Of a DNA stretch of 64,000 nt, positions 1 to 64,000 are shown piece by piece. The stretch covers positions 124,001-188,000 of the forward strand of contig JAHBSK010000008.1 in NCBI GenBank assembly GCA_019639175.1, given 5' to 3'. The notes beneath the pieces are model-generated. The model saw nothing but the letters and a program-made list of their open reading frames with translations, had not been told where the DNA came from and did not search any database. The DNA is from Acidobacteriota bacterium (GTDB lineage: Bacteria > Acidobacteriota > Blastocatellia > Pyrinomonadales > Pyrinomonadaceae). Made by a program: the position numbers and the translations under genes. How positions within the stretch are numbered: position 1 is the stretch's first letter; each line of letters starts with the position of its first letter.

Positions 1-1
1 T

Positions 2-577
2 GATTCGCAGATCGAACAGGTCTTTGAAATGTACGAAAAAGGCGGAGCCAGCATGGTCTATCAGGTGATGAGCGAAGAGGACGTAAAACGCATCATGGCC
101 GAACCTTTCACGATGATCGCCTCTGACAGCGGTGTGCGAACATTTGGCGCGGGTGTGCCGCATCCGCGCGGTTACGGCAACAATGCCCGCGTGCTTGGCA
201 GGTACGTTCGCGAACTGAAGATCGTCAGTCTTGAGGACGCCATCCGCAAAATGACATCGCTGCCGGCTAATACTTTCGGGCTTCGCGACCGAGGCCAGAT
301 CCGCGAAGGCTTTGCCGCTGACATAGTCATCTTTGATGAAAAAACGGTCGGCGATAACGCGACGTTTGAAAAACCGCATCAGTATGCCGTTGGGTTCTCG
401 CACATCGTTGTCAACGGCGGACACGTTTATGACGGATCGAAAATGACCGGCGTCAAAACCGGGCAGTCGATCCGGGGCAACGGCTATCAGCCCAACTATA
501 AGCCAAAGGAAGCTGCCCGATGGAATATTCGACGCGCCATGCCCGATATGACGAACTCGATCTTCTCCGGGAGATAG
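2..577 (+). CDS. N-acyl-D-amino-acid deacylase (D-aminoacylase), C-terminal part
   Basis: The reading frame is open to the left edge, so the N-terminus and the metal-binding HxH of this amidohydrolase lie outside the window. The visible 191 residues carry family features: IASDSGVRTFGAG (late metal-ligand Asp region), HPRGYGNNARVLGRYVRE, then EDAIRKMTSLPANTFGL and GQIREGFAADIVIFD, the strand that closes the composite amidohydrolase beta-sandwich. Family members hydrolyse N-acylated D-amino acids or similar amides with zinc. The 3' end overlaps the next gene by 58 bases. Substrate cannot be fixed from this fragment; other amidohydrolase-3 enzymes are possible. Confidence 0.85.
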   Translation, partial: DSQIEQVFEMYEKGGASMVYQVMSEEDVKRIMAEPFTMIASDSGVRTFGAGVPHPRGYGNNARVLGRYVRELKIVSLEDAIRKMTSLPANTFGLRDRGQIREGFAADIVIFDEKTVGDNATFEKPHQYAVGFSHIVVNGGHVYDGSKMTGVKTGQSIRGNGYQPNYKPKEAARWNIRRAMPDMTNSIFSGR

Positions 578-1032
578 AGCAGGACGCCAGCACGCTTTTC
601 CGTGGGACGGCTCATGAAAGCGAGATCACGGCTTCATCCCTGTCGCTCGATTTTTTGACCGAAAGACTGCGTTCAGATCAGTTATGGGTCGCGGCGGACA
701 CCGATGACATTCCCGTCGGTTTCGCCGCGATAACCGTTATTGACGGCCTTGCGCACCTGTATGAACTTTCGGTCGCTCCGGCGCACGGCAGACGCGGCAT
801 AGGCAAACGCCTCGTCCTCGCCGTATGTGAATGGGCAAAGCAGAACGGTTTTTCCGCCGTCACGCTCTCAACCTACAGCGACATTCCGTGGAACGCTCCG
901 TTCTACGAACGCATCGGCTTTCATGCCATCAACGAAAATGACCTGTCCCAGGAAATGCTGGCCTTGCGGCGCCGCGAAGCAGAGGACGGGTTGGACATAA
1001 GCCGTCGCGTCATAATGAAACTGCCTTTGTAA
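520..1032 (+). CDS. GNAT family N-acetyltransferase
   Basis: A 170-residue protein with the GNAT fold order. Beta-1 begins at the start codon (EYSTRHARYDELDLLREIE), so the ATG at 520 is required although it lies 58 bases inside the previous gene. The acetyl-CoA loop is HGRRGIGKRLVLAVCEWA near residues 88-105, and FYERIGFHAI is the typical beta-7 region. It transfers an acetyl group to an amine or N-terminus; the substrate is unknown. The unusually long same-strand overlap with the deacylase gene suggests translational coupling, which would suit an acylation/deacylation pair, but this is inference. It ends 18 bases from the convergent pseudouridine synthase gene. Confidence 0.88.
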   Translation: MEYSTRHARYDELDLLREIEQDASTLFRGTAHESEITASSLSLDFLTERLRSDQLWVAADTDDIPVGFAAITVIDGLAHLYELSVAPAHGRRGIGKRLVLAVCEWAKQNGFSAVTLSTYSDIPWNAPFYERIGFHAINENDLSQEMLALRRREAEDGLDISRRVIMKLPL

Positions 1033-1050
1033 AACGTCATCGCTGAAGTT

Positions 1051-1944
1051 TTAACCGGCTGTTTCAAAAAAATGACAGTCAGGTTCGGCCTCAAACGTAA
1101 CGGTTTCCATGGTTCGCGGATGTCGAAATGCAAGGCGGTATGCATGAAGGCAAAGACGTTCAAATTCCCTTCCGCCGCGGGCAACATCGCCTACTATCGG
1201 ATGCCCGATGTGTTCACAGTGGATGCGAAGCTGATTGGTTCTGCCCGTCACAGGCTCCAGTTCGAGCAGCGTCGTTCCTTCATTCCTTTTCAGGACGCTG
1301 TATCGCGTCTCGGACGGTTTCCCGTCCTCTTTCACGCCCCAATATTTGAGTTCACCGAAGCGGCCTATCGGAGCTTCAATGGTCCCGGCGTCGTTCTCAA
1401 TCACGCCTTCGACAAGCGCGACATATCTTTTTTCAACGAACTTTCGCCGAAAGGATTCCATCATCTTTTTATGTGCCTTTAATGTTTTTGAGACAACAAT
1501 AAGCCCCGATGTCTGCTTGTCCAGGCGATGTATCAGTCCAGGACGTACAGATTCGCCGCCGTTGATCTCGCGGTTCAGATGGAACGAAAGAGCGTTCAGC
1601 AAAGTGCCGCTTTTGTCGCGGTTGGTCGGATGAACAAGCATTCCGGCAGGTTTGTTGACGACGATCAGATCATCATCCTCATAAATGATGTCCAGCGGCA
1701 TTTCCTGCGGCCGCATCGCGGTCTCTCGCGAAAGGTCAAGCTCGATCTCGATAAAGTCATTCTGTTTTATGCGATAACCGACATTTTCAAACCTGCCGTT
1801 GACCTCGCATTTCTCGTCCTTGACGATGCCGCGCAGATACATCTTGCTCAGGCCGCCAAAACGCCCGAACAAATATTCATCCAGCCTTTTCTTATGAGAT
1901 TCAGGCCCGACAACTATCTCTAATCGCTGCTCCACGACGTTCAT
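1051..1944 (-). CDS. RluA family RNA pseudouridine synthase
   Basis: 297 residues. An N-terminal S4 RNA-binding domain (about residues 14-70, KKRLDEYLFGRFGGLSKMYL) is followed by the RluA catalytic domain with the signature HRLDKQTSGLIVVSK around residue 140; its Asp is the nucleophile. PVTGRTNQLRIHCEHIGHPI is the second conserved motif. It isomerises uridines in 23S rRNA (RluD/RluC type) or another RNA; the target cannot be assigned. The length is normal for the family. The start is an ATG with a short leader that contains a 7-bp hairpin (1971-1989). It is monocistronic and convergent with the GNAT gene. Confidence 0.93.
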   Translation of the reverse strand: MNVVEQRLEIVVGPESHKKRLDEYLFGRFGGLSKMYLRGIVKDEKCEVNGRFENVGYRIKQNDFIEIELDLSRETAMRPQEMPLDIIYEDDDLIVVNKPAGMLVHPTNRDKSGTLLNALSFHLNREINGGESVRPGLIHRLDKQTSGLIVVSKTLKAHKKMMESFRRKFVEKRYVALVEGVIENDAGTIEAPIGRFGELKYWGVKEDGKPSETRYSVLKRNEGTTLLELEPVTGRTNQLRIHCEHIGHPIVGDVARGGREFERLCLHAYRLAFRHPRTMETVTFEAEPDCHFFETAG

Positions 1945-1970
1945 TTTACAGTACTTATGCCGTCCGAACT

Positions 1971-1989
1971 AGAACAGAAAACCTGTTCT
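1971..1989. repeat. Inverted repeat upstream of the pseudouridine synthase gene
   Basis: AGAACAG, five bases, then CTGTTCT: perfect 7-bp arms located 27 bases upstream of the pseudouridine synthase start. This could be an operator or a leader hairpin. No regulator can be named. Confidence 0.4.
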
Positions 1990-2101
1990 TCGGCGAAAGG
2001 CCGGACACTATGTGAACCAAAAGCCGGCCGTAAATTTACATATGCCAATTCCTACATTATTGTAGCGATCATAACGCCAAGTTCATATTTTACACTAAAC
2101 A

Positions 2102-2172
2102 CACTGCACTGCGTGGTAACATCAAAAATGCAGTGAAGTGAATTGCACCATATTGCGGTAAATTGGTAACAT
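2102..2172 (+). promoter_or_regulatory. Candidate promoter region of the sigma-54 activator gene
   Basis: An inverted repeat with 7-bp arms (CACTGCA at 2102-2108, TGCAGTG at 2129-2135) precedes a weak sigma-70-like pair: TTGCAC at 2143-2148 and TAACAT at 2167-2172 with an 18-base spacer. GGTAACAT occurs twice (near 2114 and 2165). No -24/-12 sigma-54 element with correct GG-N10-GC spacing is visible. The evidence is weak. Confidence 0.3.
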
Positions 2173-2189
2173 TTTTGTAGCAGATCCTG

Positions 2190-3683
2190 ATGAAACACAT
2201 TTCTTCGCTTTCCAGACTTTCCGCCCTGATGGCAGGAGGTTTGGGGCATCCGGCAAATTACAATCCGGTGATGGACATTCTGCGGGATGAATTTTCTGCC
2301 GAAAAGGCTTTTTTGCTGCTTCTTTCGGAAAGCGGTGAACTTGCACCTGTCGCTTCGGCGGGTGTCGAACCGGCACATTTCCGAAAGCTTGAGGCCGTCT
2401 CGGCCGCAAGCCGCCTCGGTAGTGCCGTCGAAACGCTTGCTCCGCTGGTTATTGACGACCTGAGCAAAGACGCTTCCCTTGCGTTCCTCATTGACGGCAA
2501 TGCCAAAAAGCTTTTTGCGTTCCCGATAAAACTTGCCGGACGCCCGGCAGGTGTTCTGGCGATTATTGCCGCTCCTGGCGCGCCGCCTGCCAACGAGATC
2601 GAACCGCTTGTCAGCGTTGTTGCGTCGATGATAGGCCAGGACCTTCGCGTTGACCGTTCGGTCATGGGAGAACGCCGAAAACTGCTGGAAGAGAACACCC
2701 ATCTAAAACAGGAACTCAAGGAAAAATACACGTTCAAACATATCGTCGGCACATCCAATCCGATGAAGCAGGTCTATGAACAGGTGACACAGGTGGCGCG
2801 GTCGAACGCGACCGTGCTGCTGCGCGGCGAAAGCGGAACTGGCAAGGAAATGATCGCCAACGCGATACATTACAACAGCCTACGTGCAAAAAGGCCGTTC
2901 GTCAGGGTAAACTGTGCCGCATTGCCCGACACGCTGATCGAAGCGGAGCTTTTCGGCCACGAGCAGGGAGCGTTCACGGGTGCGGGAAAAGCAAAAAAAG
3001 GCAGATTCGAGCTGGCCGACGGCGGTACGCTGTTCCTTGACGAGATCGGCGACATTCCGCTTCAAACTCAGGTCAAGCTGCTTCGGGTGCTTCAGGAGCG
3101 CGAGTTTGAACGCCTCGGCGGAACTGCAACGATAAAAACAAATATTCGTTTGATAACCGCCACCAGCCGCGATCTGGAGGAAGCCATCGCCGAGGGCAGC
3201 TTCCGTGAGGACCTTTATTACCGGCTGAATGTCTTTTCGATTTTCATGCCGCCGCTCCGCGAACGCAAAACGGACATCCTGCTGCTGGCAGAGCATTTTC
3301 TGGAAAAATTTGAGGCGGAACACGGCAAGCGCATCAGGCGAATATCAACACCGGCCATTGACATGCTGATGAGCTATCACTTTCCCGGCAATGTCCGCGA
3401 GCTTGAGAACGCAATCGAACGCGCTGTGCTGGTCTGCGATTCCAACGTGATACACGGCCATCATCTGCCGCCGACGCTGCAGACCGCTGAGGTAACAGGA
3501 ACCGTGACCGACCTTTCGCTGGAAGCGGCAGTTGCGGCGTTTGAAAAGGACATGATCCAGGACGCGCTGAAATCGAACAAAGGAAATATTGCAAAAGCCG
3601 CGCGGCTGCTGGGTTCGACCGAACGCATCATCGGTTACAAAATAAAAAAATACAGCATCGACCCGCACCGTTTTAAGAAATGA
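2190..3683 (+). CDS. Sigma-54-dependent Fis-type transcriptional activator with N-terminal GAF domain
   Basis: 497 residues laid out as in NifA/NorR-type enhancer-binding proteins. A GAF sensor domain (about 15-150) is followed by a coiled linker, then an AAA+ domain with Walker A GESGTGKE (about 213), the sigma-54 contact loop GAFTGAGK (about 260) and Walker [12 protein letters not shown] (about 278). A Fis-type helix-turn-helix lies at the C-terminus ([20 protein letters not shown]). It drives open complex formation by sigma-54 RNA polymerase. The last codons overlap the glnE start (ATGA), so the two are co-translated. That neighbour suggests a role in nitrogen control, but the GAF ligand is unknown. 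Confidence 0.93.
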
Positions 3684-6385
3684 CCGCCACGGAAACAATA
3701 CTTCGCGACCTGCCCGATCCGGAAGCCGCGGAACGGTTCATCGGCCAGTTGGCAGAAAAGCACCCGGCTCAGGCGCGGCGGCTGGAAAAGGACCGCTCGC
3801 TTTTTTCGGATGTCGTAACGGTCGCCTCACACAGCCCGCTGCTGGCGTCAACCCTTTTGCAAAATCCGGAATATATTCCGTGGCTGAGCCGAAAGCGAGC
3901 GGAAACGGTCGTCAGGAACAAGGAAGAGCTTTTGGAATCGCTCGCGCGTTATTCGCTGACAAATTCGCAGCTTGAACCTGGTGTTCTGCTGTCGCGTTTT
4001 CGACGCCGCGAACTTCTTCGCATCTATCTGCGGGACATCAGGCGTTTGGGTACGATAGCGGAGATCACCGAGGAGATCTCCAACCTCGCCGACGCCATAC
4101 TCGAACACGCCCTGCGGCTGGCGGCTCAGGAACTGGACAACCGTTACGGCCAGCCGATGGAAACCGATGAAAAAGGCAGAAGCAAACGCGCCGAAGCATG
4201 CATTGTTTCGCTTGGCAAACTTGGTTCACGTGAATTGAACTACGCCTCAGACATCGACCTGCTGTTCCTCTATTCCGCCGAGGGCAGCACCGCCGAGACC
4301 GGCCAACGCGGAGCGATAACCAACCGCGAATACTTTATCAAGCTGGCGGAAACCGTCATCAAACTTATCGGCCAGCCTTCAGGCGAAGGTGCGGCATACC
4401 GTGTTGATATGCGGCTTCGTCCGCATGGCCGTGTCGGCCCGCTCGCAGCGTCCGTTGCCGACACGATACGGTATTACCGGACGGAAGCCGCAGCGTGGGA
4501 ACGACAGGTGCTGATACGTTCGCGTTCGAGCGCGGGCAGCGAACATCTGTTCCAGCAATTTTTTAAGGAAGTCGAGCCGTCAGTTTTCTCGACGGATATT
4601 TCGGTCGGCGACGCGCTTCGCGGCGTCAGCGGATCAAAGCAAAAAATAGACATTGAGAACATCACCTCAAAACGGCTGAATGTAAAGCTCGGCATCGGCG
4701 GCATCCGCGAGATCGAATTCATCGCACAGGCACTTCAACTTGCTTACGGCGGCAAAGATCGCTGGCTGCGTTCACCGCATACGCTGATAACGCTTTCACG
4801 GCTTGGCGACCGCGGCCATCTGATCGAAAGCGAACTGACCGAACTTGCAGATGCGTACGCTTTTTTGCGGCAGGCCGAACATATCTTGCAGATGGAGAAC
4901 GGCCTGCAAACGCATTCGGTGCCGAACGACCCCGAAAAGCGCGAACTTCTGGCAAGAAGAATGCATTTGTCCGGCAGGGACGAACTGGAACAGGCTCTGC
5001 AAACTCACACTGGTAATGTAAACCGCATATTTCGCCGTGTCTTTGACAACGCAGGAGAAAGCGGGAATGAAGCATCCGATCTTTCGTCGCCATCTGTCTA
5101 TGAAGACGTGAATGCACCAAGTTTTGATCCCGAAAGCGGCGTTTACACATCAGAAAACAACGAAAATAACTTTGCTCATCTGGCACAAAACTTTCCGCGC
5201 ATCGCGGCAATGCTGGCGGGCAACGCGGACATTGCCAACGGCCTTTCAACTGACCGGCCTGAATTTCTCGACACAGACTACCGACAGATATTGAACGATG
5301 CGATAGCCGACGCAAGTGATCTGCGTTCGGAACTTTCGGCATTGCGAAGGGCAGGCAGACGCTGCCTGCTTGAGATATTAGTGCGTGATGCCGAAGAGAA
5401 ACTCACGCTCCGCGAATCAAAGACCCGCCAGACACGGCTTGCCGAGGCAGCGATGGAAGCGGCCATCACCATCAGCAAACGCGAACTCGACCGGCGGTAC
5501 GGCCCTGTTTCCGAAACGTTCGATCTGGCGATAATGGGACTCGGGAAACTTGGCGGAGGCGGCGTCGATTACGATTCTGACCTCGACCTTGTGATCGTGT
5601 ATGAAAGCAGAAGCTCCAAACAACCCGATGGCGCTCCGCAGCCCGCCGAGCTTGCCCAACGGGCAGTGGAGATATTCGTCAACGCTCTTTCGGCGGTTAC
5701 GCGCGAAGGCAGCCTGTACCGCGTCGATCTTCGGCTGCGGCCGCATGGCAAGGACGGGCCGCTGACCGTCTCACACGAGGCTTTTGCAGATTATATGCAA
5801 AATTCGTCGGCGATATGGGAACTGCTGGCGTTTGTAAAACTTCGCAGTGTCGGCGGAAATCCTGAGCTTGCGAAGCACGTCGAAAAAGAGATACGAGAAA
5901 TAATTCACCAAAAGGCCGCGCAAATAGACGCGAAAGAACTCGCCGCGGAAACGCGCCGCATACGGATGGGCCTGCAGGAACAACGTGCCGACATTCGCCG
6001 AAGCAGGGACATCGACATCAAATACGGTGCAGGCGGAATGCTGGACATCTATTTCGCCACACGTTTTTTACAGCTAAAGGCCAATTTACCGGACAGCGAC
6101 AATGACCGCAGCACATCGGCCTCATTAAAATTACTGAAAGACAGCGGATCGCTCACCGACAGCCAATATGAAACGCTTGCCGAAGGCTATGACTTCCTTT
6201 CCGCTCTGGATCACCAGCAAAGGCTGACGGTTGGCCGTGCGACACGCCTGCCCGTTGCCAACAAACAGGCAATGGAAACTATCTCACATCGAATGGGCAG
6301 CACTTCGGTTGACGAATTTCTCGGCACGCTCGCTGTTCTGATGACCGACATCCGCGCCGTGTTTGATGAAATAACCGGTAGGTAA
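3680..6385 (+). CDS. glnE: Bifunctional glutamine synthetase adenylyltransferase / adenylyl-removing enzyme
   Basis: 901 residues, close to the roughly 945 of the E. coli enzyme. Two nucleotidyltransferase domains are visible: an N-terminal adenylyl-removing half with [20 protein letters not shown] (about 180-200) and a C-terminal adenylyltransferase half with [19 protein letters not shown] (about 618-640). Each carries the paired aspartates of the family (DIDL, DLDL) and a later RVDxRLRPHG motif (near 4409 and 5725). It attaches or removes AMP on glutamine synthetase in response to PII. It starts inside the stop of the sigma-54 activator gene (4-base overlap), an arrangement that ties nitrogen enzyme control to a transcription factor. 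Confidence 0.97.
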
Positions 6386-6535
6386 TTGACCTGCCAATAT
6401 TCCGCAGAAACTTCCCCGACGCGACTGTTACACTTTCAGAAAGTCTCACAATCAGTCTCATTCAGCTACAAAATGATCTTATAGTCCAATGTGCAGTTCT
6501 TATTTGACCCGTAAAATCCTTTGGAAACATACAAG

Positions 6536-6901
6536 ATGAAAAAGTTATTCGTTATGGTGTTGATCGGTCTGGTGTCAAACTTGATGGTCTTTGCCGGAAC
6601 GGGCAAAACCCGGCAGGACCAAACCCAAAAGGTAAAAGCTAAAATAGCAAAGCTCGGAACCGGCTCAGATGTCAGAGTTACGGTAAAACTCAAGGACGGA
6701 AGAAAGATAAACGGGTATGTATCCGAAACCAAAAGCGACAATTTTATCCTCCTTGATTTCAAAACAGGGAGCGCGACCGAGATAAAGTATGCGGACGTAA
6801 AACAAGTTAAAAGAAATCGTCGTCCGTCAAACCGGGAGGGATTTGTTTTGGCCGTTATTCTTATTGCGTTAGGAGCCATCTGTGCTAATACATTGGATTA
6901 A
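6536..6901 (+). CDS. Small exported protein with Lsm/SH3-like barrel and C-terminal hydrophobic helix
   Basis: 121 residues from the ATG at 6536, chosen because it begins a signal peptide (MKKLFVMVLIGLVSNLMVFA) with GGAA about nine bases upstream; a TTG at 6521 is also in frame. The middle (DVRVTVKLKDGRKINGYVSE, then DNFILLDFKTGSATEIKYAD) has the alternating strand pattern of a small five-strand barrel. The C-terminus is a hydrophobic stretch (FVLAVILIALGAICA), so the protein may be held at the membrane. Such proteins recur in acidobacteria without known function. I assign none. Confidence 0.7.
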   Translation: MKKLFVMVLIGLVSNLMVFAGTGKTRQDQTQKVKAKIAKLGTGSDVRVTVKLKDGRKINGYVSETKSDNFILLDFKTGSATEIKYADVKQVKRNRRPSNREGFVLAVILIALGAICANTLD

Positions 6902-7032
6902 GCTCCGACATGTAGGCAAACAGAAAAAGTAAAAACTATGGCTTTTCTTAAATGATCACAAAGCCTTTTGATCGCAACAATTCTAAAGCCGTCTGGATCT
7001 GCAAAATTTTCGGCAGGAAGTATGGTCATATA

Positions 7033-7698
7033 ATGTCCAAAATATCCACTATTATAATAGTCTTGTTCTTGTCCGCATCCATTGCGGCTCAGTCTGAGGC
7101 TCTGACAAATCGGATGGTCATCGAAATGACAGCAGTTGGTCTGTCAACCGAAGTGATCAGGGCGAAAATACTGGAAAGCGAGCCGCGGTTCGATACATCC
7201 GTCGCTGCCCTGATAGAACTGAAAAAAGCGGGTGTTGCGGACGAGATAATAACGCTGATCGTCGAGCGAACCCAAACCGTCCCCCCGAGCGTATCAGACA
7301 TCTCGCAATTTTCCGATAGTGACACACCAGCCTCCGATCAGCCTTCTGTCGAGCGTGTTCCGGTCAGCCCGCAAGAAGCGATAAGAAACGCCAGAACCAT
7401 CGCGTTCAAAAAATCGTCCGCACAGCCTTCGCGGCAAAATCTGGAAAAAGCCCTGTTAAAAAATGCCGATTTCAAACGAAGCGGCCTCACCATTCTTCGC
7501 ATAAAGGAAGAGGCCGATCTTTTTGTTGAAATTGGTTTCGTTTCGGGGTCGTGGCTGACGCATCGCTATGTATATCGCATTTATGACCGTCGCTCGGGCG
7601 TGGTGCTTGCCGCAGGCGAGACCACATCGTGGGGATCGCTTGCCGAAAATCTGGCAAAACACATCAGCCGTTCGATAAAAGAACTGTCGGAAAACTGA
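7033..7698 (+). CDS. Secreted protein of unknown function
   Basis: 221 residues from ATG 7033, preferred over 6952 because it begins a signal peptide (MSKISTIIIVLFLSASIAAQ) and has AGGAAG upstream. Residues about 24-70 form a small helical unit (GLSTEVIRAKILESEPRFD, then AALIELKKAGVADEIITLI) that I recognise as a recurrent N-terminal module of acidobacterial exported proteins, of unknown role. A Pro/Ser linker follows, then a C-terminal domain (about 115-220) with beta strands that could be a DUF4410-like lipid- or envelope-associated fold. It lies in a row with two other small exported proteins (6536-8331). Confidence 0.7.
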   Translation: MSKISTIIIVLFLSASIAAQSEALTNRMVIEMTAVGLSTEVIRAKILESEPRFDTSVAALIELKKAGVADEIITLIVERTQTVPPSVSDISQFSDSDTPASDQPSVERVPVSPQEAIRNARTIAFKKSSAQPSRQNLEKALLKNADFKRSGLTILRIKEEADLFVEIGFVSGSWLTHRYVYRIYDRRSGVVLAAGETTSWGSLAENLAKHISRSIKELSEN

Positions 7699-7806
7699 GA
7701 AAAGCTCATATTAGTTGTTCGCAAAATCATCTTTTTTTGATATATTCGTCAAAATTCTGAAATATCGGATCGGCCGCCATTCAATGCCGTCCGACACCCT
7801 AAAATC

Positions 7807-8331
7807 ATGCTTAAAAATATTTTGTCTATAGTGATAGTTGTATTTGCAGTTGTTCTCACAACCCAGTCGGCCTTTGGCCAGCAGCCGTATCTGACAGTCG
7901 AGATAGAGCAATTCACCGTTCGTGACGGCGTTGAATTCCCTGCAGACGATGTCGAAAAACTCACTCGCAGCCTGGTTGAGAACTTTAACCGTTCAAAACG
8001 TTTTGAAAAGGTATTTCTGTCAGGCGATCCGGCATCCGCAGAAGCTCCGGCCCGGCGTTTGAAGATTTCCGGCGAGATCATCAAATATGACAAAGGCAGC
8101 CAGGCAGCTCGCTACCTGATCGGACTCGGAGCCGGAAAGACCAAACTGATAGCCGACGTTAAGTTCGTTGATGTTGAAACCGGTGACGTCGTATTGCAGG
8201 AAACGGTTGACGGCGTGGTCAGCGCCGGCCTTTTCGGCGGCAGTAAGGGCGGAGCGAAAGACAATCTTTCCAGTGACCTCATCAAATCAATGACCAAGAA
8301 AGGCCTTGCGAGCAAGAAACGGTTGAAATAA
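7807..8331 (+). CDS. DUF4410-like exported protein
   Basis: 174 residues with a signal peptide (cleavage near AFGQ, residue 24). The body matches the DUF4410 pattern: an N-terminal strand pair, a helix where residues are counted as FNRSKRFEKVFL, then RLKISGEIIKYDKGSQAARY, LIGLGAGKTKLIADVKFVD and ETGDVVLQETVDG, followed by a glycine-rich end. The family is found in envelope proteins across proteobacteria and acidobacteria and has no firm function. A dense set of hairpins begins five bases after its stop codon. Confidence 0.75.
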   Translation: MLKNILSIVIVVFAVVLTTQSAFGQQPYLTVEIEQFTVRDGVEFPADDVEKLTRSLVENFNRSKRFEKVFLSGDPASAEAPARRLKISGEIIKYDKGSQAARYLIGLGAGKTKLIADVKFVDVETGDVVLQETVDGVVSAGLFGGSKGGAKDNLSSDLIKSMTKKGLASKKRLK

Positions 8332-8335
8332 AAAA

Positions 8336-8475
8336 TCTCTTATTTATAAATGAGAGATGCGGCTTTAGCCGGGAGACGGTTCTCTGCTTCCGGCTATTCT
8401 TTGTTGGGTTAGAGAGAACCACCCCGTCAGCCGAAACGGCTGCCACCCCTCCTTTGTAAGGAGGGGAGTTTTTAT
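8336..8475. repeat. Cluster of five consecutive inverted repeats, the last resembling a terminator
   Basis: Five hairpin-forming units are packed into about 135 bases. (1) 8336-8357, a near-perfect palindrome around ATTTATAAAT. (2) 8360-8371, CGGCT-TT-AGCCG. (3) GGTTCTCT at 8378-8385 with AGAGAACC at 8413-8420, enclosing a 27-base loop. (4) 8428-8442, CAGCCG-AAA-CGGCTG. (5) 8446-8466, CCCCTCCTT-TGT-AAGGAGGGG, followed by AGTTTTTA. The last can terminate the gene ending at 8331. The whole looks like a dispersed repeat or a structured RNA. Confidence 0.7.
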
Positions 8476-8522
8476 TCACAGACCTTTTCCTGTTTAGCTG
8501 GTTCGACAGGTAAATATATTTT

Positions 8523-8726
8523 TCATGCAACTGCGTTTATCGGATGTGGATCTTCATACCAGCACCGAGTGCAAAATCGGTGCATTTTTCTTTCCTTTAG
8601 GGGGAACGCTGCCGAGCCGGGCAGACTCCTTGCCAGGATCTGCTCTTCTGTGGTCAGTTCATTCCATGTCCTCATTGCCGACTTTGAACATTGAGGGCAT
8701 CTGTCATTTGTCACCGTATCTACCAT
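8523..8726 (-). CDS. Small CxxC zinc-ribbon-like protein
   Basis: 67 residues. Two Cys pairs, CPQC (about residues 10-13) and CTRC (about 52-55), bracket a charged helix (TWNELTTEEQILARSLPGSA) and a basic stretch (FPLKERKMHRF). The pattern of a treble-clef or ribbon with Trp after the second pair (CTRCWYE) looks like a real zinc site and not a chance frame. An overlapping frame on the other strand (8525-8728) lacks any such pattern. The start is ATG. No function is known. It stands alone between the hairpin cluster and the divergent M14 peptidase gene. Confidence 0.65.
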   Translation of the reverse strand: MVDTVTNDRCPQCSKSAMRTWNELTTEEQILARSLPGSAAFPLKERKMHRFCTRCWYEDPHPINAVA

Positions 8727-8837
8727 GACTCTTTTGCATTTACGCCATTTCAGTTTAGTATTTTATCGTTCGAATGAAAATCTTCGCCGAAATGACACTG
8801 TTCTGTCCCTGTCATCCTGCGGCACCAACGATACTAT

Positions 8838-11630
8838 ATGAAGATCATCCTCCGTCCTTGTTTGGTATTTGTCCTGCTGACAATCTCGCTCACTGCCTTT
8901 TCTCAAAATGAGGAAAGGTTCGATTTTTACAAACGCGGCCCGTATAAGGAAAGTGTTCCGCGTCCGCAGGCGACGCTGCGTTTTGACGTGGGCGACCACC
9001 ACACGACCTATGCCCAGATGGAGCAGGTCATCGAACGCATCGCAAAAGCTGCACCTGACCGCGTAAGGATCTATGAGATCGGGACGACGCACGAACACAG
9101 GATGCAATATCTGATAGCGATCTCTTCGCCGGAAAATATCGCTCGTATAGACGAGATACGCGCAAATGTAAAAAAACTCGCCGATCCGCGTTCCACCTCT
9201 GCCGCCGAAGCCGCCCGCATCGCCGAAAACACGCCTGCTATTGCGTGGATGGCATATACGATACACGGCAACGAATCCGCATCGTTCGAGGCGATGATGC
9301 AGGTCGTCTATCAGCTTGCGGCATCAGATGAACCGGCGACGCTCGACATTCTTAAGAATACTGTGACGCTTATTTTACCGGGCGAAAACCCTGACGGCCA
9401 CGAACGTTTCGTAACGTGGTACAACTCCGTCGCGACCGGTGACGCGAGCCGAAGCGCCATTGAACATCGCGAACCGTGGAGCATTTTTGGCCGCTACAAC
9501 CATTACCGCTTTGACCTGAACCGCGACACGCTGACCATGACGCAAAAGGAAACGCGAAATATGCAGGCGGCGTATGTCGAATGGAATCCGCAGGTGCTGG
9601 TTGACCATCACGGCCAGCCTTCGCAATATTTTTTCCCGCCGGTCGCCCTGCCGATCAACCCAAACCTGCCCCAGCCGGAAACCAATCGCTGGCAGGAAAT
9701 GTTTGGACGCGCGAATGCAAAAGCCTTTGACGCAAATAAGTGGGATTACTACGTTCGCGACGTTTTTGATGCGTTCTATCCCGGATATTGGGATATGTAT
9801 CCTTCGCTTAACGGCGCGATAGCGATGACATACGAAACGGACGGCGGCGGCTTTAAGGGATTGAACTGGACTCGCGAGGACGGCACCATCGTAACGCTGC
9901 GGTCTGCCATCGCCAAACATTTTGTCGCGTCAATGACCACGCTGGAAACGCTGGCTGCAAACAAGACGGAAAGGCTGCGGGAATTTCACGCCTTTCGCGT
10001 CAATGGCATGGAAGCACACGCAAGGGCAGCGATGAAACGCATTATCATCACGCCCGAAGCGGACCGCGTTAAGGCCGCCGAGTTGATAGAAGTGCTGCGG
10101 CGGTCAAACATTGAGGTGAACGTCGCATCCTCGCCGTTCTCGTCATCGACGGCCCGAACCTATATGGAAAAGGACGCGCGGCCCGCGACGAAAAACTTCC
10201 CTACCGGTTCTTACGTCATCGACCTGAACCAGCCGCAGCGTGTTCTGATAAAAAGCATCCTCGAACCGGACACGCCGCAAGACAAGGCTTTTGTTGACGA
10301 CAACATGGCGCGTTTTCGCCGCAACCAGATGCGCGGCAAGGGCCAGCCAAAGGAAGATTACGGATTTTATGACGTAACGGCGTGGTCGCTGCCGTTGGCT
10401 TACGGGCTGAATGCTTATTGGACGAGCGACACGGGTGCGGTTCCGGGTTCGCGTGTGACGGATGAATATATCGCAGGCCAAAAACACGGCAGCGTCAACG
10501 GACAGGCCCAAATAGCCTACATCGTCCCGTATGACACCGATTCGACCGGGCCTTTCGTTCTGCGTCTTCTGCAGCAGGGCCGTCGCGTCAACGTGGCGAC
10601 GCGTCCGTTGAACGCCGACGGAAGGAACTGGCCCGAAGGCACATTCGTGATCCGCGTTTCTAGAAATAACGATTCCATACACGAGGCGGTTCGCTCTCTG
10701 GCTGCCGAACTCGGCGTCAACGTGACCGCGGCAAATTCCGGTTATGCCGAAGAAGGCGACACAGGCATCGGCGGCCAGGCGGTTGTCCCGCTCCGCGACC
10801 CGCGAATAGCAATGCTCGCCGACGATCCGGTCGATCAGACATCGTTCGGCTCGATCTGGTGGACGCTTGACCGCTATGGCGTCAAATTCACCGCCATTTC
10901 TATGAACTCTGTCAACAACAGCACTCTGAGGGATTTTAACATTCTCATTCTTCCAAACGGTTCGCCGGGACGTTATATGTCCGGTTTAGGAACACGCGGT
11001 GTGACGACACTGAAAACCTGGCTGGCTCAGGGCGGGACGCTTGTCACGGTGAAAGGCTCATCCGTTTTTGCAACGCTCAAGGATGTCGGCCTTTCGTCCG
11101 CCAAAATGGTCGGCAGCGATGAGGGCGAGCCGTCCAAAACGCCTGCTCCGGCGGCGTCACCGACACCTGCTTCGCAGGCCGGTCAAGACCAATGGAAAAC
11201 CGATAATGACGACGGCATCGCCCCTGAACTTCCGCCGATTGCCTCGCCTTCGGCGGATGCCAATCGCGTTCCCGTGCCTCTTCCGGGTTCGATAATGAGG
11301 GCGACCGTGGACAGAACGAACTATCTGACCTACGGGCTGAAACAGAACGAACTTCCGGTTCTTATGGCAAGCGGATATTTTTTCAGGTATTCTGATGAAG
11401 GCACAAATGCTCTGATATTCCGATCTTCAGGACAAAAAACGCTGACGATTTCGGGATTTGTCTGGGAAGGCAACACCGAACGGCTGCTTGACGGCACGGC
11501 ATATGTCCTTGACGAATCCGCCGGTGGCGGACGTGTCATAATGTTTGCGGAAGACCCGTTCTATCGCGGCATTTATCGTTCCGCGACCCGGCCGTTCTTC
11601 AATTCGATGCTCTTCGGCGGAGTGTTTTAG
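8838..11630 (+). CDS. Secreted M14 family zinc carboxypeptidase
   Basis: 930 residues with a signal peptide (to about SLTAFSQ). The M14 zinc ligands are visible: HGNE (about 141-144) and the later His in VDHHGQP (about 255), with ENPDGHERF (about 182) between them and TYETDGGG (about 331) as the likely catalytic Glu region. Family members remove C-terminal residues or act on peptidoglycan peptides. A long C-terminal part (about 550-930) includes a glutaminase-like Rossmann region (FNILILPNGSPG) and a Pro/Ala-rich linker (about 760-800). It heads a cluster of genes for secreted proteins and fits the peptidase-rich theme of the window. Confidence 0.9.
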   Translation: MKIILRPCLVFVLLTISLTAFSQNEERFDFYKRGPYKESVPRPQATLRFDVGDHHTTYAQMEQVIERIAKAAPDRVRIYEIGTTHEHRMQYLIAISSPENIARIDEIRANVKKLADPRSTSAAEAARIAENTPAIAWMAYTIHGNESASFEAMMQVVYQLAASDEPATLDILKNTVTLILPGENPDGHERFVTWYNSVATGDASRSAIEHREPWSIFGRYNHYRFDLNRDTLTMTQKETRNMQAAYVEWNPQVLVDHHGQPSQYFFPPVALPINPNLPQPETNRWQEMFGRANAKAFDANKWDYYVRDVFDAFYPGYWDMYPSLNGAIAMTYETDGGGFKGLNWTREDGTIVTLRSAIAKHFVASMTTLETLAANKTERLREFHAFRVNGMEAHARAAMKRIIITPEADRVKAAELIEVLRRSNIEVNVASSPFSSSTARTYMEKDARPATKNFPTGSYVIDLNQPQRVLIKSILEPDTPQDKAFVDDNMARFRRNQMRGKGQPKEDYGFYDVTAWSLPLAYGLNAYWTSDTGAVPGSRVTDEYIAGQKHGSVNGQAQIAYIVPYDTDSTGPFVLRLLQQGRRVNVATRPLNADGRNWPEGTFVIRVSRNNDSIHEAVRSLAAELGVNVTAANSGYAEEGDTGIGGQAVVPLRDPRIAMLADDPVDQTSFGSIWWTLDRYGVKFTAISMNSVNNSTLRDFNILILPNGSPGRYMSGLGTRGVTTLKTWLAQGGTLVTVKGSSVFATLKDVGLSSAKMVGSDEGEPSKTPAPAASPTPASQAGQDQWKTDNDDGIAPELPPIASPSADANRVPVPLPGSIMRATVDRTNYLTYGLKQNELPVLMASGYFFRYSDEGTNALIFRSSGQKTLTISGFVWEGNTERLLDGTAYVLDESAGGGRVIMFAEDPFYRGIYRSATRPFFNSMLFGGVF

Positions 11631-11651
11631 AACAGTCGAGAATTAAAATAT

Positions 11652-12137
11652 ATGTTCACAGTAAAGGCAGCATACAGCGACGATTTTGAACTGGCGACAA
11701 CGGTCGAGGCGGCAAAGGAGTTCTTCTCTGACATGAAGAACTTTGCACGGCTGATGCCCGGCGTTTCCGAGATACATATCGACAATAACGGCATCGCACA
11801 TTGGCGCATCGAGGCCGATGTGCCGATGGTCGGAACGATCCGCCAGAAATTCGCCGTCGAAAAGACAGAGGATTCCGACGACCGCATCGAATGGTTCCCG
11901 ATAAAGGCCGAGACCGAAAATCTGCTGCGTTTTTCTGCCGATTTTCTGCAAAAGGCAAAGGACGTGACGCTTGTTCACTTTACTCAAATGGTAGAGATCA
12001 GACGGCGTTCCGCGCGCGACCTGCACATGCTGGCCGGTCTGGTCGGCGAGACAATTATCAGCAATGAGATGACCCGAAAGGTATCGGAAATGATCAACAT
12101 TTTCATCCAGCGAGCTAAGGAGAGACTAGAAAAATGA
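11652..12137 (+). CDS. SRPBCC (START/polyketide cyclase-like) family protein
   Basis: 161 residues. The N-terminal strand and helix (VKAAYSDDFELATTVEAAKEF, shortened here) followed by MKNFARLMPGV are typical of CoxG/SRPBCC domains, which form a helix-grip pocket for a hydrophobic ligand. No signal peptide is present, so it is cytosolic. The stop codon overlaps the next start (ATGA), so it is translated together with the DUF2911 protein. The ligand is unknown. Confidence 0.8.
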   Translation: MFTVKAAYSDDFELATTVEAAKEFFSDMKNFARLMPGVSEIHIDNNGIAHWRIEADVPMVGTIRQKFAVEKTEDSDDRIEWFPIKAETENLLRFSADFLQKAKDVTLVHFTQMVEIRRRSARDLHMLAGLVGETIISNEMTRKVSEMINIFIQRAKERLEK

Positions 12138-12976
12138 AATTAAGGCAATATTCCCTTTTAATGACAATAGTGCTTTTCGCGGCCTCCGCCGCGTTTGCCC
12201 AGGTGACGATCCCTCGCGAGAGCAACTATCAGGAAATGGTTCAGATCGTCGGAGACACAAAGATCGCCATCACCTATCACAGGCCGAACGCCAAAGGCCG
12301 TGACCTGTGGGGCGGACTGGTGCCGTATGGCGAGGTCTGGCGGACCGGAGCCAATAATGCTACGACGTTCGAGGCCACAAACGATATCACGGTGAACGGA
12401 CAGCTTCTTAAAAAAGGCAAATACAGCCTGCACTCGCTCCCTGCCAACGGCGACTGGCAGATCATCTTTAACAAGGTCGCAGATCAATGGGGCAGCTTTA
12501 CCTACGACGAAAAGCAGGACGAACTTCGCATCAAAGCCACACCCGTAAAGGCCGAATTTCGTGAAACGATGTCGATAACGTTCGAGAATGTCGTCGGGAA
12601 TAAAACTGATGTGACCATCCGATGGGGCGAACTGGCGGTTCCCTTTACGGTCGATGTCGGTGATTTCAAAGCACGCTTTGTTGCCGGTCACATACGCCGC
12701 ACCAACTCCGAGCGGATGACGCTTGCAAACTTTGTTCTTTCGGAGAAGATGACGGCCAGCTACGCGGACGCTCTTTCGTGGGTGGAAGGCGTCGAACGAA
12801 CGTCAAAAACGTTCGGTGTTCTGTCACTCAAAGCCAGATTGCTGAACGAGATGGGCCGTAAAGCCGAGGCAATAACGACCGCTGAAGAAGCGATAAAGAT
12901 CGGCAAGGCGGCAACGCCGGCCGCGAACACAAACGCTCTGGAAAATATGGTAAAGGCCTGGAAGGAAGGAAAATAG
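12134..12976 (+). CDS. Secreted DUF2911 domain protein
   Basis: 280 residues with a signal peptide ending near AAFAQ (residue 23). The DUF2911 core spans about 30-170 and shows YHRPNAKGRDLWGGLVPYG, WRTGANNATTFE and GKYSLHSLPANGDWQIIFN. A C-terminal helical part (about 195-280) looks TPR-like (LLNEMGRKAEAITTAEEAIK). DUF2911 proteins are common in Bacteroidetes and acidobacteria and have no settled function. It is coupled to the upstream SRPBCC gene by a 4-base overlap and ended by a strong terminator at 12999. Confidence 0.88.
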   Translation: MKLRQYSLLMTIVLFAASAAFAQVTIPRESNYQEMVQIVGDTKIAITYHRPNAKGRDLWGGLVPYGEVWRTGANNATTFEATNDITVNGQLLKKGKYSLHSLPANGDWQIIFNKVADQWGSFTYDEKQDELRIKATPVKAEFRETMSITFENVVGNKTDVTIRWGELAVPFTVDVGDFKARFVAGHIRRTNSERMTLANFVLSEKMTASYADALSWVEGVERTSKTFGVLSLKARLLNEMGRKAEAITTAEEAIKIGKAATPAANTNALENMVKAWKEGK

Positions 12977-12998
12977 CCCGCAATTTTTGAGCGGATAG

Positions 12999-13047
12999 AA
13001 CGTCTCGTCAAAAGCGGCATTGCCGGATTTGACGAGGCGTTATTTTT
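12999..13047 (+). terminator. Rho-independent terminator after the DUF2911 gene
   Basis: AACGTCTCGTCAAA (12999-13012) pairs with TTTGACGAGGCGTT (13028-13041), a 14-bp stem with one G-U pair, followed by ATTTTTC. Confidence 0.85.
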
Positions 13048-13093
13048 CAGATAATATTCTTATTGAAATTGGTTTTCATTTTCCTTTATCTTA

Positions 13094-13369
13094 ATGCAGA
13101 CGAACGCAGCACATAAATTTGCACCCGTTGTCACTGACGACAAACGCATAGACCTGAAGATCGAAGGCGAAAACGCCGCCATCAGCCTTTCGTTATGGAC
13201 GGACGGCCTCGGCTGGTGTACGCAAAAAACCATGACGCTCGACGCCGACCTGCTCGACGACCTCCACCGCGTCATCGCCGCCGCCCGCCTAAGGATCAGA
13301 AACGATGCCGACTCTGAAACATCGGATCCTGCATCCGCGAGAGTCATCAACTTCCCTTCATTTGCCTGA
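13094..13369 (+). CDS. Small conserved-looking protein of unknown function
   Basis: 91 residues, start ATG, no signal peptide. The amino acid make-up is that of a folded protein: two beta stretches (RIDLKIEGENAAISLSLWTD and GWCTQKTMTLD) and one amphipathic helix (LLDDLHRVIAAARLRIR), then a polar tail. No Shine-Dalgarno sequence is evident. It lies alone between a terminator and a 323-base non-coding stretch. No function can be proposed. Confidence 0.55.
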   Translation: MQTNAAHKFAPVVTDDKRIDLKIEGENAAISLSLWTDGLGWCTQKTMTLDADLLDDLHRVIAAARLRIRNDADSETSDPASARVINFPSFA

Positions 13370-13692
13370 CACTTTTCCCCGATGCCTCTCCGCTATTAAC
13401 CTTGTCACTCCATAGTGATCCCTAAACCGCTGTTTTATATCGGACACGCTTTCTTACCGAGCGAGTTTGCTGTTTGCAGGCAAAGGCAAAACAAAGTATC
13501 ATTCGTTTCGTAAATTTCACAATCTATATCGGCACGTTCGCAAGGCACCGCATCCGCGTGTGCTGCCAAAGAGACCGGAAATTGGGGCATTGCTATCAGG
13601 TTTTTCTGATGCTGTCCTGATCCGGGGAAAGCCGTTGTTAGATCATCTCAAGACATCTTGATCCTTAGGTCAGGAAACAGGGGGATACACAC
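13370..13692. other. Intergenic leader of the FG-GAP/VCBS protein gene
   Basis: 323 bases. The only open frame (13467-13661) has an unremarkable composition and no homology I recognise. A purine-rich ribosome site (GGGGGAT, about nine bases before the ATG at 13693) is clear. I looked for a cyclic di-GMP riboswitch because of short GGCAAA motifs near 13480 but could not complete the conserved core. Confidence 0.4.
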
Positions 13693-16600
13693 ATGCCCGC
13701 ACCTGCCCGCCGTAATCTTTCACAGCATTTTGCACTGGCCACTTGTATTGCATTTACCGTTCTTATCGGTTTTCTGATCATGGGAGCGGGGACGGGAGCC
13801 GCGCCGCTATATGGGCTTGCCGGATCGGTGCGCTCATTTTTTGGTGATGAGGCAAAGCCGGGTGCGGCGGATAAGCGCGGATCGGCATTGCTGCCTTTGG
13901 GCGGGGCTGCGTCCTGTACGGGCGAGCAAACATGGCCGGAGCAGCAAAAGCTGAGCGCGGACGACGGTGCGGCAAATGACCAGTTCGGCGGGTCGGTGTC
14001 GGTCAGCGGCGATACGGCGATCGCCGGCGTGCCTCTTGACGACGACAATGGCAATAATTCAGGCTCGGCTTTTATTTTTACGCGGAACGGCGAGGTCTGG
14101 ACAAGGCAGCAAACGCTGACCCCTTTGGACGGCGCGGCGGGCCACCAGTTCGGCCAGTCGGTCGCGATCAGCGGCGATACTGTAATTATCGGGGCGATAT
14201 TCAGCGACGGCAACGCGACAACTTCAGGCGCGGCGTATGTTTTTACGCGGAGCGGAGGGGTCTGGACACAGCAGCAAAAGCTGGCCGCATCGGATGGCCT
14301 GGGGGGCGACCAATTCGGTGCCTCGGTCGCGATCAGCGGCGATACTGTAATTGTCGGGGCAACATTTGGCGACGGCAACGTGACAGATTCAGGAGCGGCT
14401 TATATTTTTACCCGGAGCGGCGGGGTCTGGACCGAGCAGCAAAAGCTGACCGCATCGGACGGCGCGGGGGCTGACTGGTTCGGCACCACGGTCTCTATCA
14501 ACAACGATACGGCAATTACCGGTGCTCCTTTTGACGATGACGCCGGCAACAATTCAGGCTCGGCGTATGTTTTTACCAGAACCGGCACAAACTGGACCGA
14601 GCAGCAGAAGCTGACCGCACCCGACGGCGGGGTGAATGCCCAATTCGGCAGATCGGTCTCGGTCAGCGGTGATACGGCAATTGCCGGGTCACCCGGCGAC
14701 AATTCTGCCCGAGGCTCGGCGTATGTTTTTACCAGAACCGGCACAAACTGGACACAGCAGCAGAAACTGACCGCACTGGATGGGGAAGGAGGCGACATTT
14801 TCGGCTGGTCGGTGGCGATCAGCGGCGATACGGCAATTGTCGGCGCCCGTCTGGACAATACGCCCACATCGCGTGCAGGCTCAGCGTATGTTTTTCTCAG
14901 AACCGGCACAAACTGGACCGAGCAGCAAAAGCTGACCGCATCGGACGGGGAAGGAGGTGACGAACTCGGCGTCTCGGTCTCGATCAGCGGCGATACGGCA
15001 ATTGCCGGAGCATATTTTGATGATTCCCTCCTGGGCAGTCAGGATGCAGGCTCGGCGTATGTTTTTACCAGAAGCGGGACAAACTGGACCGAGCAGCAAA
15101 AACTGAGCGCAGATGACAGTGCGGAGCATGACTATTTCGGCAATTCGGTCTCGGTCAGCGGCGATACGGCCATTATCGGCGCAGCACGGCATGACAATGT
15201 GAACGGCATTAACGCAGGCTCGGCATATGTTTTTATCAAAACCGGCACAACATGGACGAGGCTGCAAAATCTTCTGGCTTCGGACGGTGCGGCAGATGAC
15301 GTGTTCGGCATTTCGGTCGCGATCAGCGGCGATACGGCAATTATCGGGGCGCCTGGCGACGATGACAACGGTAGTGAATCAGGCTCGGCCTATATTGTTA
15401 CGCGGAACGGCGGCCAATGGACAGAGATGCAGAAGCTGACCGCATCGGACGGCGCGGCGGGCGACAGTTTCGGCACTTCAGTCTCGATCAGCGGCGATAC
15501 GGCAATTGTCGGTTCTATGCAGGACGATGACGCCGGCACTAATTCAGGCTCGGTCTATATTTTTACGCGGAGCGGCGGCGTTTGGACACAGCAGCAGAAG
15601 CTGACCGCATCGGACGGCGCGGCGGGCGACAGTTTCGGCACTTCAGTCTCGATCAGCGGCGATACGGCAATTGTCGGGTCGCGTCTTGACGATTACGCCG
15701 GCACCGATTCAGGCTCGGCTTATATTTATACGCGGAGCGGCGGCCAATGGACTGAGCAAAAGCTGACCGCATCGGACGCGGCGGCAGGTGACCGGTTCGG
15801 CGTCTCGGTCGCGATCAGCGGCGATACGATAATTGTCGGGGCTTATTTGGACGATGACCTTGGCTCTGCTTCAGGCTCGGCATATGTTTTTATTAGAACC
15901 GGCACAAACTGGACCGAGCAGCAGAAGCTGACCGCATCAGACGGCGCGGAGGATGACGTATTCGGCGTCTCGGTCGCGATCAGCGGTGATACGGTAATTG
16001 CCGGGGCAACTTTTAACTCTCTGCCCGGAGGAGCCGAACAAGGCTCTGCTTATATCTTTACGCGGAGCGGGGGCCAATGGACCGAGCGGGACAAGCTGAC
16101 CGCATCGGACGGGACGTCGTTTGACGAGTATGGCTACTCAGTCGCGGTTGACGGCGCTACGGCAATGGTCGGGGCTATTCGGCACCCGAACCATACGTTC
16201 AGAGGAGCGGCATACGTATTTACCAGGGAATGCGCCGCAAACCCGGCTCCATTTGATTTTGACGGAGATGGGCGAACTGACATCAGTATTTTTCGGCCAG
16301 GGAACGGGCAGTGGTGGTATTTGAGGTCGAGTGACGGGGGGAACCGTGCGTTCACATTTGGGACGGACGGGGACGTGCTAGTGCCGGGAGATTACACGGG
16401 TGACGGCAGAACGGATGTGGCGTTCTATCGGCCATCGACGGGCATGTGGTATGTTTTGCGGTCAGAGTCTCCGAGCTTCTATGCGTTCCCGTTCGGGGCG
16501 CCGACCGACATTCCCGCTCCTGCCGATTACGACGGTGACGGAAAGACGGACGCGGCGGTTTACAGGCCGTCGAACGGGACATGGTTCATTCTTCGTTCCA

Positions 16601-17088
16601 CGGACGGAGGCGTGACATGGGAAACCTTCGGCGGTTCGACAGACCGTCCGGTTCCCGCCGACTATGACGGCGACGGCAAGGCGGATGTCGCGGTCTTGAG
16701 GCCGACGGGCGGCACAGGCCTCAGCGAATGGTGGATAAAGAGAAGCTCGGACGGCGGCAATCGTGCGTTCCTCTTCGGAACGGCGACCGACAGGGCGGTT
16801 CAGGGCGACTACACAGGCGACGGCAGGGCCGATGTTGCATTCTGGCGGCCGTCAACGGGCATGTGGTATGTGCTGAGGTCAGAGGATTTGAGCTTCTATG
16901 CTTTCCCGTTCGGTTCACCGACCGACATCCCGACACCCGGCGATTACGACGGCGACGGACGCTTTGACGCAGCGGTCTTCCGCCCCTCGAACGGAACATG
17001 GTTCGTCAACCAAACCACCGAAGGCATCCTTATCACAACCTTCGGCGCACCAACCGACCTACCGGTCCCGAATGCCTATGTGCGGTGA
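13693..17088 (+). CDS. Large exported FG-GAP / VCBS repeat protein
   Basis: 1131 residues. An N-terminal hydrophobic helix (about 18-40) acts as signal or anchor. I count 14 tandem FG-GAP units of about 55 residues (about 78-846), each with a DxFGxSVxISGDTAIxGA core and a GSAYVFTR end. Six VCBS-type units follow with calcium-binding DxDGDGxxD loops (such as FDFDGDGRTD and DYDGDGKAD) and FRPSNGTWF blades. FG-GAP and VCBS units form beta-propellers, so 14 + 6 suggests two or three propellers in a row. Likely a cell-surface or secreted adhesin or matrix protein. The repeats are close copies at DNA level. A terminator follows at 17115. Confidence 0.92.
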   Translation: MPAPARRNLSQHFALATCIAFTVLIGFLIMGAGTGAAPLYGLAGSVRSFFGDEAKPGAADKRGSALLPLGGAASCTGEQTWPEQQKLSADDGAANDQFGGSVSVSGDTAIAGVPLDDDNGNNSGSAFIFTRNGEVWTRQQTLTPLDGAAGHQFGQSVAISGDTVIIGAIFSDGNATTSGAAYVFTRSGGVWTQQQKLAASDGLGGDQFGASVAISGDTVIVGATFGDGNVTDSGAAYIFTRSGGVWTEQQKLTASDGAGADWFGTTVSINNDTAITGAPFDDDAGNNSGSAYVFTRTGTNWTEQQKLTAPDGGVNAQFGRSVSVSGDTAIAGSPGDNSARGSAYVFTRTGTNWTQQQKLTALDGEGGDIFGWSVAISGDTAIVGARLDNTPTSRAGSAYVFLRTGTNWTEQQKLTASDGEGGDELGVSVSISGDTAIAGAYFDDSLLGSQDAGSAYVFTRSGTNWTEQQKLSADDSAEHDYFGNSVSVSGDTAIIGAARHDNVNGINAGSAYVFIKTGTTWTRLQNLLASDGAADDVFGISVAISGDTAIIGAPGDDDNGSESGSAYIVTRNGGQWTEMQKLTASDGAAGDSFGTSVSISGDTAIVGSMQDDDAGTNSGSVYIFTRSGGVWTQQQKLTASDGAAGDSFGTSVSISGDTAIVGSRLDDYAGTDSGSAYIYTRSGGQWTEQKLTASDAAAGDRFGVSVAISGDTIIVGAYLDDDLGSASGSAYVFIRTGTNWTEQQKLTASDGAEDDVFGVSVAISGDTVIAGATFNSLPGGAEQGSAYIFTRSGGQWTERDKLTASDGTSFDEYGYSVAVDGATAMVGAIRHPNHTFRGAAYVFTRECAANPAPFDFDGDGRTDISIFRPGNGQWWYLRSSDGGNRAFTFGTDGDVLVPGDYTGDGRTDVAFYRPSTGMWYVLRSESPSFYAFPFGAPTDIPAPADYDGDGKTDAAVYRPSNGTWFILRSTDGGVTWETFGGSTDRPVPADYDGDGKADVAVLRPTGGTGLSEWWIKRSSDGGNRAFLFGTATDRAVQGDYTGDGRADVAFWRPSTGMWYVLRSEDLSFYAFPFGSPTDIPTPGDYDGDGRFDAAVFRPSNGTWFVNQTTEGILITTFGAPTDLPVPNAYVR
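13924..16230 (+). repeat. Tandem 165-bp coding repeats (14 FG-GAP units)
   Basis: Successive units keep a period near 165 bp and share long identical stretches. Units 10 and 11 are identical over about 84 bp (15429-15512 and 15594-15677), which points to recent duplication or gene conversion. Unit lengths vary slightly only in the calcium-loop region. Confidence 0.9.
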
Positions 17089-17114
17089 TCGTAGTAAATA
17101 ACCAGACAGAAAAG

Positions 17115-17149
17115 CCCTCCGAAGTCCAATGCTCCGGAGGGTCTTTCTC
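17115..17149 (+). terminator. Terminator between the VCBS and ferritin genes
   Basis: CCCTCCG (17115-17121) pairs with CGGAGGG (17135-17141), then TCTTTCTC. It lies between convergent genes. Confidence 0.7.
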
Positions 17150-17168
17150 AATTTATTCACACGTGATA

Positions 17169-17630
17169 CTAACCGACCTCTCTGAGGACGATGCGTTCTG
17201 AGCCGGCTTTGGCGACGCGTTCGGATGTGAGTTTTTCAAGTTCCTCGATGTGCATCTGCTCGTCGGCGATCTGGCCTTCGAGCCAGAATTTCTGCGGCAG
17301 GTCGTTGTCGTCACAGGCTGCCCAAGCGGCCATGTAAGCGGCTATCGCCTCGCGTTCGAGTTCGAGGTCCTGCTTCAGCATTTCCTTGAGTTCGACCGAC
17401 TGGCGTATGACGGCCGGTTCGACCGTCGGCACACCGCCGAGGGCAACTATCTTGTCACCCAAAACTTCCGCGTGGCCCTGAGCCTCTTCGGCCATGTCGC
17501 GAAACCAGTCCTTAAAGACCTCGCGATCAGTACCGGTCACAAGATAGCTGTGCTGTGAATACTGAATGACACCGGCCAATTCATATCCCAAAGCCTTGTT
17601 CAAATTCTCTACCAATTCTGTTCTTGCCAT
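17169..17630 (-). CDS. Bacterioferritin-like ferritin-superfamily protein
   Basis: 153 residues, all helical. Metal-ligand motifs of a four-helix ferritin are present: YELAG near residue 17, EEAQGHAE near 48-55, LEREAIAAY near 95 and ADEQMHIEEL near 125. It should oxidise and store iron, or protect against peroxide, in the cytosol. The length suits bacterioferritin or Dps-like proteins. I see no clear haem-ligand methionine, so a non-haem form is possible. The upstream region has a consensus TTGACA and a perfect palindrome at the expected transcription start (17643-17695), so it is probably controlled by a repressor. Confidence 0.85.
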   Translation of the reverse strand: MARTELVENLNKALGYELAGVIQYSQHSYLVTGTDREVFKDWFRDMAEEAQGHAEVLGDKIVALGGVPTVEPAVIRQSVELKEMLKQDLELEREAIAAYMAAWAACDDNDLPQKFWLEGQIADEQMHIEELEKLTSERVAKAGSERIVLREVG

Positions 17631-17642
17631 GATCTGCCCCCA

Positions 17643-17695
17643 TATACCTGCTCAGGTATAATGAAGAGACTATCAGCGACGAACCCATATGTCAA
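17643..17695 (-). promoter_or_regulatory. Promoter and palindromic operator of the ferritin gene
   Basis: On the minus strand TTGACA (17690-17695) is followed after 17 bases by TAGTCT, a weak -10. Downstream lies the perfect palindrome TATACCTG-AG-CAGGTATA (17643-17660), 13 bases before the start codon. Its position over the likely start site is that of a repressor operator. Confidence 0.55.
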
Positions 17696-17818
17696 GATAA
17701 GTCTTTTATTTTCAATAAGATAGAATTGACTTTCAATTTCAATAGCAACAAGCGGTGCCGAATGCTTTTACGGTCTGGCCGGCAACAGGCCAAAGCTAAA
17801 CCAATAGATCCTAAGGAG

Positions 17819-18568
17819 TTAGGTCACGGTTCCGCCGTCAACCGTCACGATCTCGCCGTTCATATAGGAATTGCGCGGGCTGACCATAAAGGCGGCAAAT
17901 TCCGCAAGTTCATTTGGATGACCGAGCCGCCTTAGCGAAACCCAGCCCTCGTGTACCTGAAGCAGACGTTCGGGCAAAGTATTGCCGAGGTCGGTGTCAA
18001 ATATGCCCGCAGCGATGGCGTTGACCGTAATGCCGAAATTTGCCGCTTCGCGCGAAAGGCATTTTGTAAAGCCGATCATCGCCGCCTTTGACGTGGCGTA
18101 ATGCACCGCCGTGGGCAATGCCCTTATCGCTCCGATGCTGGTTATGTTCAGGATCGTCCCGGCACGCTGGCGGATCATCATTTTATAAAAGGGCTTGGTC
18201 ACGGCGAACAGGCTGTTGACATTGGTATCAACGACCCAATCCCATGAACGGTCGGTCGTGGTCGCGAAATTGTCGCCTTTGTTCACGGCGGCGTTGTTGA
18301 CCAGCACGTCCACTCCGCCCCATTGATCCACGATCTCGCGGGCGGTACGCTTCATCCCGACGCGGTCGGTCACGGACACCTTGAACGCGAGGGCTTTTCG
18401 GCCAAACGCCTCGATCTTTCCTTTCACGGTTTCGGCCAGGTCGTCACGCGAATTATAGTTGAACGCCACATCGGCCCCTTCGCGGGCAAATACCTCGCAA
18501 ATGGCCGCTCCGATGCCTCTGGTTCCGCCGGACACAAAAACACGTTTTCCTTCAAGCAAAAGACTCAA
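17819..18568 (-). CDS. SDR family NAD(P)-dependent oxidoreductase (FabG-like)
   Basis: 249 residues with the classical short-chain dehydrogenase layout: nucleotide motif GGTRGIGAAI (about 14-23), NNAA near 92, active-site Ser in NITSIGA (about 142) and YATSK (about 155-159). It probably reduces or oxidises a keto/hydroxy group, as in fatty-acid or sugar pathways. The likely start is a TTG at 18568: CGGAG sits eight bases upstream and no in-frame ATG is near. It is 87 bases downstream of a glycolipid-type glycosyltransferase gene on the same strand, so it may belong to that operon. Confidence 0.9.
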   Translation of the reverse strand: MSLLLEGKRVFVSGGTRGIGAAICEVFAREGADVAFNYNSRDDLAETVKGKIEAFGRKALAFKVSVTDRVGMKRTAREIVDQWGGVDVLVNNAAVNKGDNFATTTDRSWDWVVDTNVNSLFAVTKPFYKMMIRQRAGTILNITSIGAIRALPTAVHYATSKAAMIGFTKCLSREAANFGITVNAIAAGIFDTDLGNTLPERLLQVHEGWVSLRRLGHPNELAEFAAFMVSPRNSYMNGEIVTVDGGTVT

Positions 18569-18655
18569 TATACACGCTCCGAAATATTAATGGGATAGGT
18601 CAAAAGAAAAGGTTAAGAAAATGAACGTTGGCTGACAAGCGGGCAAAGGTGATTT

Positions 18656-19846
18656 TTACGCCGCCTTTGCCGTCTCGGCCTGTAACGCGGGAGCATTTCG
18701 CGGCATTAGGGCCGCTATTTCCCTGACAATAGCCTCGGTCGCGTCGGGATTTGAAAGGCCGTTTGCCGCTGCCCGCATTCCCAGGTAACGGTCTGTGTCC
18801 TCGGCCAGCGAACGGATAAGAGGAACAATGTCTGATGCCTTTTCCAGAAGAATGCCGGCTCCGCGTCCTGCTATCAGACGCACCGTTCCGGCTTCCTGCG
18901 GCATCGGCGGCGTCGTGGCGTCGGCGATTATCGGCAGCCGGCAGGCCAGAGCCTCAAACGTCGTCAGGCCGCCAAGTTTGGAAACCATGACGTTTGCCGA
19001 CTGCATTAGTTTTTCGACCTCATCAGAATATCCGATGACCTTTACCGGGAATTTCGCGGTCTTTGCGATGGCCTCGGCCTCGGCCTTCAATTCCTCGTTG
19101 CGTCCCGCCAAAAAGATGGCCTGCACGTCCAGTTCGCCCCGGACAAATTCCCTGAAAATGCTTGGAATGTTGCCGCCGCCTATCCATCCGGCGTTGATGA
19201 ATACCGTGAATTTGTGCGGATCAAGGCCGTAGGCTGTCCGCGCGTTTTGAGCATCCAGTTCATCCGCCGCCCTGAACTTCGGATGCAGCGGCAGGCCGGA
19301 GATCTTTATCTTTTCGGAAGAAACGCCGTAATCAACAAGCTGCCTCTTCGCCTCGTCGTTTGCGACAAGGTAGAGCGAAACGTCATCACACGCCCATCCT
19401 TTCCAAAAACCGTAGCAAGGATCGGTCACAACCGTGACAAGCGGTATCTGGGCCGTCAGGTTAAGTTCACGAAGAATGCGGGCAAAAATGTGCTGGGTCA
19501 GCGGATGTACGCTGACAACGACGTGAGGACACCATTTTTCAAATGCGTCCCGCAAGAACACCATGCAGCGTTTCTGAAAGAATTCACTTTTTTCCGGGCG
19601 GATCCAATTTACGGTCCAGTACAGATATTTCATCCATCCCTGTTTGTGCCGCAAGATCCAGTTGTACAACCTGACCAGTTTTTCGGTGATGTGATGCGAG
19701 TCCTCAATGGCCCTGACGATCCTTACTGCGACCGATCCGCCATGCCAAAACCTGTCCAGCCCGACAGCTATCGCCTGCGCCGCCGAACGGTGTCCGCCGC
19801 CGGTGTCAGACGATATGATAAGTATCTTGGGTGTATTCGGCTGCAT
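18656..19846 (-). CDS. MGDG synthase / UgtP-like glycosyltransferase
   Basis: 396 residues from the ATG at 19846 (a TTG at 19864 would overlap the upstream gene). A GT28-type enzyme: the N-terminal domain has the diagnostic ISSDTGGGHRSAAQAI (about 10-25) and the C-terminal domain has the nucleotide-sugar region VSKLGGLTTFEALACRLPII (about 290-310) and PQEAGTVRLI. Relatives transfer galactose or glucose from UDP-sugar to diacylglycerol on the inner membrane face. It is the third gene of a leftward operon with the radical SAM and Uma2 genes (gaps of 5 and 7 bases). The lipid substrate is an inference from the family. Confidence 0.88.
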   Translation of the reverse strand: MQPNTPKILIISSDTGGGHRSAAQAIAVGLDRFWHGGSVAVRIVRAIEDSHHITEKLVRLYNWILRHKQGWMKYLYWTVNWIRPEKSEFFQKRCMVFLRDAFEKWCPHVVVSVHPLTQHIFARILRELNLTAQIPLVTVVTDPCYGFWKGWACDDVSLYLVANDEAKRQLVDYGVSSEKIKISGLPLHPKFRAADELDAQNARTAYGLDPHKFTVFINAGWIGGGNIPSIFREFVRGELDVQAIFLAGRNEELKAEAEAIAKTAKFPVKVIGYSDEVEKLMQSANVMVSKLGGLTTFEALACRLPIIADATTPPMPQEAGTVRLIAGRGAGILLEKASDIVPLIRSLAEDTDRYLGMRAAANGLSNPDATEAIVREIAALMPRNAPALQAETAKAA

Positions 19847-19853
19847 AGAGTTG

Positions 19854-20507
19854 TTATCCGGCAACGAGTTTCTTAAGAGTTTCAGCTATCAGGTCTCCGT
19901 CAAAAATTGCCCGAATCGGAACAGCGAAGTTTTCCACTACTACGCTTTTCAATATTCCCTCGTTCGCCTTTAATAACAGTTCGTAATCCCCTTCAACAAG
20001 CTCATACTGTTCTATTATCTCGGTATCAGGGTCAATTATCCAATATTCACTGATCCCGTGGGCCGCATAATCTTCAAATTTAACCCCGCGATCTCTTTTC
20101 TCGGTTGATTCCGATAAAACCTCAACCACCAGATCGGGTGCGGGAAACTGCATCTGATCCTTTGCAAATGTGATCGCCTTTTCGTTTCTGAAAAAGCACA
20201 GATCAGGTTCATAGTCATTTCGTGATAGCGATATCAGCATTTTTTCCGTCGCAACAACACCCAGTTGATTGGCGCGGACATAGGCAAGCATTAACCCGGA
20301 CAGGTTTGTAACGGCCTGAGTATGGCAGTATTTTGCCGGAGATTGAAAATATATCTCGCCGTTGATGAACTCCATTTTCCGATCCTCATCGATCATTTCA
20401 TAAAACCGCTTGCGTTTTTCCTGCTCAGCTTTTAGAGCGGCCTCTAATTCCCGAGCGAAAAGCACTGCATTCGGCATTTCAAGAGTTTGTGCAACGGTTA
20501 TATTCAT
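19854..20507 (-). CDS. Uma2 family (DUF820) putative endonuclease
   Basis: 217 residues. Recognised by the PD-(D/E)xK-like core: EFINGEIYFQSPAKYCHT, YEPDLCFF (about 117-124), the APDLVVEVLSEST strand (about 141-153) and KFEDYAAHGISEYWIIDP. Family proteins are widespread in cyanobacteria and acidobacteria; a nuclease activity is predicted and rarely tested. It sits tightly between a radical SAM gene and a glycosyltransferase gene, an odd place for a nuclease. It could be a passenger, since such genes often spread in host genomes. Confidence 0.88.
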   Translation of the reverse strand: MNITVAQTLEMPNAVLFARELEAALKAEQEKRKRFYEMIDEDRKMEFINGEIYFQSPAKYCHTQAVTNLSGLMLAYVRANQLGVVATEKMLISLSRNDYEPDLCFFRNEKAITFAKDQMQFPAPDLVVEVLSESTEKRDRGVKFEDYAAHGISEYWIIDPDTEIIEQYELVEGDYELLLKANEGILKSVVVENFAVPIRAIFDGDLIAETLKKLVAG

Positions 20508-20512
20508 CAGTA

Positions 20513-21682
20513 CTATGCTTTCAGGGCCACTTCGCGGGCGGCGGCAAATCCGGCGTTTTTCGAAGCCTTTATCATTTCCTTTTCAAGTTTCTTTATCTTG
20601 ACCAGATGCCCCGCGTTGAACGGCAGCGACGGATAATAACAGTTCGATTCGTGCGTGCAATAGCATCCGTTACCGACTTCCTTGCGGCGTTCCTTCATCA
20701 TATCGGTCTTCCACGCTGCCTGAAAATCCCAATCATAATCACGCAGATTCAGGACATCGGGCTTGTTCTCACAAGAAGAAAGCACGCCGTTGTCATAGAT
20801 GACCGCACCGGCGCTTCCGGCATAGCATTTCAGTTGGGCCTTGTTCTCTTCTTTGGTCTTTGCGATCAGGTCGTGCATGTAGATATCAACAGCCGCCTTG
20901 AAAAAACCGCCTTCGCCGCCGTAATTATTCTTGATCGCGGCGCTCTTTGTATCTTCAAGGATCATCTGTGACAGCCGTGCGTAACGCTGATGGTCGAACT
21001 CAAGTTCCTTCGGATCAGCGGACGGCGGACGAATATAGTTGATATTGACCTTGTCCGGTTTGAGGTCGTATTTAAGAAAATCGTACCAGTCAAAGATCGT
21101 GTCCTCGTTTGAATGCATCACGCAAGTACACGTTTGAATATCAAGGTTCGGATACTGCTCGCGCTTCATCTGCTGGAGTGTCCGCGCCGTATGGATCGCC
21201 TTGTCCCAGCTTCCCTCTTTGCGGCGGATCTTCTCATGAGCTTCCTTCATGCCGTCAATGCCGAGGGCGACGCTGACATTCAGGCCGGGACATTCATCCA
21301 GGATCTTTGCCACATCAGGAAATATCCGCTGATGGATCTGGCCGTTCGACATCAGATAGACCGAATCAAGCTTGTTGTTCTCGTAAAAAGACTTCACGAT
21401 CTCCGGCAGGTCCTTTCGCGTGAAAGGTTCGCCGCCTGCAAGCACGAGAACCCCGAGGTTGCCGCCAAGCGTTTCCGAAATGCGGGCTATCTCGTGAGCC
21501 TTCATCTGCATCTTCTTGCGCGGACGGTCATCAAGCTCTTCGGTAAAAAAACAGTGCGTGCAGCGCATATCGCACACACTCGTTACCAGAATGTTCAAAA
21601 ATACCGGTGAGATCGTCTTGCCGACCGCAAGGCTTGCGTATCGCTTAAAGATCTCGCGTGTTGTAAAATCCATGAAATCCAT
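20513..21682 (-). CDS. Radical SAM protein with SPASM-like C-terminus
   Basis: 389 residues from ATG 21682 (a TTG at 21736 extends it by 18 residues without visible conservation). The radical SAM cluster motif is CDMRCTHC (C-x3-C-x2-C, about residues 38-45), followed by VLVLAGGEPFTR (the GGEP motif) and YLMSNGQ. The C-terminal third carries further cysteines (KCYAGSAGAVIYDNG, SSCENKPD, CYCTHESNC) as in SPASM/twitch domains that bind auxiliary iron-sulfur clusters. Such enzymes modify peptides, lipids or cofactors. The neighbouring glycolipid-type transferase suggests a lipid or envelope substrate, which is unproven. First gene of a three- or four-gene leftward operon. Confidence 0.9.
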   Translation of the reverse strand: MDFMDFTTREIFKRYASLAVGKTISPVFLNILVTSVCDMRCTHCFFTEELDDRPRKKMQMKAHEIARISETLGGNLGVLVLAGGEPFTRKDLPEIVKSFYENNKLDSVYLMSNGQIHQRIFPDVAKILDECPGLNVSVALGIDGMKEAHEKIRRKEGSWDKAIHTARTLQQMKREQYPNLDIQTCTCVMHSNEDTIFDWYDFLKYDLKPDKVNINYIRPPSADPKELEFDHQRYARLSQMILEDTKSAAIKNNYGGEGGFFKAAVDIYMHDLIAKTKEENKAQLKCYAGSAGAVIYDNGVLSSCENKPDVLNLRDYDWDFQAAWKTDMMKERRKEVGNGCYCTHESNCYYPSLPFNAGHLVKIKKLEKEMIKASKNAGFAAAREVALKA

Positions 21683-21928
21683 TATCAATTTCCTCAGCTG
21701 AACGGCCTCCGCAACCCTGCGGCGGGACACACTCAACCACTATAAACTTTAACCTAAAAACGGCTATTTTGGAAACTATGTTCCGTATGATCCTGTCTGT
21801 AACTGTTTAAAATACTTGCTCAACGTAAATATCATGTTATCATTCCCTATTCTTTGCGGCGGCGCATCTTTTTTGTAAAAGCCCGACGGTATTAGGCATT
21901 TAACAGGTGAGTCATTGCAATTTCCCTT

Positions 21929-22420
21929 ATGAACGTTCACCAGACACAGATGAAAAGCGTGTTCAACACCGCATTACCGATGTTTTTTCGCCGGAGTATA
22001 TCGGCCTTTGCGGCAACACTGATCCTCTTCATCGGTTCGTCCGCGTTTTCGATGCCTACGGGAACCGAGACGTTGGCAAACGATCCGCAGCCTGAGCGTC
22101 AGGCATCGGCAAAAGACAAGCGTCCGGTTGTTAAAACCGTGCCGGAACCGTCAGGCCTGGCGATGCTCTCAGGACATTCGATGACGCCTGAAGGACGCCC
22201 GATAAACGGAGCGACGGTCGTGTTGTTGGATGAATTCGGAAATTTCAGGAAGACGAATACCAATGGTTTTGGCCTGTTCCGTTTTTCTGCTGTCGAAACG
22301 GGACGGCTGTATATGCTTTTCATCGTTCACAAACAATACGTTTTCGCTTTTCCCTCTGAAATGTTCGAGATAACAGGCGACATTCACGGCATCTCACTCG
22401 TCGGTGAACCTTCGTTTTGA
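21929..22420 (+). CDS. Exported protein with carboxypeptidase-regulatory-like domain
   Basis: 163 residues. A hydrophobic export segment (ISAFAATLILFIGSSAFS, about 24-42) is followed by a low-complexity linker, then one small beta-sandwich unit (about 78-160): LSGHSMTPEGRPINGATVVL, TNGFGLFRFSAVETG and FAFPSEMFEITGD. That is the CarboxypepD_reg/transthyretin-like fold common in acidobacterial outer-membrane proteins. It is divergent from the radical SAM gene. The exact start is uncertain (21929 or 21950). Its function is probably structural or ligand binding at the envelope. Confidence 0.7.
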   Translation: MNVHQTQMKSVFNTALPMFFRRSISAFAATLILFIGSSAFSMPTGTETLANDPQPERQASAKDKRPVVKTVPEPSGLAMLSGHSMTPEGRPINGATVVLLDEFGNFRKTNTNGFGLFRFSAVETGRLYMLFIVHKQYVFAFPSEMFEITGDIHGISLVGEPSF

Positions 22421-22476
22421 TCGTTTGACTAATTTTTCTTAGCTAACGAGCTTTCGACCCTGCCCTCAATTCCCTA

Positions 22477-22494
22477 AAACCTCCTGACAGGTTT
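22477..22494 (+). promoter_or_regulatory. Inverted repeat before the cysteine desulfurase gene
   Basis: AAACCT-CCTGAC-AGGTTT, perfect 6-bp arms, ends 11 bases before the ATG at 22506. It shares the ACCT/AGGT half-sites of the ferritin palindrome at 17643-17660 but with a six- instead of four-base centre. Confidence 0.3.
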
Positions 22495-22505
22495 AGAATG
22501 GAAGA

Positions 22506-23693
22506 ATGTTACGGCGCGTATATCTCGACAATTCGGCCACAACGCAGGTCGCTCCCGAAGTTCTGGAAGCGATGATGCCTTTCCTCACCGAAAATTTTGG
22601 CAATCCTTCAAGCATTCATCATTTTGGACAGATCGCGCGCTCGGCGGTAGATAAAGCACGTCATCAGGTTGCGGAAATACTGAACGCTCGTCCTAACGAG
22701 ATCATTTTCACGTCGGGCGGGACGGAATCGAATAATCTTGCCATTCGCGGGCTGATACAGGAACTGATACGGAAGGAGCCTGATGTCAGGCCGCATATCA
22801 TAACGTCTGTCATCGAACATCCGGCGGTGAAAATGGTCTGCGAGGACCTGGAAAAAAGCGGCTGTGATGTAACTTTTCTGCCGTGTCATGAGGATGGCGT
22901 GGTGCGTTTTGAGGATGTCGTCGCGGCAATGACCGACCGGACGGTGCTTATTTCGATAATGACCGCGAATAACGAGATCGGCACGCTCCAGCCGGTCGCG
23001 GAGATCGGAACCTTTGTCCGCTCGCTTAGGAATGATGGACGAAAGATATATTTCCACACGGACGCCGTTCAGGCAATCGGCAAGATAAAAGTGGATGTGG
23101 AAGAGATCGGCTGCGACCTTTTATCGCTTTCGGCTCACAAGATACATGCTCCAAAAGGCGTCGGAGCGCTTTTCGTGCGGCGTGGAACGCGGCTCCATCC
23201 GCAGAACATCGGCGGCAAACAGGAACGCGGCATTCGCGGCGGCACCGATGCCGTCCCGCAGATAGTCGGCCTCGGCAAAGCTGCCGAAATGGCCGGCGAA
23301 AAGATGCATGAAGACGCGGAACGGCTCCGCCAAATGCGTGACAGATTTGAAACGGCGGTCTTTGAAATGATCCCGGACACGCATCTGAACGGCAGCAGAG
23401 ACCGCCGCGTCCCGAACATCTCAAACATCTCGTTCGGTTCGGTCGAGGGCGAAGGCCTGCTGATAAATCTGGACATGCAGGGCATTGCCGTTTCCACCGG
23501 TTCGGCATGTTCTTCCGGTTCGCTTGAACCGTCGCCGATCATCAGGGCGTTGGGCCGCGAGGATCAACTTGCTCGCGGAGCGATCCGCTTCAGCTTTGGC
23601 AGATACAATGGTGACGAGGATGTCGAACACACCCTCGCCATTTTGCCGCGAGCCGTTGAAACATTGCGAAGCCTCGCTCCGCCTAAACGTTGA
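22506..23693 (+). CDS. Cysteine desulfurase (IscS/NifS family)
   Basis: 395 residues. Type V aminotransferase with VYLDNSATTQVAPEVLEAM at the start, SGGTESNNLAIRG (cofactor phosphate site, about 70-82), the PLP lysine in SAHKIHAPKG (about 211) and the catalytic cysteine loop STGSACSSGSLEPS (about 330-343). It releases sulfur from cysteine as a persulfide for iron-sulfur cluster or tRNA thiolation. The GSACSSGS loop is the long, IscS-like (group I) form. The gene stands alone with no iscU or Rrf2 regulator nearby. It ends 14 bases from the convergent gene. Confidence 0.95.
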   Translation: MLRRVYLDNSATTQVAPEVLEAMMPFLTENFGNPSSIHHFGQIARSAVDKARHQVAEILNARPNEIIFTSGGTESNNLAIRGLIQELIRKEPDVRPHIITSVIEHPAVKMVCEDLEKSGCDVTFLPCHEDGVVRFEDVVAAMTDRTVLISIMTANNEIGTLQPVAEIGTFVRSLRNDGRKIYFHTDAVQAIGKIKVDVEEIGCDLLSLSAHKIHAPKGVGALFVRRGTRLHPQNIGGKQERGIRGGTDAVPQIVGLGKAAEMAGEKMHEDAERLRQMRDRFETAVFEMIPDTHLNGSRDRRVPNISNISFGSVEGEGLLINLDMQGIAVSTGSACSSGSLEPSPIIRALGREDQLARGAIRFSFGRYNGDEDVEHTLAILPRAVETLRSLAPPKR

Positions 23694-23707
23694 TCATTGG
23701 CACCACA

Positions 23708-25141
23708 TTACTTTCCTGAAACATCCACCACATTTTGCGCGGCCTGTTCGATGACGCGCGATATTATGTCGTCGCCGTCGGCTGAGGCTTTTTCCTTGTA
23801 TTGTTTGGACATAACCTGCTGACCCGCACCGTTGACCGCCCTTACTTCAAGCGTGACCTCGTCCTTTGCTTTTACCTGAGAGGCAACGGTCGTCGCCGAA
23901 ACAGCAGCCTGCGTTATCACCTGTCCGGCGATGTTGCCGACCGTGCTTCCGGTATGGCCGATGCCTGTGCTGGCAATGGTCGAGCCTAGAACCTTGCCGA
24001 ATTTGCCGCCAAAACCTCCGCCGCCTTTTTTATGTGAAACTGTCACGTGAAGAACAAGGTCACAGTCCTTTTCGCGAGCCTCGCTGTCGGCAGCCGACGG
24101 GAGTTTCGCTGAAAGAGTCACAACCTCGATATTCGGCACTGACAGATATGCGGTCAACGTATTCTTGACCGCTTCGGCAAGTTCGGACGCGTTCAGGCTG
24201 CCGCCGACCGCTCCGGTTCTCACATTTGCCAGGCCGATGCGGATGGTTCCGGCCTTTTTCGGGCCGAGTTCCGAACCGCCTGTAACTGCCGTTTGCGTCG
24301 CTGTGTTTGGCAGAGGCGTCGAACTTCCCTGCTGACCGCCTATCGTGTCGGAACTGCGTCTGGCCAACGCTGTTGTAGCGGCAGAAGCGTAAAGCTGAGA
24401 ACTGTCCTCAACCTGCCGGTAATCGGGCGGAACCTCAAAAAGATCGTTGTCGAGCGAAGCTTTTGAAAGCTCAACGACCTCGCTGACGATCGACATCGAT
24501 TCCTTTCCGTTCTCATCGAACATGGTCATTTTTTCATAAACAGGATAGCCGCGCTTTCCGCCGCCGGTCGTGACCAGTTCGTGTTTGTCCTGACAGCCGC
24601 CGGGCTTTCGGTATTCATAGCGGCGGGCAAAATTTTCGTCGCCGCAGTTGAACTCATAGGCAAAGTCTATGTACCAGCCGTCGGTTTCCATCTTTGTTTT
24701 TGTCCTGTTGCAGGCTTCCGGTGATGATTCGGTACTCATCGTGATGACGAGCCGCCGTGCCGTGTAACCGAACATCTGTTTGCGTTCGCCTGTGTCGCGG
24801 ATGTTTACGGTCGTCACGATGCGTCCGCCTTTTGTTATCGGCGCACCGGCCGCTTTAGGCGCATCCGGTTGTTTAGGGTCAAGATTTCCGAATTCATCAA
24901 CGGTAAATGTCTTTGCCGCGGGGTTCATCTGTATCGCCCGCCGCAGGTCGCATTGGGTGATGTTTACCATCACGCCGCCCATCGTCTCGCTGCGTTCGCG
25001 TTTCCCTTTGATGTAGGTCGTGTTCTCATACGACTGTCCGCCAACGGACTGTTTTGTCTTGATCTTCAGATCCGCCATGGCGGTTCCGGATCCCATGAAA
25101 ATGATAACTGCCGCAAAAAAAGTATAAAGCCAGGTGTTCAT
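23708..25141 (-). CDS. Secreted protein of unknown function
   Basis: 477 residues with a signal peptide (to about GTAMA, residue 22). The N-terminal 240 residues are rich in beta strands and have a periodic pattern (DLKIKTKQSVGG, YIKGKRERSETMGG, AAKTFTVDEF) resembling DUF4412-type lipoprotein-like folds. A low-complexity linker (about 260-300) precedes a second domain (about 310-470) with a Gly-rich stretch (KKGGGGFGGKFGKVLGS) that could insert in or touch membranes. GAGG lies about eight bases before the ATG. No enzyme motif is visible; I do not recognise the family with confidence. Confidence 0.75.
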   Translation of the reverse strand: MNTWLYTFFAAVIIFMGSGTAMADLKIKTKQSVGGQSYENTTYIKGKRERSETMGGVMVNITQCDLRRAIQMNPAAKTFTVDEFGNLDPKQPDAPKAAGAPITKGGRIVTTVNIRDTGERKQMFGYTARRLVITMSTESSPEACNRTKTKMETDGWYIDFAYEFNCGDENFARRYEYRKPGGCQDKHELVTTGGGKRGYPVYEKMTMFDENGKESMSIVSEVVELSKASLDNDLFEVPPDYRQVEDSSQLYASAATTALARRSSDTIGGQQGSSTPLPNTATQTAVTGGSELGPKKAGTIRIGLANVRTGAVGGSLNASELAEAVKNTLTAYLSVPNIEVVTLSAKLPSAADSEAREKDCDLVLHVTVSHKKGGGGFGGKFGKVLGSTIASTGIGHTGSTVGNIAGQVITQAAVSATTVASQVKAKDEVTLEVRAVNGAGQQVMSKQYKEKASADGDDIISRVIEQAAQNVVDVSGK

Positions 25142-25305
25142 AAAATTACCTCGGTATAAAAATGCTTAAGACCCAGAAAGATCTCGGTCAACATACACAC
25201 GCGGAGTTTTTGGCTTATTCATATCATTAGGCAGGCTCGGCCATTGCGTGCGAATTTTGCAATAGCATATAATCTCGAAAGTTTCCGATACCCGATCCGA
25301 CAAAT

Positions 25306-25875
25306 ATGAGCAAAGAAGAATCCGGCGAGATCACACTGATGCTGATGGAACTGACCGACGGCAACCACGAAGTCGTCGATAAGATCTACCCGCATATCTA
25401 TGACGAACTGCGGCGTCTGGCGGGAAGCTATCTGCGGCGTGAACGGCCTGATCACACACTGCAGCCGACCGCTCTTGTCCACGAAGCCTATATGAAACTG
25501 ATCGACCAGACGAGGGTCAAATGGCAGAATCGCGCGCATTTTTTCGGCATCGCGGCTCAAGTGATGCGAAGGATATTGATGGATCATGCCCGAAAGCATC
25601 TGGCGGGAAAACGCGGCGGCAACGCCGAAGTTCTGCCGCTGGAAGAAGAGATCCTTGTCGTTTCACAGGACAAGTCGGCGGAACTGCTCGCTCTGGACGA
25701 TGCTCTGGAACAGCTTGAAAAGCTCGATCCGCAAAAGGCAAAGGTCGTCGAACTGCGGTATTTCGGCGGGCTGTCAATAGAGGAAACGGCCGAGGTGCTT
25801 GGCATAAGCGTCCCAACCGTCAATCGCCACTGGCGAATGGCAAAAGCGTATCTTTTTACAAAAATTTCAGAGTAA
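25306..25875 (+). CDS. ECF-type RNA polymerase sigma factor (TIGR02999-like)
   Basis: 189 residues. Region 2 includes IYDELRRLAGSYLRRER (about 30-46) and LVHEAYMKLI; region 4 is LEKLDPQKAKVVELRYFGG and SIEETAEVLGISVPTVNRHW (about 160-180), a helix-turn-helix. The pattern (HTLQPTALVHEAYMKL, then ILMDHARKH) is that of the TIGR02999 group of acidobacteria and planctomycetes, which is usually followed by a Ser/Thr kinase gene that may control it. Here no kinase follows; a convergent, AT-rich gene pair does. The nearest kinases are at 30850 and 57802. Confidence 0.93.
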   Translation: MSKEESGEITLMLMELTDGNHEVVDKIYPHIYDELRRLAGSYLRRERPDHTLQPTALVHEAYMKLIDQTRVKWQNRAHFFGIAAQVMRRILMDHARKHLAGKRGGNAEVLPLEEEILVVSQDKSAELLALDDALEQLEKLDPQKAKVVELRYFGGLSIEETAEVLGISVPTVNRHWRMAKAYLFTKISE

Positions 25876-25919
25876 ACCGATCTTTTACAATTCAAACGAA
25901 GCCCGTTTGAATTAAAAAG

Positions 25920-27074
25920 TCATCTGTGCACAACCGGAAAAATATCAACGGCCCAACGTCCTAGTTGCGCTCCATTTGATCCGCGAACTCTTGACCGATA
26001 TTTGAATAAGTTTCCATGAGCATCACGTCGTTCGGATTCCAAATAGTCAAGACCTATCATCGCTACACCCAATGACGGAAGGGTCTTTAGCTCCGATGAT
26101 TGGGAAATGCCGTCATGATTTGTATCCTGCCACAAACGTAACCGTCTAAATATCCGATCATGTCTGCTTATCAGGCCATCACCATTTCCGCCATTTTCTA
26201 GTTTATCGTATTCAGCCAGTGCAATAAAGCCATTACCGATCTGTCCGGGAGGAGGAATGGGTTGTGGGGTAGAACATCCAAAAAGTTCAGTGCCATCGTC
26301 TATCAGGCCATTTCCATTTCTATCCAGCACCAACAGAGCGTCGTCAGAATTTATACCGGTCCATGCTGTCCTGATGGGATCAGTAGAAGCATCCGGCTTA
26401 AAGTCCACTCCACTTGCGCCATCAGTCATATTAAAGCCATCTCCCTGAATATCTAATACTATCGGTGTCCAACAATTGCCTGCTTGAGTGCAATAAGTTC
26501 CTCCATTTGCATAACAATCCGCACACTCAGGAGGCACACATGCATCTGGCCCCCAAAACCATCCACAGCCGAACTGTTCACACTCAGGGCTGGTTTCCAA
26601 GCAACAAACCTCCTCGCCGTCGGTCAGTCCGTTGCAATTATTATCTATCTCATCACAAATCTCCGGTGCTCCGGGATTTATATTGTAGCCACCATTGTGA
26701 GGGTCATCATTACAATCCGATCCACCACATGCTGGACGGTCATAACCATCTAAATCCTGATCGCAACACCATCCATTCGGCACCAAAATTGTATTGGACA
26801 TAAAAGTACATGGCGGATCAGACTCGTCACACGGCGTATCTTGCCATACAGTTCCCATAAGTCCATCGCCATTGGGTTGTGCCGTTGGCATAGTGCCTCC
26901 ACACTGGGCGTACCCACAGTTCACACTCTCGTTACTACCGCCGTGGCAACCCATTGGAAGCTGTTGTGCGTGAACGGGTTGTAAAAATACCTGTCTAGCC
27001 GAAGTCCAAGCCAGGCAAATTGTAAGTAGCACACAACCTAGAAAAAATAACCATAGATACCGACCTTCTCTCAT
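25920..27074 (-). CDS. Secreted cysteine-rich protein with MopE-like metal-binding motif and EF-hand-like loops
   Basis: 384 residues with an N-terminal hydrophobic export signal (about 6-28). The middle has a MopE-type motif (PF11617-like): DQDLDGYDRPACGGSDCNDD, NPGAPEICDEIDNNCNG, then many Cys (about 24 in total). The C-terminal part has calcium-loop-like repeats (LDRNGNGLIDDG, GNGDGLISRHDR, DTNHDGISQSSE). It probably binds metal outside the cytosol and has several disulfides. It begins one base after the upstream gene's stop, with GGAGAA in front. The local DNA is more AT-rich than its surroundings, which suggests transfer. Confidence 0.8.
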   Translation of the reverse strand: MREGRYLWLFFLGCVLLTICLAWTSARQVFLQPVHAQQLPMGCHGGSNESVNCGYAQCGGTMPTAQPNGDGLMGTVWQDTPCDESDPPCTFMSNTILVPNGWCCDQDLDGYDRPACGGSDCNDDPHNGGYNINPGAPEICDEIDNNCNGLTDGEEVCCLETSPECEQFGCGWFWGPDACVPPECADCYANGGTYCTQAGNCWTPIVLDIQGDGFNMTDGASGVDFKPDASTDPIRTAWTGINSDDALLVLDRNGNGLIDDGTELFGCSTPQPIPPPGQIGNGFIALAEYDKLENGGNGDGLISRHDRIFRRLRLWQDTNHDGISQSSELKTLPSLGVAMIGLDYLESERRDAHGNLFKYRSRVRGSNGAQLGRWAVDIFPVVHR

Positions 27075-27075
27075 T

Positions 27076-27804
27076 TTAGTTCTCCATAGGCTTCATAGAA
27101 TCCGCTGGAATCCACTTTTCAGGGTCATTCGGATCACGCTTTTGCTGTGTACCCGCACTCCACCCTGTCCCATCATCGTAGTGAATCATCAAAATACGTA
27201 TGTCAACGCTCCTTAGACTGTCTAATGTATGGCGTGTTTCAATAAACGATTTGAGACGGTTATATTTTTTGTCGTCTACCGTTAATTCAAATATCTCGCC
27301 TGGTGGAACAGGATGCTCCTCCTTATAGAGTTCCGGTTTCCGCAACTTATGTTTGCCATATGACATAGGAAATGCCATCGTGTTTCCGGTTGCTGCTGTT
27401 TCAGGAAACTCAAGTTGCCATGAAAAATATACTATGGCCTTTCCGGAGTTATTCTTTACCTTAATAGTAAAACCCTCTAGCCAATCAGCCTCTTGAGTAA
27501 ATGTTTCGTTTATAGTTACGTTCTTCTCGTGGTTCCGCACGTCAATTACTTCCACCGGCTCATTCCGATAAAACTCTCGGCCTATTCGCTTCTGTGTCTG
27601 GTCTCTGACCTGTGCTATCCCAATAAATATCCCTCGACTAACAAAGAAAAGCGGCACCATGGCTAGTAGTATCATCACTATTAGAAGTTTCTGCTTTATA
27701 CTTATAAATCTTTGTATCTTATCAGGTGCAATCCCCCCTTTGGCTCCGATAGTTTTGTACTTTTTACCGGCTTTACGTGACACATGCTGTAGTAACGATC
27801 CCAT
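27076..27804 (-). CDS. Membrane-anchored protein of unknown function
   Basis: 242 residues. A basic N-terminus is followed by one transmembrane helix (about 39-62, LLIVMILLAMVPLFFVSRGI) and an extracytoplasmic domain of about 180 residues with beta strands (EWLEGF-like segment DWLEGFTIKVKNNSG, VYFSWQLEFPETA), reminiscent of a folded immunoglobulin-like domain. Its end has HYDDGTGWSAGTQQ and DPNDPEKWIPAD. GGAGAGG just before the ATG is a good ribosome site. It is co-transcribed with the cysteine-rich protein (one-base gap). Both lie in AT-rich DNA. I cannot assign a function. Confidence 0.7.
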   Translation of the reverse strand: MGSLLQHVSRKAGKKYKTIGAKGGIAPDKIQRFISIKQKLLIVMILLAMVPLFFVSRGIFIGIAQVRDQTQKRIGREFYRNEPVEVIDVRNHEKNVTINETFTQEADWLEGFTIKVKNNSGKAIVYFSWQLEFPETAATGNTMAFPMSYGKHKLRKPELYKEEHPVPPGEIFELTVDDKKYNRLKSFIETRHTLDSLRSVDIRILMIHYDDGTGWSAGTQQKRDPNDPEKWIPADSMKPMEN

Positions 27805-28087
27805 ATAACCTCTCCTATACCGCCTAAATTTACCAGTTTTAAATAATTAAGGGCCGATGGCGAACATATCGTCCTAACCACACAGCCCCCTTGACCGGCC
27901 GCATTTTATAACAGAATGTCCGAGTTGTCAAGAACAAACTTTACAAATTACAAAAACAGTTTGTAATCTTTAAGTACTAAATTAAACTGTCATTTTCACC
28001 TGTCATAACGAAAGCGTTGTTTGTTCTCGTTCAGATTATCATAAAGCCTGATTGTCTTTACTGGATTTTGTAAGGAGCATAGTAGCC

Positions 28088-28645
28088 ATGAAAAGAGTCT
28101 TTAGATCTATTCAATTCGCTTCAAACATTGCTATCATCCTATTAGCTGTATTGGCTGGTTATATTTTGATCAGACAATACATTTTTGAAACCAGTTCCAC
28201 TGAAACGGCCTCAAATCCCAATCCTACTGCATCATCAAAACAAGCATCAGCCAGGCCTAGAAGAGAAAGTTCGGTCGGCAAACCTGTTCCGCTTTCCGGC
28301 ATAGACTGGAAGGATAATGGGCGAACATTGGTTTTATATCTCTCCACTTCTTGCCGTTTTTGTAATGACAGTATTCCTTTTTATAAGAAGATTCTAAATG
28401 AGACGCCGAATACGGGCATTAAATATATGGCTGTATTCCTGCAAAATGAGGCCACAGGAACCAAATATCTTGATTCTTACAATGTTAAAGTCGATAAGGT
28501 TGTCTCTGGAGCCTTAGATGGTATAGGGGTTTCAGGAACACCTACACTTCTTCTCGTTGATGAAAATGGAATGGTCACTGATGCCTGGATAGGCAGACTA
28601 GATAAAGAAAAAGAAAACGACGTGATCGCAAAGCTGCTAAATTAG
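28088..28645 (+). CDS. Membrane-anchored thioredoxin-like protein
   Basis: 185 residues from ATG 28088, chosen over a TTG at 28052 because AAGGAG sits 11 bases upstream. One N-terminal membrane helix (about 9-28) is followed by a Ser/Pro linker and a thioredoxin fold with the redox pair STSCRFCNDS (about 85-95) and the cis-Pro loop GVSGTPTLLLVDENG (about 150-165). It is likely a periplasm-facing disulfide reductant or peroxiredoxin-like protein. It is divergent from the cysteine-rich secreted protein pair, a plausible client. Its last four bases overlap the convergent phosphatase gene. Confidence 0.8.
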   Translation: MKRVFRSIQFASNIAIILLAVLAGYILIRQYIFETSSTETASNPNPTASSKQASARPRRESSVGKPVPLSGIDWKDNGRTLVLYLSTSCRFCNDSIPFYKKILNETPNTGIKYMAVFLQNEATGTKYLDSYNVKVDKVVSGALDGIGVSGTPTLLLVDENGMVTDAWIGRLDKEKENDVIAKLLN

Positions 28646-30297
28646 TTTCTCTTGACGATCAGAAGTGTGATGTCGTCATTTGCAGGGCAGTTCTCGGTGA
28701 AAGTGGAAAGAGTGGATTCGATGCGGTCGCGAATGCCGGACGCTGAGGATTTGATGTTGGACTTAACCGCATTTTTGAGCCGGTCCATTCCAAACTCCTC
28801 ATCACGCGGATTTGTCGCCTCAGAAACGCCGTCTGAATAGACCACAAGCACGTCGCCCTCGCCCAAACTGATCTTGCCGACCTCGTAATCCGCCATTCCC
28901 ATCAGCCCAAGCGGAAGGCCGCCGGAATCGAGCGTCTGCATTCCGCCGTCAGCCGTCCCGAAAAGCGGCGGATTATGTCCGGCATTGACGTATGTCATTT
29001 CGTTCGTTTCAGGATCGAGTTCGCCGATAAAAAGCGTGACAAAACGATTGGCCGGAGTGTTTTCGGCAAGGTAGCGGTTGACGGAGCAAACGGTCTCATA
29101 TAACGAATTTTGCGCCGCAACCTGTGCGTGGATCGCCGCGTGAAGGCTGGACATCAACAGGGCGGCGGCAGTTCCCTTTCCCGACACGTCACCGAGAGCA
29201 ACGATCATCTTACCGTCACACGTCGGGATAAAATCGTAATAATCGCCGCCGATCTCATAGCAGGAAAAAGAGATGCCCTGAAACTGATAACCTGACAATT
29301 CGGGCGGGGCCGAAGGCTGAAACCGCTGCTGTATCTCGGTGGCGAGTTCGAGTTCGTGCTCCATCCGCTCGCGTTCCATTCGCTCTTCGAGAAGTGTAGC
29401 GTTCTCAACGCGTATCGAAGCGACAGACGCAAGCGTTGTCAGAATGTTGAGATGCTCTTCGGTGAACGTCGCTTCATAAGTCGGCGAATCGGCATAGATC
29501 AGCCCGAAAATATTCCTTTCGTCAACGCACAGCGGCACAGCCAGAACCGACCGGATGCCCTGAAGCATAACCGTCTGCGACGCAAAACGCGGATCGCTCT
29601 GGGCGTTTGCGGTCAGCACCGACCTGCCGTTCTTTAACACTTCGGCCATGACGCTGTGGCTGATACGGACCTCTTTCAGATCACCTTCACTGCCGCGAAT
29701 GCGTGCGACCATGACCTTCATTTTATCTTCGGCGTCGTCGTCCCGCAGCATTATCACACAGCGTTCCGCCGGAACCGCCTCAAAAACAAGCGACGCGACC
29801 TGATCAAGCGTTTCCTTGAGTCCGCTTGCCGAAAGCAGGGCGACGCCGACCTTGCTTATCAGCCCGAGCAGTTCGTTCCGCGATGAAAACTGGCCTTTCA
29901 GCAGTTCGGTCGTGGGTATGCGGCCGCTCTGCAATGAGATGGTCTGAGACGGATCGAGAGCGGCAGTCCGGTCGGTTATAAGCGTCGCCGCCGGAAGCGC
30001 ACCGGCGGTGTTGTGATCGAATATTATCGAGGTCTCGCCTATCTGTATCTCGCCGCCGGAAACAAGCTGGACCGAACCTTTGACAGGCGTTCCGTTGTAC
30101 CGTGTGCCGTTCGCCGAACCGAGGTCGTGAAGAAAGAAATGATCGCCTTCCTGCCGCACCTCGGCGTGAAGCCGCGATGCAAAGGCGTCCGGGATGCACA
30201 GATCGCTCCGGGCGGAACGTCCTATGGTCGTTCGCAGCCGCGAAAGCTCAAAACTTTCCGGCCCCGAATTAAAATTATTGACGATCAACCTTGCCAT
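28642..30297 (-). CDS. FHA-GAF-SpoIIE (PP2C-type) protein phosphatase
   Basis: 551 residues in three domains. FHA (about 1-95: TIGRSARSDLCIPD, SRLHAEVR, DLGSANGTRYNG) binds phosphothreonine. GAF (about 145-300) is a small-molecule sensor. The SpoIIE/PP2C phosphatase (about 340-548) shows GGDYYDFI, ALGDVSGKGTAAALLM, NAGHNPPLF and YSDGVSEATN, with the metal-binding Asp residues. It removes phosphate from Ser/Thr on partner proteins, probably substrates of the kinase in the same operon. It is the last gene of a leftward four-gene module (34204 to 28642), separated from the RDD gene by 20 bases. Confidence 0.93.
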   Translation of the reverse strand: MARLIVNNFNSGPESFELSRLRTTIGRSARSDLCIPDAFASRLHAEVRQEGDHFFLHDLGSANGTRYNGTPVKGSVQLVSGGEIQIGETSIIFDHNTAGALPAATLITDRTAALDPSQTISLQSGRIPTTELLKGQFSSRNELLGLISKVGVALLSASGLKETLDQVASLVFEAVPAERCVIMLRDDDAEDKMKVMVARIRGSEGDLKEVRISHSVMAEVLKNGRSVLTANAQSDPRFASQTVMLQGIRSVLAVPLCVDERNIFGLIYADSPTYEATFTEEHLNILTTLASVASIRVENATLLEERMERERMEHELELATEIQQRFQPSAPPELSGYQFQGISFSCYEIGGDYYDFIPTCDGKMIVALGDVSGKGTAAALLMSSLHAAIHAQVAAQNSLYETVCSVNRYLAENTPANRFVTLFIGELDPETNEMTYVNAGHNPPLFGTADGGMQTLDSGGLPLGLMGMADYEVGKISLGEGDVLVVYSDGVSEATNPRDEEFGMDRLKNAVKSNIKSSASGIRDRIESTLSTFTENCPANDDITLLIVKRN

Positions 30298-30317
30298 TCT
30301 ATTGGAAAAGCTAAACT

Positions 30318-30830
30318 TTAATCGAACGGACGTTTATTGGCAAATATAACGACCGTTCCGGCGATATAATCGTGAAGAGCACGGCCCTTTCGGCTAAAAA
30401 TTGCGGTCAGCAGTTCCAGCCCCGCCGTCAGCGGCACAAGGACACAGGCTGCGATCTGTCTGAACAGCATTGTCCGCACGCGCGGCATTGAACCGTCGGA
30501 TGCAACTGTGCGAAGTCCTGTGGCAAATTTGCCGAGCGTTCTGCCCGTAAAAGCCGGAAGAAGGATCAGGTTCGATATGCCGACAAATATCGCCAAAAGC
30601 CATCCGATATTGTTGAGTTCGCTGTTTAACAGAGAGGCTCCGTCCTCACCCGAATAGCGGCCTAAAAGAAGAAAGACCGTCGGGAACGCGGCAACCAATA
30701 TGTAGTCAATAATGGCGGCTCCGCATCGTAAAAAAAATGGCGCCCTAACCTTGTCTGCGGAAAAATTGACGACCTTTTCCGTTGTCCTGCCGGCACGTGC
30801 GGGAGAGGTACTTGCTGCGCTTGCGTTCAT
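30318..30830 (-). CDS. RDD family membrane protein
   Basis: 170 residues. The RDD domain (about 28-165) has FFLRCGAAIIDYILVAAFPT (first helix with the conserved R-D), a second helix pair, GRTLGKFATGLR and a final KGRALHDYIAGTVVIF. RDD proteins often sit beside signal or transport genes; some act as transporters. The gene lies between the kinase and the phosphatase genes of the module, with gaps near 20 bases on either side, so the three are likely one transcript. Its role here is unknown; it may be a membrane anchor or target. Confidence 0.88.
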   Translation of the reverse strand: MNASAASTSPARAGRTTEKVVNFSADKVRAPFFLRCGAAIIDYILVAAFPTVFLLLGRYSGEDGASLLNSELNNIGWLLAIFVGISNLILLPAFTGRTLGKFATGLRTVASDGSMPRVRTMLFRQIAACVLVPLTAGLELLTAIFSRKGRALHDYIAGTVVIFANKRPFD

Positions 30831-30849
30831 ACTTAAATTCAGACAAAAC

Positions 30850-33528
30850 CTAGCCGATCATGAAATGCAGGGTCGTGTCGCCGATCTTTATACGGTCGCC
30901 GCTTGCCAGTGCCTGCGGTTTATGCGGAACAAGATGTGTCGATGAGCGTGATGCCGAAGCGACAACCGTGCCGTTCGAGGAACCGAGGTCTTCGACCAGG
31001 AACGTCGATCCGCTCCGCCATATCCGCGCGTGACGCCGCGAGATCTTTGTTTGCGGATCGAACCGCGAAAGGTCGATCTCGGGGAAGATATTTGACATCG
31101 GATCTCTTCGCCCGACCAGATTCTCGTCCTTTGTCAGAGAGAATGTAGGCGGCGAAAGTTCTCCGGTCCCTTCCACATAGAGTTTGGCCGTCATCGCTGC
31201 CCGCGAGTACGTGCCGGAATTGACGCCTTCGTGCGCGATCGGCTGTTTTGAACCGCAGAACGCGCAGAACAGATCGGTCGCGACTATCCGCTGGCCGCAG
31301 AAACCGCAAAAGACGGTCTGGTTGGCAAGGCTGACCGACGACGGGGCTTCAGAAACACCGTATGACACACCTAGCGAATCAAGCGCCGCAAGGTGTTCGG
31401 AAAGGGTCAGCTTCAGTGCGGACGCGGACTCGAACCGTGCATCGGCAGTGTATTCGACCGTGCGCATAAGTATCAGCTCGATCTGGTCGGACAAACGCGG
31501 ATTTATCTGCCGCGGACGCGGATTTTTCTGAAAATCGAATATCAGCAAAGGGTTGCTTTGCGGGTCGGCTCCGGTCAGCAGATGGAACATCGTGGAACCG
31601 AGGCTGTAGATGTCCGATCTCGGCTCGACATTGCCGCTGAAAAGTTCAGGCGGAGCATAACCCATTGTCCCGACTGCGGTAACGCCTTTCTCTTCGCGCT
31701 GGCTGATGGAACGCGCTATACCGAAATCTATCAGCATCACGCGGCCCGAATTGCCATCGACCATAATGTTGGACGGTTTAAGGTCACGATAGACAATAGG
31801 CGAGGGCTGGCTGTGCAGATATTCCAGCACATCGGCTATCTGTATCGCCCATTCGGTCACGGTCCTTTCGTCCAGCCTGCCTTCGGGCGCTGCCCGCAGA
31901 CGGCTGGCAAGGTCGCCGCCCGATATATATTTCATTACCAGATAAAAGCGGCCTTCGCTTTCATCAAAAAAGTAATCGAAAATGGTCGGTATTGACGGAT
32001 GATCCAGCGTTGAAAGGATCGTTGATTCACGCTTAAAGTCGTTTATCGCCTTTTCCTGCTGTTCGTCCTCGATATGGGCCTGAACCATTTCCTTTACGGC
32101 CCTGAGAACTCCGCCAAGGTTATTGTCGCTTGCCAGATAGACCGCGCCCATTCCGCCGCCGCCGATCTTTCTGAGAACCTCATATCGGCTGTTAAGGACA
32201 GTTCCCTCGGGCAGCGGTTTCAGCTTGGTCGATCTCCTGCCGTCCGTATCGTTCTCGCCGATATTGTTCGCGGTCTGTGAAGCCGCATTTTCTCCGGCAG
32301 AGACGCCGGATGTTCCGGACTGTTGTGAGCTTTCCGTTCCCGCCGCCTGATCGCCACTGTCAGAAAGTGCCGAGAAAACGTCCGGTTCCATTATGCGGAC
32401 GGAATCATACATTGCACCTGAAGCAAACGGATCGTGCTGCTCCAACTCCTCGTCCGGCATTGCTATCTGAAAAGCATCTGCGTCTGGGTCATTCGGCAAA
32501 GATGCTGCTGCATCCTGTGCTTCATGAGGCTCAGCCGGGATATCTTCTTGTTGCTCCTCCTGTGAAGCAATGTCACCGAGGCTGTTGTCATTCCACAACA
32601 TGGTCGGCGGCTCGTCCTCATCCTGATCGGCAGCGGCCGGAGCCTCGTCCCTTTCTTCTAAAGGAGACGCATAAGTTTCTCCGTCATCCGGCCCGGCAAT
32701 AACTTCAGGTGTCGGATCAGCGGCTGCTTCTGCCTGACCTTCCGGCAAAGGCAGATCCTCAGGCGTTTCGGACAATGATGATTCGGCAGCACCTGCTTCC
32801 TCAGGATATTCACCGACAGCGGGTGTTAAAGCCGGGTCAAACGCGGGGATATTTTCCTCAAGCGTGGCTATTGCCTCTTCCTCAATGTCAGGCGTTGCAA
32901 GGTCAAGCGGCGGAGCGGGTTCGTGAGTGGCGGCATTGCCCGCCGCGTCAACCGGCCCTGATAAAGTCTCGGCCTCAGACCTTTCATCCTCAACCGACGG
33001 CAGATCGGCATCAGGTTCGGGAATTTCCGCAGACGCAGCCATTTCAACCTCAGCCCTCATTTCTTCGGAAAGCCCGCCGGAGGTTTTGACAGGAATGTTG
33101 TCTGATGTAACGCCGGAAAAAGGATCGCTGGCGGTGCCGGAAATGTCCGAGAGAATGTCTGGCATCGGAACCTCCGGCATCTCGCTTTCCACGTTCGCCT
33201 CAGCGGCGGTTTCTTCCAATGCGGGAGACTCGATCTCGGCCTCAGGTTCTTCAATGGTTTCCGGTTCAGGCTCGGCAGCAAACTCCGACGCAGGCGGATC
33301 GAACTGAGAAACGACCTCATCCTCGGCAAATGCCGGCACAGCAGCTTCAGCGGAACCCGCACCGCCGGCCAGCCGCCTGATCTCCTCTTCGGGCATCATT
33401 ATCGTGCTTTCGAGTTCGTCAGCGGGTTCGGGTTCAGCGGAAATGACCGGCGTAAGCAGAATGCCGCATATCGGGCAGAAACTTTCTTCGCCCGCCAGTT
33501 CCGAATCGCATTCGTGACACTTTTTCAT
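30850..33528 (-). CDS. Ser/Thr protein kinase with N-terminal zinc ribbon and C-terminal FHA domain
   Basis: 892 residues from ATG 33528, chosen because a zinc ribbon (KKCHECDSEL, SFCPICGIL) begins there. A very acidic, Glu/Ala/Pro-rich region follows (about 40-440, likely disordered). The kinase domain (about 446-700) has KIGGGGMGAVYLAS, VKEM, VYRDLKPSNIMVD, LIDFGIARSI and GTMGYAPPELF. A second zinc ribbon (FCGFCGQR, FCAFCGSK) and an FHA domain (about 790-890: VGRRDPMSNIFPE, KISRRHARIW, DLGSSNGTVV) end it. The unusual feature is two ribbons and a large acidic spacer. It is probably cytosolic. It is the second gene of the module and its FHA may bind its own or a partner's phosphosites. Confidence 0.93.
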   Translation of the reverse strand: MKKCHECDSELAGEESFCPICGILLTPVISAEPEPADELESTIMMPEEEIRRLAGGAGSAEAAVPAFAEDEVVSQFDPPASEFAAEPEPETIEEPEAEIESPALEETAAEANVESEMPEVPMPDILSDISGTASDPFSGVTSDNIPVKTSGGLSEEMRAEVEMAASAEIPEPDADLPSVEDERSEAETLSGPVDAAGNAATHEPAPPLDLATPDIEEEAIATLEENIPAFDPALTPAVGEYPEEAGAAESSLSETPEDLPLPEGQAEAAADPTPEVIAGPDDGETYASPLEERDEAPAAADQDEDEPPTMLWNDNSLGDIASQEEQQEDIPAEPHEAQDAAASLPNDPDADAFQIAMPDEELEQHDPFASGAMYDSVRIMEPDVFSALSDSGDQAAGTESSQQSGTSGVSAGENAASQTANNIGENDTDGRRSTKLKPLPEGTVLNSRYEVLRKIGGGGMGAVYLASDNNLGGVLRAVKEMVQAHIEDEQQEKAINDFKRESTILSTLDHPSIPTIFDYFFDESEGRFYLVMKYISGGDLASRLRAAPEGRLDERTVTEWAIQIADVLEYLHSQPSPIVYRDLKPSNIMVDGNSGRVMLIDFGIARSISQREEKGVTAVGTMGYAPPELFSGNVEPRSDIYSLGSTMFHLLTGADPQSNPLLIFDFQKNPRPRQINPRLSDQIELILMRTVEYTADARFESASALKLTLSEHLAALDSLGVSYGVSEAPSSVSLANQTVFCGFCGQRIVATDLFCAFCGSKQPIAHEGVNSGTYSRAAMTAKLYVEGTGELSPPTFSLTKDENLVGRRDPMSNIFPEIDLSRFDPQTKISRRHARIWRSGSTFLVEDLGSSNGTVVASASRSSTHLVPHKPQALASGDRIKIGDTTLHFMIG

Positions 33529-33562
33529 CGTTTTAGAACCCAAATAGGAATTAAATAAGGAT

Positions 33563-34204
33563 CTAATTATTTCTGTAAAACCGCAGAAACGTCTTTCCGA
33601 CAATTATCTCGTCGCCGTCATTCAGGACCTGCGGCGAACCCGGCAACAGCCGCCGCCCCCGATTTATAAATGTTCCGTTGGTCGAACCAAGGTCCTCGAT
33701 CATAAATGTGGACGCACCGCGAATGATGCGGGCGTGCTTTCTGGAAACCTTTGCGTCAGCGTCGTACGGGTCCAGATCGACATCGGGGAATATTCCGTTA
33801 TCCGCGTCCCATCTGCCGATATACGATTCATCGGCGGTCAGAGGAAATTCGGTGTTTGCCGCCGCTCCGCGTTCGACCACAAGCCTTGAATGCGGCTGAA
33901 CCGGTCCTTTTTCGACATGAACAGGAGCTTCAGGCTCTGCGGATCTTTCGTCTTCAGGGAAAACGGGCGGTTCAGGCAAAGGTTCCGACACCATTTCCGA
34001 AGGCTGCTGTATCACCTCTACCATTTGCGGCATATCGACCGAAGTGACATTGACCGGCCGGATATCCGGATTGCTGTTATGAAACGGAGCGGAGACAGGA
34101 CTTACAGGCATCTGCTCGGACTGAGCCGCAAGCCTTGTCCCACACTCGGAACAAAACCGCGAACCTTCCTGACTGCTTTTTCCGCAAGATACGCAAACGA
34201 TCAT
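33563..34204 (-). CDS. Zinc ribbon - FHA domain protein
   Basis: 213 residues. A start at ATG 34204 puts a zinc ribbon first (VCVSCGKSSQEG, FCSECGTRL). A Pro-rich linker follows, then an FHA domain (about 110-210) with YIGRWDADNGIFPDVDLD, KVSRKHARIIRG and DLGSTNGTFINRG. FHA domains read phosphothreonine and often mediate kinase signalling complexes. Same layout as the ends of the kinase in the next gene, as if derived from it. First gene of the leftward module, 34 bases before the kinase start. Confidence 0.88.
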   Translation of the reverse strand: MIVCVSCGKSSQEGSRFCSECGTRLAAQSEQMPVSPVSAPFHNSNPDIRPVNVTSVDMPQMVEVIQQPSEMVSEPLPEPPVFPEDERSAEPEAPVHVEKGPVQPHSRLVVERGAAANTEFPLTADESYIGRWDADNGIFPDVDLDPYDADAKVSRKHARIIRGASTFMIEDLGSTNGTFINRGRRLLPGSPQVLNDGDEIIVGKTFLRFYRNN

Positions 34205-34530
34205 CTTTTTACGTTCGACCAAACCGGCTTACAAAGTATATAGGATAACATGAGGGTCAACTGAATTTAATCAGCATTTCGCATTCTACCTTAGGTATCG
34301 CACGTTCGTAAATCGTATAGCCATCCGAATTTTACGTCAAACCGCCAGCGATGCCATAAGCGAAAAAGATGATCTCTGCCGTTTTCTCTGATCCGATATT
34401 TGGATTTTTTGAAACTTGCCGGTGAAAATGGTCGTAGTAGGCTGTTACGGCTTGGTGCGAGTATCGTGTAGAATAGTTGACCTAAGCTTGATAAACTTTT
34501 CGTTTTTAATTCCTGAGGAACCTTAAGACT
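34205..34530. other. Divergent intergenic region between the FHA module and the efflux operon
   Basis: 326 bases with no open frame I can support. For the rightward operon a possible promoter is TTACGG (34445-34450) and TAGAAT (34469-34474) with an 18-base spacer; the -10 is five of six to consensus and the -35 is weak. GAGGAA at about 34515 serves as ribosome site. I found no clear promoter for the leftward operon. Confidence 0.35.
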
Positions 34531-36078
34531 ATGGCATTGAGCCGAAACAAGAAAATCATCATTGGAGCCTCCGTGGCATTGTTGCTGGCCGCGGTCATCA
34601 TAATATCCATTTTCGCGACGCGTACTGATACGCCAGAGGTCGCCGTATCAACGGTAAGGACACGCCCGGAACTGCGATCGACCGTTGTTTCTTCGGGAGA
34701 GATACGCCCGATACAGTTCATGAACCTTACAAGTGAGGTTCAGGGCCGGATCGAGGAGATATATGTGATCGAAGGCCAGATGGTCAATAAGGGCGACCCG
34801 CTTGTGCGGCTTGACCCGAATCAGCTTGAATCCACAACGGACGCTCAGGTTGCCGCATTGCAATCGGCTCAGACACAGATCACGTCCGCCCAAAACCAGC
34901 TTTCGCAAGCCCAACAAGGCCTGAATGTTGCTCAGGTCGCGATAGACAATGCCCGGCAGGGCGTCGTTACCGCTCAGACCGAGGTTGACCGCGCACAGGT
35001 TGAGGTGAACGCCGCCAACCGCGAACTCAGGCGTGCCGAGCAACTGCTGGAAAGCGGCGTCATTGCCCGTCAGGAATACGATTCGGCCCGTGACCGCGTG
35101 GAGAACGCCGAGGTTTCGCTTGCCACGGCGAAGGCAAGGCTCGAATCTCAGAGGATCTCGGTCAAGGACGCAACAGCCAGATTGAAACAGCAGGAAGTAA
35201 GCGTCACGGACGCAAGAAATGCCATTGACCGGGCGAACCGACAGGTCGATCAGCAATCAGCCGTCCTTCGCGGCCAGCGAAGCCAGTTGGGCAAGACATT
35301 GCAGATCGCTCCTATCAACGGCGTCATTGCCGAGATCCCGTCAAAGGTCGGCACGTTCGCCGTTGCCGGGCTTTCGACCACGCCGCTATTGACCATTGCC
35401 GATATGTCAACGATCAATGTCGAGGTCAAGGTGGACGAGACCGAGATCGACCGTGTCGCTGTCGGGCAAAAAGCAAAGGTCAAGGTCGATGCTTTTGGCG
35501 AGACAGAGATCGACGGCGAAGTTCTGCAAAAAACCCCGCTCGCGGTCGGCAAATCACAGACGAGCGGCGGCCTTTCAACAAACATCAACGTCCAGGAAGC
35601 CAAGGAATTTCGTGTGGTCATAAAGCTGGTGAACCTGACCGAAGACCTGCAGAACAGCCTGCGTCCCGGCATGAGCGCCACAGCGACGATAACGACTGAA
35701 ACCGCCCAGAACGTGATAACCGTCCCGCTTCAGGCTGTTGTTGAAAAACGCCCCGAGGCTTCGGCTTCACCGGGTTCGGAAGGAAACTCCGGCGAACAGC
35801 CGCAGGGCGGCCCGGCTGCGGCAAACAACGGCGGCGAAGGCCGACGCGGCAGGCCGCAGGCAGTAAAAGGCGTTTACGTCCTTGATGGCAACAAGGCAAA
35901 GTTCGTTCCTGTGGAAACAGGCATCACGGGCGATTCGGACATCCAGATCACATCCGGCCTTTCCGAAGGCCAGGAGGTCATAACCGGGCCGAGCCGCATT
36001 CTGAACACATTAAAAGAAGGTGACGTTGTGAAAAAACAGGAACGCGGAACGGGCGGAGCCAACAGCGGCGGACAATAA
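34531..36078 (+). CDS. HlyD/MacA-like efflux periplasmic adaptor
   Basis: 515 residues. One N-terminal membrane helix (about 9-31) is followed by a barrel/lipoyl domain (EVQGRIEEIYVIEGQMVNKG, about 70-90) and a long alpha-helical hairpin (about 105-260, rich in Gln and Ala heptads) that spans the periplasm. The rest is the barrel and membrane-proximal domain (about 270-500), with a Gly/Pro-rich insertion near 405-430. It links inner-membrane permeases to an outer-membrane tunnel. It heads an operon with an ATPase and two MacB-type permeases, so a macrolide/peptide/lipid exporter of the MacAB class is likely. The outer-membrane TolC is not nearby. Confidence 0.92.
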   Translation: MALSRNKKIIIGASVALLLAAVIIISIFATRTDTPEVAVSTVRTRPELRSTVVSSGEIRPIQFMNLTSEVQGRIEEIYVIEGQMVNKGDPLVRLDPNQLESTTDAQVAALQSAQTQITSAQNQLSQAQQGLNVAQVAIDNARQGVVTAQTEVDRAQVEVNAANRELRRAEQLLESGVIARQEYDSARDRVENAEVSLATAKARLESQRISVKDATARLKQQEVSVTDARNAIDRANRQVDQQSAVLRGQRSQLGKTLQIAPINGVIAEIPSKVGTFAVAGLSTTPLLTIADMSTINVEVKVDETEIDRVAVGQKAKVKVDAFGETEIDGEVLQKTPLAVGKSQTSGGLSTNINVQEAKEFRVVIKLVNLTEDLQNSLRPGMSATATITTETAQNVITVPLQAVVEKRPEASASPGSEGNSGEQPQGGPAAANNGGEGRRGRPQAVKGVYVLDGNKAKFVPVETGITGDSDIQITSGLSEGQEVITGPSRILNTLKEGDVVKKQERGTGGANSGGQ

Positions 36079-36126
36079 TTCACCAATATGTACAGGTTCA
36101 TGGATAACCCAAAGGCCGGAGAAGAA

Positions 36127-36849
36127 ATGGCAAATTCGCACACAGGAACCGCTATGGTGAAGGAAGACTCGCTCATCCTGATGAAGAACATCTGGAAAAC
36201 ATACCAGATGGGCGTCGAGGAACTGCACGCCTTGCGCGACGTTTCCTTTCATGTGGAAAAAGGCGATTATCTGGCGATCATCGGGCCGTCCGGTTCGGGA
36301 AAATCGACGCTGATGAACCTTATCGGCTGTCTCGATTCTCCGACAAAAGGCACTTATCTGATAAACGGCCATCTTGTCTCGGAAATGACAGATGACGAAC
36401 TGGCGCGTATCCGCAACAAGGAGATCGGATTCGTCTTCCAGACGTTCAATCTGCTTTCGAGGGCGACCGCTCTGCACAATGTGGAACTGCCGCTGATCTA
36501 CGCAGGCATACGGGCCGGCGAACGGCACGAAAGAGCGAAAGCCGCATTGGACGCCGTGGAACTTGGCGACAGGACGCTTCACCGTCCTAACGAGCTTTCC
36601 GGCGGACAGCGCCAGCGTGTCGCTATCGCCCGTGCTCTGATAAACAATCCGTCGATACTGCTTGCGGACGAACCGACCGGAGCTTTGGATTCAAAGACCA
36701 GCGTCGAGATCATGGCCCTGTTCGAGAAACTCCATGCGGACGGAAACACGATAATCGTCGTCACACACGAACACGAGGTCGCCGAACGCGCCCACCGCAT
36801 CATAACCATTCGCGATGGCCAGATCGAAAACGACGAGCGGATAAAGTGA
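36127..36849 (+). CDS. ABC transporter ATP-binding protein, MacB/LolD type
   Basis: 240 residues from ATG 36127 (GGAG five bases upstream); an ATG at 36088 would add 13 residues. Motifs: Walker [12 protein letters not shown], the Q-loop [14 protein letters not shown], the signature [15 protein letters not shown], Walker [13 protein letters not shown] and the H-loop VVTHEHE. It powers the two permeases downstream. The split of ATPase and permease into separate genes differs from E. coli MacB, where both are fused. A terminator follows its stop codon (36877), so the permease genes may have their own promoter. Confidence 0.92.
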
Positions 36850-36876
36850 CCCTTTTCATGACATTACATCTGATGC

Positions 36877-36900
36877 AAAAGGCCTTTCGGGGCCTTTTTT
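36877..36900 (+). terminator. Terminator after the ATPase gene
   Basis: AAAAGGCC (36877-36884) pairs with GGCCTTTT (36891-36898) around TTTCGG and continues into Ts. It lies within an otherwise co-directional transport locus. Confidence 0.8.
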
Positions 36901-37015
36901 GATGCATTCGGTTTGATCTCCATCTTCTCCGCAGCGAGGTTTACCTGATAGAAAATGCTGCGGTTCAGCCTGAAAATCTTTGCAAGTCTTTACAAATTTA
37001 GTTAAGGAAACTTCG

Positions 37016-37021
37016 TATAAT
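37016..37021 (+). promoter_or_regulatory. Candidate -10 element for the permease genes
   Basis: A perfect TATAAT at 37016-37021 lies 52 bases before the ATG at 37073. TTTACA at 36989-36994 is the nearest -35-like element but is 21 bases away, longer than usual. Together with the terminator at 36877 it suggests independent transcription of the permeases. Confidence 0.4.
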
Positions 37022-37072
37022 TAGAGGTGGCGAATAACATTTTTGTCCGTCAGCACGTATAATTGTGAAAGA

Positions 37073-38308
37073 ATGAATTTTTCCGAGACATTAAAACTTG
37101 CTATTTCGTCGATAACGGCCCACAAACTGCGGTCGTTTCTGACGCTGTTGGGCATGATAATCGGGATGACCGCCTTTATGCTCATCCTTTCGCTGCTGCT
37201 CGGGTTTAACGGATATGTGAACGAAAAGGTCGCGGGCATCGGCTCCAATGCATTTACCGTTCAGCGTTTTAATTTTGACGATTTCAAGGATTCGGACACT
37301 ATTGCCGCCGCACAGCGAAGGAACAAGGAACTTTCCTTTGATGAACTTGATTTCATAAAACGCGGAGCGCAGATGATCGAACATATCGGAGCACGCTCCG
37401 GCGGTGTCGGACGCTCGATCCGCGTTGGAAATAATTCCATCCAGAATGTCCGCATCAGCGGTGTCGAACCTGTCATCGCCACCATTGACAAGATAGAGAT
37501 AGAACAGGGAAGATTTTTTTCCGACACTGAAAACAACACCGCCGCCCGTGTTGCCTTTGTCGGAGCGGACATCGCCAAAAACCTTTTTCCGCAGGGCGGA
37601 GCGCTCGGCAGCGAACTGAAAATATCAGGCATTCCCTATCGCATCATCGGTATCCAGGTTGCCAAAGGCACGGTCTTCGGCCAGCCGCAGGACAATTTCA
37701 TCCAGCTTCCCATCAAAACATTCGGCGCCAATTTCGGCGGCCTCAGATGGAACCGCGCACCTAATTTTGCCGTCACCGCCAAAGAGGGTGTCAAGATGGA
37801 AGACGCCGTCGATGAGGTTCGGACGCTGCTTCGCATAAAACGCAAGCTCGGCCCGGATGAAAAGGACAATTTCGGCATAATCACACCGGACGCCATCAGC
37901 GGTATGATCGGCAGCATGACCGCTGTTTTTTCGATAGTGCTACTTTTGGTTCCGGGCATAGCACTGGTCGTAGGGGCGATCGTCATCATGAACATCATGC
38001 TGGTCGCCGTCACCGAACGGACAAAGGAGATAGGCATCCGAAAATCACTCGGTGCCAGACAGGCAGATATTCTCAGGCAGTTCCTGTTTGAATCTGGCCT
38101 TTTGTCAGCCATTGGCGGCTTTATAGGCCTCTTTATCGCATACACGGCCGGATACATTATTACGCTGTATGTTTTCCCGACAAGCATTCCATGGTATGCC
38201 GCCGTGCTCGCAATAGGCGTATCGGGCGGCGTCGGCATTTTGGCCGGACTTTTCCCCGCATGGAAGGCCGCCGCGCTTGACCCGATAGAGGCACTGAGGG
38301 CCGATTAA
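37073..38308 (+). CDS. MacB-like ABC transporter permease 1
   Basis: 411 residues from ATG 37073 (an upstream in-frame start at 37043 has no ribosome site). Membrane topology is MacB-like: one N-terminal helix (LRSFLTLLGMIIGMTAFML, about 18-40), a large periplasmic domain (about 45-275, MacB_PCD type) and three C-terminal helices (about 280-400) with the FtsX motif TERTKEIGIRKSLGARQADI. The end, FPAWKAAALDPIEALRAD, is the family signature. It acts with the ATPase upstream and with a second permease four bases downstream, probably as a heterodimer. Confidence 0.92.
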   Translation: MNFSETLKLAISSITAHKLRSFLTLLGMIIGMTAFMLILSLLLGFNGYVNEKVAGIGSNAFTVQRFNFDDFKDSDTIAAAQRRNKELSFDELDFIKRGAQMIEHIGARSGGVGRSIRVGNNSIQNVRISGVEPVIATIDKIEIEQGRFFSDTENNTAARVAFVGADIAKNLFPQGGALGSELKISGIPYRIIGIQVAKGTVFGQPQDNFIQLPIKTFGANFGGLRWNRAPNFAVTAKEGVKMEDAVDEVRTLLRIKRKLGPDEKDNFGIITPDAISGMIGSMTAVFSIVLLLVPGIALVVGAIVIMNIMLVAVTERTKEIGIRKSLGARQADILRQFLFESGLLSAIGGFIGLFIAYTAGYIITLYVFPTSIPWYAAVLAIGVSGGVGILAGLFPAWKAAALDPIEALRAD

Positions 38309-38312
38309 CGTT

Positions 38313-39560
38313 ATGAAACTCGTTGCATCACGGTTCTTCGAGAACCTGAAAATGGCATTCGACACGCTCCGAAGCAACAAACTTCGTGCGTTTTTGACGA
38401 TTATCGGCGTCGTTGTCGGTGTTATCACGGTCATGCTGATATCGTCGATCATTTCGGGCATTCAGTTGGCGGTCGAGAATCAGATAAAATCCTTCGGAAC
38501 GCGTTCCATCTTTGTTTATAAGATGGACATCGGCATTCGCTTTGACCGCCCTTCCCGCGAGGAGAGGATGCGTCCCGACCTGACACTTGAAGACGCTCTT
38601 GCTCTTCGCGATCTCTCAGAGGTCGAAACGGCCATCCCGCTGCTGGATGCATCCAGCGGCAGATGGGGAAATGCGACCATTGTCTCAGCGGCGGGAAAGC
38701 AGACCTCAAACATCAGGTTGAGCGGCACCTTGCCGGAGATCAGCCGAGCCGAGACCGAAGTGGTGCTGGAAGGCCGCTGGTTCACCCAAACCGAGGTTGA
38801 CTACAAAAAAGACGTTTGCCTGATCGGTGAGACGGTTCGTGAAACCTTCTATCCGAATCAGTCGCCCATCGGCAGGACATTGGAAATAAACGGACGCGAA
38901 TTCACGATCATTGGACTTCTTGAAAAAAAGGCGCAGCTTTTGGGAGATCAGGACGAAAGCAATATCATTTACATTCCTTTTGGCGCCGCCGAGCGGATAA
39001 AACCTAACGCTGACGATGTTTTCATCATGGCAATTGTCAGAGAAGGCCGAATGAGAGAGGCTCAGGATCAAATAGAAGATCTGTTAAGAACAAGGCGAAA
39101 AGTGGCTTACGGCAAACCGAATAATTTTTCGACCGCGACCGCCGACAGCATCATCGAGCAGTTCAATTCCATAACGGCGGGCGTAGCTATTGCGATGGTC
39201 GTTATCTCATCCATCGGCCTGCTGATAGGCGGCATCGGCGTAATGAACATCATGCTGGTTTCTGTTACCGAAAGGACACGTGAGATCGGCATCCGAAAGG
39301 CCATAGGCGCAAAACAGAGCGACATCCTCATTCAGTTCCTGATCGAGGCCGGAACGCTGACGGGTTTTGGCGGATTGGTCGGCCTCGCCATTGGCTGGGG
39401 ACTTTCGCTGATAATTGCCATGTTCTTCCCTTCGTATGTGCCGTATTGGGCGCCGCCGCTCGGATTCTTTGCCAGCGTCGGCATCGGCATCATCTTCGGC
39501 CTTTTCCCGGCATGGAAAGCCGCAAGGCTCGACCCGATCGAATCGCTGCGATACGAATAG
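38313..39560 (+). CDS. MacB-like ABC transporter permease 2
   Basis: 415 residues, start ATG 38313, only four bases after the previous stop. Same layout: LRAFLTIIGVVVGVITVMLI at the N-terminus, a periplasmic domain (about 50-275), then helices with TERTREIGIRKAIGAKQSDI and the terminal FPAWKAARLDPIESLRYE. The close similarity to permease 1 shows an old duplication, so the exporter is likely a heterodimer and not the homodimer of MacB. A terminator follows at 39568. Confidence 0.92.
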   Translation: MKLVASRFFENLKMAFDTLRSNKLRAFLTIIGVVVGVITVMLISSIISGIQLAVENQIKSFGTRSIFVYKMDIGIRFDRPSREERMRPDLTLEDALALRDLSEVETAIPLLDASSGRWGNATIVSAAGKQTSNIRLSGTLPEISRAETEVVLEGRWFTQTEVDYKKDVCLIGETVRETFYPNQSPIGRTLEINGREFTIIGLLEKKAQLLGDQDESNIIYIPFGAAERIKPNADDVFIMAIVREGRMREAQDQIEDLLRTRRKVAYGKPNNFSTATADSIIEQFNSITAGVAIAMVVISSIGLLIGGIGVMNIMLVSVTERTREIGIRKAIGAKQSDILIQFLIEAGTLTGFGGLVGLAIGWGLSLIIAMFFPSYVPYWAPPLGFFASVGIGIIFGLFPAWKAARLDPIESLRYE

Positions 39561-39567
39561 AAAAAAG

Positions 39568-39617
39568 GCCGCCGAAAATTGGAAGGAGTTTCCAGTGTTT
39601 TCCGGCGGCTTTTTCTG
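39568..39617 (+). terminator. Terminator of the efflux permease genes
   Basis: GCCGCCG (39568-39574) pairs with CGGCGGC (39603-39609), extended by AAAA/TTTT with a one-base bulge, followed by TTTTTCTGTTTTT. It separates convergent genes. Confidence 0.8.
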
Positions 39618-39636
39618 TTTTTAAAGTTCTGCCAGT

Positions 39637-40437
39637 CTAGCTTGGGTTGCCGCTAAAGATCGCTCCTATTAGCCGTGGTGCGAAATTCAGTAAAACGGTC
39701 AGGATTATCACAATGGCCCACGCCGAACCGGATGAGATCTTGTTCGTTATCCTTAGGCCTATCGCCGCCAGTATCCAACCCCATATCGCGAACAGGTCAA
39801 AAAAGCTGATGATCGTCACCAAAAGGGCATTGCTGTCCGAAGGAAAGAGCATTCCCAGATTTGCCTGGATCAGTCCACGCTGGCTTTTTATAATGTCTAT
39901 TTCATCTGCCGATTTGAAGATCAGCACGATCACATTTGCGACCGTTGACACCAAAGCAGGCGGCAGCGAAGAATATACCCACACCGACAGCCCGTGAAGG
40001 AAGCCGCCCGAACCGCCAAAAGCCTTGGACCCGAGAAAATAGAACAACCCGCCCAAAAAAAGAAAGATGATGACGATCACGGGAACCGCATAACGCGTAT
40101 AGGTTCCAATGTTTAGCTGCATCTCGACCATGTCGTTCTTTTGCTCGGTGCTCATCGACGCGGTCTGCTGATTTTTGTTGAACTCGTCCATCATTGCCCG
40201 GCGCATGCCTTCATCGCCGACCTTGTAATACATGCCGAATGTCAGCACCGTCGCGCAGATCACGATAAGAAGCGTCGCCAGCACGAACCTCGGCTTGCGC
40301 CGCAGGTCCTCGAACGTGCGTCCGGGTTCAAAGAAAATATTGCCAAGTGTTGCGGCCTCAGACATTTCGGCCTGTTCCATTGTTATCTTTTCAGGCGGCG
40401 GAGGGGCCGTCCATTCTGTCTGGTTCTCATTTTCCAT
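39637..40437 (-). CDS. Yip1-like multi-pass membrane protein
   Basis: 266 residues. A soluble Pro-rich N-terminus (about 1-48) precedes five membrane spans: FVLATLLIVICATVLTFGM, YAVPVIVIIFLFLGGLFYFLG (shortened), LVSTVANVIVLIF, LLVTIISFFDLFAIWGWILA (about 205-225) and WAIVIILTVLLNFAPRLIG. The Yip1 signature, GWILAAIGLR after the fourth span, is visible. Bacterial Yip1 proteins have no known reaction; eukaryotic relatives act in vesicle transport. It is about 118 bases downstream of the oppF-like gene on the same strand. Confidence 0.75.
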   Translation of the reverse strand: MENENQTEWTAPPPPEKITMEQAEMSEAATLGNIFFEPGRTFEDLRRKPRFVLATLLIVICATVLTFGMYYKVGDEGMRRAMMDEFNKNQQTASMSTEQKNDMVEMQLNIGTYTRYAVPVIVIIFLFLGGLFYFLGSKAFGGSGGFLHGLSVWVYSSLPPALVSTVANVIVLIFKSADEIDIIKSQRGLIQANLGMLFPSDSNALLVTIISFFDLFAIWGWILAAIGLRITNKISSGSAWAIVIILTVLLNFAPRLIGAIFSGNPS

Positions 40438-40555
40438 TGGATAGTCTCCTATTAAGAAATTTGTTGGACAAACTTAAAATGTGGTTCGGTTTTGCAACTC
40501 CTTACGAAACAAAGCCTTCGAACGTTTCAACTTTTATACATATTCCGAAAATCTT

Positions 40556-41530
40556 CTACGCGCGGATACAGGCTGCAAAATGCCCCGGTTTCAGCTCGCG
40601 AAGCTCCGGTTCCGCCTTTGCGCATTCATCAATGGCGATGGGACATCGTGTCCTGAAACGGCACCCGGACGGCGGATCGATAGGCGTCGGGACATCGCCT
40701 TTCAGGATTATGCGTTCACGTTTTTGACGCGGATCGGGTATCGGTATCGCCGAAAGCAGAGCCTTGGTATATGGGTGCAGCGGTTCGTCATACAGTTCTT
40801 CGGCGGACGCGATCTCGACTATCTTGCCGAGGTACATCACCGCCACGCGGTCAGAGATATGCTCCACCACCGCCAACCCGTGAGAGATGAAAAGATACGT
40901 CAGCCCGAGTTCCTGCTGCAGGTCTTGTAAAAGATTGACGACCTGTGCCTGAACCGAAACGTCCAGCGCCGAGACCGGTTCGTCACAAACGATGAGCTTT
41001 GGATTCAGTGCCAATGCACGTGCAATGCCGATGCGCTGCCGCTGTCCGCCTGAAAATTCATGGGCGTAGCGATCCATGTATCTCGGATCAAGCCCGACCT
41101 TTGCCAGCAGATCGGCAACGCGGTCGCGGCGTTCCTTTTTGTCGCCGATGCGGTGTATCTTTAGCGGTTCGGAAACTATCGAAAGGATGTTGAGACGCGG
41201 ATTCAGGCTTGCATACGGATCCTGAAAGATCATCTGCATCTCGCGTCTAAGAGCCTGCATTTCGGACGAATGCAGCCCGATGATGTCACGACCTTCAAAA
41301 ATGACCTCGCCGCTTGTCGGTTCGTGCAAACGAAGCAAACATCGTCCGACGGTCGATTTGCCACAGCCCGATTCGCCGACAAGGCCCAGCGTCTCGCCCG
41401 CAATGATGTCAAACGATATGCCGTCAACCGCCCGCACCACATCGTCAGAATCCTCAACAGGAAAATGCTTCACGAGGTCTTTGACCTCAAGAAGCCTCTG
41501 CGTTTTTTGTTGGATTGACGCTGATATCAT
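40556..41530 (-). CDS. Oligopeptide/dipeptide ABC transporter ATPase (OppF/DppF type)
   Basis: 324 residues. Walker [14 protein letters not shown]-loop [14 protein letters not shown], signature [16 protein letters not shown], Walker [12 protein letters not shown] and H-loop [11 protein letters not shown]. The C-terminal oligopeptide extension has [14 protein letters not shown], the family's Cys region. It powers uptake of peptides. It stands with oppD in an operon behind the tricorn-like protease and a TonB-like protein, but no oppA, oppB or oppC is present in the window, so the permease must lie elsewhere. The gap to oppD is 44 bases. Confidence 0.93.
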
Positions 41531-41574
41531 TTATTTAAAGATAGGACATATAAGACCCATACGTCATATACATC

Positions 41575-42558
<984 letters not shown>

Positions 42559-42563
42559 TTAGG

Positions 42564-43511
42564 TCAGTATATCGTGAAAGAGTAGTGAATAGGTCGGGAT
42601 ATGCTTTTATTTAGTCCATTTTCTTTTTTAGGAATAAAAGCAATTTTCTTTGCGACGTCAATTGCACGTTGAGTGAGTCCGTGCGGCAGTCCTTCAATTA
42701 CATGGATATTACCAACACTACCGCTAGCATAAAAAGTAACCCTCAACTTCACCGTGCCTTGCGTCGAGTTGTATCTGGCCTCATCCGTATATCCCGGTTT
42801 TGGCATGTGTACCACATACAGTGGAAAAGTTAACTCTTCCACCTTATTTTCTTTCCAGAATCTATCAGCAAATGTTTTCTGCTCCAGATCGCCGATCATG
42901 CGTTCGGCCCCATCTTTTACCGGAACGGCCTGCCCCTTGAAGTTGATCTCAAGTGAATCAAAAAATCTGGAATGGTCCGTTATAAGTTCTTTATGGTGAG
43001 TTATCCGCAGATCAATGATCCTGTCATTCTTCAAATCCTTTACAAGACGAATATAGTTCTTTTCTCCGGTAAAATTGATCTGCTCCGAAGAACTTTCTTT
43101 TGCTGCTCTTAACTCTGTTGCATCGACGATATGACTGAATTCCCCGATCCGCCGTTCCCAGGTTCTTTCTCCGAAGGGGATTATCCGGTCACATTTCCTG
43201 TCTTTCGGAGGATCGTATCTAGACGTCACAACCGCCGTGTAAACGACTTCGCCCGCGTAGGCGTAAAACGTGCTTCTCTTGAAACTATCACATGGGTCGC
43301 TCGTTTCTAAAACTACCGGGATCTTTGGAAAAGAGACCGCAAGTCCGGGCATATTTAAATTATATTTTTCCCAGAAAGGCTCAGCCGTCCTCACACCCGG
43401 AAAGGCGATCTTTTTATCTCCATCGCTCTGCGCGTTTATCGACACCGTCGCAAAGGCTAACGATAGAAACAAACTTGTCAGAATTTTGATCTTTAACAAC
43501 TTTCTACTCAT
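42564..43511 (-). CDS. Exported TonB C-terminal domain-like protein
   Basis: 315 residues with a signal peptide (about 1-27, ending SINA). The body (about 45-220) has no motif I recognise. The last about 90 residues resemble a TonB C-terminal domain: MPKPGYTDEARYNSTQGTVK, LRVTFYASGSVGNIHVIEGL, RAIDVAKKIAFIPKK and the final PIHYSFTIY strand. The ATG overlaps the stop of the upstream protease gene (8-base overlap, 43504-43511), so it is translationally coupled to it. It lacks a membrane anchor helix, so it may not work as a classical TonB. Confidence 0.78.
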   Translation of the reverse strand: MSRKLLKIKILTSLFLSLAFATVSINAQSDGDKKIAFPGVRTAEPFWEKYNLNMPGLAVSFPKIPVVLETSDPCDSFKRSTFYAYAGEVVYTAVVTSRYDPPKDRKCDRIIPFGERTWERRIGEFSHIVDATELRAAKESSSEQINFTGEKNYIRLVKDLKNDRIIDLRITHHKELITDHSRFFDSLEINFKGQAVPVKDGAERMIGDLEQKTFADRFWKENKVEELTFPLYVVHMPKPGYTDEARYNSTQGTVKLRVTFYASGSVGNIHVIEGLPHGLTQRAIDVAKKIAFIPKKENGLNKSISRPIHYSFTIY

Positions 43512-46500
43512 TCTTATTCCTGTTCGGATCGGCCGGCTTTGGCGGCAGTTTGACGGGCCGTGCGAGTTTTTTCATCACTTCCTCAACGGCTCGTTCAAGC
43601 TGCGGATCGCGGCCCGCGATGACCGAACGCGGATCGTTTTCGACCTCAATGTCAGGATCGACGCCGTAGCCTTCGATTATATATTCGCCTTTCGGGTTTG
43701 CGAGGGCAAATTCCGGCACGTTGACGACGCCGCCGTCTATCAGGTTGCCGCGATTGGTTATGCCGACAACGCCGCCCCAGCTTCGCTTGCCGATGAGCGG
43801 ACCGAGGCCTGCTTCGCGGAACATATGAGGAAAGATGTCGCCGTCTGACGCTGAATTTTCATTCAATATCGCCGCCATGGGCCCGATGAACGTTCCGTCA
43901 GGGTATGTCGTGCCGTCAGGGTCGCCGCGACGATAGTTGACGCCAAGCACCTTTCGCCGCAGGCGTTCTATCAGCATCCGCGATACGTTTCCGCCGCCGT
44001 TGGCGCGAACATCAACGACCAGGCCTTCCTTGTCGATCTGCGGATAATACCATTTGATGAACTCGCGTATGCCCGCCGGCCCCATGTCGGGAATGTGCAG
44101 ATATCCGATCCGCCCGTTGCTGAGTTCGCTTACGCGTTTGCGGTTTGCCTCGGTCCAATCCAGATAGATCAGGTCAGATTCGCTTGTAAGCGGACGGAAA
44201 GTAACTTTTCGCGAACCTTCAAGCGTGGGTTTGTCATTGACGGTCAGGGTCACTGATGAGGTCGCCTTGCCGCGAAAATATGCGTAAACGTCGCGGTCGG
44301 TGCGTATTTCCTGTCCGTTTACGGCCAGAACATAGTCGCCGACATTGACGTTCACGCCAACCTCTGTCAGCGGAGAGCGGTAAATGTCCTCCTCATTCTG
44401 GCCGTTATATATACGTGCTATTTTGTATCGGCCTGCGGCCTTGTCAGCGGTAAAGACCGCACCTGCCAACGCGACACGAACACGTGAAGGCAGATCTATA
44501 TCGCCGCCCGCGATATAGGCGTGCTGAACGGTCAGTTCCGAACTCATTTCCGAGATCAGATAATTCAGATCGGCGCGATGGGCGACATACGGCAGCCATT
44601 TTTTGTAATCCTCGCGTATCTTTTCCCAGTCAAATCCGTGCATGTTCTCAACGTAGAACCAGTCGCGATAGCGTCGCCAGACCTCGTTGAAAATCTGCTC
44701 CCATTCCCGGGCCGGATCGACCTCCATCACCAATCCCGACAGCGAAACGGCTTTGCGCGAACGCTCGCCCGCCGGGTTTGCGTCCAAGAGCGCCAAACCG
44801 CCCTGTCCCGAAACAAGCAGTTTCATTCCATCTGCGGAAATATCATAACCGCCGCCCGGCTGTAGGAGCGTCGTCTCCTTTCTGTCCTTCAATGAGAAAA
44901 TCCGCAGCGACGGCTGAACACCGGACGAACGCCCGTTAAAGAACGGTCCGCCAACTGAATAAATGATGTGTCCTTTGTTTGCGGCCAGCCCGCCGTAATT
45001 GTCCGCCGGAAGCGGAACTTTTGATGCTCTGTTCACGATGCCGTCAAAGTCGATGCGTTCTGCCTTTTGCGAAGGTGTCGGCGACGCGGCCGGTGTGCCC
45101 GGTGTCGGCGAGGACGCCGGTGACGGAGACGGCGAAGGTGTCGCCTCGGCTGCTATCGTCACCTCGTCGCTTTCCATCGGGAAAGGATGCTTTACGTCTT
45201 TTCTCAGGGCCAGAGCGTATATCTGACCCATTTTCGTCGTGGCAAAGTTGTATTCAGATTGCGATATCTGCGGAGCAAACTCGCGGGCGCTGATGAAATA
45301 AAGGTAATCGCCGTTCGGATCCCACGCCGGAGCGGCAGAATTGAACATCCTCGGCGAAACCAGCGTCACGCTGTTATCCGCCGCGTTCCAAACATGAACG
45401 CCGCTCATTCCGTTGGGAAGATTCATCACAAATGCCACGTAATTTCCCTGCGGCGACCATTCATAGGAAAAGATCAGGCCGTTGCGAGCCTCGGCGATGC
45501 GCCTGGCCTGTTTCGACGCGACATCGAGAACGTAGAGCCGGGCGTCCTTGTCGCTGTAAAGCAGCTTTTTGCTGTCGGCTGACCACACCGCACCGTATTT
45601 TTGAGCTTTGGAGCCGGTCGTAAGCTGTGTCGCCGGAGCCGAGCCGTCCTGCGGCACAAGCCAGACCTCTTCCTCGCCGCTGGCATCAGAGATGAATGCG
45701 ATGTTTCTGCCGTCAGGCGACCACGTGGGAAGCTTGTCATGAGAACCGGACGAATTGGTCAGATTTCTGACGCCGCCTTTTTCAATAGGCACGGTGAATA
45801 TATCGCCGCGAGCGGATACAACCGCTCTTTCCCCTTTCGGGCTGATGCCGTATGAACTGACGTATTGAGCCGCCGAGATCTGTCTCTTTCGGCGATTTAT
45901 GCCGTCATTCGGAACGTTGATGTTTAGTTTTGCGGCCTTTTTCGATGAAACGTCAAAAACTTCGAGTTCACCGTCGCGTTCCCAGACGATGCGCTTGTCG
46001 CCGTCGCTTCCGGGCCAGCGGATGTCCCAATCGCGAAACTTTGTGACCTGCTCGGCCTTTCCGCCGGAAGTGCTATAGGCGTAGAGATTGAATTTGCCGT
46101 CCTTGTCAGAGATGAAATAGATCGAGTTCCCTATCCACATCGGGTCGCGGTTCGCGAACGGATTATCGGATATTTTCCTTGCGTCGTTGGTCGCCAGATC
46201 GTAGATGTAAAGCGTGTTCGCCTGTCCGCCCGCGTAACGTTTTTCGGGGCGAAAATCGCGAAACTGCGGTGAATAGGCTATTTTCGTGCCGTCAGGTGAA
46301 AGATCGCCAGAACCTGCTTCGGGCATCGGCATCGGTTCGACCGGGCCGCCATTTGCCGAAACGGTGTATAAACGCGTGACCGGCAGCGTCCACGATTCGC
46401 GCATTCCGCGAAAGACCACTTTGTTGTCCTTTGTCCAGCCGTAAACCTGATTGTCATATCCCCAACGCGGCGTCAGCGGGCCGGTCGAAGGATAAAATGT

Positions 46501-46803
46501 AAGCTGTTTCGGTTCGCCGCCGGTCGCGGGCATCACATAGACCTGCTCGTCGCCGTCATACTGGCCGGTGAAGGCGATCCATTTGCCGTCCGGCGAGAAT
46601 TTCGGAAAGGTTTCCATGCCCGGATGAGCGGTCAGCCTGACGGCCGTTCCGCCGGATGATGAAACCGTCCACAGGTCGCCGCCGTAATTAAATACAATGC
46701 GGTCGCCGTGAATGTCGGGAAAACGCAGCAGTTTTGTTTGAGAAAAGGCAACAGTGGCGGACAGCAGCACGAACGCCGCAACAAGGAAAGACCGAATGGA
46801 CAT
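43504..46803 (-). CDS. Tricorn-like S41 family peptidase, exported
   Basis: 1099 residues from ATG 46803 (the further upstream in-frame start lacks a signal peptide). After the signal (about 1-24) two beta-propeller sections with PD40/WD-like blades (about 25-580: SPDGKWIAFTGQYDGDEQVY, SPDGTKIAYSPQF, SADSKKLLYSDKD) lead to a Pro/Ser linker, a PDZ-like region (about 790-870) and the S41 catalytic end: NGGGNVSRMLIERL and NENSASDGDIFPH with the nucleophile Ser near 983. Tricorn degrades oligopeptides from larger proteases. It is first in an operon with TonB-like, oppD and oppF genes. Confidence 0.9.
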   Translation of the reverse strand: MSIRSFLVAAFVLLSATVAFSQTKLLRFPDIHGDRIVFNYGGDLWTVSSSGGTAVRLTAHPGMETFPKFSPDGKWIAFTGQYDGDEQVYVMPATGGEPKQLTFYPSTGPLTPRWGYDNQVYGWTKDNKVVFRGMRESWTLPVTRLYTVSANGGPVEPMPMPEAGSGDLSPDGTKIAYSPQFRDFRPEKRYAGGQANTLYIYDLATNDARKISDNPFANRDPMWIGNSIYFISDKDGKFNLYAYSTSGGKAEQVTKFRDWDIRWPGSDGDKRIVWERDGELEVFDVSSKKAAKLNINVPNDGINRRKRQISAAQYVSSYGISPKGERAVVSARGDIFTVPIEKGGVRNLTNSSGSHDKLPTWSPDGRNIAFISDASGEEEVWLVPQDGSAPATQLTTGSKAQKYGAVWSADSKKLLYSDKDARLYVLDVASKQARRIAEARNGLIFSYEWSPQGNYVAFVMNLPNGMSGVHVWNAADNSVTLVSPRMFNSAAPAWDPNGDYLYFISAREFAPQISQSEYNFATTKMGQIYALALRKDVKHPFPMESDEVTIAAEATPSPSPSPASSPTPGTPAASPTPSQKAERIDFDGIVNRASKVPLPADNYGGLAANKGHIIYSVGGPFFNGRSSGVQPSLRIFSLKDRKETTLLQPGGGYDISADGMKLLVSGQGGLALLDANPAGERSRKAVSLSGLVMEVDPAREWEQIFNEVWRRYRDWFYVENMHGFDWEKIREDYKKWLPYVAHRADLNYLISEMSSELTVQHAYIAGGDIDLPSRVRVALAGAVFTADKAAGRYKIARIYNGQNEEDIYRSPLTEVGVNVNVGDYVLAVNGQEIRTDRDVYAYFRGKATSSVTLTVNDKPTLEGSRKVTFRPLTSESDLIYLDWTEANRKRVSELSNGRIGYLHIPDMGPAGIREFIKWYYPQIDKEGLVVDVRANGGGNVSRMLIERLRRKVLGVNYRRGDPDGTTYPDGTFIGPMAAILNENSASDGDIFPHMFREAGLGPLIGKRSWGGVVGITNRGNLIDGGVVNVPEFALANPKGEYIIEGYGVDPDIEVENDPRSVIAGRDPQLERAVEEVMKKLARPVKLPPKPADPNRNKNE

Positions 46804-47009
46804 GAAAAAGAATACCTCCGACGGTTGGGTAAGAAAATTTATGTGATAATAACGCAAAAAGCACCTTAATTAAAGGCGGTAGAGCCTTTTACGTATCTTT
46901 CGGACAATGTAGTATGCAACCAAAAACCTCGCGAAATACTCAAATGAATGCTATTATTTCACAACTCGTCCTATTACGATCGGGTTACAGCTTTAGGAGA
47001 ATCCATTCT

Positions 47010-48746
47010 GTGAAAAATCGTCCTCATATATATCTGTCACTGTTTTTGTCCCTGACGATGCTTTTTACCGCATCCGCATACGCTCAAAACCCCGTTGCGG
47101 TAAAGGATGCCAAGCCGAAAACGACCGCCGCCGCTCCGGAAAAGACCGCTCCGGTCAAGATAGAAACGATAGAGTCCGATGTTGCAGAAGCGCTTTCGGT
47201 CATAGAGGACTCTCATTTCGTCGGCAAGGACATCAACTACAACAACGTTTTCAAGTCCTCGATAGACGGAATGCTCCACACGCTCGATCCGCACTCCAAT
47301 TACTTTGACGCGAAGGAATTTGAACAGTTCAGGACCGACCAAAGCTCGCGTTATTTCGGCATCGGAGCGACCATTGGCGACCTAACGGCACCTGACGGCA
47401 CGATGGTCGCCACGTTCATCAGGGCGACCTTTGACGGAGCGCCGGCACATCGCGCCGGGCTTCGCTACGGCGACAAGATAGTCGAGGTAAACGGCAAGGA
47501 TGTTCTGGGCAAACCGTATAGCGAGGTTCGCGACCTGCTTCGCGGCCCGCGCGGGACATCCGCAAAACTCGTAGTCGAAAGATACGGAACCGGTGAACAC
47601 GAGACCGTAGAGATAATACGTGACGCGGTTCCGCAGCCTTCGATAGCCGAGGCCTACATGATCAGGCCCGGTGTCGGGTATATCGCGATGACAGGCGGTT
47701 TTAACCAGACGACCTATGACGAGTTCCGAACGGCAATGGCAAAGTTGAAGAGGAACGGCATGACGCAGCTTATCCTCGACCTCAAGGATAACGGCGGAGG
47801 CCTGGTCGGCCACGCATACCGCGTTGCCAGCACCTTCCTCGAACCGGGGCAAACGGTCTTTACGCAAAAAGGGCGCATACAGGCGATAGCCGAACGCTAT
47901 ACGTCTGAAAACCCCGATCCCGAAAAGATGCCGGTCGTTGTTCTGGTCAATCGAAATTCGGCCTCGGCGTCAGAGATACTTGCCGGAGCATTGCAGGATC
48001 ATGACCGCGCTCTTATCGTCGGCGAAACGACGTTTGGTAAAGGCCTGGTGCAAAATCCTTTCGTGCTGGATTATGGCTCGATGCTGCTGCTGACGATAGC
48101 AAAATACGAAACTCCGTCAGGCAGGCTGATCCAGCGAGATTATTCCAATGGCGATCTGTACAGCTATTACACAAAAGGCGGCGTCGGACGTGAGGATAAC
48201 GACGAAGAAGAAAGCGAAGCTCCCGTCGGCCCGGAAAGCAAGACCGATATGGGCCGCACCGTTTATGGCGGCGGCGGCATAGAACCTGATGTCGAGGTAA
48301 AGCCGAACATGATCACAGCCGAACGCAACCGTGCCAGAGCAAGGCTCAACAACCCGATATTTGATTTTGCTCTCGGACTGGCTTACGGAAAGATCCCGGG
48401 TTTTGAAAACTTGAGAGTGGATAGGCCGATACGTTTTGAATACGACATCGCTGACGATGATTTCGTCATTGACGACAAGGTATATCAGGCGTTCAGGAAG
48501 CACGCGATGAACAAGTACAAATTCAGCGCCGCACAGATAGACGCTGAAAAACAGTATGTCGAACGTTCACTCCGAGCCGAACTTGTGACCGCCGCTTACG
48601 GAACGACCACGTCATATCAGGTGTTCAAGGATTATGACAACCAGTTGATGAAGGCGATCGAACTCCTGCCGCGGGCAAAACAGCTTGCAACCGAGGCACG
48701 TGCCAAAACAGGCACCGGCGAACGGCCTTCGCCAAACAACCGCTGA
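47010..48746 (+). CDS. S41 family carboxyl-terminal processing peptidase (CtpA-like)
   Basis: 578 residues. I choose the GTG at 47010: AGGAGA ends nine bases upstream and it begins a signal peptide (to about SAYAQ, residue 26). A 46914 ATG adds 32 residues with no conservation. A PDZ domain (about 105-195: PAHRAGLRYGDKIVEVNGKD) precedes the S41 core with LDLKDNGGGLVG, VLVNRNSASASEILAGAL (Ser near 317) and VGETTFGKGLVQ (Lys near 344). It cleaves proteins near the C-terminus in the periplasm, often in envelope maturation. It is divergent from the tricorn gene. A terminator follows at 48775. Confidence 0.92.
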   Translation: MKNRPHIYLSLFLSLTMLFTASAYAQNPVAVKDAKPKTTAAAPEKTAPVKIETIESDVAEALSVIEDSHFVGKDINYNNVFKSSIDGMLHTLDPHSNYFDAKEFEQFRTDQSSRYFGIGATIGDLTAPDGTMVATFIRATFDGAPAHRAGLRYGDKIVEVNGKDVLGKPYSEVRDLLRGPRGTSAKLVVERYGTGEHETVEIIRDAVPQPSIAEAYMIRPGVGYIAMTGGFNQTTYDEFRTAMAKLKRNGMTQLILDLKDNGGGLVGHAYRVASTFLEPGQTVFTQKGRIQAIAERYTSENPDPEKMPVVVLVNRNSASASEILAGALQDHDRALIVGETTFGKGLVQNPFVLDYGSMLLLTIAKYETPSGRLIQRDYSNGDLYSYYTKGGVGREDNDEEESEAPVGPESKTDMGRTVYGGGGIEPDVEVKPNMITAERNRARARLNNPIFDFALGLAYGKIPGFENLRVDRPIRFEYDIADDDFVIDDKVYQAFRKHAMNKYKFSAAQIDAEKQYVERSLRAELVTAAYGTTTSYQVFKDYDNQLMKAIELLPRAKQLATEARAKTGTGERPSPNNR

Positions 48747-48774
48747 GGCCGCAGCTCATTGATCTAATTACCTG

Positions 48775-48813
48775 AAGGCTGTCGAAAACCAAGCGTTGAC
48801 GACAGCCTTTTCG
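48775..48813 (+). terminator. Terminator of the CtpA-like gene
   Basis: AAGGCTGTCG (48775-48784) pairs perfectly with CGACAGCCTT (48800-48809), followed by TTCG. Confidence 0.75.
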
Positions 48814-48832
48814 CTAATGATCGGTATCTGAA

Positions 48833-49504
48833 ATGAAAACTAGAAGCAGAAAAAGTGGCCCAATTTCATTTGCTTTATTCATACCCGTGTGTCTTGCCGC
48901 GTTCATGTTGTTTAGCTGTGCCGATTCAGACAACAGGAATAGCGGTCACAACAGTTCACCTTCTCCAACTCCTGAAAATCCCCGCAACATCGAAGGTCTG
49001 GCGGTTTTCCCGGATGGTGATGACGAGTGGGTCAATAATTTCTGTGAAGAACGTGCAAATAAATTTGGGCTTTCCGGATTTCGTACCAAAAAGATAGCAC
49101 CGGACGACGTAATGATACGGATCTGCATTGGCGTTAATACGTCACGTGACAAACTCCTCTTTATTGAGAAGATTGACGGGAAGATAAGCGGAACTCTCGT
49201 TTCCGTATCGGATCCTGCCGAGCTCAAATTAGAAAAAACCTCTCTTGATGACAAAAGGCTGGTTGATCCTGATCTGTGGAAGTGGATAGATGGAGCGGGC
49301 ATTTCAGAATACGAGCCAAACCAGAAACACTGTACCGCTGATCCTGGGTTAGACTCCGTTATAATGATCGTTGAGACTAGAAGAGGTGATGCATATCATC
49401 TAAGAACCGCCGAAGAATACTGTCGCGACGCAAATAATGATCTGAATAAAGTTCCCCTGTTCGTTTCTGAACTGGGCAGAAGGATCAATGTTGAACTTTT
49501 TTGA
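48833..49504 (+). CDS. Lipoprotein of unknown function
   Basis: 223 residues. The lipobox MLFSC (about residues 25-29) and a Ser/Pro/Asn-rich spacer mark a lipoprotein. The mature domain (about 50-220) is mixed alpha/beta with four Cys (NNFCEE, IRICIG, KHCTAD, EEYCRD) that may form two disulfides. No enzymatic motif was found. It follows the CtpA-like gene after a terminator, and another lipoprotein gene follows 187 bases later. Family unknown. Confidence 0.65.
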   Translation: MKTRSRKSGPISFALFIPVCLAAFMLFSCADSDNRNSGHNSSPSPTPENPRNIEGLAVFPDGDDEWVNNFCEERANKFGLSGFRTKKIAPDDVMIRICIGVNTSRDKLLFIEKIDGKISGTLVSVSDPAELKLEKTSLDDKRLVDPDLWKWIDGAGISEYEPNQKHCTADPGLDSVIMIVETRRGDAYHLRTAEEYCRDANNDLNKVPLFVSELGRRINVELF

Positions 49505-49691
49505 ATGCCTCGTATCTCCTAAAAGGCAGCCCACAACATCATCCCGTCAATACTAAATTGACCGCTCCTATTATTTGCTGAGTCAATAGATTATAGACAA
49601 AAGAGGACTGTCGTCGTGATAGAATAAGAAGGTCGATCCGCGAATGGATATTGTTCCGTTGTGCTATTGGTTTTTATTGATGGAGGTCGTT

Positions 49692-50270
49692 ATGTTCAGG
49701 TTTCGTCTTTCTTTTTTACTTTTGGGTCTGGTATGTCTTGGCTGCATCGGTTCAGCCACGTCAGCGGTTGAAAACGGCGATGACCGGCCGCAGGCAAAAG
49801 AACCTATATCGAATATGAGATCATTGAACGCCATCGAACCTGTCGGATCATTCTCAAATATCGAAGATAACGGAGAAAAGGCTAAAGGATTTATCGTCCG
49901 TCTGTGGCAAAACGGCGACAAGATCATTGGCACGATAAGCGGGTCGCATACACTGAAAGCCGGTGAGGACATGCCGTTGGGGATATTGGAGAACGTCGCT
50001 TTTGACCCAAAGGAAAAAACGCTGTCATTCGACGCCAAAATGAGCTTTGGCAAAACCTCACGCGACATGGTGCAGTTCAAAGGCAAAATGACCGATACCG
50101 AACTCAAAGGCGATCTGCGGCTCAGCGACCTCGCCTGTGAAACTCCCTGCACGGACGTGTCAGGCGTGGCCTTCAAAAAAGAAGATGTGCGGCTGGATCA
50201 ATTCGATTCCGAAGAAGCATGGGAAAAACACATGGAACCGCAACTTAAGGCAGCCGGCCCGAAATGGTGA
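49692..50270 (+). CDS. Small lipoprotein of unknown function
   Basis: 192 residues from ATG 49692, chosen because GGAGG lies seven bases upstream and the codons give a lipobox (LVCLGC, about residues 11-16). The mature part is rich in beta strands: GSFSNIEDNGEKAKGFIVRL, KIIGTISGSHTLKAGE, EKTLSFDAKMSFGKT and DMVQFKGKMTD, likely a lipocalin-like or beta-sandwich fold. A conserved Cys pair (LACETPCTD) could form a disulfide. No function assigned. A weak hairpin (50308-50330) lies after the stop. Confidence 0.65.
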   Translation: MFRFRLSFLLLGLVCLGCIGSATSAVENGDDRPQAKEPISNMRSLNAIEPVGSFSNIEDNGEKAKGFIVRLWQNGDKIIGTISGSHTLKAGEDMPLGILENVAFDPKEKTLSFDAKMSFGKTSRDMVQFKGKMTDTELKGDLRLSDLACETPCTDVSGVAFKKEDVRLDQFDSEEAWEKHMEPQLKAAGPKW

Positions 50271-50332
50271 AGGCCGACCTTTCATTTTGCAGAAATCCGC
50301 ATTGCAGAAGCCCGGACGAAGTAAGGGCTTTG

Positions 50333-50404
50333 TCCAGATTCCAGATTCCAAATATCAGATCTCAAAATCCAAAGACCTAAGTCCAAAGTCCAAAGACCTA
50401 AAAC
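50333..50404. repeat. Short heptamer-like tandem repeat array A
   Basis: Degenerate seven-base units of the GTCCAAA / GACCTAA type, preceded by ATTCCAAATATCA. It resembles the reverse complement of array B at 50631-50695 (ATTCCAAATTTCA then CCAAAGACC units), so the two form an inverted pair around a small gene. Confidence 0.7.
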
Positions 50405-50420
50405 CCGGGTTTACGATCCA

Positions 50421-50591
50421 TCAGCCCGACATCATCCACGAGATCAAGTAATAAACACCAAAACCGAGTCCGACAAGGATCAGCACGAGCAGGAATGCCA
50501 ACCCGCCGACCACAAGTTTGAATTTCTTGTAACGGTTCTCATCGGGCGGCGAAAGCTGGTTTTGCGGAAAATATGGCGGCGGCCTGTTCAT
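50421..50591 (-). CDS. Tiny single-span membrane protein
   Basis: 56 residues. Start ATG at 50591 with AGAGGT about seven bases upstream; stop TGA at 50421. A Pro-rich polar N-terminus (MNRPPPYFPQNQLSPPD) is followed by a basic patch (RYKKFK) and one strong membrane helix (GLAFLLVLILVGLGFGVYYL, about 30-49). The codon use and ribosome site support a real gene. It lies downstream of the M28 peptidase gene on the same strand and is flanked by inverted heptamer arrays. No function known. Confidence 0.65.
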   Translation of the reverse strand: MNRPPPYFPQNQLSPPDENRYKKFKLVVGGLAFLLVLILVGLGFGVYYLISWMMSG

Positions 50592-50630
50592 AATTGTTAC
50601 CTCTGGTTAATGTTATCAAATGGGATGGAG

Positions 50631-50774
50631 TTTGTCCTTTGTCCTTTGTCCTTTGATCTTTGGTCTTTGGTTTTTGGTTTTTGAAATTTGGAATACGGGA
50701 TCTGAAAAGAACCCGTCCACTCACGCTGTCAGTCCTGACACTCCTTGTCTCCTGTCTCCTGTCTCCTGTCTCCT
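50631..50774. repeat. Heptamer tandem repeat arrays B and C
   Basis: 50631-50695 carries seven-base units TTTGTCC (three copies), then TTTGATC, TTTGGTC and TTTGGTT types. 50747-50774 is a second array of four perfect GTCTCCT units, ending just before the M28 gene's stop codon (50778). Confidence 0.85.
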
Positions 50775-50777
50775 TCG

Positions 50778-52211
50778 CTATCTCGGCAGCGGCTGTTCCA
50801 TATTTGCCAGAGCATACGCCGTGACGGCCATCACGGAGCCGACGCGGGCGAGTTCTTCGGGGTTGACCTTGTCGAAAGTGTCGGCGGCGGTATGGTGATA
50901 CATAAAATACGTCCGCGTGTTGAACCACGGCGCAAAAGACGGCACACCGCGTTGCGTCAGCGGCCCGATGTCCGCTCCGACACCGCCTTCGGTTCTGATA
51001 AGGCCCGAACCGTGTTCGCGAAGCACCTCAAGGAACGGCGTGAAGAACGGCAACGCTTCGGGCTTACCGGCAAAAAGTACGCCCATCGGATGCGACGCGC
51101 CAAGGTCTGCCTCTATCGCCGCAATGTGGTTGGCAATGTTGTTCGCCTCAGCTTTTGCGTATTCAGTTCCGCCGACCAGACCGTTTTCCTCGTTCATATA
51201 GGCAATGACGCGGATCGTCCGCTTTGGCTGCAACCCAAGCTGTTTCAACAGATACGGAACCTGCATCGCCGCCGCGACACCCGTTGCGTCGTCCAAAGCT
51301 CCGGTTCCCAGATCCCACGAATCCAAATGCCCGGAAACAATGACTATCTCGTCCGGCCTCTCACTTCCCTTCAGGTCGGCGATGACGTTGTGGCTGACGG
51401 CGTCAGGATATGTTTTCGGGGTCAATACAAGACGCATCTTTGTCGTGCCTTGCTTCACAAGATCGTCTATCAGATCAGCATCTTCGTAGGTAACAGACGC
51501 TGCCGGTATTTTTTTCACGTCATCGGCGTAACGTGTTCCGCCCGTATGCGGCAGACGCATCTGCGAAGCTCCCGCCGAACGCACAAGCACCGCAACGGCT
51601 CCCAGGCGCGACGCCGCCGACGGCCCACCGCCGCGAAAACGTACCGCCTGGCCGTATGCTTTCAAACCCTCGCCGGAATCAGACAGGCGATGATCAAATT
51701 TTTCATTAAAAAGAACGATCTTTCCCTCAATGCCCTTTCTGCCAAGACGTTCGAGCTGCTCATACGACGTTACGACGACAAGCTCCGCCGTGAGGCCGCT
51801 TTCAGGTGTGGCGACGCTGCCGCCAAGAGCCGTCAGAACGATCTTCTGCGTCGTTCCCTTAGCCATTCCGGGAAATTCCGTCAATTCGCCCGTTTCTATG
51901 CCGCGAACCCAATGCGGCACCTTCAATTCCTGCAAACGCACCTCAAGCCCAAGCTCTCGCATCTCTTCGGCGACGTATTCGACCGCACGTGCCGCCTGTG
52001 CCGAGCCGGAAAGCCGCGGCCCGATGTTATTTGTCATAAACCGAGTTCTTTCATAGGCATAATCGCTTTTCAATGCCGCATCTCGAACGAGCGGAAGTTC
52101 GGCAAGTGTTTTCGCGGAATAGATCGCGGGTGTGGGCGTGGCCTGCTGTGCCGCCGCCGTAAATGTCGCAGCAGCGGCCAATGCCGACAGAACAATAAGC
52201 TTGAATTTCAT
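50778..52211 (-). CDS. Secreted M28 family aminopeptidase with PA domain
   Basis: 477 residues with a signal peptide (to about TAAAQ, residue 22). A protease-associated (PA) insert spans about 110-255. The zinc ligands are HLDSWDLGTGALDD (about 295-308), NEENGLVGG (Glu pair, about 345), the Asp in EADLG (about 371) and HHTAADT (about 445). These are the residues of a two-zinc M28 exopeptidase that releases N-terminal amino acids. It is divergent from the M1 peptidase and fits peptide catabolism together with M14 and Opp genes. Perfect GTCTCCT repeats start three bases after its stop. Confidence 0.93.
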   Translation of the reverse strand: MKFKLIVLSALAAAATFTAAAQQATPTPAIYSAKTLAELPLVRDAALKSDYAYERTRFMTNNIGPRLSGSAQAARAVEYVAEEMRELGLEVRLQELKVPHWVRGIETGELTEFPGMAKGTTQKIVLTALGGSVATPESGLTAELVVVTSYEQLERLGRKGIEGKIVLFNEKFDHRLSDSGEGLKAYGQAVRFRGGGPSAASRLGAVAVLVRSAGASQMRLPHTGGTRYADDVKKIPAASVTYEDADLIDDLVKQGTTKMRLVLTPKTYPDAVSHNVIADLKGSERPDEIVIVSGHLDSWDLGTGALDDATGVAAAMQVPYLLKQLGLQPKRTIRVIAYMNEENGLVGGTEYAKAEANNIANHIAAIEADLGASHPMGVLFAGKPEALPFFTPFLEVLREHGSGLIRTEGGVGADIGPLTQRGVPSFAPWFNTRTYFMYHHTAADTFDKVNPEELARVGSVMAVTAYALANMEQPLPR

Positions 52212-52339
52212 GGTCGTCTCCCGGTGATTTTGCTATCATCTTAACCAATCCGCATTGTCAGGACAAAGCCGCGATGTTGTCATTGCCAATATTTATGCTT
52301 TGGTAAACCCGAATTGTCCGCCGTGCGTATTTGTTTTCT

Positions 52340-54028
52340 ATGCATTCATTTTATTTCCGCAAAATTTCAGCATTTTACCTTTTTCTTTTACTGCTGGCCG
52401 GTGCGACATCTGCTCAGGCTCAGCGGCCTGCATATGAGCGTTCGCAAAATTATGACGTTCAGCATTACACGCTGCGCGTAAAACCGGATCATGCCAAACG
52501 TAGCATCGAAGGCGATACGACCGTAATTTTGCGCCCAACCGAAAAAGGCGTAAAGGTGATCGAACTGGACGCGGTCGGGCTGAAATTCACATCGGTAAAG
52601 CTGGAAAGCGACGGCAAAGATCTGACATACCGCGTTCTCAAGGACAAGGTCGCCGTTACGCTCGACCGCGAATACGGAACCGATGAGGACATCGCCATCC
52701 GCTTTGCCTACACTGCGACGCCAAAAAAAGGCATCTATTTTGTAAATGAGGGTTTTGAGGACAAACGCCGCGTTCATTCAAAACAGATATGGACGCAGGG
52801 CGAACCCGATGAGGCACGCCATTGGTTCCCTTCGTTTGATTTTCCCGGCGACAAGGCAACGACCGAACAGTTCATCACCGCCGAAAAAGGAATGACCGTT
52901 ATCGGCAACGGCGAGGAACTCGGCAAAAAGGATAACGGCGACGGGACCGAAACGCATCGTTTTCGTTTGAACATTCCCCATTCGACCTATCTGGTCTCTT
53001 TCATCATCGGCGAATACGTCAAGGTCGAGGATAAATATCGCGACATTCCGCTCGGCTATTACACATATCCCGAAGCCCGCACCATCGTCCCGCTTGCTTA
53101 CGGCAAGACAAAGGATTTTTTCAGGATAATGGAAGAGCTGACCGCAACGCCATATCCATTTAATAAGTATGATCAAACCGTCGTTTCAAATTTTGAATTC
53201 GGAGGCATGGAAAACATCACTGCTACCACGATGGCCGACACGGAAATTGCCTATGCCCGGCTGGATTTTCTTCGCGGCAATGTCGAGGACCTTGTCACTC
53301 ACGAGATCGCTCATTCGTGGTTTGGGAATAACGTGACGTGCAAAAATTGGGCGGAGCTTTGGCTTAATGAGGCTTTTGCCACTTTCTTTGAAGCCGCCGT
53401 CCGCGAAAAGCTCTATGGCCGTGACGAATACCTAAGAAAGGTCGGCACTAACGCCGACAGCTTTATGACGCATGATGCCGCTACGCCGGTTTCTCACGGG
53501 CTTTATAACCGCCGTGCGGGAGATGTTTCGCTGCTTTTCAAATGGCCCGCCGTTACTTATGACAAAGGCGGTGTGTTTGTTCACATGCTCCGCGAACAGG
53601 TCGGTGAAGAGACGTTTTGGAAAGCATTGAACCTCTTTTTGACGCGGCATCGTTTCTCTTCGGTCGAGACCGCCGATCTGCGAAAGGTGATGGAAGAAAC
53701 TTCCGGCCAGAACCTCGGCTGGTTCTTTGACCAATGGGTTTACGGCACAAGCTATCCGCGCCTGACCGTAAGGCAGACATTCAATGCCGCTAAGAAGGAA
53801 CTCCGCATGGACATCCGGCAAACGCAAAGCGGCGACAAGCTGACGCCAAAGGCGTTTCGGCTGCCGCTTGAGGTCGAACTCGAATACAAGGACGGAACAA
53901 AGGAATTGAAAGAGATCGTGGTCGATTCGCGACAGCAAGTGATAACGATGTCAGCCAAGACCAACCCGGCAAAGGTCACATTCGACCCGAATAAACGGAT
54001 TATGCTCCTTTCGGTAAAGAAAAGATAA
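52340..54028 (+). CDS. Secreted M1 family aminopeptidase
   Basis: 562 residues from ATG 52340 (a TTG at 52331 is less likely). The signal peptide ends near SAQAQ (residue 28). M1 marks are present: GGMENITATTM (about 287-297, the GAMEN exopeptidase motif with Ala to Gly), HEIAHSW (about 320-326), WLNEAFATFFE with the third zinc Glu (about 343) and a Tyr further on. It removes N-terminal amino acids from peptides in the periplasm or outside the cell. Length is shorter than typical PepN (about 870) because the C-terminal helical domain is missing, as in many secreted bacterial members. Confidence 0.93.
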   Translation: MHSFYFRKISAFYLFLLLLAGATSAQAQRPAYERSQNYDVQHYTLRVKPDHAKRSIEGDTTVILRPTEKGVKVIELDAVGLKFTSVKLESDGKDLTYRVLKDKVAVTLDREYGTDEDIAIRFAYTATPKKGIYFVNEGFEDKRRVHSKQIWTQGEPDEARHWFPSFDFPGDKATTEQFITAEKGMTVIGNGEELGKKDNGDGTETHRFRLNIPHSTYLVSFIIGEYVKVEDKYRDIPLGYYTYPEARTIVPLAYGKTKDFFRIMEELTATPYPFNKYDQTVVSNFEFGGMENITATTMADTEIAYARLDFLRGNVEDLVTHEIAHSWFGNNVTCKNWAELWLNEAFATFFEAAVREKLYGRDEYLRKVGTNADSFMTHDAATPVSHGLYNRRAGDVSLLFKWPAVTYDKGGVFVHMLREQVGEETFWKALNLFLTRHRFSSVETADLRKVMEETSGQNLGWFFDQWVYGTSYPRLTVRQTFNAAKKELRMDIRQTQSGDKLTPKAFRLPLEVELEYKDGTKELKEIVVDSRQQVITMSAKTNPAKVTFDPNKRIMLLSVKKR

Positions 54029-54083
54029 TGACGGCGATGCCTTAGTTTTTTGGGACAGCCTGTATGACAAACGTAAAACTGAC

Positions 54084-54102
54084 GGCTGATAGCTGATAGC
54101 TG
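54084..54102. repeat. Short heptamer repeat (GCTGATA)
   Basis: GGCTGATAGCTGATAGCTG: two full GCTGATA units and a partial one, in the gap between the M1 peptidase and rarA. It has the same seven-base period as the arrays near 50.3-50.8 kb but another sequence. Confidence 0.6.
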
Positions 54103-54191
54103 TTCTTAACAACTCAACAGAACATTTTTCAGATATCGAATGAGCCTATAGCTTTCCATATACTGATGTCGAAAGATCTTTAATCATTTAA

Positions 54192-55463
54192 ATGAACGAC
54201 TCCGAACCATTGGCGAACCGGATACGCCCGCAAACGATAGACGATGTCGCGGGCCAGCGTCACCTTGTCGGTGAAGGAAAACCGCTGCGCCTGGCGATAG
54301 AACAGGGCCATATTTTCTCGTTCATCCTGTGGGGAACGCCCGGAACCGGAAAGACAACACTTGCCCGTATTTACGCCAACGCCATCAATGCCGAATTTTA
54401 TGAACTCTCCGCAGTTTCCGCCGGAAAAGACGACATCCGCAAGATCGTCGGCGGGAAACCAGAAAAGGAGAAAGGGAGAAAAGGCGACGCGGAGAAAGTT
54501 GAAATCACAAGCGAGCTTTTTAACTTTGGATCTGACGAGTCTGAGGCTCCTAATGTCGAAGACCAAAGCCCAAAAACCCAAGCCCAAAAACCAAAGGCCG
54601 AAACCCAAAGGCCAAAAGTTCTCTTCCTCGACGAGATACATCGCTTTAACAAGGCCCAGCAGGATTTCCTCTTGCCTTATGTCGAAAGCGGTGAGTTGAT
54701 CTTAATAGGAGCGACGACCGAAAACCCGAGTTTTGAGGTCATTCCGGCTCTGCTTTCGCGTCTGCGCGTTTTTGTCCTTGAGGAATTATCGCCCGAAGAT
54801 ATGGCGGTGATAATCGACCGAACAGGCTTTGATCTGGACACTGACGCCCGCGATTGGCTGATAGAAATGGCAAACGGCGACGCTCGCCAGGCCATTACGA
54901 TGCTGGAAAACACGGCTCAACTCTATGACAAGATAACGGTCGAAACGCTCAAGGAAACGCTGCAGGCAAAATTTCTGCGGTACGACAAAAAAGGCGAGGA
55001 ACACTATAACGTCATAAGCGCGTTCATCAAATCAATGCGTGCCGGCAAACCGGACGCTGCGCTTTATTATCTGGCAAGAATGGTCGAAGCCGGCGAAGAC
55101 CCGAAATTCATCGCTCGCAGAATGGTGATATTTGCTTCCGAGGACATCGGCCTTGCACAGCCGACCGCTCTGGTCGTGGCAAACGAGGTATTCCGAGCAG
55201 TTGAAACCATCGGCCTTCCCGAATGCCTCTTGAATCTCGCCCACGGCACCGCATACCTCGCCAATGCTCCAAAAGACCGCAGCGTGACCAACGCTATCGG
55301 ACAGGCGATGGAAGATGCAAAAAAATTCGGCAATCTGCCCGTCCCGATGCAAATCCGCAACGCCCCGACCAAGCTGATGAAGGAACTCGGCTACGGCCAA
55401 AAAGCCGAAGGCGAATCCGACGACCTGCTGCCTAAAAAACTGACCGGAAAGAAATATTTTTGA
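54192..55463 (+). CDS. rarA: Replication-associated recombination protein A (RarA/MgsA AAA+ ATPase)
   Basis: 423 residues. Walker A GTPGTGKTTLARI (about 50-60), Walker B LFLDEIHRFNKAQQDFLL (about 140-157), sensor GATTENPSFEVIPALLSRL and the C-terminal RarA domain (AEDIGLAQP-type EDIGLAQPTALVVANEVF). It acts at stalled forks and is related to clamp loaders. Between the ATP loop helix and Walker B is a low-complexity insert of about 44 extra residues (about 91-141, with PKTQAQKPKAETQRPK) encoded by A-rich repeat-like DNA (54461-54618). The frame is kept, so the protein may still be functional. It is followed by a bidirectional terminator at 55521. Confidence 0.93.
   Translation: MNDSEPLANRIRPQTIDDVAGQRHLVGEGKPLRLAIEQGHIFSFILWGTPGTGKTTLARIYANAINAEFYELSAVSAGKDDIRKIVGGKPEKEKGRKGDAEKVEITSELFNFGSDESEAPNVEDQSPKTQAQKPKAETQRPKVLFLDEIHRFNKAQQDFLLPYVESGELILIGATTENPSFEVIPALLSRLRVFVLEELSPEDMAVIIDRTGFDLDTDARDWLIEMANGDARQAITMLENTAQLYDKITVETLKETLQAKFLRYDKKGEEHYNVISAFIKSMRAGKPDAALYYLARMVEAGEDPKFIARRMVIFASEDIGLAQPTALVVANEVFRAVETIGLPECLLNLAHGTAYLANAPKDRSVTNAIGQAMEDAKKFGNLPVPMQIRNAPTKLMKELGYGQKAEGESDDLLPKKLTGKKYF
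54561..54618 (+). repeat. Heptamer-like repeat inside rarA
   Basis: Seven- to eight-base units of the GACCAAAG / CCCAAAAA / CCAAAGGC kind, the same character as the intergenic array A. It encodes the Lys/Gln/Pro-rich insert of RarA. Confidence 0.7.
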
Positions 55464-55520
55464 GAGATTTCTGTTGTATCCGGCTGCCGCCAATGCACAC
55501 ATTCGGCGTCATTGATCTCC

Positions 55521-55566
55521 AAACAAAAAAGCTGCCCGAAAATGATCTTCGGACAGCTTTTTGTTT
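55521..55566. terminator. Bidirectional terminator between rarA and tRNA-Phe
   Basis: AAAAAAGCTG-C-CCGAA pairs with TTCGG-A-CAGCTTTTT around AATGATC. Both arms carry A/T runs, so it can serve the rightward rarA and the leftward tRNA. Confidence 0.85.
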
Positions 55567-55575
55567 CTATATGTG

Positions 55576-55651
<76 letters not shown>

Positions 55652-55858
55652 GGTTGCCGTGCTTGCACGACGACGAAACCATAAGTTTACGTAAGGTTAA
55701 TTGTGCTGTCAACTTACGGACGCGGGTGCGGGCCGGGAAAGTTGAGCTTTGATGAACCGCATTGCTTTGACAACAAAATTGACCGCTTTATAATTGGTTC
55801 TCATGTGCCGGAAAACATCTGAGCCGAACCGGCTGCTTTCAATGGAGTTTTGTAAATA

Positions 55859-56266
55859 ATGAAAAATATCGCGCTTTTATTTGTTTTTCTCGCTGCGGGC
55901 TTGGCCGTAGGATGTGGTGACGCCGGACAGTCGCAAAACCAGAACGGTGTCGGGAACGGTGTAAGCAACATCGCCAAAGAAGACCTTCCGCCCGGCCTCA
56001 GCGGCGAACCGATCAAGCCGACAGGCGAATCGACACCGGGAATTCCGCCTGAGGGTGAGGCAAACAAAGTCCCTGTCGGGGCAACACCGACACCCGGAAT
56101 CCCAGACGAGGCAAACATCGGCAAACCGCTGCCTCGCGGAGCAACGCCTACACCGGGAATACCTTCGGAAGAGGAGCAGAAACGCCAGAGAGAGCAAAAG
56201 CTGCCGGAAAACGTCAGGCCGGGGAAAACGCGGGCTGAGGCTCCACCAAAACCGAAAAGGCCGTGA
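55859..56266 (+). CDS. Proline-rich lipoprotein of unknown function
   Basis: 135 residues. Lipobox LAVGC (about residues 15-19). The mature part is low-complexity and holds repeats of GATPTPGIP (two copies, about 75 and 95) and related TPGIPPEG, ending in a basic, Pro/Lys-rich tail (APPKPKRP). Probably an unstructured envelope lipoprotein that may reach through or bind the cell wall. A bidirectional terminator follows at 56296. Confidence 0.7.
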   Translation: MKNIALLFVFLAAGLAVGCGDAGQSQNQNGVGNGVSNIAKEDLPPGLSGEPIKPTGESTPGIPPEGEANKVPVGATPTPGIPDEANIGKPLPRGATPTPGIPSEEEQKRQREQKLPENVRPGKTRAEAPPKPKRP

Positions 56267-56295
56267 TCAAATAACCTGACAACAAGATAAAAAAC

Positions 56296-56330
56296 AGACG
56301 GCGGACATCATTGCTCGCCGTCTATTCTTT
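56296..56330. terminator. Bidirectional terminator between the lipoprotein and recA genes
   Basis: AGACGGCG (56296-56303) pairs with CGCCGTCT (56316-56323). The right side ends ATTCTTTT; on the minus strand the stem is followed by GTTTTTTAT, so it serves both convergent genes. Confidence 0.85.
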
Positions 56331-56345
56331 TACTTTACGATCATT

Positions 56346-57356
56346 TTATGCCGGCGCGGCCTCGGCCTTTGCAAACCCCAGAACGCCCTTAACCTCGTCC
56401 TCTATCCGGTCACGAAGGTCGGTGTTTTCCTTGAGCATGTTCTTCACGTTCTCACGTCCCTGCCCAAGGCGTTCGCCTTTGTAGGAAAACCACGCACCGC
56501 TTTTTTCCACCACATTCCGAGCCGTTGCCAGATCTATCAGATCGCCTTCGCGTGAGATGCCCTCGCCGTACATGATGTCAAATTCCGTTTCACGGAAAGG
56601 CGGAGCGCATTTGTTTTTCACCACCTTTACGCGTGTGCGGTTGCCGACGACCCTGTCGCCGTCCTTTATCGCCCCGATGCGGCGGATGTCCAGCCTGACG
56701 CTGGCGTAAAACTTCAGGGCCTTGCCGCCCGTGGTCGTTTCCGGCGAACCAAAGAAAACCCCGATCTTTTCACGAAGCTGATTGATGAAGATGAACGTCG
56801 TCCGCGAATTGGCAACGATAGCCGTTATCTTTCTCAGGGCTTGCGACATCAGGCGAGCCTGCAAACCCGGCAGCGAATCGCCCATCTCACCATCAAGTTC
56901 CGCCCTCGGCACCAGTGCCGCGACCGAGTCGATCACGATGACATCGACGCTGTTTGACCGCACAAGCGTTTCCGCTATTTCCAATGCCTGTTCACCCGAA
57001 TCCGGCTGTGAGATCAGCATATCGTTTATATTGACGCCCAATTTTTCCGCGTATTCCGGGTCCATTGCGTGTTCGGCGTCAATATACGCCGCCACGCCGC
57101 CGCCTTTTTGCGCCGATGCCACGACCTGAAGCGCCAGCGTCGTCTTGCCCGAACTTTCCGGCCCGTAAACCTCAATGATACGGCCGCGCGGAAAACCGCC
57201 GACACCTATCGCCGCATCAAGGCTGAGGCAGTTCGTTGAGATGGCTCCGGCTTCCTCGTGCGGCCTTTCGCCCAAACGCATTATCGAGCCTTTTCCGAAT
57301 TTCTTCTCTATCTGGAGCAGGGCGGATTCAATTGCTTTGCTTTTGTCAATACTCAT
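56346..57356 (-). CDS. recA: Recombinase A
   Basis: 336 residues. Walker [13 protein letters not shown] (about 66-77), [33 protein letters not shown] (Walker B and L1 region), [10 protein letters not shown] and the L2 loop [20 protein letters not shown] are all present. It forms filaments on single-stranded DNA for homologous pairing and activates LexA self-cleavage. It has the normal core but a short C-terminal tail (E. coli RecA has 353 residues). No recX or lexA is adjacent. The upstream region carries an inverted repeat (57427-57471) that could be an operator. Confidence 0.98.
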
Positions 57357-57801
57357 TTATGGTTCTCCGTTGTGGTCTTTGGTTTGGTTGCGTCAGGTGT
57401 TCAAATGCCGGACCCGTTTTGCAAAATTGCACGATACATCGCTAACGCAATACAATGTATCACACGTGCAACGCTTTTACCAACTGTCATTGATCTGATT
57501 CTCACGAATTTACTCGAAATTTGCTGTCAGGGCAAGCCCGGCATGGGCGACAGTGGGAAACAGCGTGGTCGGCTTTGCATTTTGGAGTGAAACGGAACGA
57601 TCCTTTTCCCCGCAACCGACATCAAAGACCGGATAGTTGATAACCAAAAATATGTAAAGGCAGACGGAATGGAATATCTTTTGTCTGATGAACAAAAGAA
57701 TGTTTGTTCTCGTAAACTTATACAATATAATACAGGCTTTGACCTTGACGGGCCTGATACTTTCTTGAAATGTCGGTAACGGATAGGCGGCAAAACATTT
57801 T
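57357..57801. other. Divergent intergenic region between recA and a kinase gene
   Basis: 445 bases. The most notable feature is an interrupted inverted repeat: TTGCACGATACAT (57427-57439) and ATGTATC-acac-GTGCAA (57455-57471), with a 15-base centre, 71-115 bases upstream of recA. The remainder holds no convincing gene. A short stretch near 57530-57600 could be the remnant of another repeat, but I cannot show it. Confidence 0.5.
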
Positions 57802-60111
57802 ATGGCAACCAGTGCGTTCATAGGACAAACGCTTGACGACAAATATCTGATCGAACGCGAGCTGGGACGCGGCGGCATGGGAACGGTGTATTTGGCGACC
57901 CATCTGGGAACCGAACGTCCGGTCGCGGTAAAGATAGTTGCGCCGCAATTCATGAAACGGCCGGAATTCGTCGAACGCTTTCGCCGCGAGGCTCGTGCCG
58001 CGGGCCGGCTCCGGCATCCTAACGTCGTTGATGTGACCGATTTTGGCTTTGCCGAAACGAGCGAAGGCAGGGTCGCATATCTGGTGATGGAGTATCTGGA
58101 CGGCTGTACGCTGGGCGAGATCCTCGAAGAAGAAAAGAATCTGCCGATAAGCTGGACGCTCGATATTCTTGAGCAGATATGCTCGGCGGTCGAAGCCGCC
58201 CACAATGAGGGAATAATTCACCGCGACCTGAAACCGGACAACATCTGGCTGGAACCGAACATGCGCGGCGGCTACACCGTCAAGGTGCTTGATTTCGGCA
58301 TCGCCAAGCTGGAAGCCGACCATGGACAGGATCATAACGGCGTTTCAGAACCGAGGACATCGGTCCCGACGCAACTGCTCGGGCCAAAGCTGACCGTGAG
58401 CGGAATGGCCGAGGAAAGAACGCATCATGATGACGGCGTTGCCGCGACAATGATGCTGGAAAATCCCGCCGCAAACATCACGCGTCCCATTGCGGACATA
58501 ACTGAAAATGAGACCATGATCCAGGTCCAGCCTGACGGTGACTCACATGGCATACAGAAGAGTGTGGCCGGCGAGGACGAAGGCACGCGCCTTTTTTCGG
58601 AACAACCTGACACTGACTCGGCATCGCTTTTGAAAGCGACTGCACGCGGCGATCTTGGCGACCTGACGCGTGTCGGAGCAGTTCTCGGCACACCGCTCTA
58701 TATGTCGCCTGAACAGTGCCGCGGCGACAGGCTGGATTCCAGATCGGATATTTACAGCATCGGCGTCATTGCTTACCAGATGATCTCCGGCAGCCCGCCA
58801 TTTACCGGAGATTTTACATCGGTGATGGAATCTCATCGTGAAAATCCCGCTCCGCCGCTTGTCACAAAAGGCGTCAGAAAAAAGCTGAGAAAAGTGATCG
58901 CATCATCTCTGGAAAAAGATCCGGCGGATCGTCCGCAGTCTTGCGTGGCTTTTGCCAGCCTGCTGCGTTCGCGGTCAGAGGGCGTGTTCGGCATACTGCG
59001 GCGTTCGGGGATGATCTATACGGCCCACATGCCGAAATTCCTGAAACTTTCGGCCCTGTTCCATGCTCCGGTGATACTCCTTCTGTTCGTTATCATTATC
59101 CTGAGCCTGCTATCGGCCGGAGGATATGTGGACAGAGGCGTTTCGTCTTTCGGGATCGGCCTGACAGGCGTTCTCTACACGGCAGTCACGGCGCTGTGCG
59201 TCAGTCTCATAACCGGAACGATCACCTGGATAGTCATTCATTCGCTTGCAGTTCCGCTGCGTCCCATACGGCTTCGCGATTCGCTGCGTGAGGCTCGGAG
59301 CAAACTCAAGACCTTTGCCGGAGCCGGGCTGATTAACATTATCCTGTCCATTGGCGGGGCCGCTCTGGTCGGCGTTGTGATATTCGTACTGGCGATGACG
59401 ATAGGGTGGCTTTTGATCAGCGTCGAGGCCGGAGCGGTCGCGGGAATTGTCCTTGCCGGAACGCTGGGCAGCCTGACGTTCTTTGGGATAAGCATTTTTC
59501 TGATGCTTTCTGTTCCGTCCGTGATGATGGAAAATCTCGGCGTTTTTGGCGGCATTCGCCGGTCGCTGGAGTTGGTAAGGCGTTCGATCTTAACATCGAT
59601 CGGCGTTTACGCTATCATGTTGCTGATACCGCTGATCCTTGCGTTTGTGATGTCGCTGTTCATAAATCTCATCGCGCGCGAGGTTGACCGGAGCGTGCAA
59701 CGCACAAGTGTTGCCGCCCAGACGCAGGAAGAGGCCAAAGCCACGGATAACGACGCTGAAAAGGATGAACGCAGTTTTTCGATAAATCTGAGCACGCGCG
59801 ACGCAGTGCCGGTAAAGATCACGGACACCGAAACGGAAAAGGCCGACAACACCGCAAAGAATGTCATCATAGAAACGATCACGCAGATACTGGTGATACC
59901 GCTCCAGATACTATCGACATCCTTTACGGCGATCTTCGTCGCGCTTCTTTATCTGAAGACCCGGCAGGCAGGCGGCGAACCGCTGCAGGACCTTTTCTTC
60001 AAATTTGAGGAAAGCGACAAGCCGCGAAAGAAATGGCAGGAACGGGTTCGTCAGGGCCTTATCCGTTCGGGCCGCATTTCCGGATCCGGCATAAGGTCCG
60101 GACCAGGCTGA
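57802..60111 (+). CDS. Transmembrane Ser/Thr protein kinase with insertion in the activation segment
   Basis: 769 residues. The kinase N-lobe has ELGRGGMGTVYLATH and AVKIVAP; the loop IHRDLKPDNIWLE and VLDFGIAKLE (about 160) follow. The GTPLYMSPEQ motif that normally comes about 20 residues later appears only near 297. The roughly 110-residue insert (about 170-290) is acidic and Thr/Ser-rich. After the kinase (to about 395) come six or seven membrane helices (about 410-700, with ILLLFVIIILSLLSAGG and LISVEAGAVAGIVLAGTLG), with no extracytoplasmic sensor repeat. The VWFA gene begins eight bases after its stop. Confidence 0.93.
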   Translation: MATSAFIGQTLDDKYLIERELGRGGMGTVYLATHLGTERPVAVKIVAPQFMKRPEFVERFRREARAAGRLRHPNVVDVTDFGFAETSEGRVAYLVMEYLDGCTLGEILEEEKNLPISWTLDILEQICSAVEAAHNEGIIHRDLKPDNIWLEPNMRGGYTVKVLDFGIAKLEADHGQDHNGVSEPRTSVPTQLLGPKLTVSGMAEERTHHDDGVAATMMLENPAANITRPIADITENETMIQVQPDGDSHGIQKSVAGEDEGTRLFSEQPDTDSASLLKATARGDLGDLTRVGAVLGTPLYMSPEQCRGDRLDSRSDIYSIGVIAYQMISGSPPFTGDFTSVMESHRENPAPPLVTKGVRKKLRKVIASSLEKDPADRPQSCVAFASLLRSRSEGVFGILRRSGMIYTAHMPKFLKLSALFHAPVILLLFVIIILSLLSAGGYVDRGVSSFGIGLTGVLYTAVTALCVSLITGTITWIVIHSLAVPLRPIRLRDSLREARSKLKTFAGAGLINIILSIGGAALVGVVIFVLAMTIGWLLISVEAGAVAGIVLAGTLGSLTFFGISIFLMLSVPSVMMENLGVFGGIRRSLELVRRSILTSIGVYAIMLLIPLILAFVMSLFINLIAREVDRSVQRTSVAAQTQEEAKATDNDAEKDERSFSINLSTRDAVPVKITDTETEKADNTAKNVIIETITQILVIPLQILSTSFTAIFVALLYLKTRQAGGEPLQDLFFKFEESDKPRKKWQERVRQGLIRSGRISGSGIRSGPG

Positions 60112-60119
60112 CAATACCA

Positions 60120-61832
60120 ATGCGTCAAATAAGGATGAAAACGATAACGAGCCTGGCCGTTGCGATGATGTTTTTCGCGTCATACGCCATCGGCCAGGAG
60201 ATACCCTATTCGGGTGAGGTCATCGAAATAGAGAACAGCTTTGGACGGATAGACGCTGCCGAAAACGAGAGCGAGGATATGGTGCGGATCGAAACAGCGG
60301 CCGGATCGCTCACCGACAGTCGGATCTCCGCACAAAAAATAGGCAGCCGCATACGCATAACCGTAACGCCGAATGCCGGGAACGAGCGTGTTGATATTTC
60401 CGTGAAGGTTCCGGCACGCTCAAAGATAAAGGCCGTAACAGCCGAGGGCGAGATACGCATTAGCGGAAATCTTGCTTTGATCGATGCCCGCAGCAATACC
60501 GGAACGATCTCAATGGACACACCTGACACCGACGTCAAATATGATCTGAAATGGACGGCGTCGCGGCCAAGATATGTAGCCGATTATGAATTGGCTAAGG
60601 TGCGTGAACGTTCGGGCGGACGCTTTGAGATAAAAGGCCGGTATCGCTCGGAAAACGATCCCGAAAGCGTCAACGGTTCCGCCGAAGAAGGCGAAACGCC
60701 TATTGCGAAAAACGTTGAGATAACCGTTTCGACCGCACGCGGAATCGTTCTCCTCAACGTTCCGCCGAATGAGGTGACGAGCGACCTCCGCGAAAGGCCT
60801 CTGACCGAGGCCGCCAAAGCCATTATCCGCAGCGGCGACCGCGTGATGATGGACGCCATTCGCCGTGCCGCTCCGAAATATTTTGGCGATTACGAACGGA
60901 CATTGCCGCCCATAACCAGAACACCACAGCTCACGACAGGCGGCAGGGAAAGGCCCAACGCGTCAGGACGCGTAAAACGAGCCACCGTCACCGTGACCGA
61001 CCTGCGGAACCGGGCAGTTTCCGGCCTTACGGCATCGGATCTTGAGATCACCGAGAACGGACGGCCGCGGCAGATAGTTTCAGTGGAAAAGGTACAGGCT
61101 CCGGTCAACCTTGTGCTGCTTTTGGATGTGTCGGGCAGCATCGAAAATTACGTCACTTTCATAAGAAAAGCAGCCCGTTCGTTCGTCGAAACGGTCGATG
61201 CGGACGACCGCATCTCGATAGTGATCTTTAGCGAAGACGTAAAGGTGCTGGCGAATTTTTCGACCGATAAAACGAGACTGTCCGAAAGCCTCGACACTTT
61301 TGACGCGGGCGGAGCGACGGCATATTACGACGCGCTCGGATTCACCATCGCGGAATCGCTGAGGCCGCTGAAAGGCGAGCGAACGGCAATAGTCGTCCTG
61401 ACCGACGGCGACGACAACCGATCTTTTCTTGCGTTCGATTCACTGATCGGGGCCGTTGAGGAAAGCGGAGCATTGATCTATCCGTTGTATGTCCCAACGG
61501 GCCTGGTGGCAGCGTCTGCTGCAAACGGCCTCGGCGACATCGACCCGCTGCGTAATCGGCATTTGACGCTTACTTCAAAAGCTGACGACGAAGGGCGGCA
61601 TTTGGCAAAGGTTTCGGGCGGTGTCTATTATCCGATCTCGCAGCTTTCGCAGATACAGACGGCCTATGAGGATATTGTCGTCCAGCTGCGCACCGCTTAT
61701 GACATAACCTTTTCATCCGACGCAGCCGAACTCCCCGAAAGTGACTCTCGCCAAGCCTCGCCCCTGCTCCGCATCCGCAGCAAACGCGAAAATACCTTTG
61801 TCCAGATCGGCCCTGTTACCAGAGTTCAGTAA
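60120..61832 (+). CDS. Acidobacterial VWFA-domain secreted protein (TIGR03436-like)
   Basis: 570 residues from ATG 60120 (ATG 60135 also begins a signal peptide, MKTITSLAVAMMFFASYAIG). The first half (about 25-290) is a beta-rich region (AENESEDMVRIETAAGSL, RISGNLALIDARSNTG) that resembles adhesin-like domains. A VWFA domain (about 325-540) has the metal-site motif LDVSGSIEN, TAYYDALGF and LTDGDDN, then a tail. The pattern (NLVLLLDVSGSIENY and VVLTDGDDNRSFL) is the acidobacterial VWFA type. It likely binds a protein or matrix ligand outside the cell. It starts eight bases after the kinase gene, so both are one transcript. Confidence 0.9.
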   Translation: MRQIRMKTITSLAVAMMFFASYAIGQEIPYSGEVIEIENSFGRIDAAENESEDMVRIETAAGSLTDSRISAQKIGSRIRITVTPNAGNERVDISVKVPARSKIKAVTAEGEIRISGNLALIDARSNTGTISMDTPDTDVKYDLKWTASRPRYVADYELAKVRERSGGRFEIKGRYRSENDPESVNGSAEEGETPIAKNVEITVSTARGIVLLNVPPNEVTSDLRERPLTEAAKAIIRSGDRVMMDAIRRAAPKYFGDYERTLPPITRTPQLTTGGRERPNASGRVKRATVTVTDLRNRAVSGLTASDLEITENGRPRQIVSVEKVQAPVNLVLLLDVSGSIENYVTFIRKAARSFVETVDADDRISIVIFSEDVKVLANFSTDKTRLSESLDTFDAGGATAYYDALGFTIAESLRPLKGERTAIVVLTDGDDNRSFLAFDSLIGAVEESGALIYPLYVPTGLVAASAANGLGDIDPLRNRHLTLTSKADDEGRHLAKVSGGVYYPISQLSQIQTAYEDIVVQLRTAYDITFSSDAAELPESDSRQASPLLRIRSKRENTFVQIGPVTRVQ

Positions 61833-61841
61833 GTTCCCTGT

Positions 61842-62300
61842 CTAGCGTTTCCAATAGTTCCTGATCTTCATATCCAGCATCGGAAAAGCGCAGTATTCGA
61901 CCGTGCGGCCGGATTCGCGGAGTTTTTGTACCATCGGGATGGCGGCGTCGGCGTTGCGTGTGTGAACGACGATGGTCGCGGCCCGGTGCAGGTCGCGGCG
62001 GTCATTCAGCCATTCGGCAATGGCGTAGCCTGTGTTGGCGTAATCGTCGTGGTCGTTCGATTCGTAATGATGCGGCAAGAGGTCGTGGTCCAGAAAGATA
62101 GCGTCGTATTTTCCCTTGCCCAAAAGCTCTTTTGCCTCCTGAACCGTGGCGGCGATGTCCAGCGAATCGCCTGCAAATCTTTTCCTGAACCATTTGTGAC
62201 GGCGGGTGTCGTCATCCAAAAGAAAAACGCTTATCGGGGTGCGTTCTGCATAATGGCCTGCCAAACCAAGTTTTATCAATAAGTTGCGAAACAATCCCAT
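61842..62300 (-). CDS. cREC-like receiver-domain protein
   Basis: 152 residues from ATG 62300; a GTG at 62336 is also in frame. The core is receiver-like but not a two-component response regulator: VFLLDDDTRRHKWFRKRFAG (about 24-43), AIFLDHDLLPHHY (about 68-80), TGYAIAEWL (about 90-98) and TIVVHTRNADAA (about 109-120). The LDHDL, TG and VHTRN residues suggest the cyclic-phosphate processing receiver family (cREC), which is thought to act on nucleic-acid end phosphates. This is a family-level guess. It is convergent with the VWFA gene. Confidence 0.65.
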   Translation of the reverse strand: MGLFRNLLIKLGLAGHYAERTPISVFLLDDDTRRHKWFRKRFAGDSLDIAATVQEAKELLGKGKYDAIFLDHDLLPHHYESNDHDDYANTGYAIAEWLNDRRDLHRAATIVVHTRNADAAIPMVQKLRESGRTVEYCAFPMLDMKIRNYWKR

Positions 62301-62445
62301 AAAATAAATTGATCTGTTTAAATATACCACAGACACGGCAAACGGCTACTCGGTTCGCTCCTGTCAATATTCTGATGCTATACTCAAACTTTCGGTCAAC
62401 GATAATTTCGGATCGGTATTCGCACCCTTTAGAAACATCTCCGAT

Positions 62446-63216
62446 ATGGCCCAAAGAGCTAAAAATATCAACACACTTTCACTGGTAACAGAAAGGCCGG
62501 AAACAGAAGCCGCCGACGCAAGCAATGACGTTTGCCAGTTGTGTTTCGGCACGGGAATGGAGATCGTGCCGGGAAAAGGCGCCCGTCCGTGTTCCTGCCG
62601 TGAATCCGACCGTCACGCCAATCCGTTCGAGAAGGTCCGCGTCCCGACTCGTTATATAAAATGCCATTTCAACAGCTATGAACCCGCAACGCCTTCACAG
62701 ACGGCGGCGGTGCGTTACGCAATGCAGTTCGCACAGGAATATCCCGGCGTCGATCGGGGGCTGCTGCTGATGGGTTCGGTCGGCGTCGGCAAAACGCACC
62801 TGGCAGTATCAATTCTCAAGGGCCTGACCGAACGCGGTTTCTCACCGCTCTTTTATGAGTTCGGTTCCCTGCTCAAGGAAATTCAGGACTCGTACAACGC
62901 CTTTACGAACACGTCCGAGCTTGCAGTTCTTTCTCCTGTGCTGAAAGCCGATGTTCTGGTACTGGACGAACTCGGAGCATCAAAACCGACCGATTGGGTC
63001 AGGGACACGATGGCTCACATCATAAATTCGCGTTACAACGACAACAAACTGACGATCTTCACGACAAATTACCTTGATGTTCGTACCGGCACGGAAGAAA
63101 CGCTCGAAGACCGCATCGGCGTAAGGCTCCGTTCGCGGCTTTACGAAATGTGCCGCACTATAATCATCGAAGGCGAAGACCATCGCCGCAGGATGCACTC
63201 GCCGCGCCGAGCCTAA
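62446..63216 (+). CDS. DnaC/IstB-like AAA+ ATPase
   Basis: 256 residues. An N-terminal zinc-ribbon (CQLCFGTGMEIV, PCSCRE, about 26-50) leads into an AAA+ ATPase with Walker A GSVGVGKTHLAV (about 110-120), Walker B DVLVLDELGAS (about 168-178) and the sensor IFTTNYLD. DnaC-type proteins load the replicative helicase; IS21 IstB proteins are related. No transposase gene is beside it, and the zinc ribbon favours the helicase-loader group. It is divergent from the cREC-like gene. Confidence 0.85.
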   Translation: MAQRAKNINTLSLVTERPETEAADASNDVCQLCFGTGMEIVPGKGARPCSCRESDRHANPFEKVRVPTRYIKCHFNSYEPATPSQTAAVRYAMQFAQEYPGVDRGLLLMGSVGVGKTHLAVSILKGLTERGFSPLFYEFGSLLKEIQDSYNAFTNTSELAVLSPVLKADVLVLDELGASKPTDWVRDTMAHIINSRYNDNKLTIFTTNYLDVRTGTEETLEDRIGVRLRSRLYEMCRTIIIEGEDHRRRMHSPRRA

Positions 63217-63250
63217 ACCGACCGCCAATAGCCGCAATTCCCTTTTGCCC

Positions 63251-63284
63251 CCTGAAAATATCTCGCTTTTTCGGCGTTTTCAGG
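63251..63284. repeat. Inverted repeat between the DnaC-like gene and the last gene
   Basis: CCTGAAAA (63251-63258) and TTTTCAGG (63277-63284), 8-bp arms with an 18-base loop. It lacks a clear terminal T run. It may end transcription of the DnaC-like gene or act in the leader of the next one. Confidence 0.4.
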
Positions 63285-63321
63285 CTATATTGTCACAATT
63301 ACCTTTTGCGGAGGTTCGCCC

Positions 63322-64000
63322 ATGTTCCGTCATTTCATTTTATTCTCTGTCATTTTGCTTTTTATATCGGCTTTTGCGGATGCACAGCAGCCCGCTCCGA
63401 CGCCTGATGAAAAACTCGTTGCGGAAGCGACCGAGCGTATCCAAAAAGGCATCGACGCGATGATCCGTGAGGGCGAATCGCTGACACTGCCGGAAAACCG
63501 CGCGGTGATCTTCACAACGGCAGGCGAAATGCTTTGGGACATTGACCGCGAACGCGCCGGAACGCTTTTCAGACGCGTCGGTGGTGAACTGATGGCCTTG
63601 AACGAGGACCTCAAGCGTCCGCGAACGCGTCTTTCCGCCAACGAACGCTGGATGTTCGACGCATCTCAGGGTTTGCTGCGGCTGACGCTTCTTCCCACTA
63701 TTGCCAACTATGACCCCAAGCTCGCTTATGACACGCTCCTCTCAACCAGAACTCCGCAGATCACCGAGGCTATCGAAAAACGCTCAACCAGGGTGAACGA
63801 CATAATGACACCGGAGATCTCCATCGCAAACTCCCTGGCCCAGCAGGAACTCAATCTTGAACAGAACATCGTAAATCGTCTGGCTGACACCGACCCTGAC
63901 GTCGCTATCAGGCTTTTTAAGGAAAATCTGAAAAATGGGCTATCGACAGCGATCTTTCCAATGCTGGAAAAGATACACAAACATTCGCCGAAAACCGCGA
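63322..64000 (+). CDS. Secreted protein of unknown function (N-terminal part)
   Basis: The frame is open past the right edge, giving 226 codons. GGAGG ends seven bases before the ATG at 63322. A signal peptide (MFRHFILFSVILLFISAFADA) is followed by a mainly helical domain: ATERIQKGIDAMIREGESL, FTTAGEMLWDIDRERAGTLF, LLRLTLLPTIANYDPKLAYD and LNLEQNIVNRLADTDPDVAI. The helical repeat-like layout resembles secreted acidobacterial alpha-solenoid proteins. No catalytic motif is visible in the part seen. Confidence 0.8.
   Translation, partial: MFRHFILFSVILLFISAFADAQQPAPTPDEKLVAEATERIQKGIDAMIREGESLTLPENRAVIFTTAGEMLWDIDRERAGTLFRRVGGELMALNEDLKRPRTRLSANERWMFDASQGLLRLTLLPTIANYDPKLAYDTLLSTRTPQITEAIEKRSTRVNDIMTPEISIANSLAQQELNLEQNIVNRLADTDPDVAIRLFKENLKNGLSTAIFPMLEKIHKHSPKTA

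Follow-up and report, generated by a model that had tools for sequence, protein, structure and literature searches.

A long activation-segment insert with a recurrent threonine motif in a PknB-like kinase clade of Blastocatellia

Control through the activation segment of bacterial Hanks-type Ser/Thr kinases is usually viewed as a matter of one or two phosphosites in a loop of about 20 residues. FHA domains bind phosphothreonine, and PknB-GarA (PDB 6i2p) is a case in which such a domain docks on an activation loop. In the mycobacterial pair PknQ-MupFHA, the FHA domain docks on the phosphorylated activation loop of the kinase (PMC4238996). The substrate motifs of mycobacterial Ser/Thr kinases present a Thr with acidic residues upstream, notably at position -3, and hydrophobic residues at +3 and +5 (PMC7164672, PMC5686395). 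Between the kinase domain and the membrane helix of StkP, another bacterial Hanks kinase, lies a juxtamembrane domain that is phosphorylated and regulatory and does not belong to the catalytic core (PMC12077195). In eukaryotes the activation segment of the MAST-family kinase Greatwall/MASTL, itself an intact kinase, carries an insertion of about 550 residues, and phosphorylation of this insertion by Cdk1 activates the enzyme (PMC11961639). The open-access literature, outside which most subscription papers lie, yielded no report of activation-segment inserts in bacteria and nothing on Acidobacteriota kinases.

The kinase considered here is encoded in a 64,000-nucleotide stretch of acidobacterial DNA, referred to below as the window (Table 1). 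Its reading frame is uninterrupted, with no frameshift, and contains in order a Gly-rich loop, the catalytic Lys, HRD, DFG and SPE, the catalytic residues being invariant or at least 90% conserved among 74 aligned sequences. Pfam Pkinase (PF00069) matches the ORF in two pieces that flank a gap, with 152.4 bits against a cut-off of 31.7, and the kinase domain spans residues 6 to 395 or so, insert included. PknB and PknA of M. tuberculosis are the top matches both by sequence and by fold, a crystal structure of PknB together with the substrate GarA ranking first by fold. Judged by every catalytic feature the ORF is an intact PknB-like Hanks kinase, as the preliminary description had held of its frame and motifs. 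With PknB, PknA and the PASTA-type Stk kinases it shares the fold, the motifs and a Thr opposite PknB Thr171; it differs from them in the insert of about 105 residues directly before that Thr, in its polytopic C-terminal membrane domain and in having no PASTA repeats. No PASTA repeat was matched by Pfam in the ORF, and the PASTA-kinase model NF033483 gives 290 bits, against a cut-off of 450. Nor is the domain of the MAST/AGC family, PknB and PknA being its best sequence and fold relatives, and the likeness to Greatwall is one of position only. By these comparisons the protein is a Hanks member, is not a PASTA kinase and does not have Greatwall as its nearest relative. Its resemblance to StkP lies in a regulatory stretch placed outside the catalytic core, which here would lie in the activation segment.

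Table 1. Positions of the kinase gene, its parts and its neighbours in the window
Feature	Position	Strand	Remarks
Hanks-type Ser/Thr kinase gene, 769 aa	57802..60111	+	kinase domain with activation-segment insert, and C-terminal polytopic membrane domain
Gly-rich loop GRGGMGTV (22-29) and catalytic-Lys motif VAVKIV (41-46)	57865..57939	+	
Catalytic loop HRDLKPDN (140-147) to VLDFGIAK (162-169)	58219..58308	+	catalytic residues invariant in 74 aligned sequences
Activation-segment insert, residues 170-287	58309..58662	+	predicted disordered, acidic, with Thr-motif array; from AF2 pLDDT <50, clade conservation and motif enrichment
Thr-motif copy, relaxed match, (VA)ATMMLE	58444..58461	+	
Thr-motif copy (E)NETMIQV	58507..58527	+	
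Thr-motif copy (D)EGTRLFS	58579..58599	+	GT[KRQ][LIM][IL] at the same place in many orthologues
Conserved end of activation segment, LTRVGAVLGTPLYMSPEQ	58663..58716	+	Thr289 (58666-58668) opposite PknB Thr171
C-terminal membrane domain	58984..60108	+	about six long helices; no confident solved relative
VWFA protein (NCBIfam TIGR03436, acidobact_VWFA)	60135..61832	+	likely co-transcribed with the kinase; neighbour conserved in the genus and near relatives
recA, divergent upstream neighbour	56346..57356	-	conserved in ten examined loci

From DFGIAK to GTPLYMSPEQ the kinase has 126 residues, compared with 15-25 in outgroup kinases (Melainabacteria, Myxococcota) and 13-36 in the remaining kinases of this genome, and the excess is therefore put at about 105. 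These values agree with the preliminary description, which gave a gap of about 125 residues where some 20 are normal, and about 110 extra residues. Aligned by phmmer with M. tuberculosis PknB, the kinase matches up to residue 176 and then, after a break, again from 288, where Leu288-Thr289 faces Val170-Thr171 (the first residues of VLDFGIAK, LTRVGAVLGTP and GTPLYMSPEQ are 162, 288 and 296). This break places the excess directly N-terminal to the canonical activating Thr. The kinase retains an intact LTRVG site of its own. Ordinary activation-segment length, a usual and not a defining trait of Hanks kinases, is not found here; this length varies among them, and a long segment does not exclude membership.

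An AlphaFold2 model of the kinase domain was built from an alignment of 74 sequences, residues being given as model numbering plus 5. The kinase core has pLDDT >90 and residues 169-294 are nearly all below 50, which predicts disorder in the insert. The insert is also acidic, as had been claimed together with its richness in Ser and Thr, with a net charge of -12 over 114 residues (clade mean -9.4). Three other accounts of the insert were considered. That it is a folded domain was rejected for now, given the low pLDDT and no Pfam match at that place. A frameshift or assembly artefact was rejected since independent genomes share the insert and dN/dS in the closest pair is well below 1. A general habit of the kinases of this genome or class was rejected on the lengths of the other kinases at this place; in six genomes of the class, kinase matches were mostly continuous among the matches listed, best scores first.

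A strict match to the kinase was obtained in 35 of 36 same-genus genomes, and a scan of GTDB genomes recovered relatives across Blastocatellia, every clear orthologue having the insert at the same place. Recurrence at this place in related genomes had been named beforehand as a check, together with an opposite outcome, homologues without the insert and a frameshifted gene; the former was seen and the latter was not. Matches with E <= 1e-70 occurred only in Blastocatellia (19 genomes, in a sample of 247 from the phylum). A tree of 109 kinase domains, sampled by similarity to this kinase, was computed from the sequence outside the insert by a quick method without bootstrap; in it 79 kinases that bear the insert fall into one group together with one whose segment is shortened (SH-aLRT 99). 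The insert is 61-202 residues long in 79 of these 80 kinases. On these data the clade carrying the insert is confined to Blastocatellia (Acidobacteriota) in the sampled genomes, and one gain followed by one shortening is the simplest reading of the kinase tree. In the exception, L099 (kinase at about 3800-5731, +), the segment is 35 residues long; its MAG bears the label Verrucomicrobium sp., and the kinase is nested within the Acidobacteriota clade, which points to gene transfer or a MAG binning error. C-terminal parts differ among some clade members, two of which have ankyrin repeats, so the insert appears to be tied to the kinase domain rather than to one type of C-terminus. As it is kept across the whole kinase clade, the insert probably represents built-in phosphorylation and docking sites and not an accident. 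Two genomes of family f3 of the class, G042 and G038 (loci L168 and L171), have very large kinomes for bacteria, with 122-141 Pkinase matches in 8.3-8.4 Mb each, and they encode several insert-bearing paralogues, two of them with C-terminal ankyrin repeats.

The residues around the Thr positions of the insert are not random. When each insert is shuffled for comparison, Thr shows an excess of Glu at -3, of Gly or Ala at -1 and of Ile, Leu or Val from +1 to +3 (z as high as 15), and the Ser contexts are nearly flat. A strict motif, [DE]-x-[GAEKSQ]-T-x-[ILVMF]-[ILVMFQH] (for example EAATLIQP or EGTRLF), occurs in 99 copies in 79 inserts, where shuffles predict 2.1. Since the motif was read off the same inserts, this excess is partly post hoc, and two controls were used, the motif with Ser and a set of representatives whose divergence is too great for recent descent to explain a shared motif. 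The Ser version is found five times in the 79 inserts against 2.1 expected, near chance. Among 21 representatives with pairwise identities below 30% there are 29 strict copies against 0.6 expected, four of the 21 having none. Per 1000 aa the inserts contain 8.7 copies, and a background of 740 other proteins from the examined loci contains 0.16. Many clade members have one or two strict copies each; near-tandem copies of the EAATLIQP type are present in L170, and EAQTHLL, ETETRIF and DAETRIM in L165. Most orthologous inserts are about 20-40% identical and vary in length. In aligned cells between orthologues, motif Thr is retained in 76%, other Thr in 52%, Ser in 28% and other residues in 0-39%, figures that cover all pairs with a similar core, the pairs not being independent. 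For this genome and L010, which form the closest pair, the insert gives a dN/dS of 0.19, compared with 0.02 for the core. In the aligned inserts, then, the letters between the motifs drift and the Thr sites stay, a pattern of selection that keeps Thr, not Ser, in an acidic-x-x-Thr-x-hydrophobic context. The motif is of the same kind as that of the mycobacterial kinase substrates, with the hydrophobic residues closer to the Thr.

The preliminary description also gave the kinase six or seven membrane helices and a coupling to a VWFA protein. A confident model (mean pLDDT 88.8) is all-helical with about six long helices, and a crude hydropathy count over the C-terminal half gives eight; the domain matches GPDPase_memb weakly, below the cut-off, and no solved relative was found at E <= 0.001. 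The VWFA gene adjoins the kinase in 28 examined loci and probably starts at ATG 60120 or 60135, 8 or 23 nt past the kinase stop. The coupling is one of genomic adjacency, in the genus and its near relatives, and does not extend to more distant family members, where neither the VWFA gene nor recA is near the kinase.

An FHA-docked kinase requires FHA-domain proteins in the same cell, and this genome encodes 16 such domains, as well as over 15 kinase matches besides the present one. None of the examined loci has an FHA gene beside the kinase, and the presence of FHA proteins does not discriminate, because class members without the insert also have them (5-22 domains). The window contains a compact Ser/Thr phospho-signalling cluster from 28645 to about 33800, comprising an FHA-GAF-SpoIIE phosphatase (28645-30333, -) found in 31 of 31 genus genomes searched, an adjoining FHA-bearing kinase (kinase match 31555-32184, FHA 30880-31116) and a further FHA gene (33596-33784). 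The FHA-to-GAF linker of the phosphatase, ATLIAD...ALDPSKTIS, is conserved in 30 examined genus loci, and its ATLIAD and DPSKTIS resemble the Thr motifs of the insert, which hints at a wider phospho-Thr network. Unusual kinase-like proteins were also observed. Just past the window and about 5 kb downstream of the kinase, a 710-aa protein in L148 (G000:C20:186000-194000, ORF from about 3358, +) has HRG for HRD and AFG for DFG, and in L147 of the same genome (G000:C1:305500-308500, ORF on -) HGS and DFA stand at these positions; both are likely pseudokinases. L106, from Obscuribacterales, has a tandem pair of Ser/Thr kinase domains in one protein (3127-7246, +).

Taken as a whole, the data suggest a mechanism to which we give about equal belief and doubt, namely that the insert is a disordered, (auto)phosphorylated Thr array that docks FHA proteins or grades activation. 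The activation loop of this PknB-like membrane kinase would hold an array of Thr phosphorylation sites just before Thr289, phosphorylated in cis or in trans by this or another Hanks kinase. Once phosphorylated, the array would be a multivalent dock for FHA-domain proteins, through which substrates and regulators reach the active kinase and its output is graded. Use of the multisite array as a dock is favoured by the kinase-substrate-like motif, FHA docking on PknQ, the fold match to PknB with GarA, the 16 FHA domains and the phosphatase linker. The earlier proposal of a built-in substrate or docking site is in this way supported and sharpened to a Thr motif, phosphorylation and docking being what we infer from it. 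PknQ-MupFHA and PknB-GarA resemble the proposed arrangement in having phosphorylatable activation-loop sites as an FHA dock, and differ in having one or two sites on a loop of normal length, where here many Thr motifs lie in a long insert that is a candidate dock. The array would multiply a kind of docking already described on mycobacterial kinase activation loops (PMC4238996), so the claim of a regulation not known in bacteria is not borne out, and a phosphorylated activation-segment insertion as a type of switch is known from Greatwall (PMC11961639).

Other readings of the same array deserve consideration. Unphosphorylated acidic Thr segments might lie across the active cleft as a pseudosubstrate and slow the kinase until phosphorylation releases them. 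The position of the insert beside the cleft, its acidic charge and its substrate-like motifs are compatible with such autoinhibition; however, AlphaFold2 places no docked segment, with pLDDT <50 almost throughout, and the number and spacing of motif copies vary widely, which is unusual for a docked inhibitor, and we regard it as unlikely. Alternatively a second kinase might phosphorylate the insert and so turn the kinase on, as Cdk1 does with Greatwall. The genome offers over 15 candidates, but the motif is like that of mycobacterial kinase substrates generally and indicates no particular upstream kinase, and the LTRVG site is still in place, which makes this gate rather unlikely.

The abundance of similar Thr sites in cis, nearly tandem in some members, would also suit a phosphate sink or timer, outside substrates having to compete with the array for the active site and the output becoming threshold-like. 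With only one or two strict copies in many members, this is improbable. Finally, the low identity and variable length of the inserts are what would be expected of disordered filler tolerated in a surface loop without a specific role. The Thr-specific retention, the motif excess in divergent representatives, the dN/dS of the closest pair and the single shortening in 80 kinases all speak against filler, and we consider it very improbable.

A more far-reaching reading is that a clade of Blastocatellia kinases evolved, once, a multisite phospho-Thr platform within the activation segment, making the switch loop also a multivalent FHA dock or multisite switch, for which the open-access literature gave no bacterial precedent; this broader proposition is tentative, and we place it a little short of an even chance. 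A clade with arrays of 61-202 residues is a natural test of the loop as a scaffold or multisite switch. The repeated motif offers a starting guess at the code by which substrates and FHA partners are recognised in these bacteria, among which are genomes with over 120 kinase matches and very little biochemistry.
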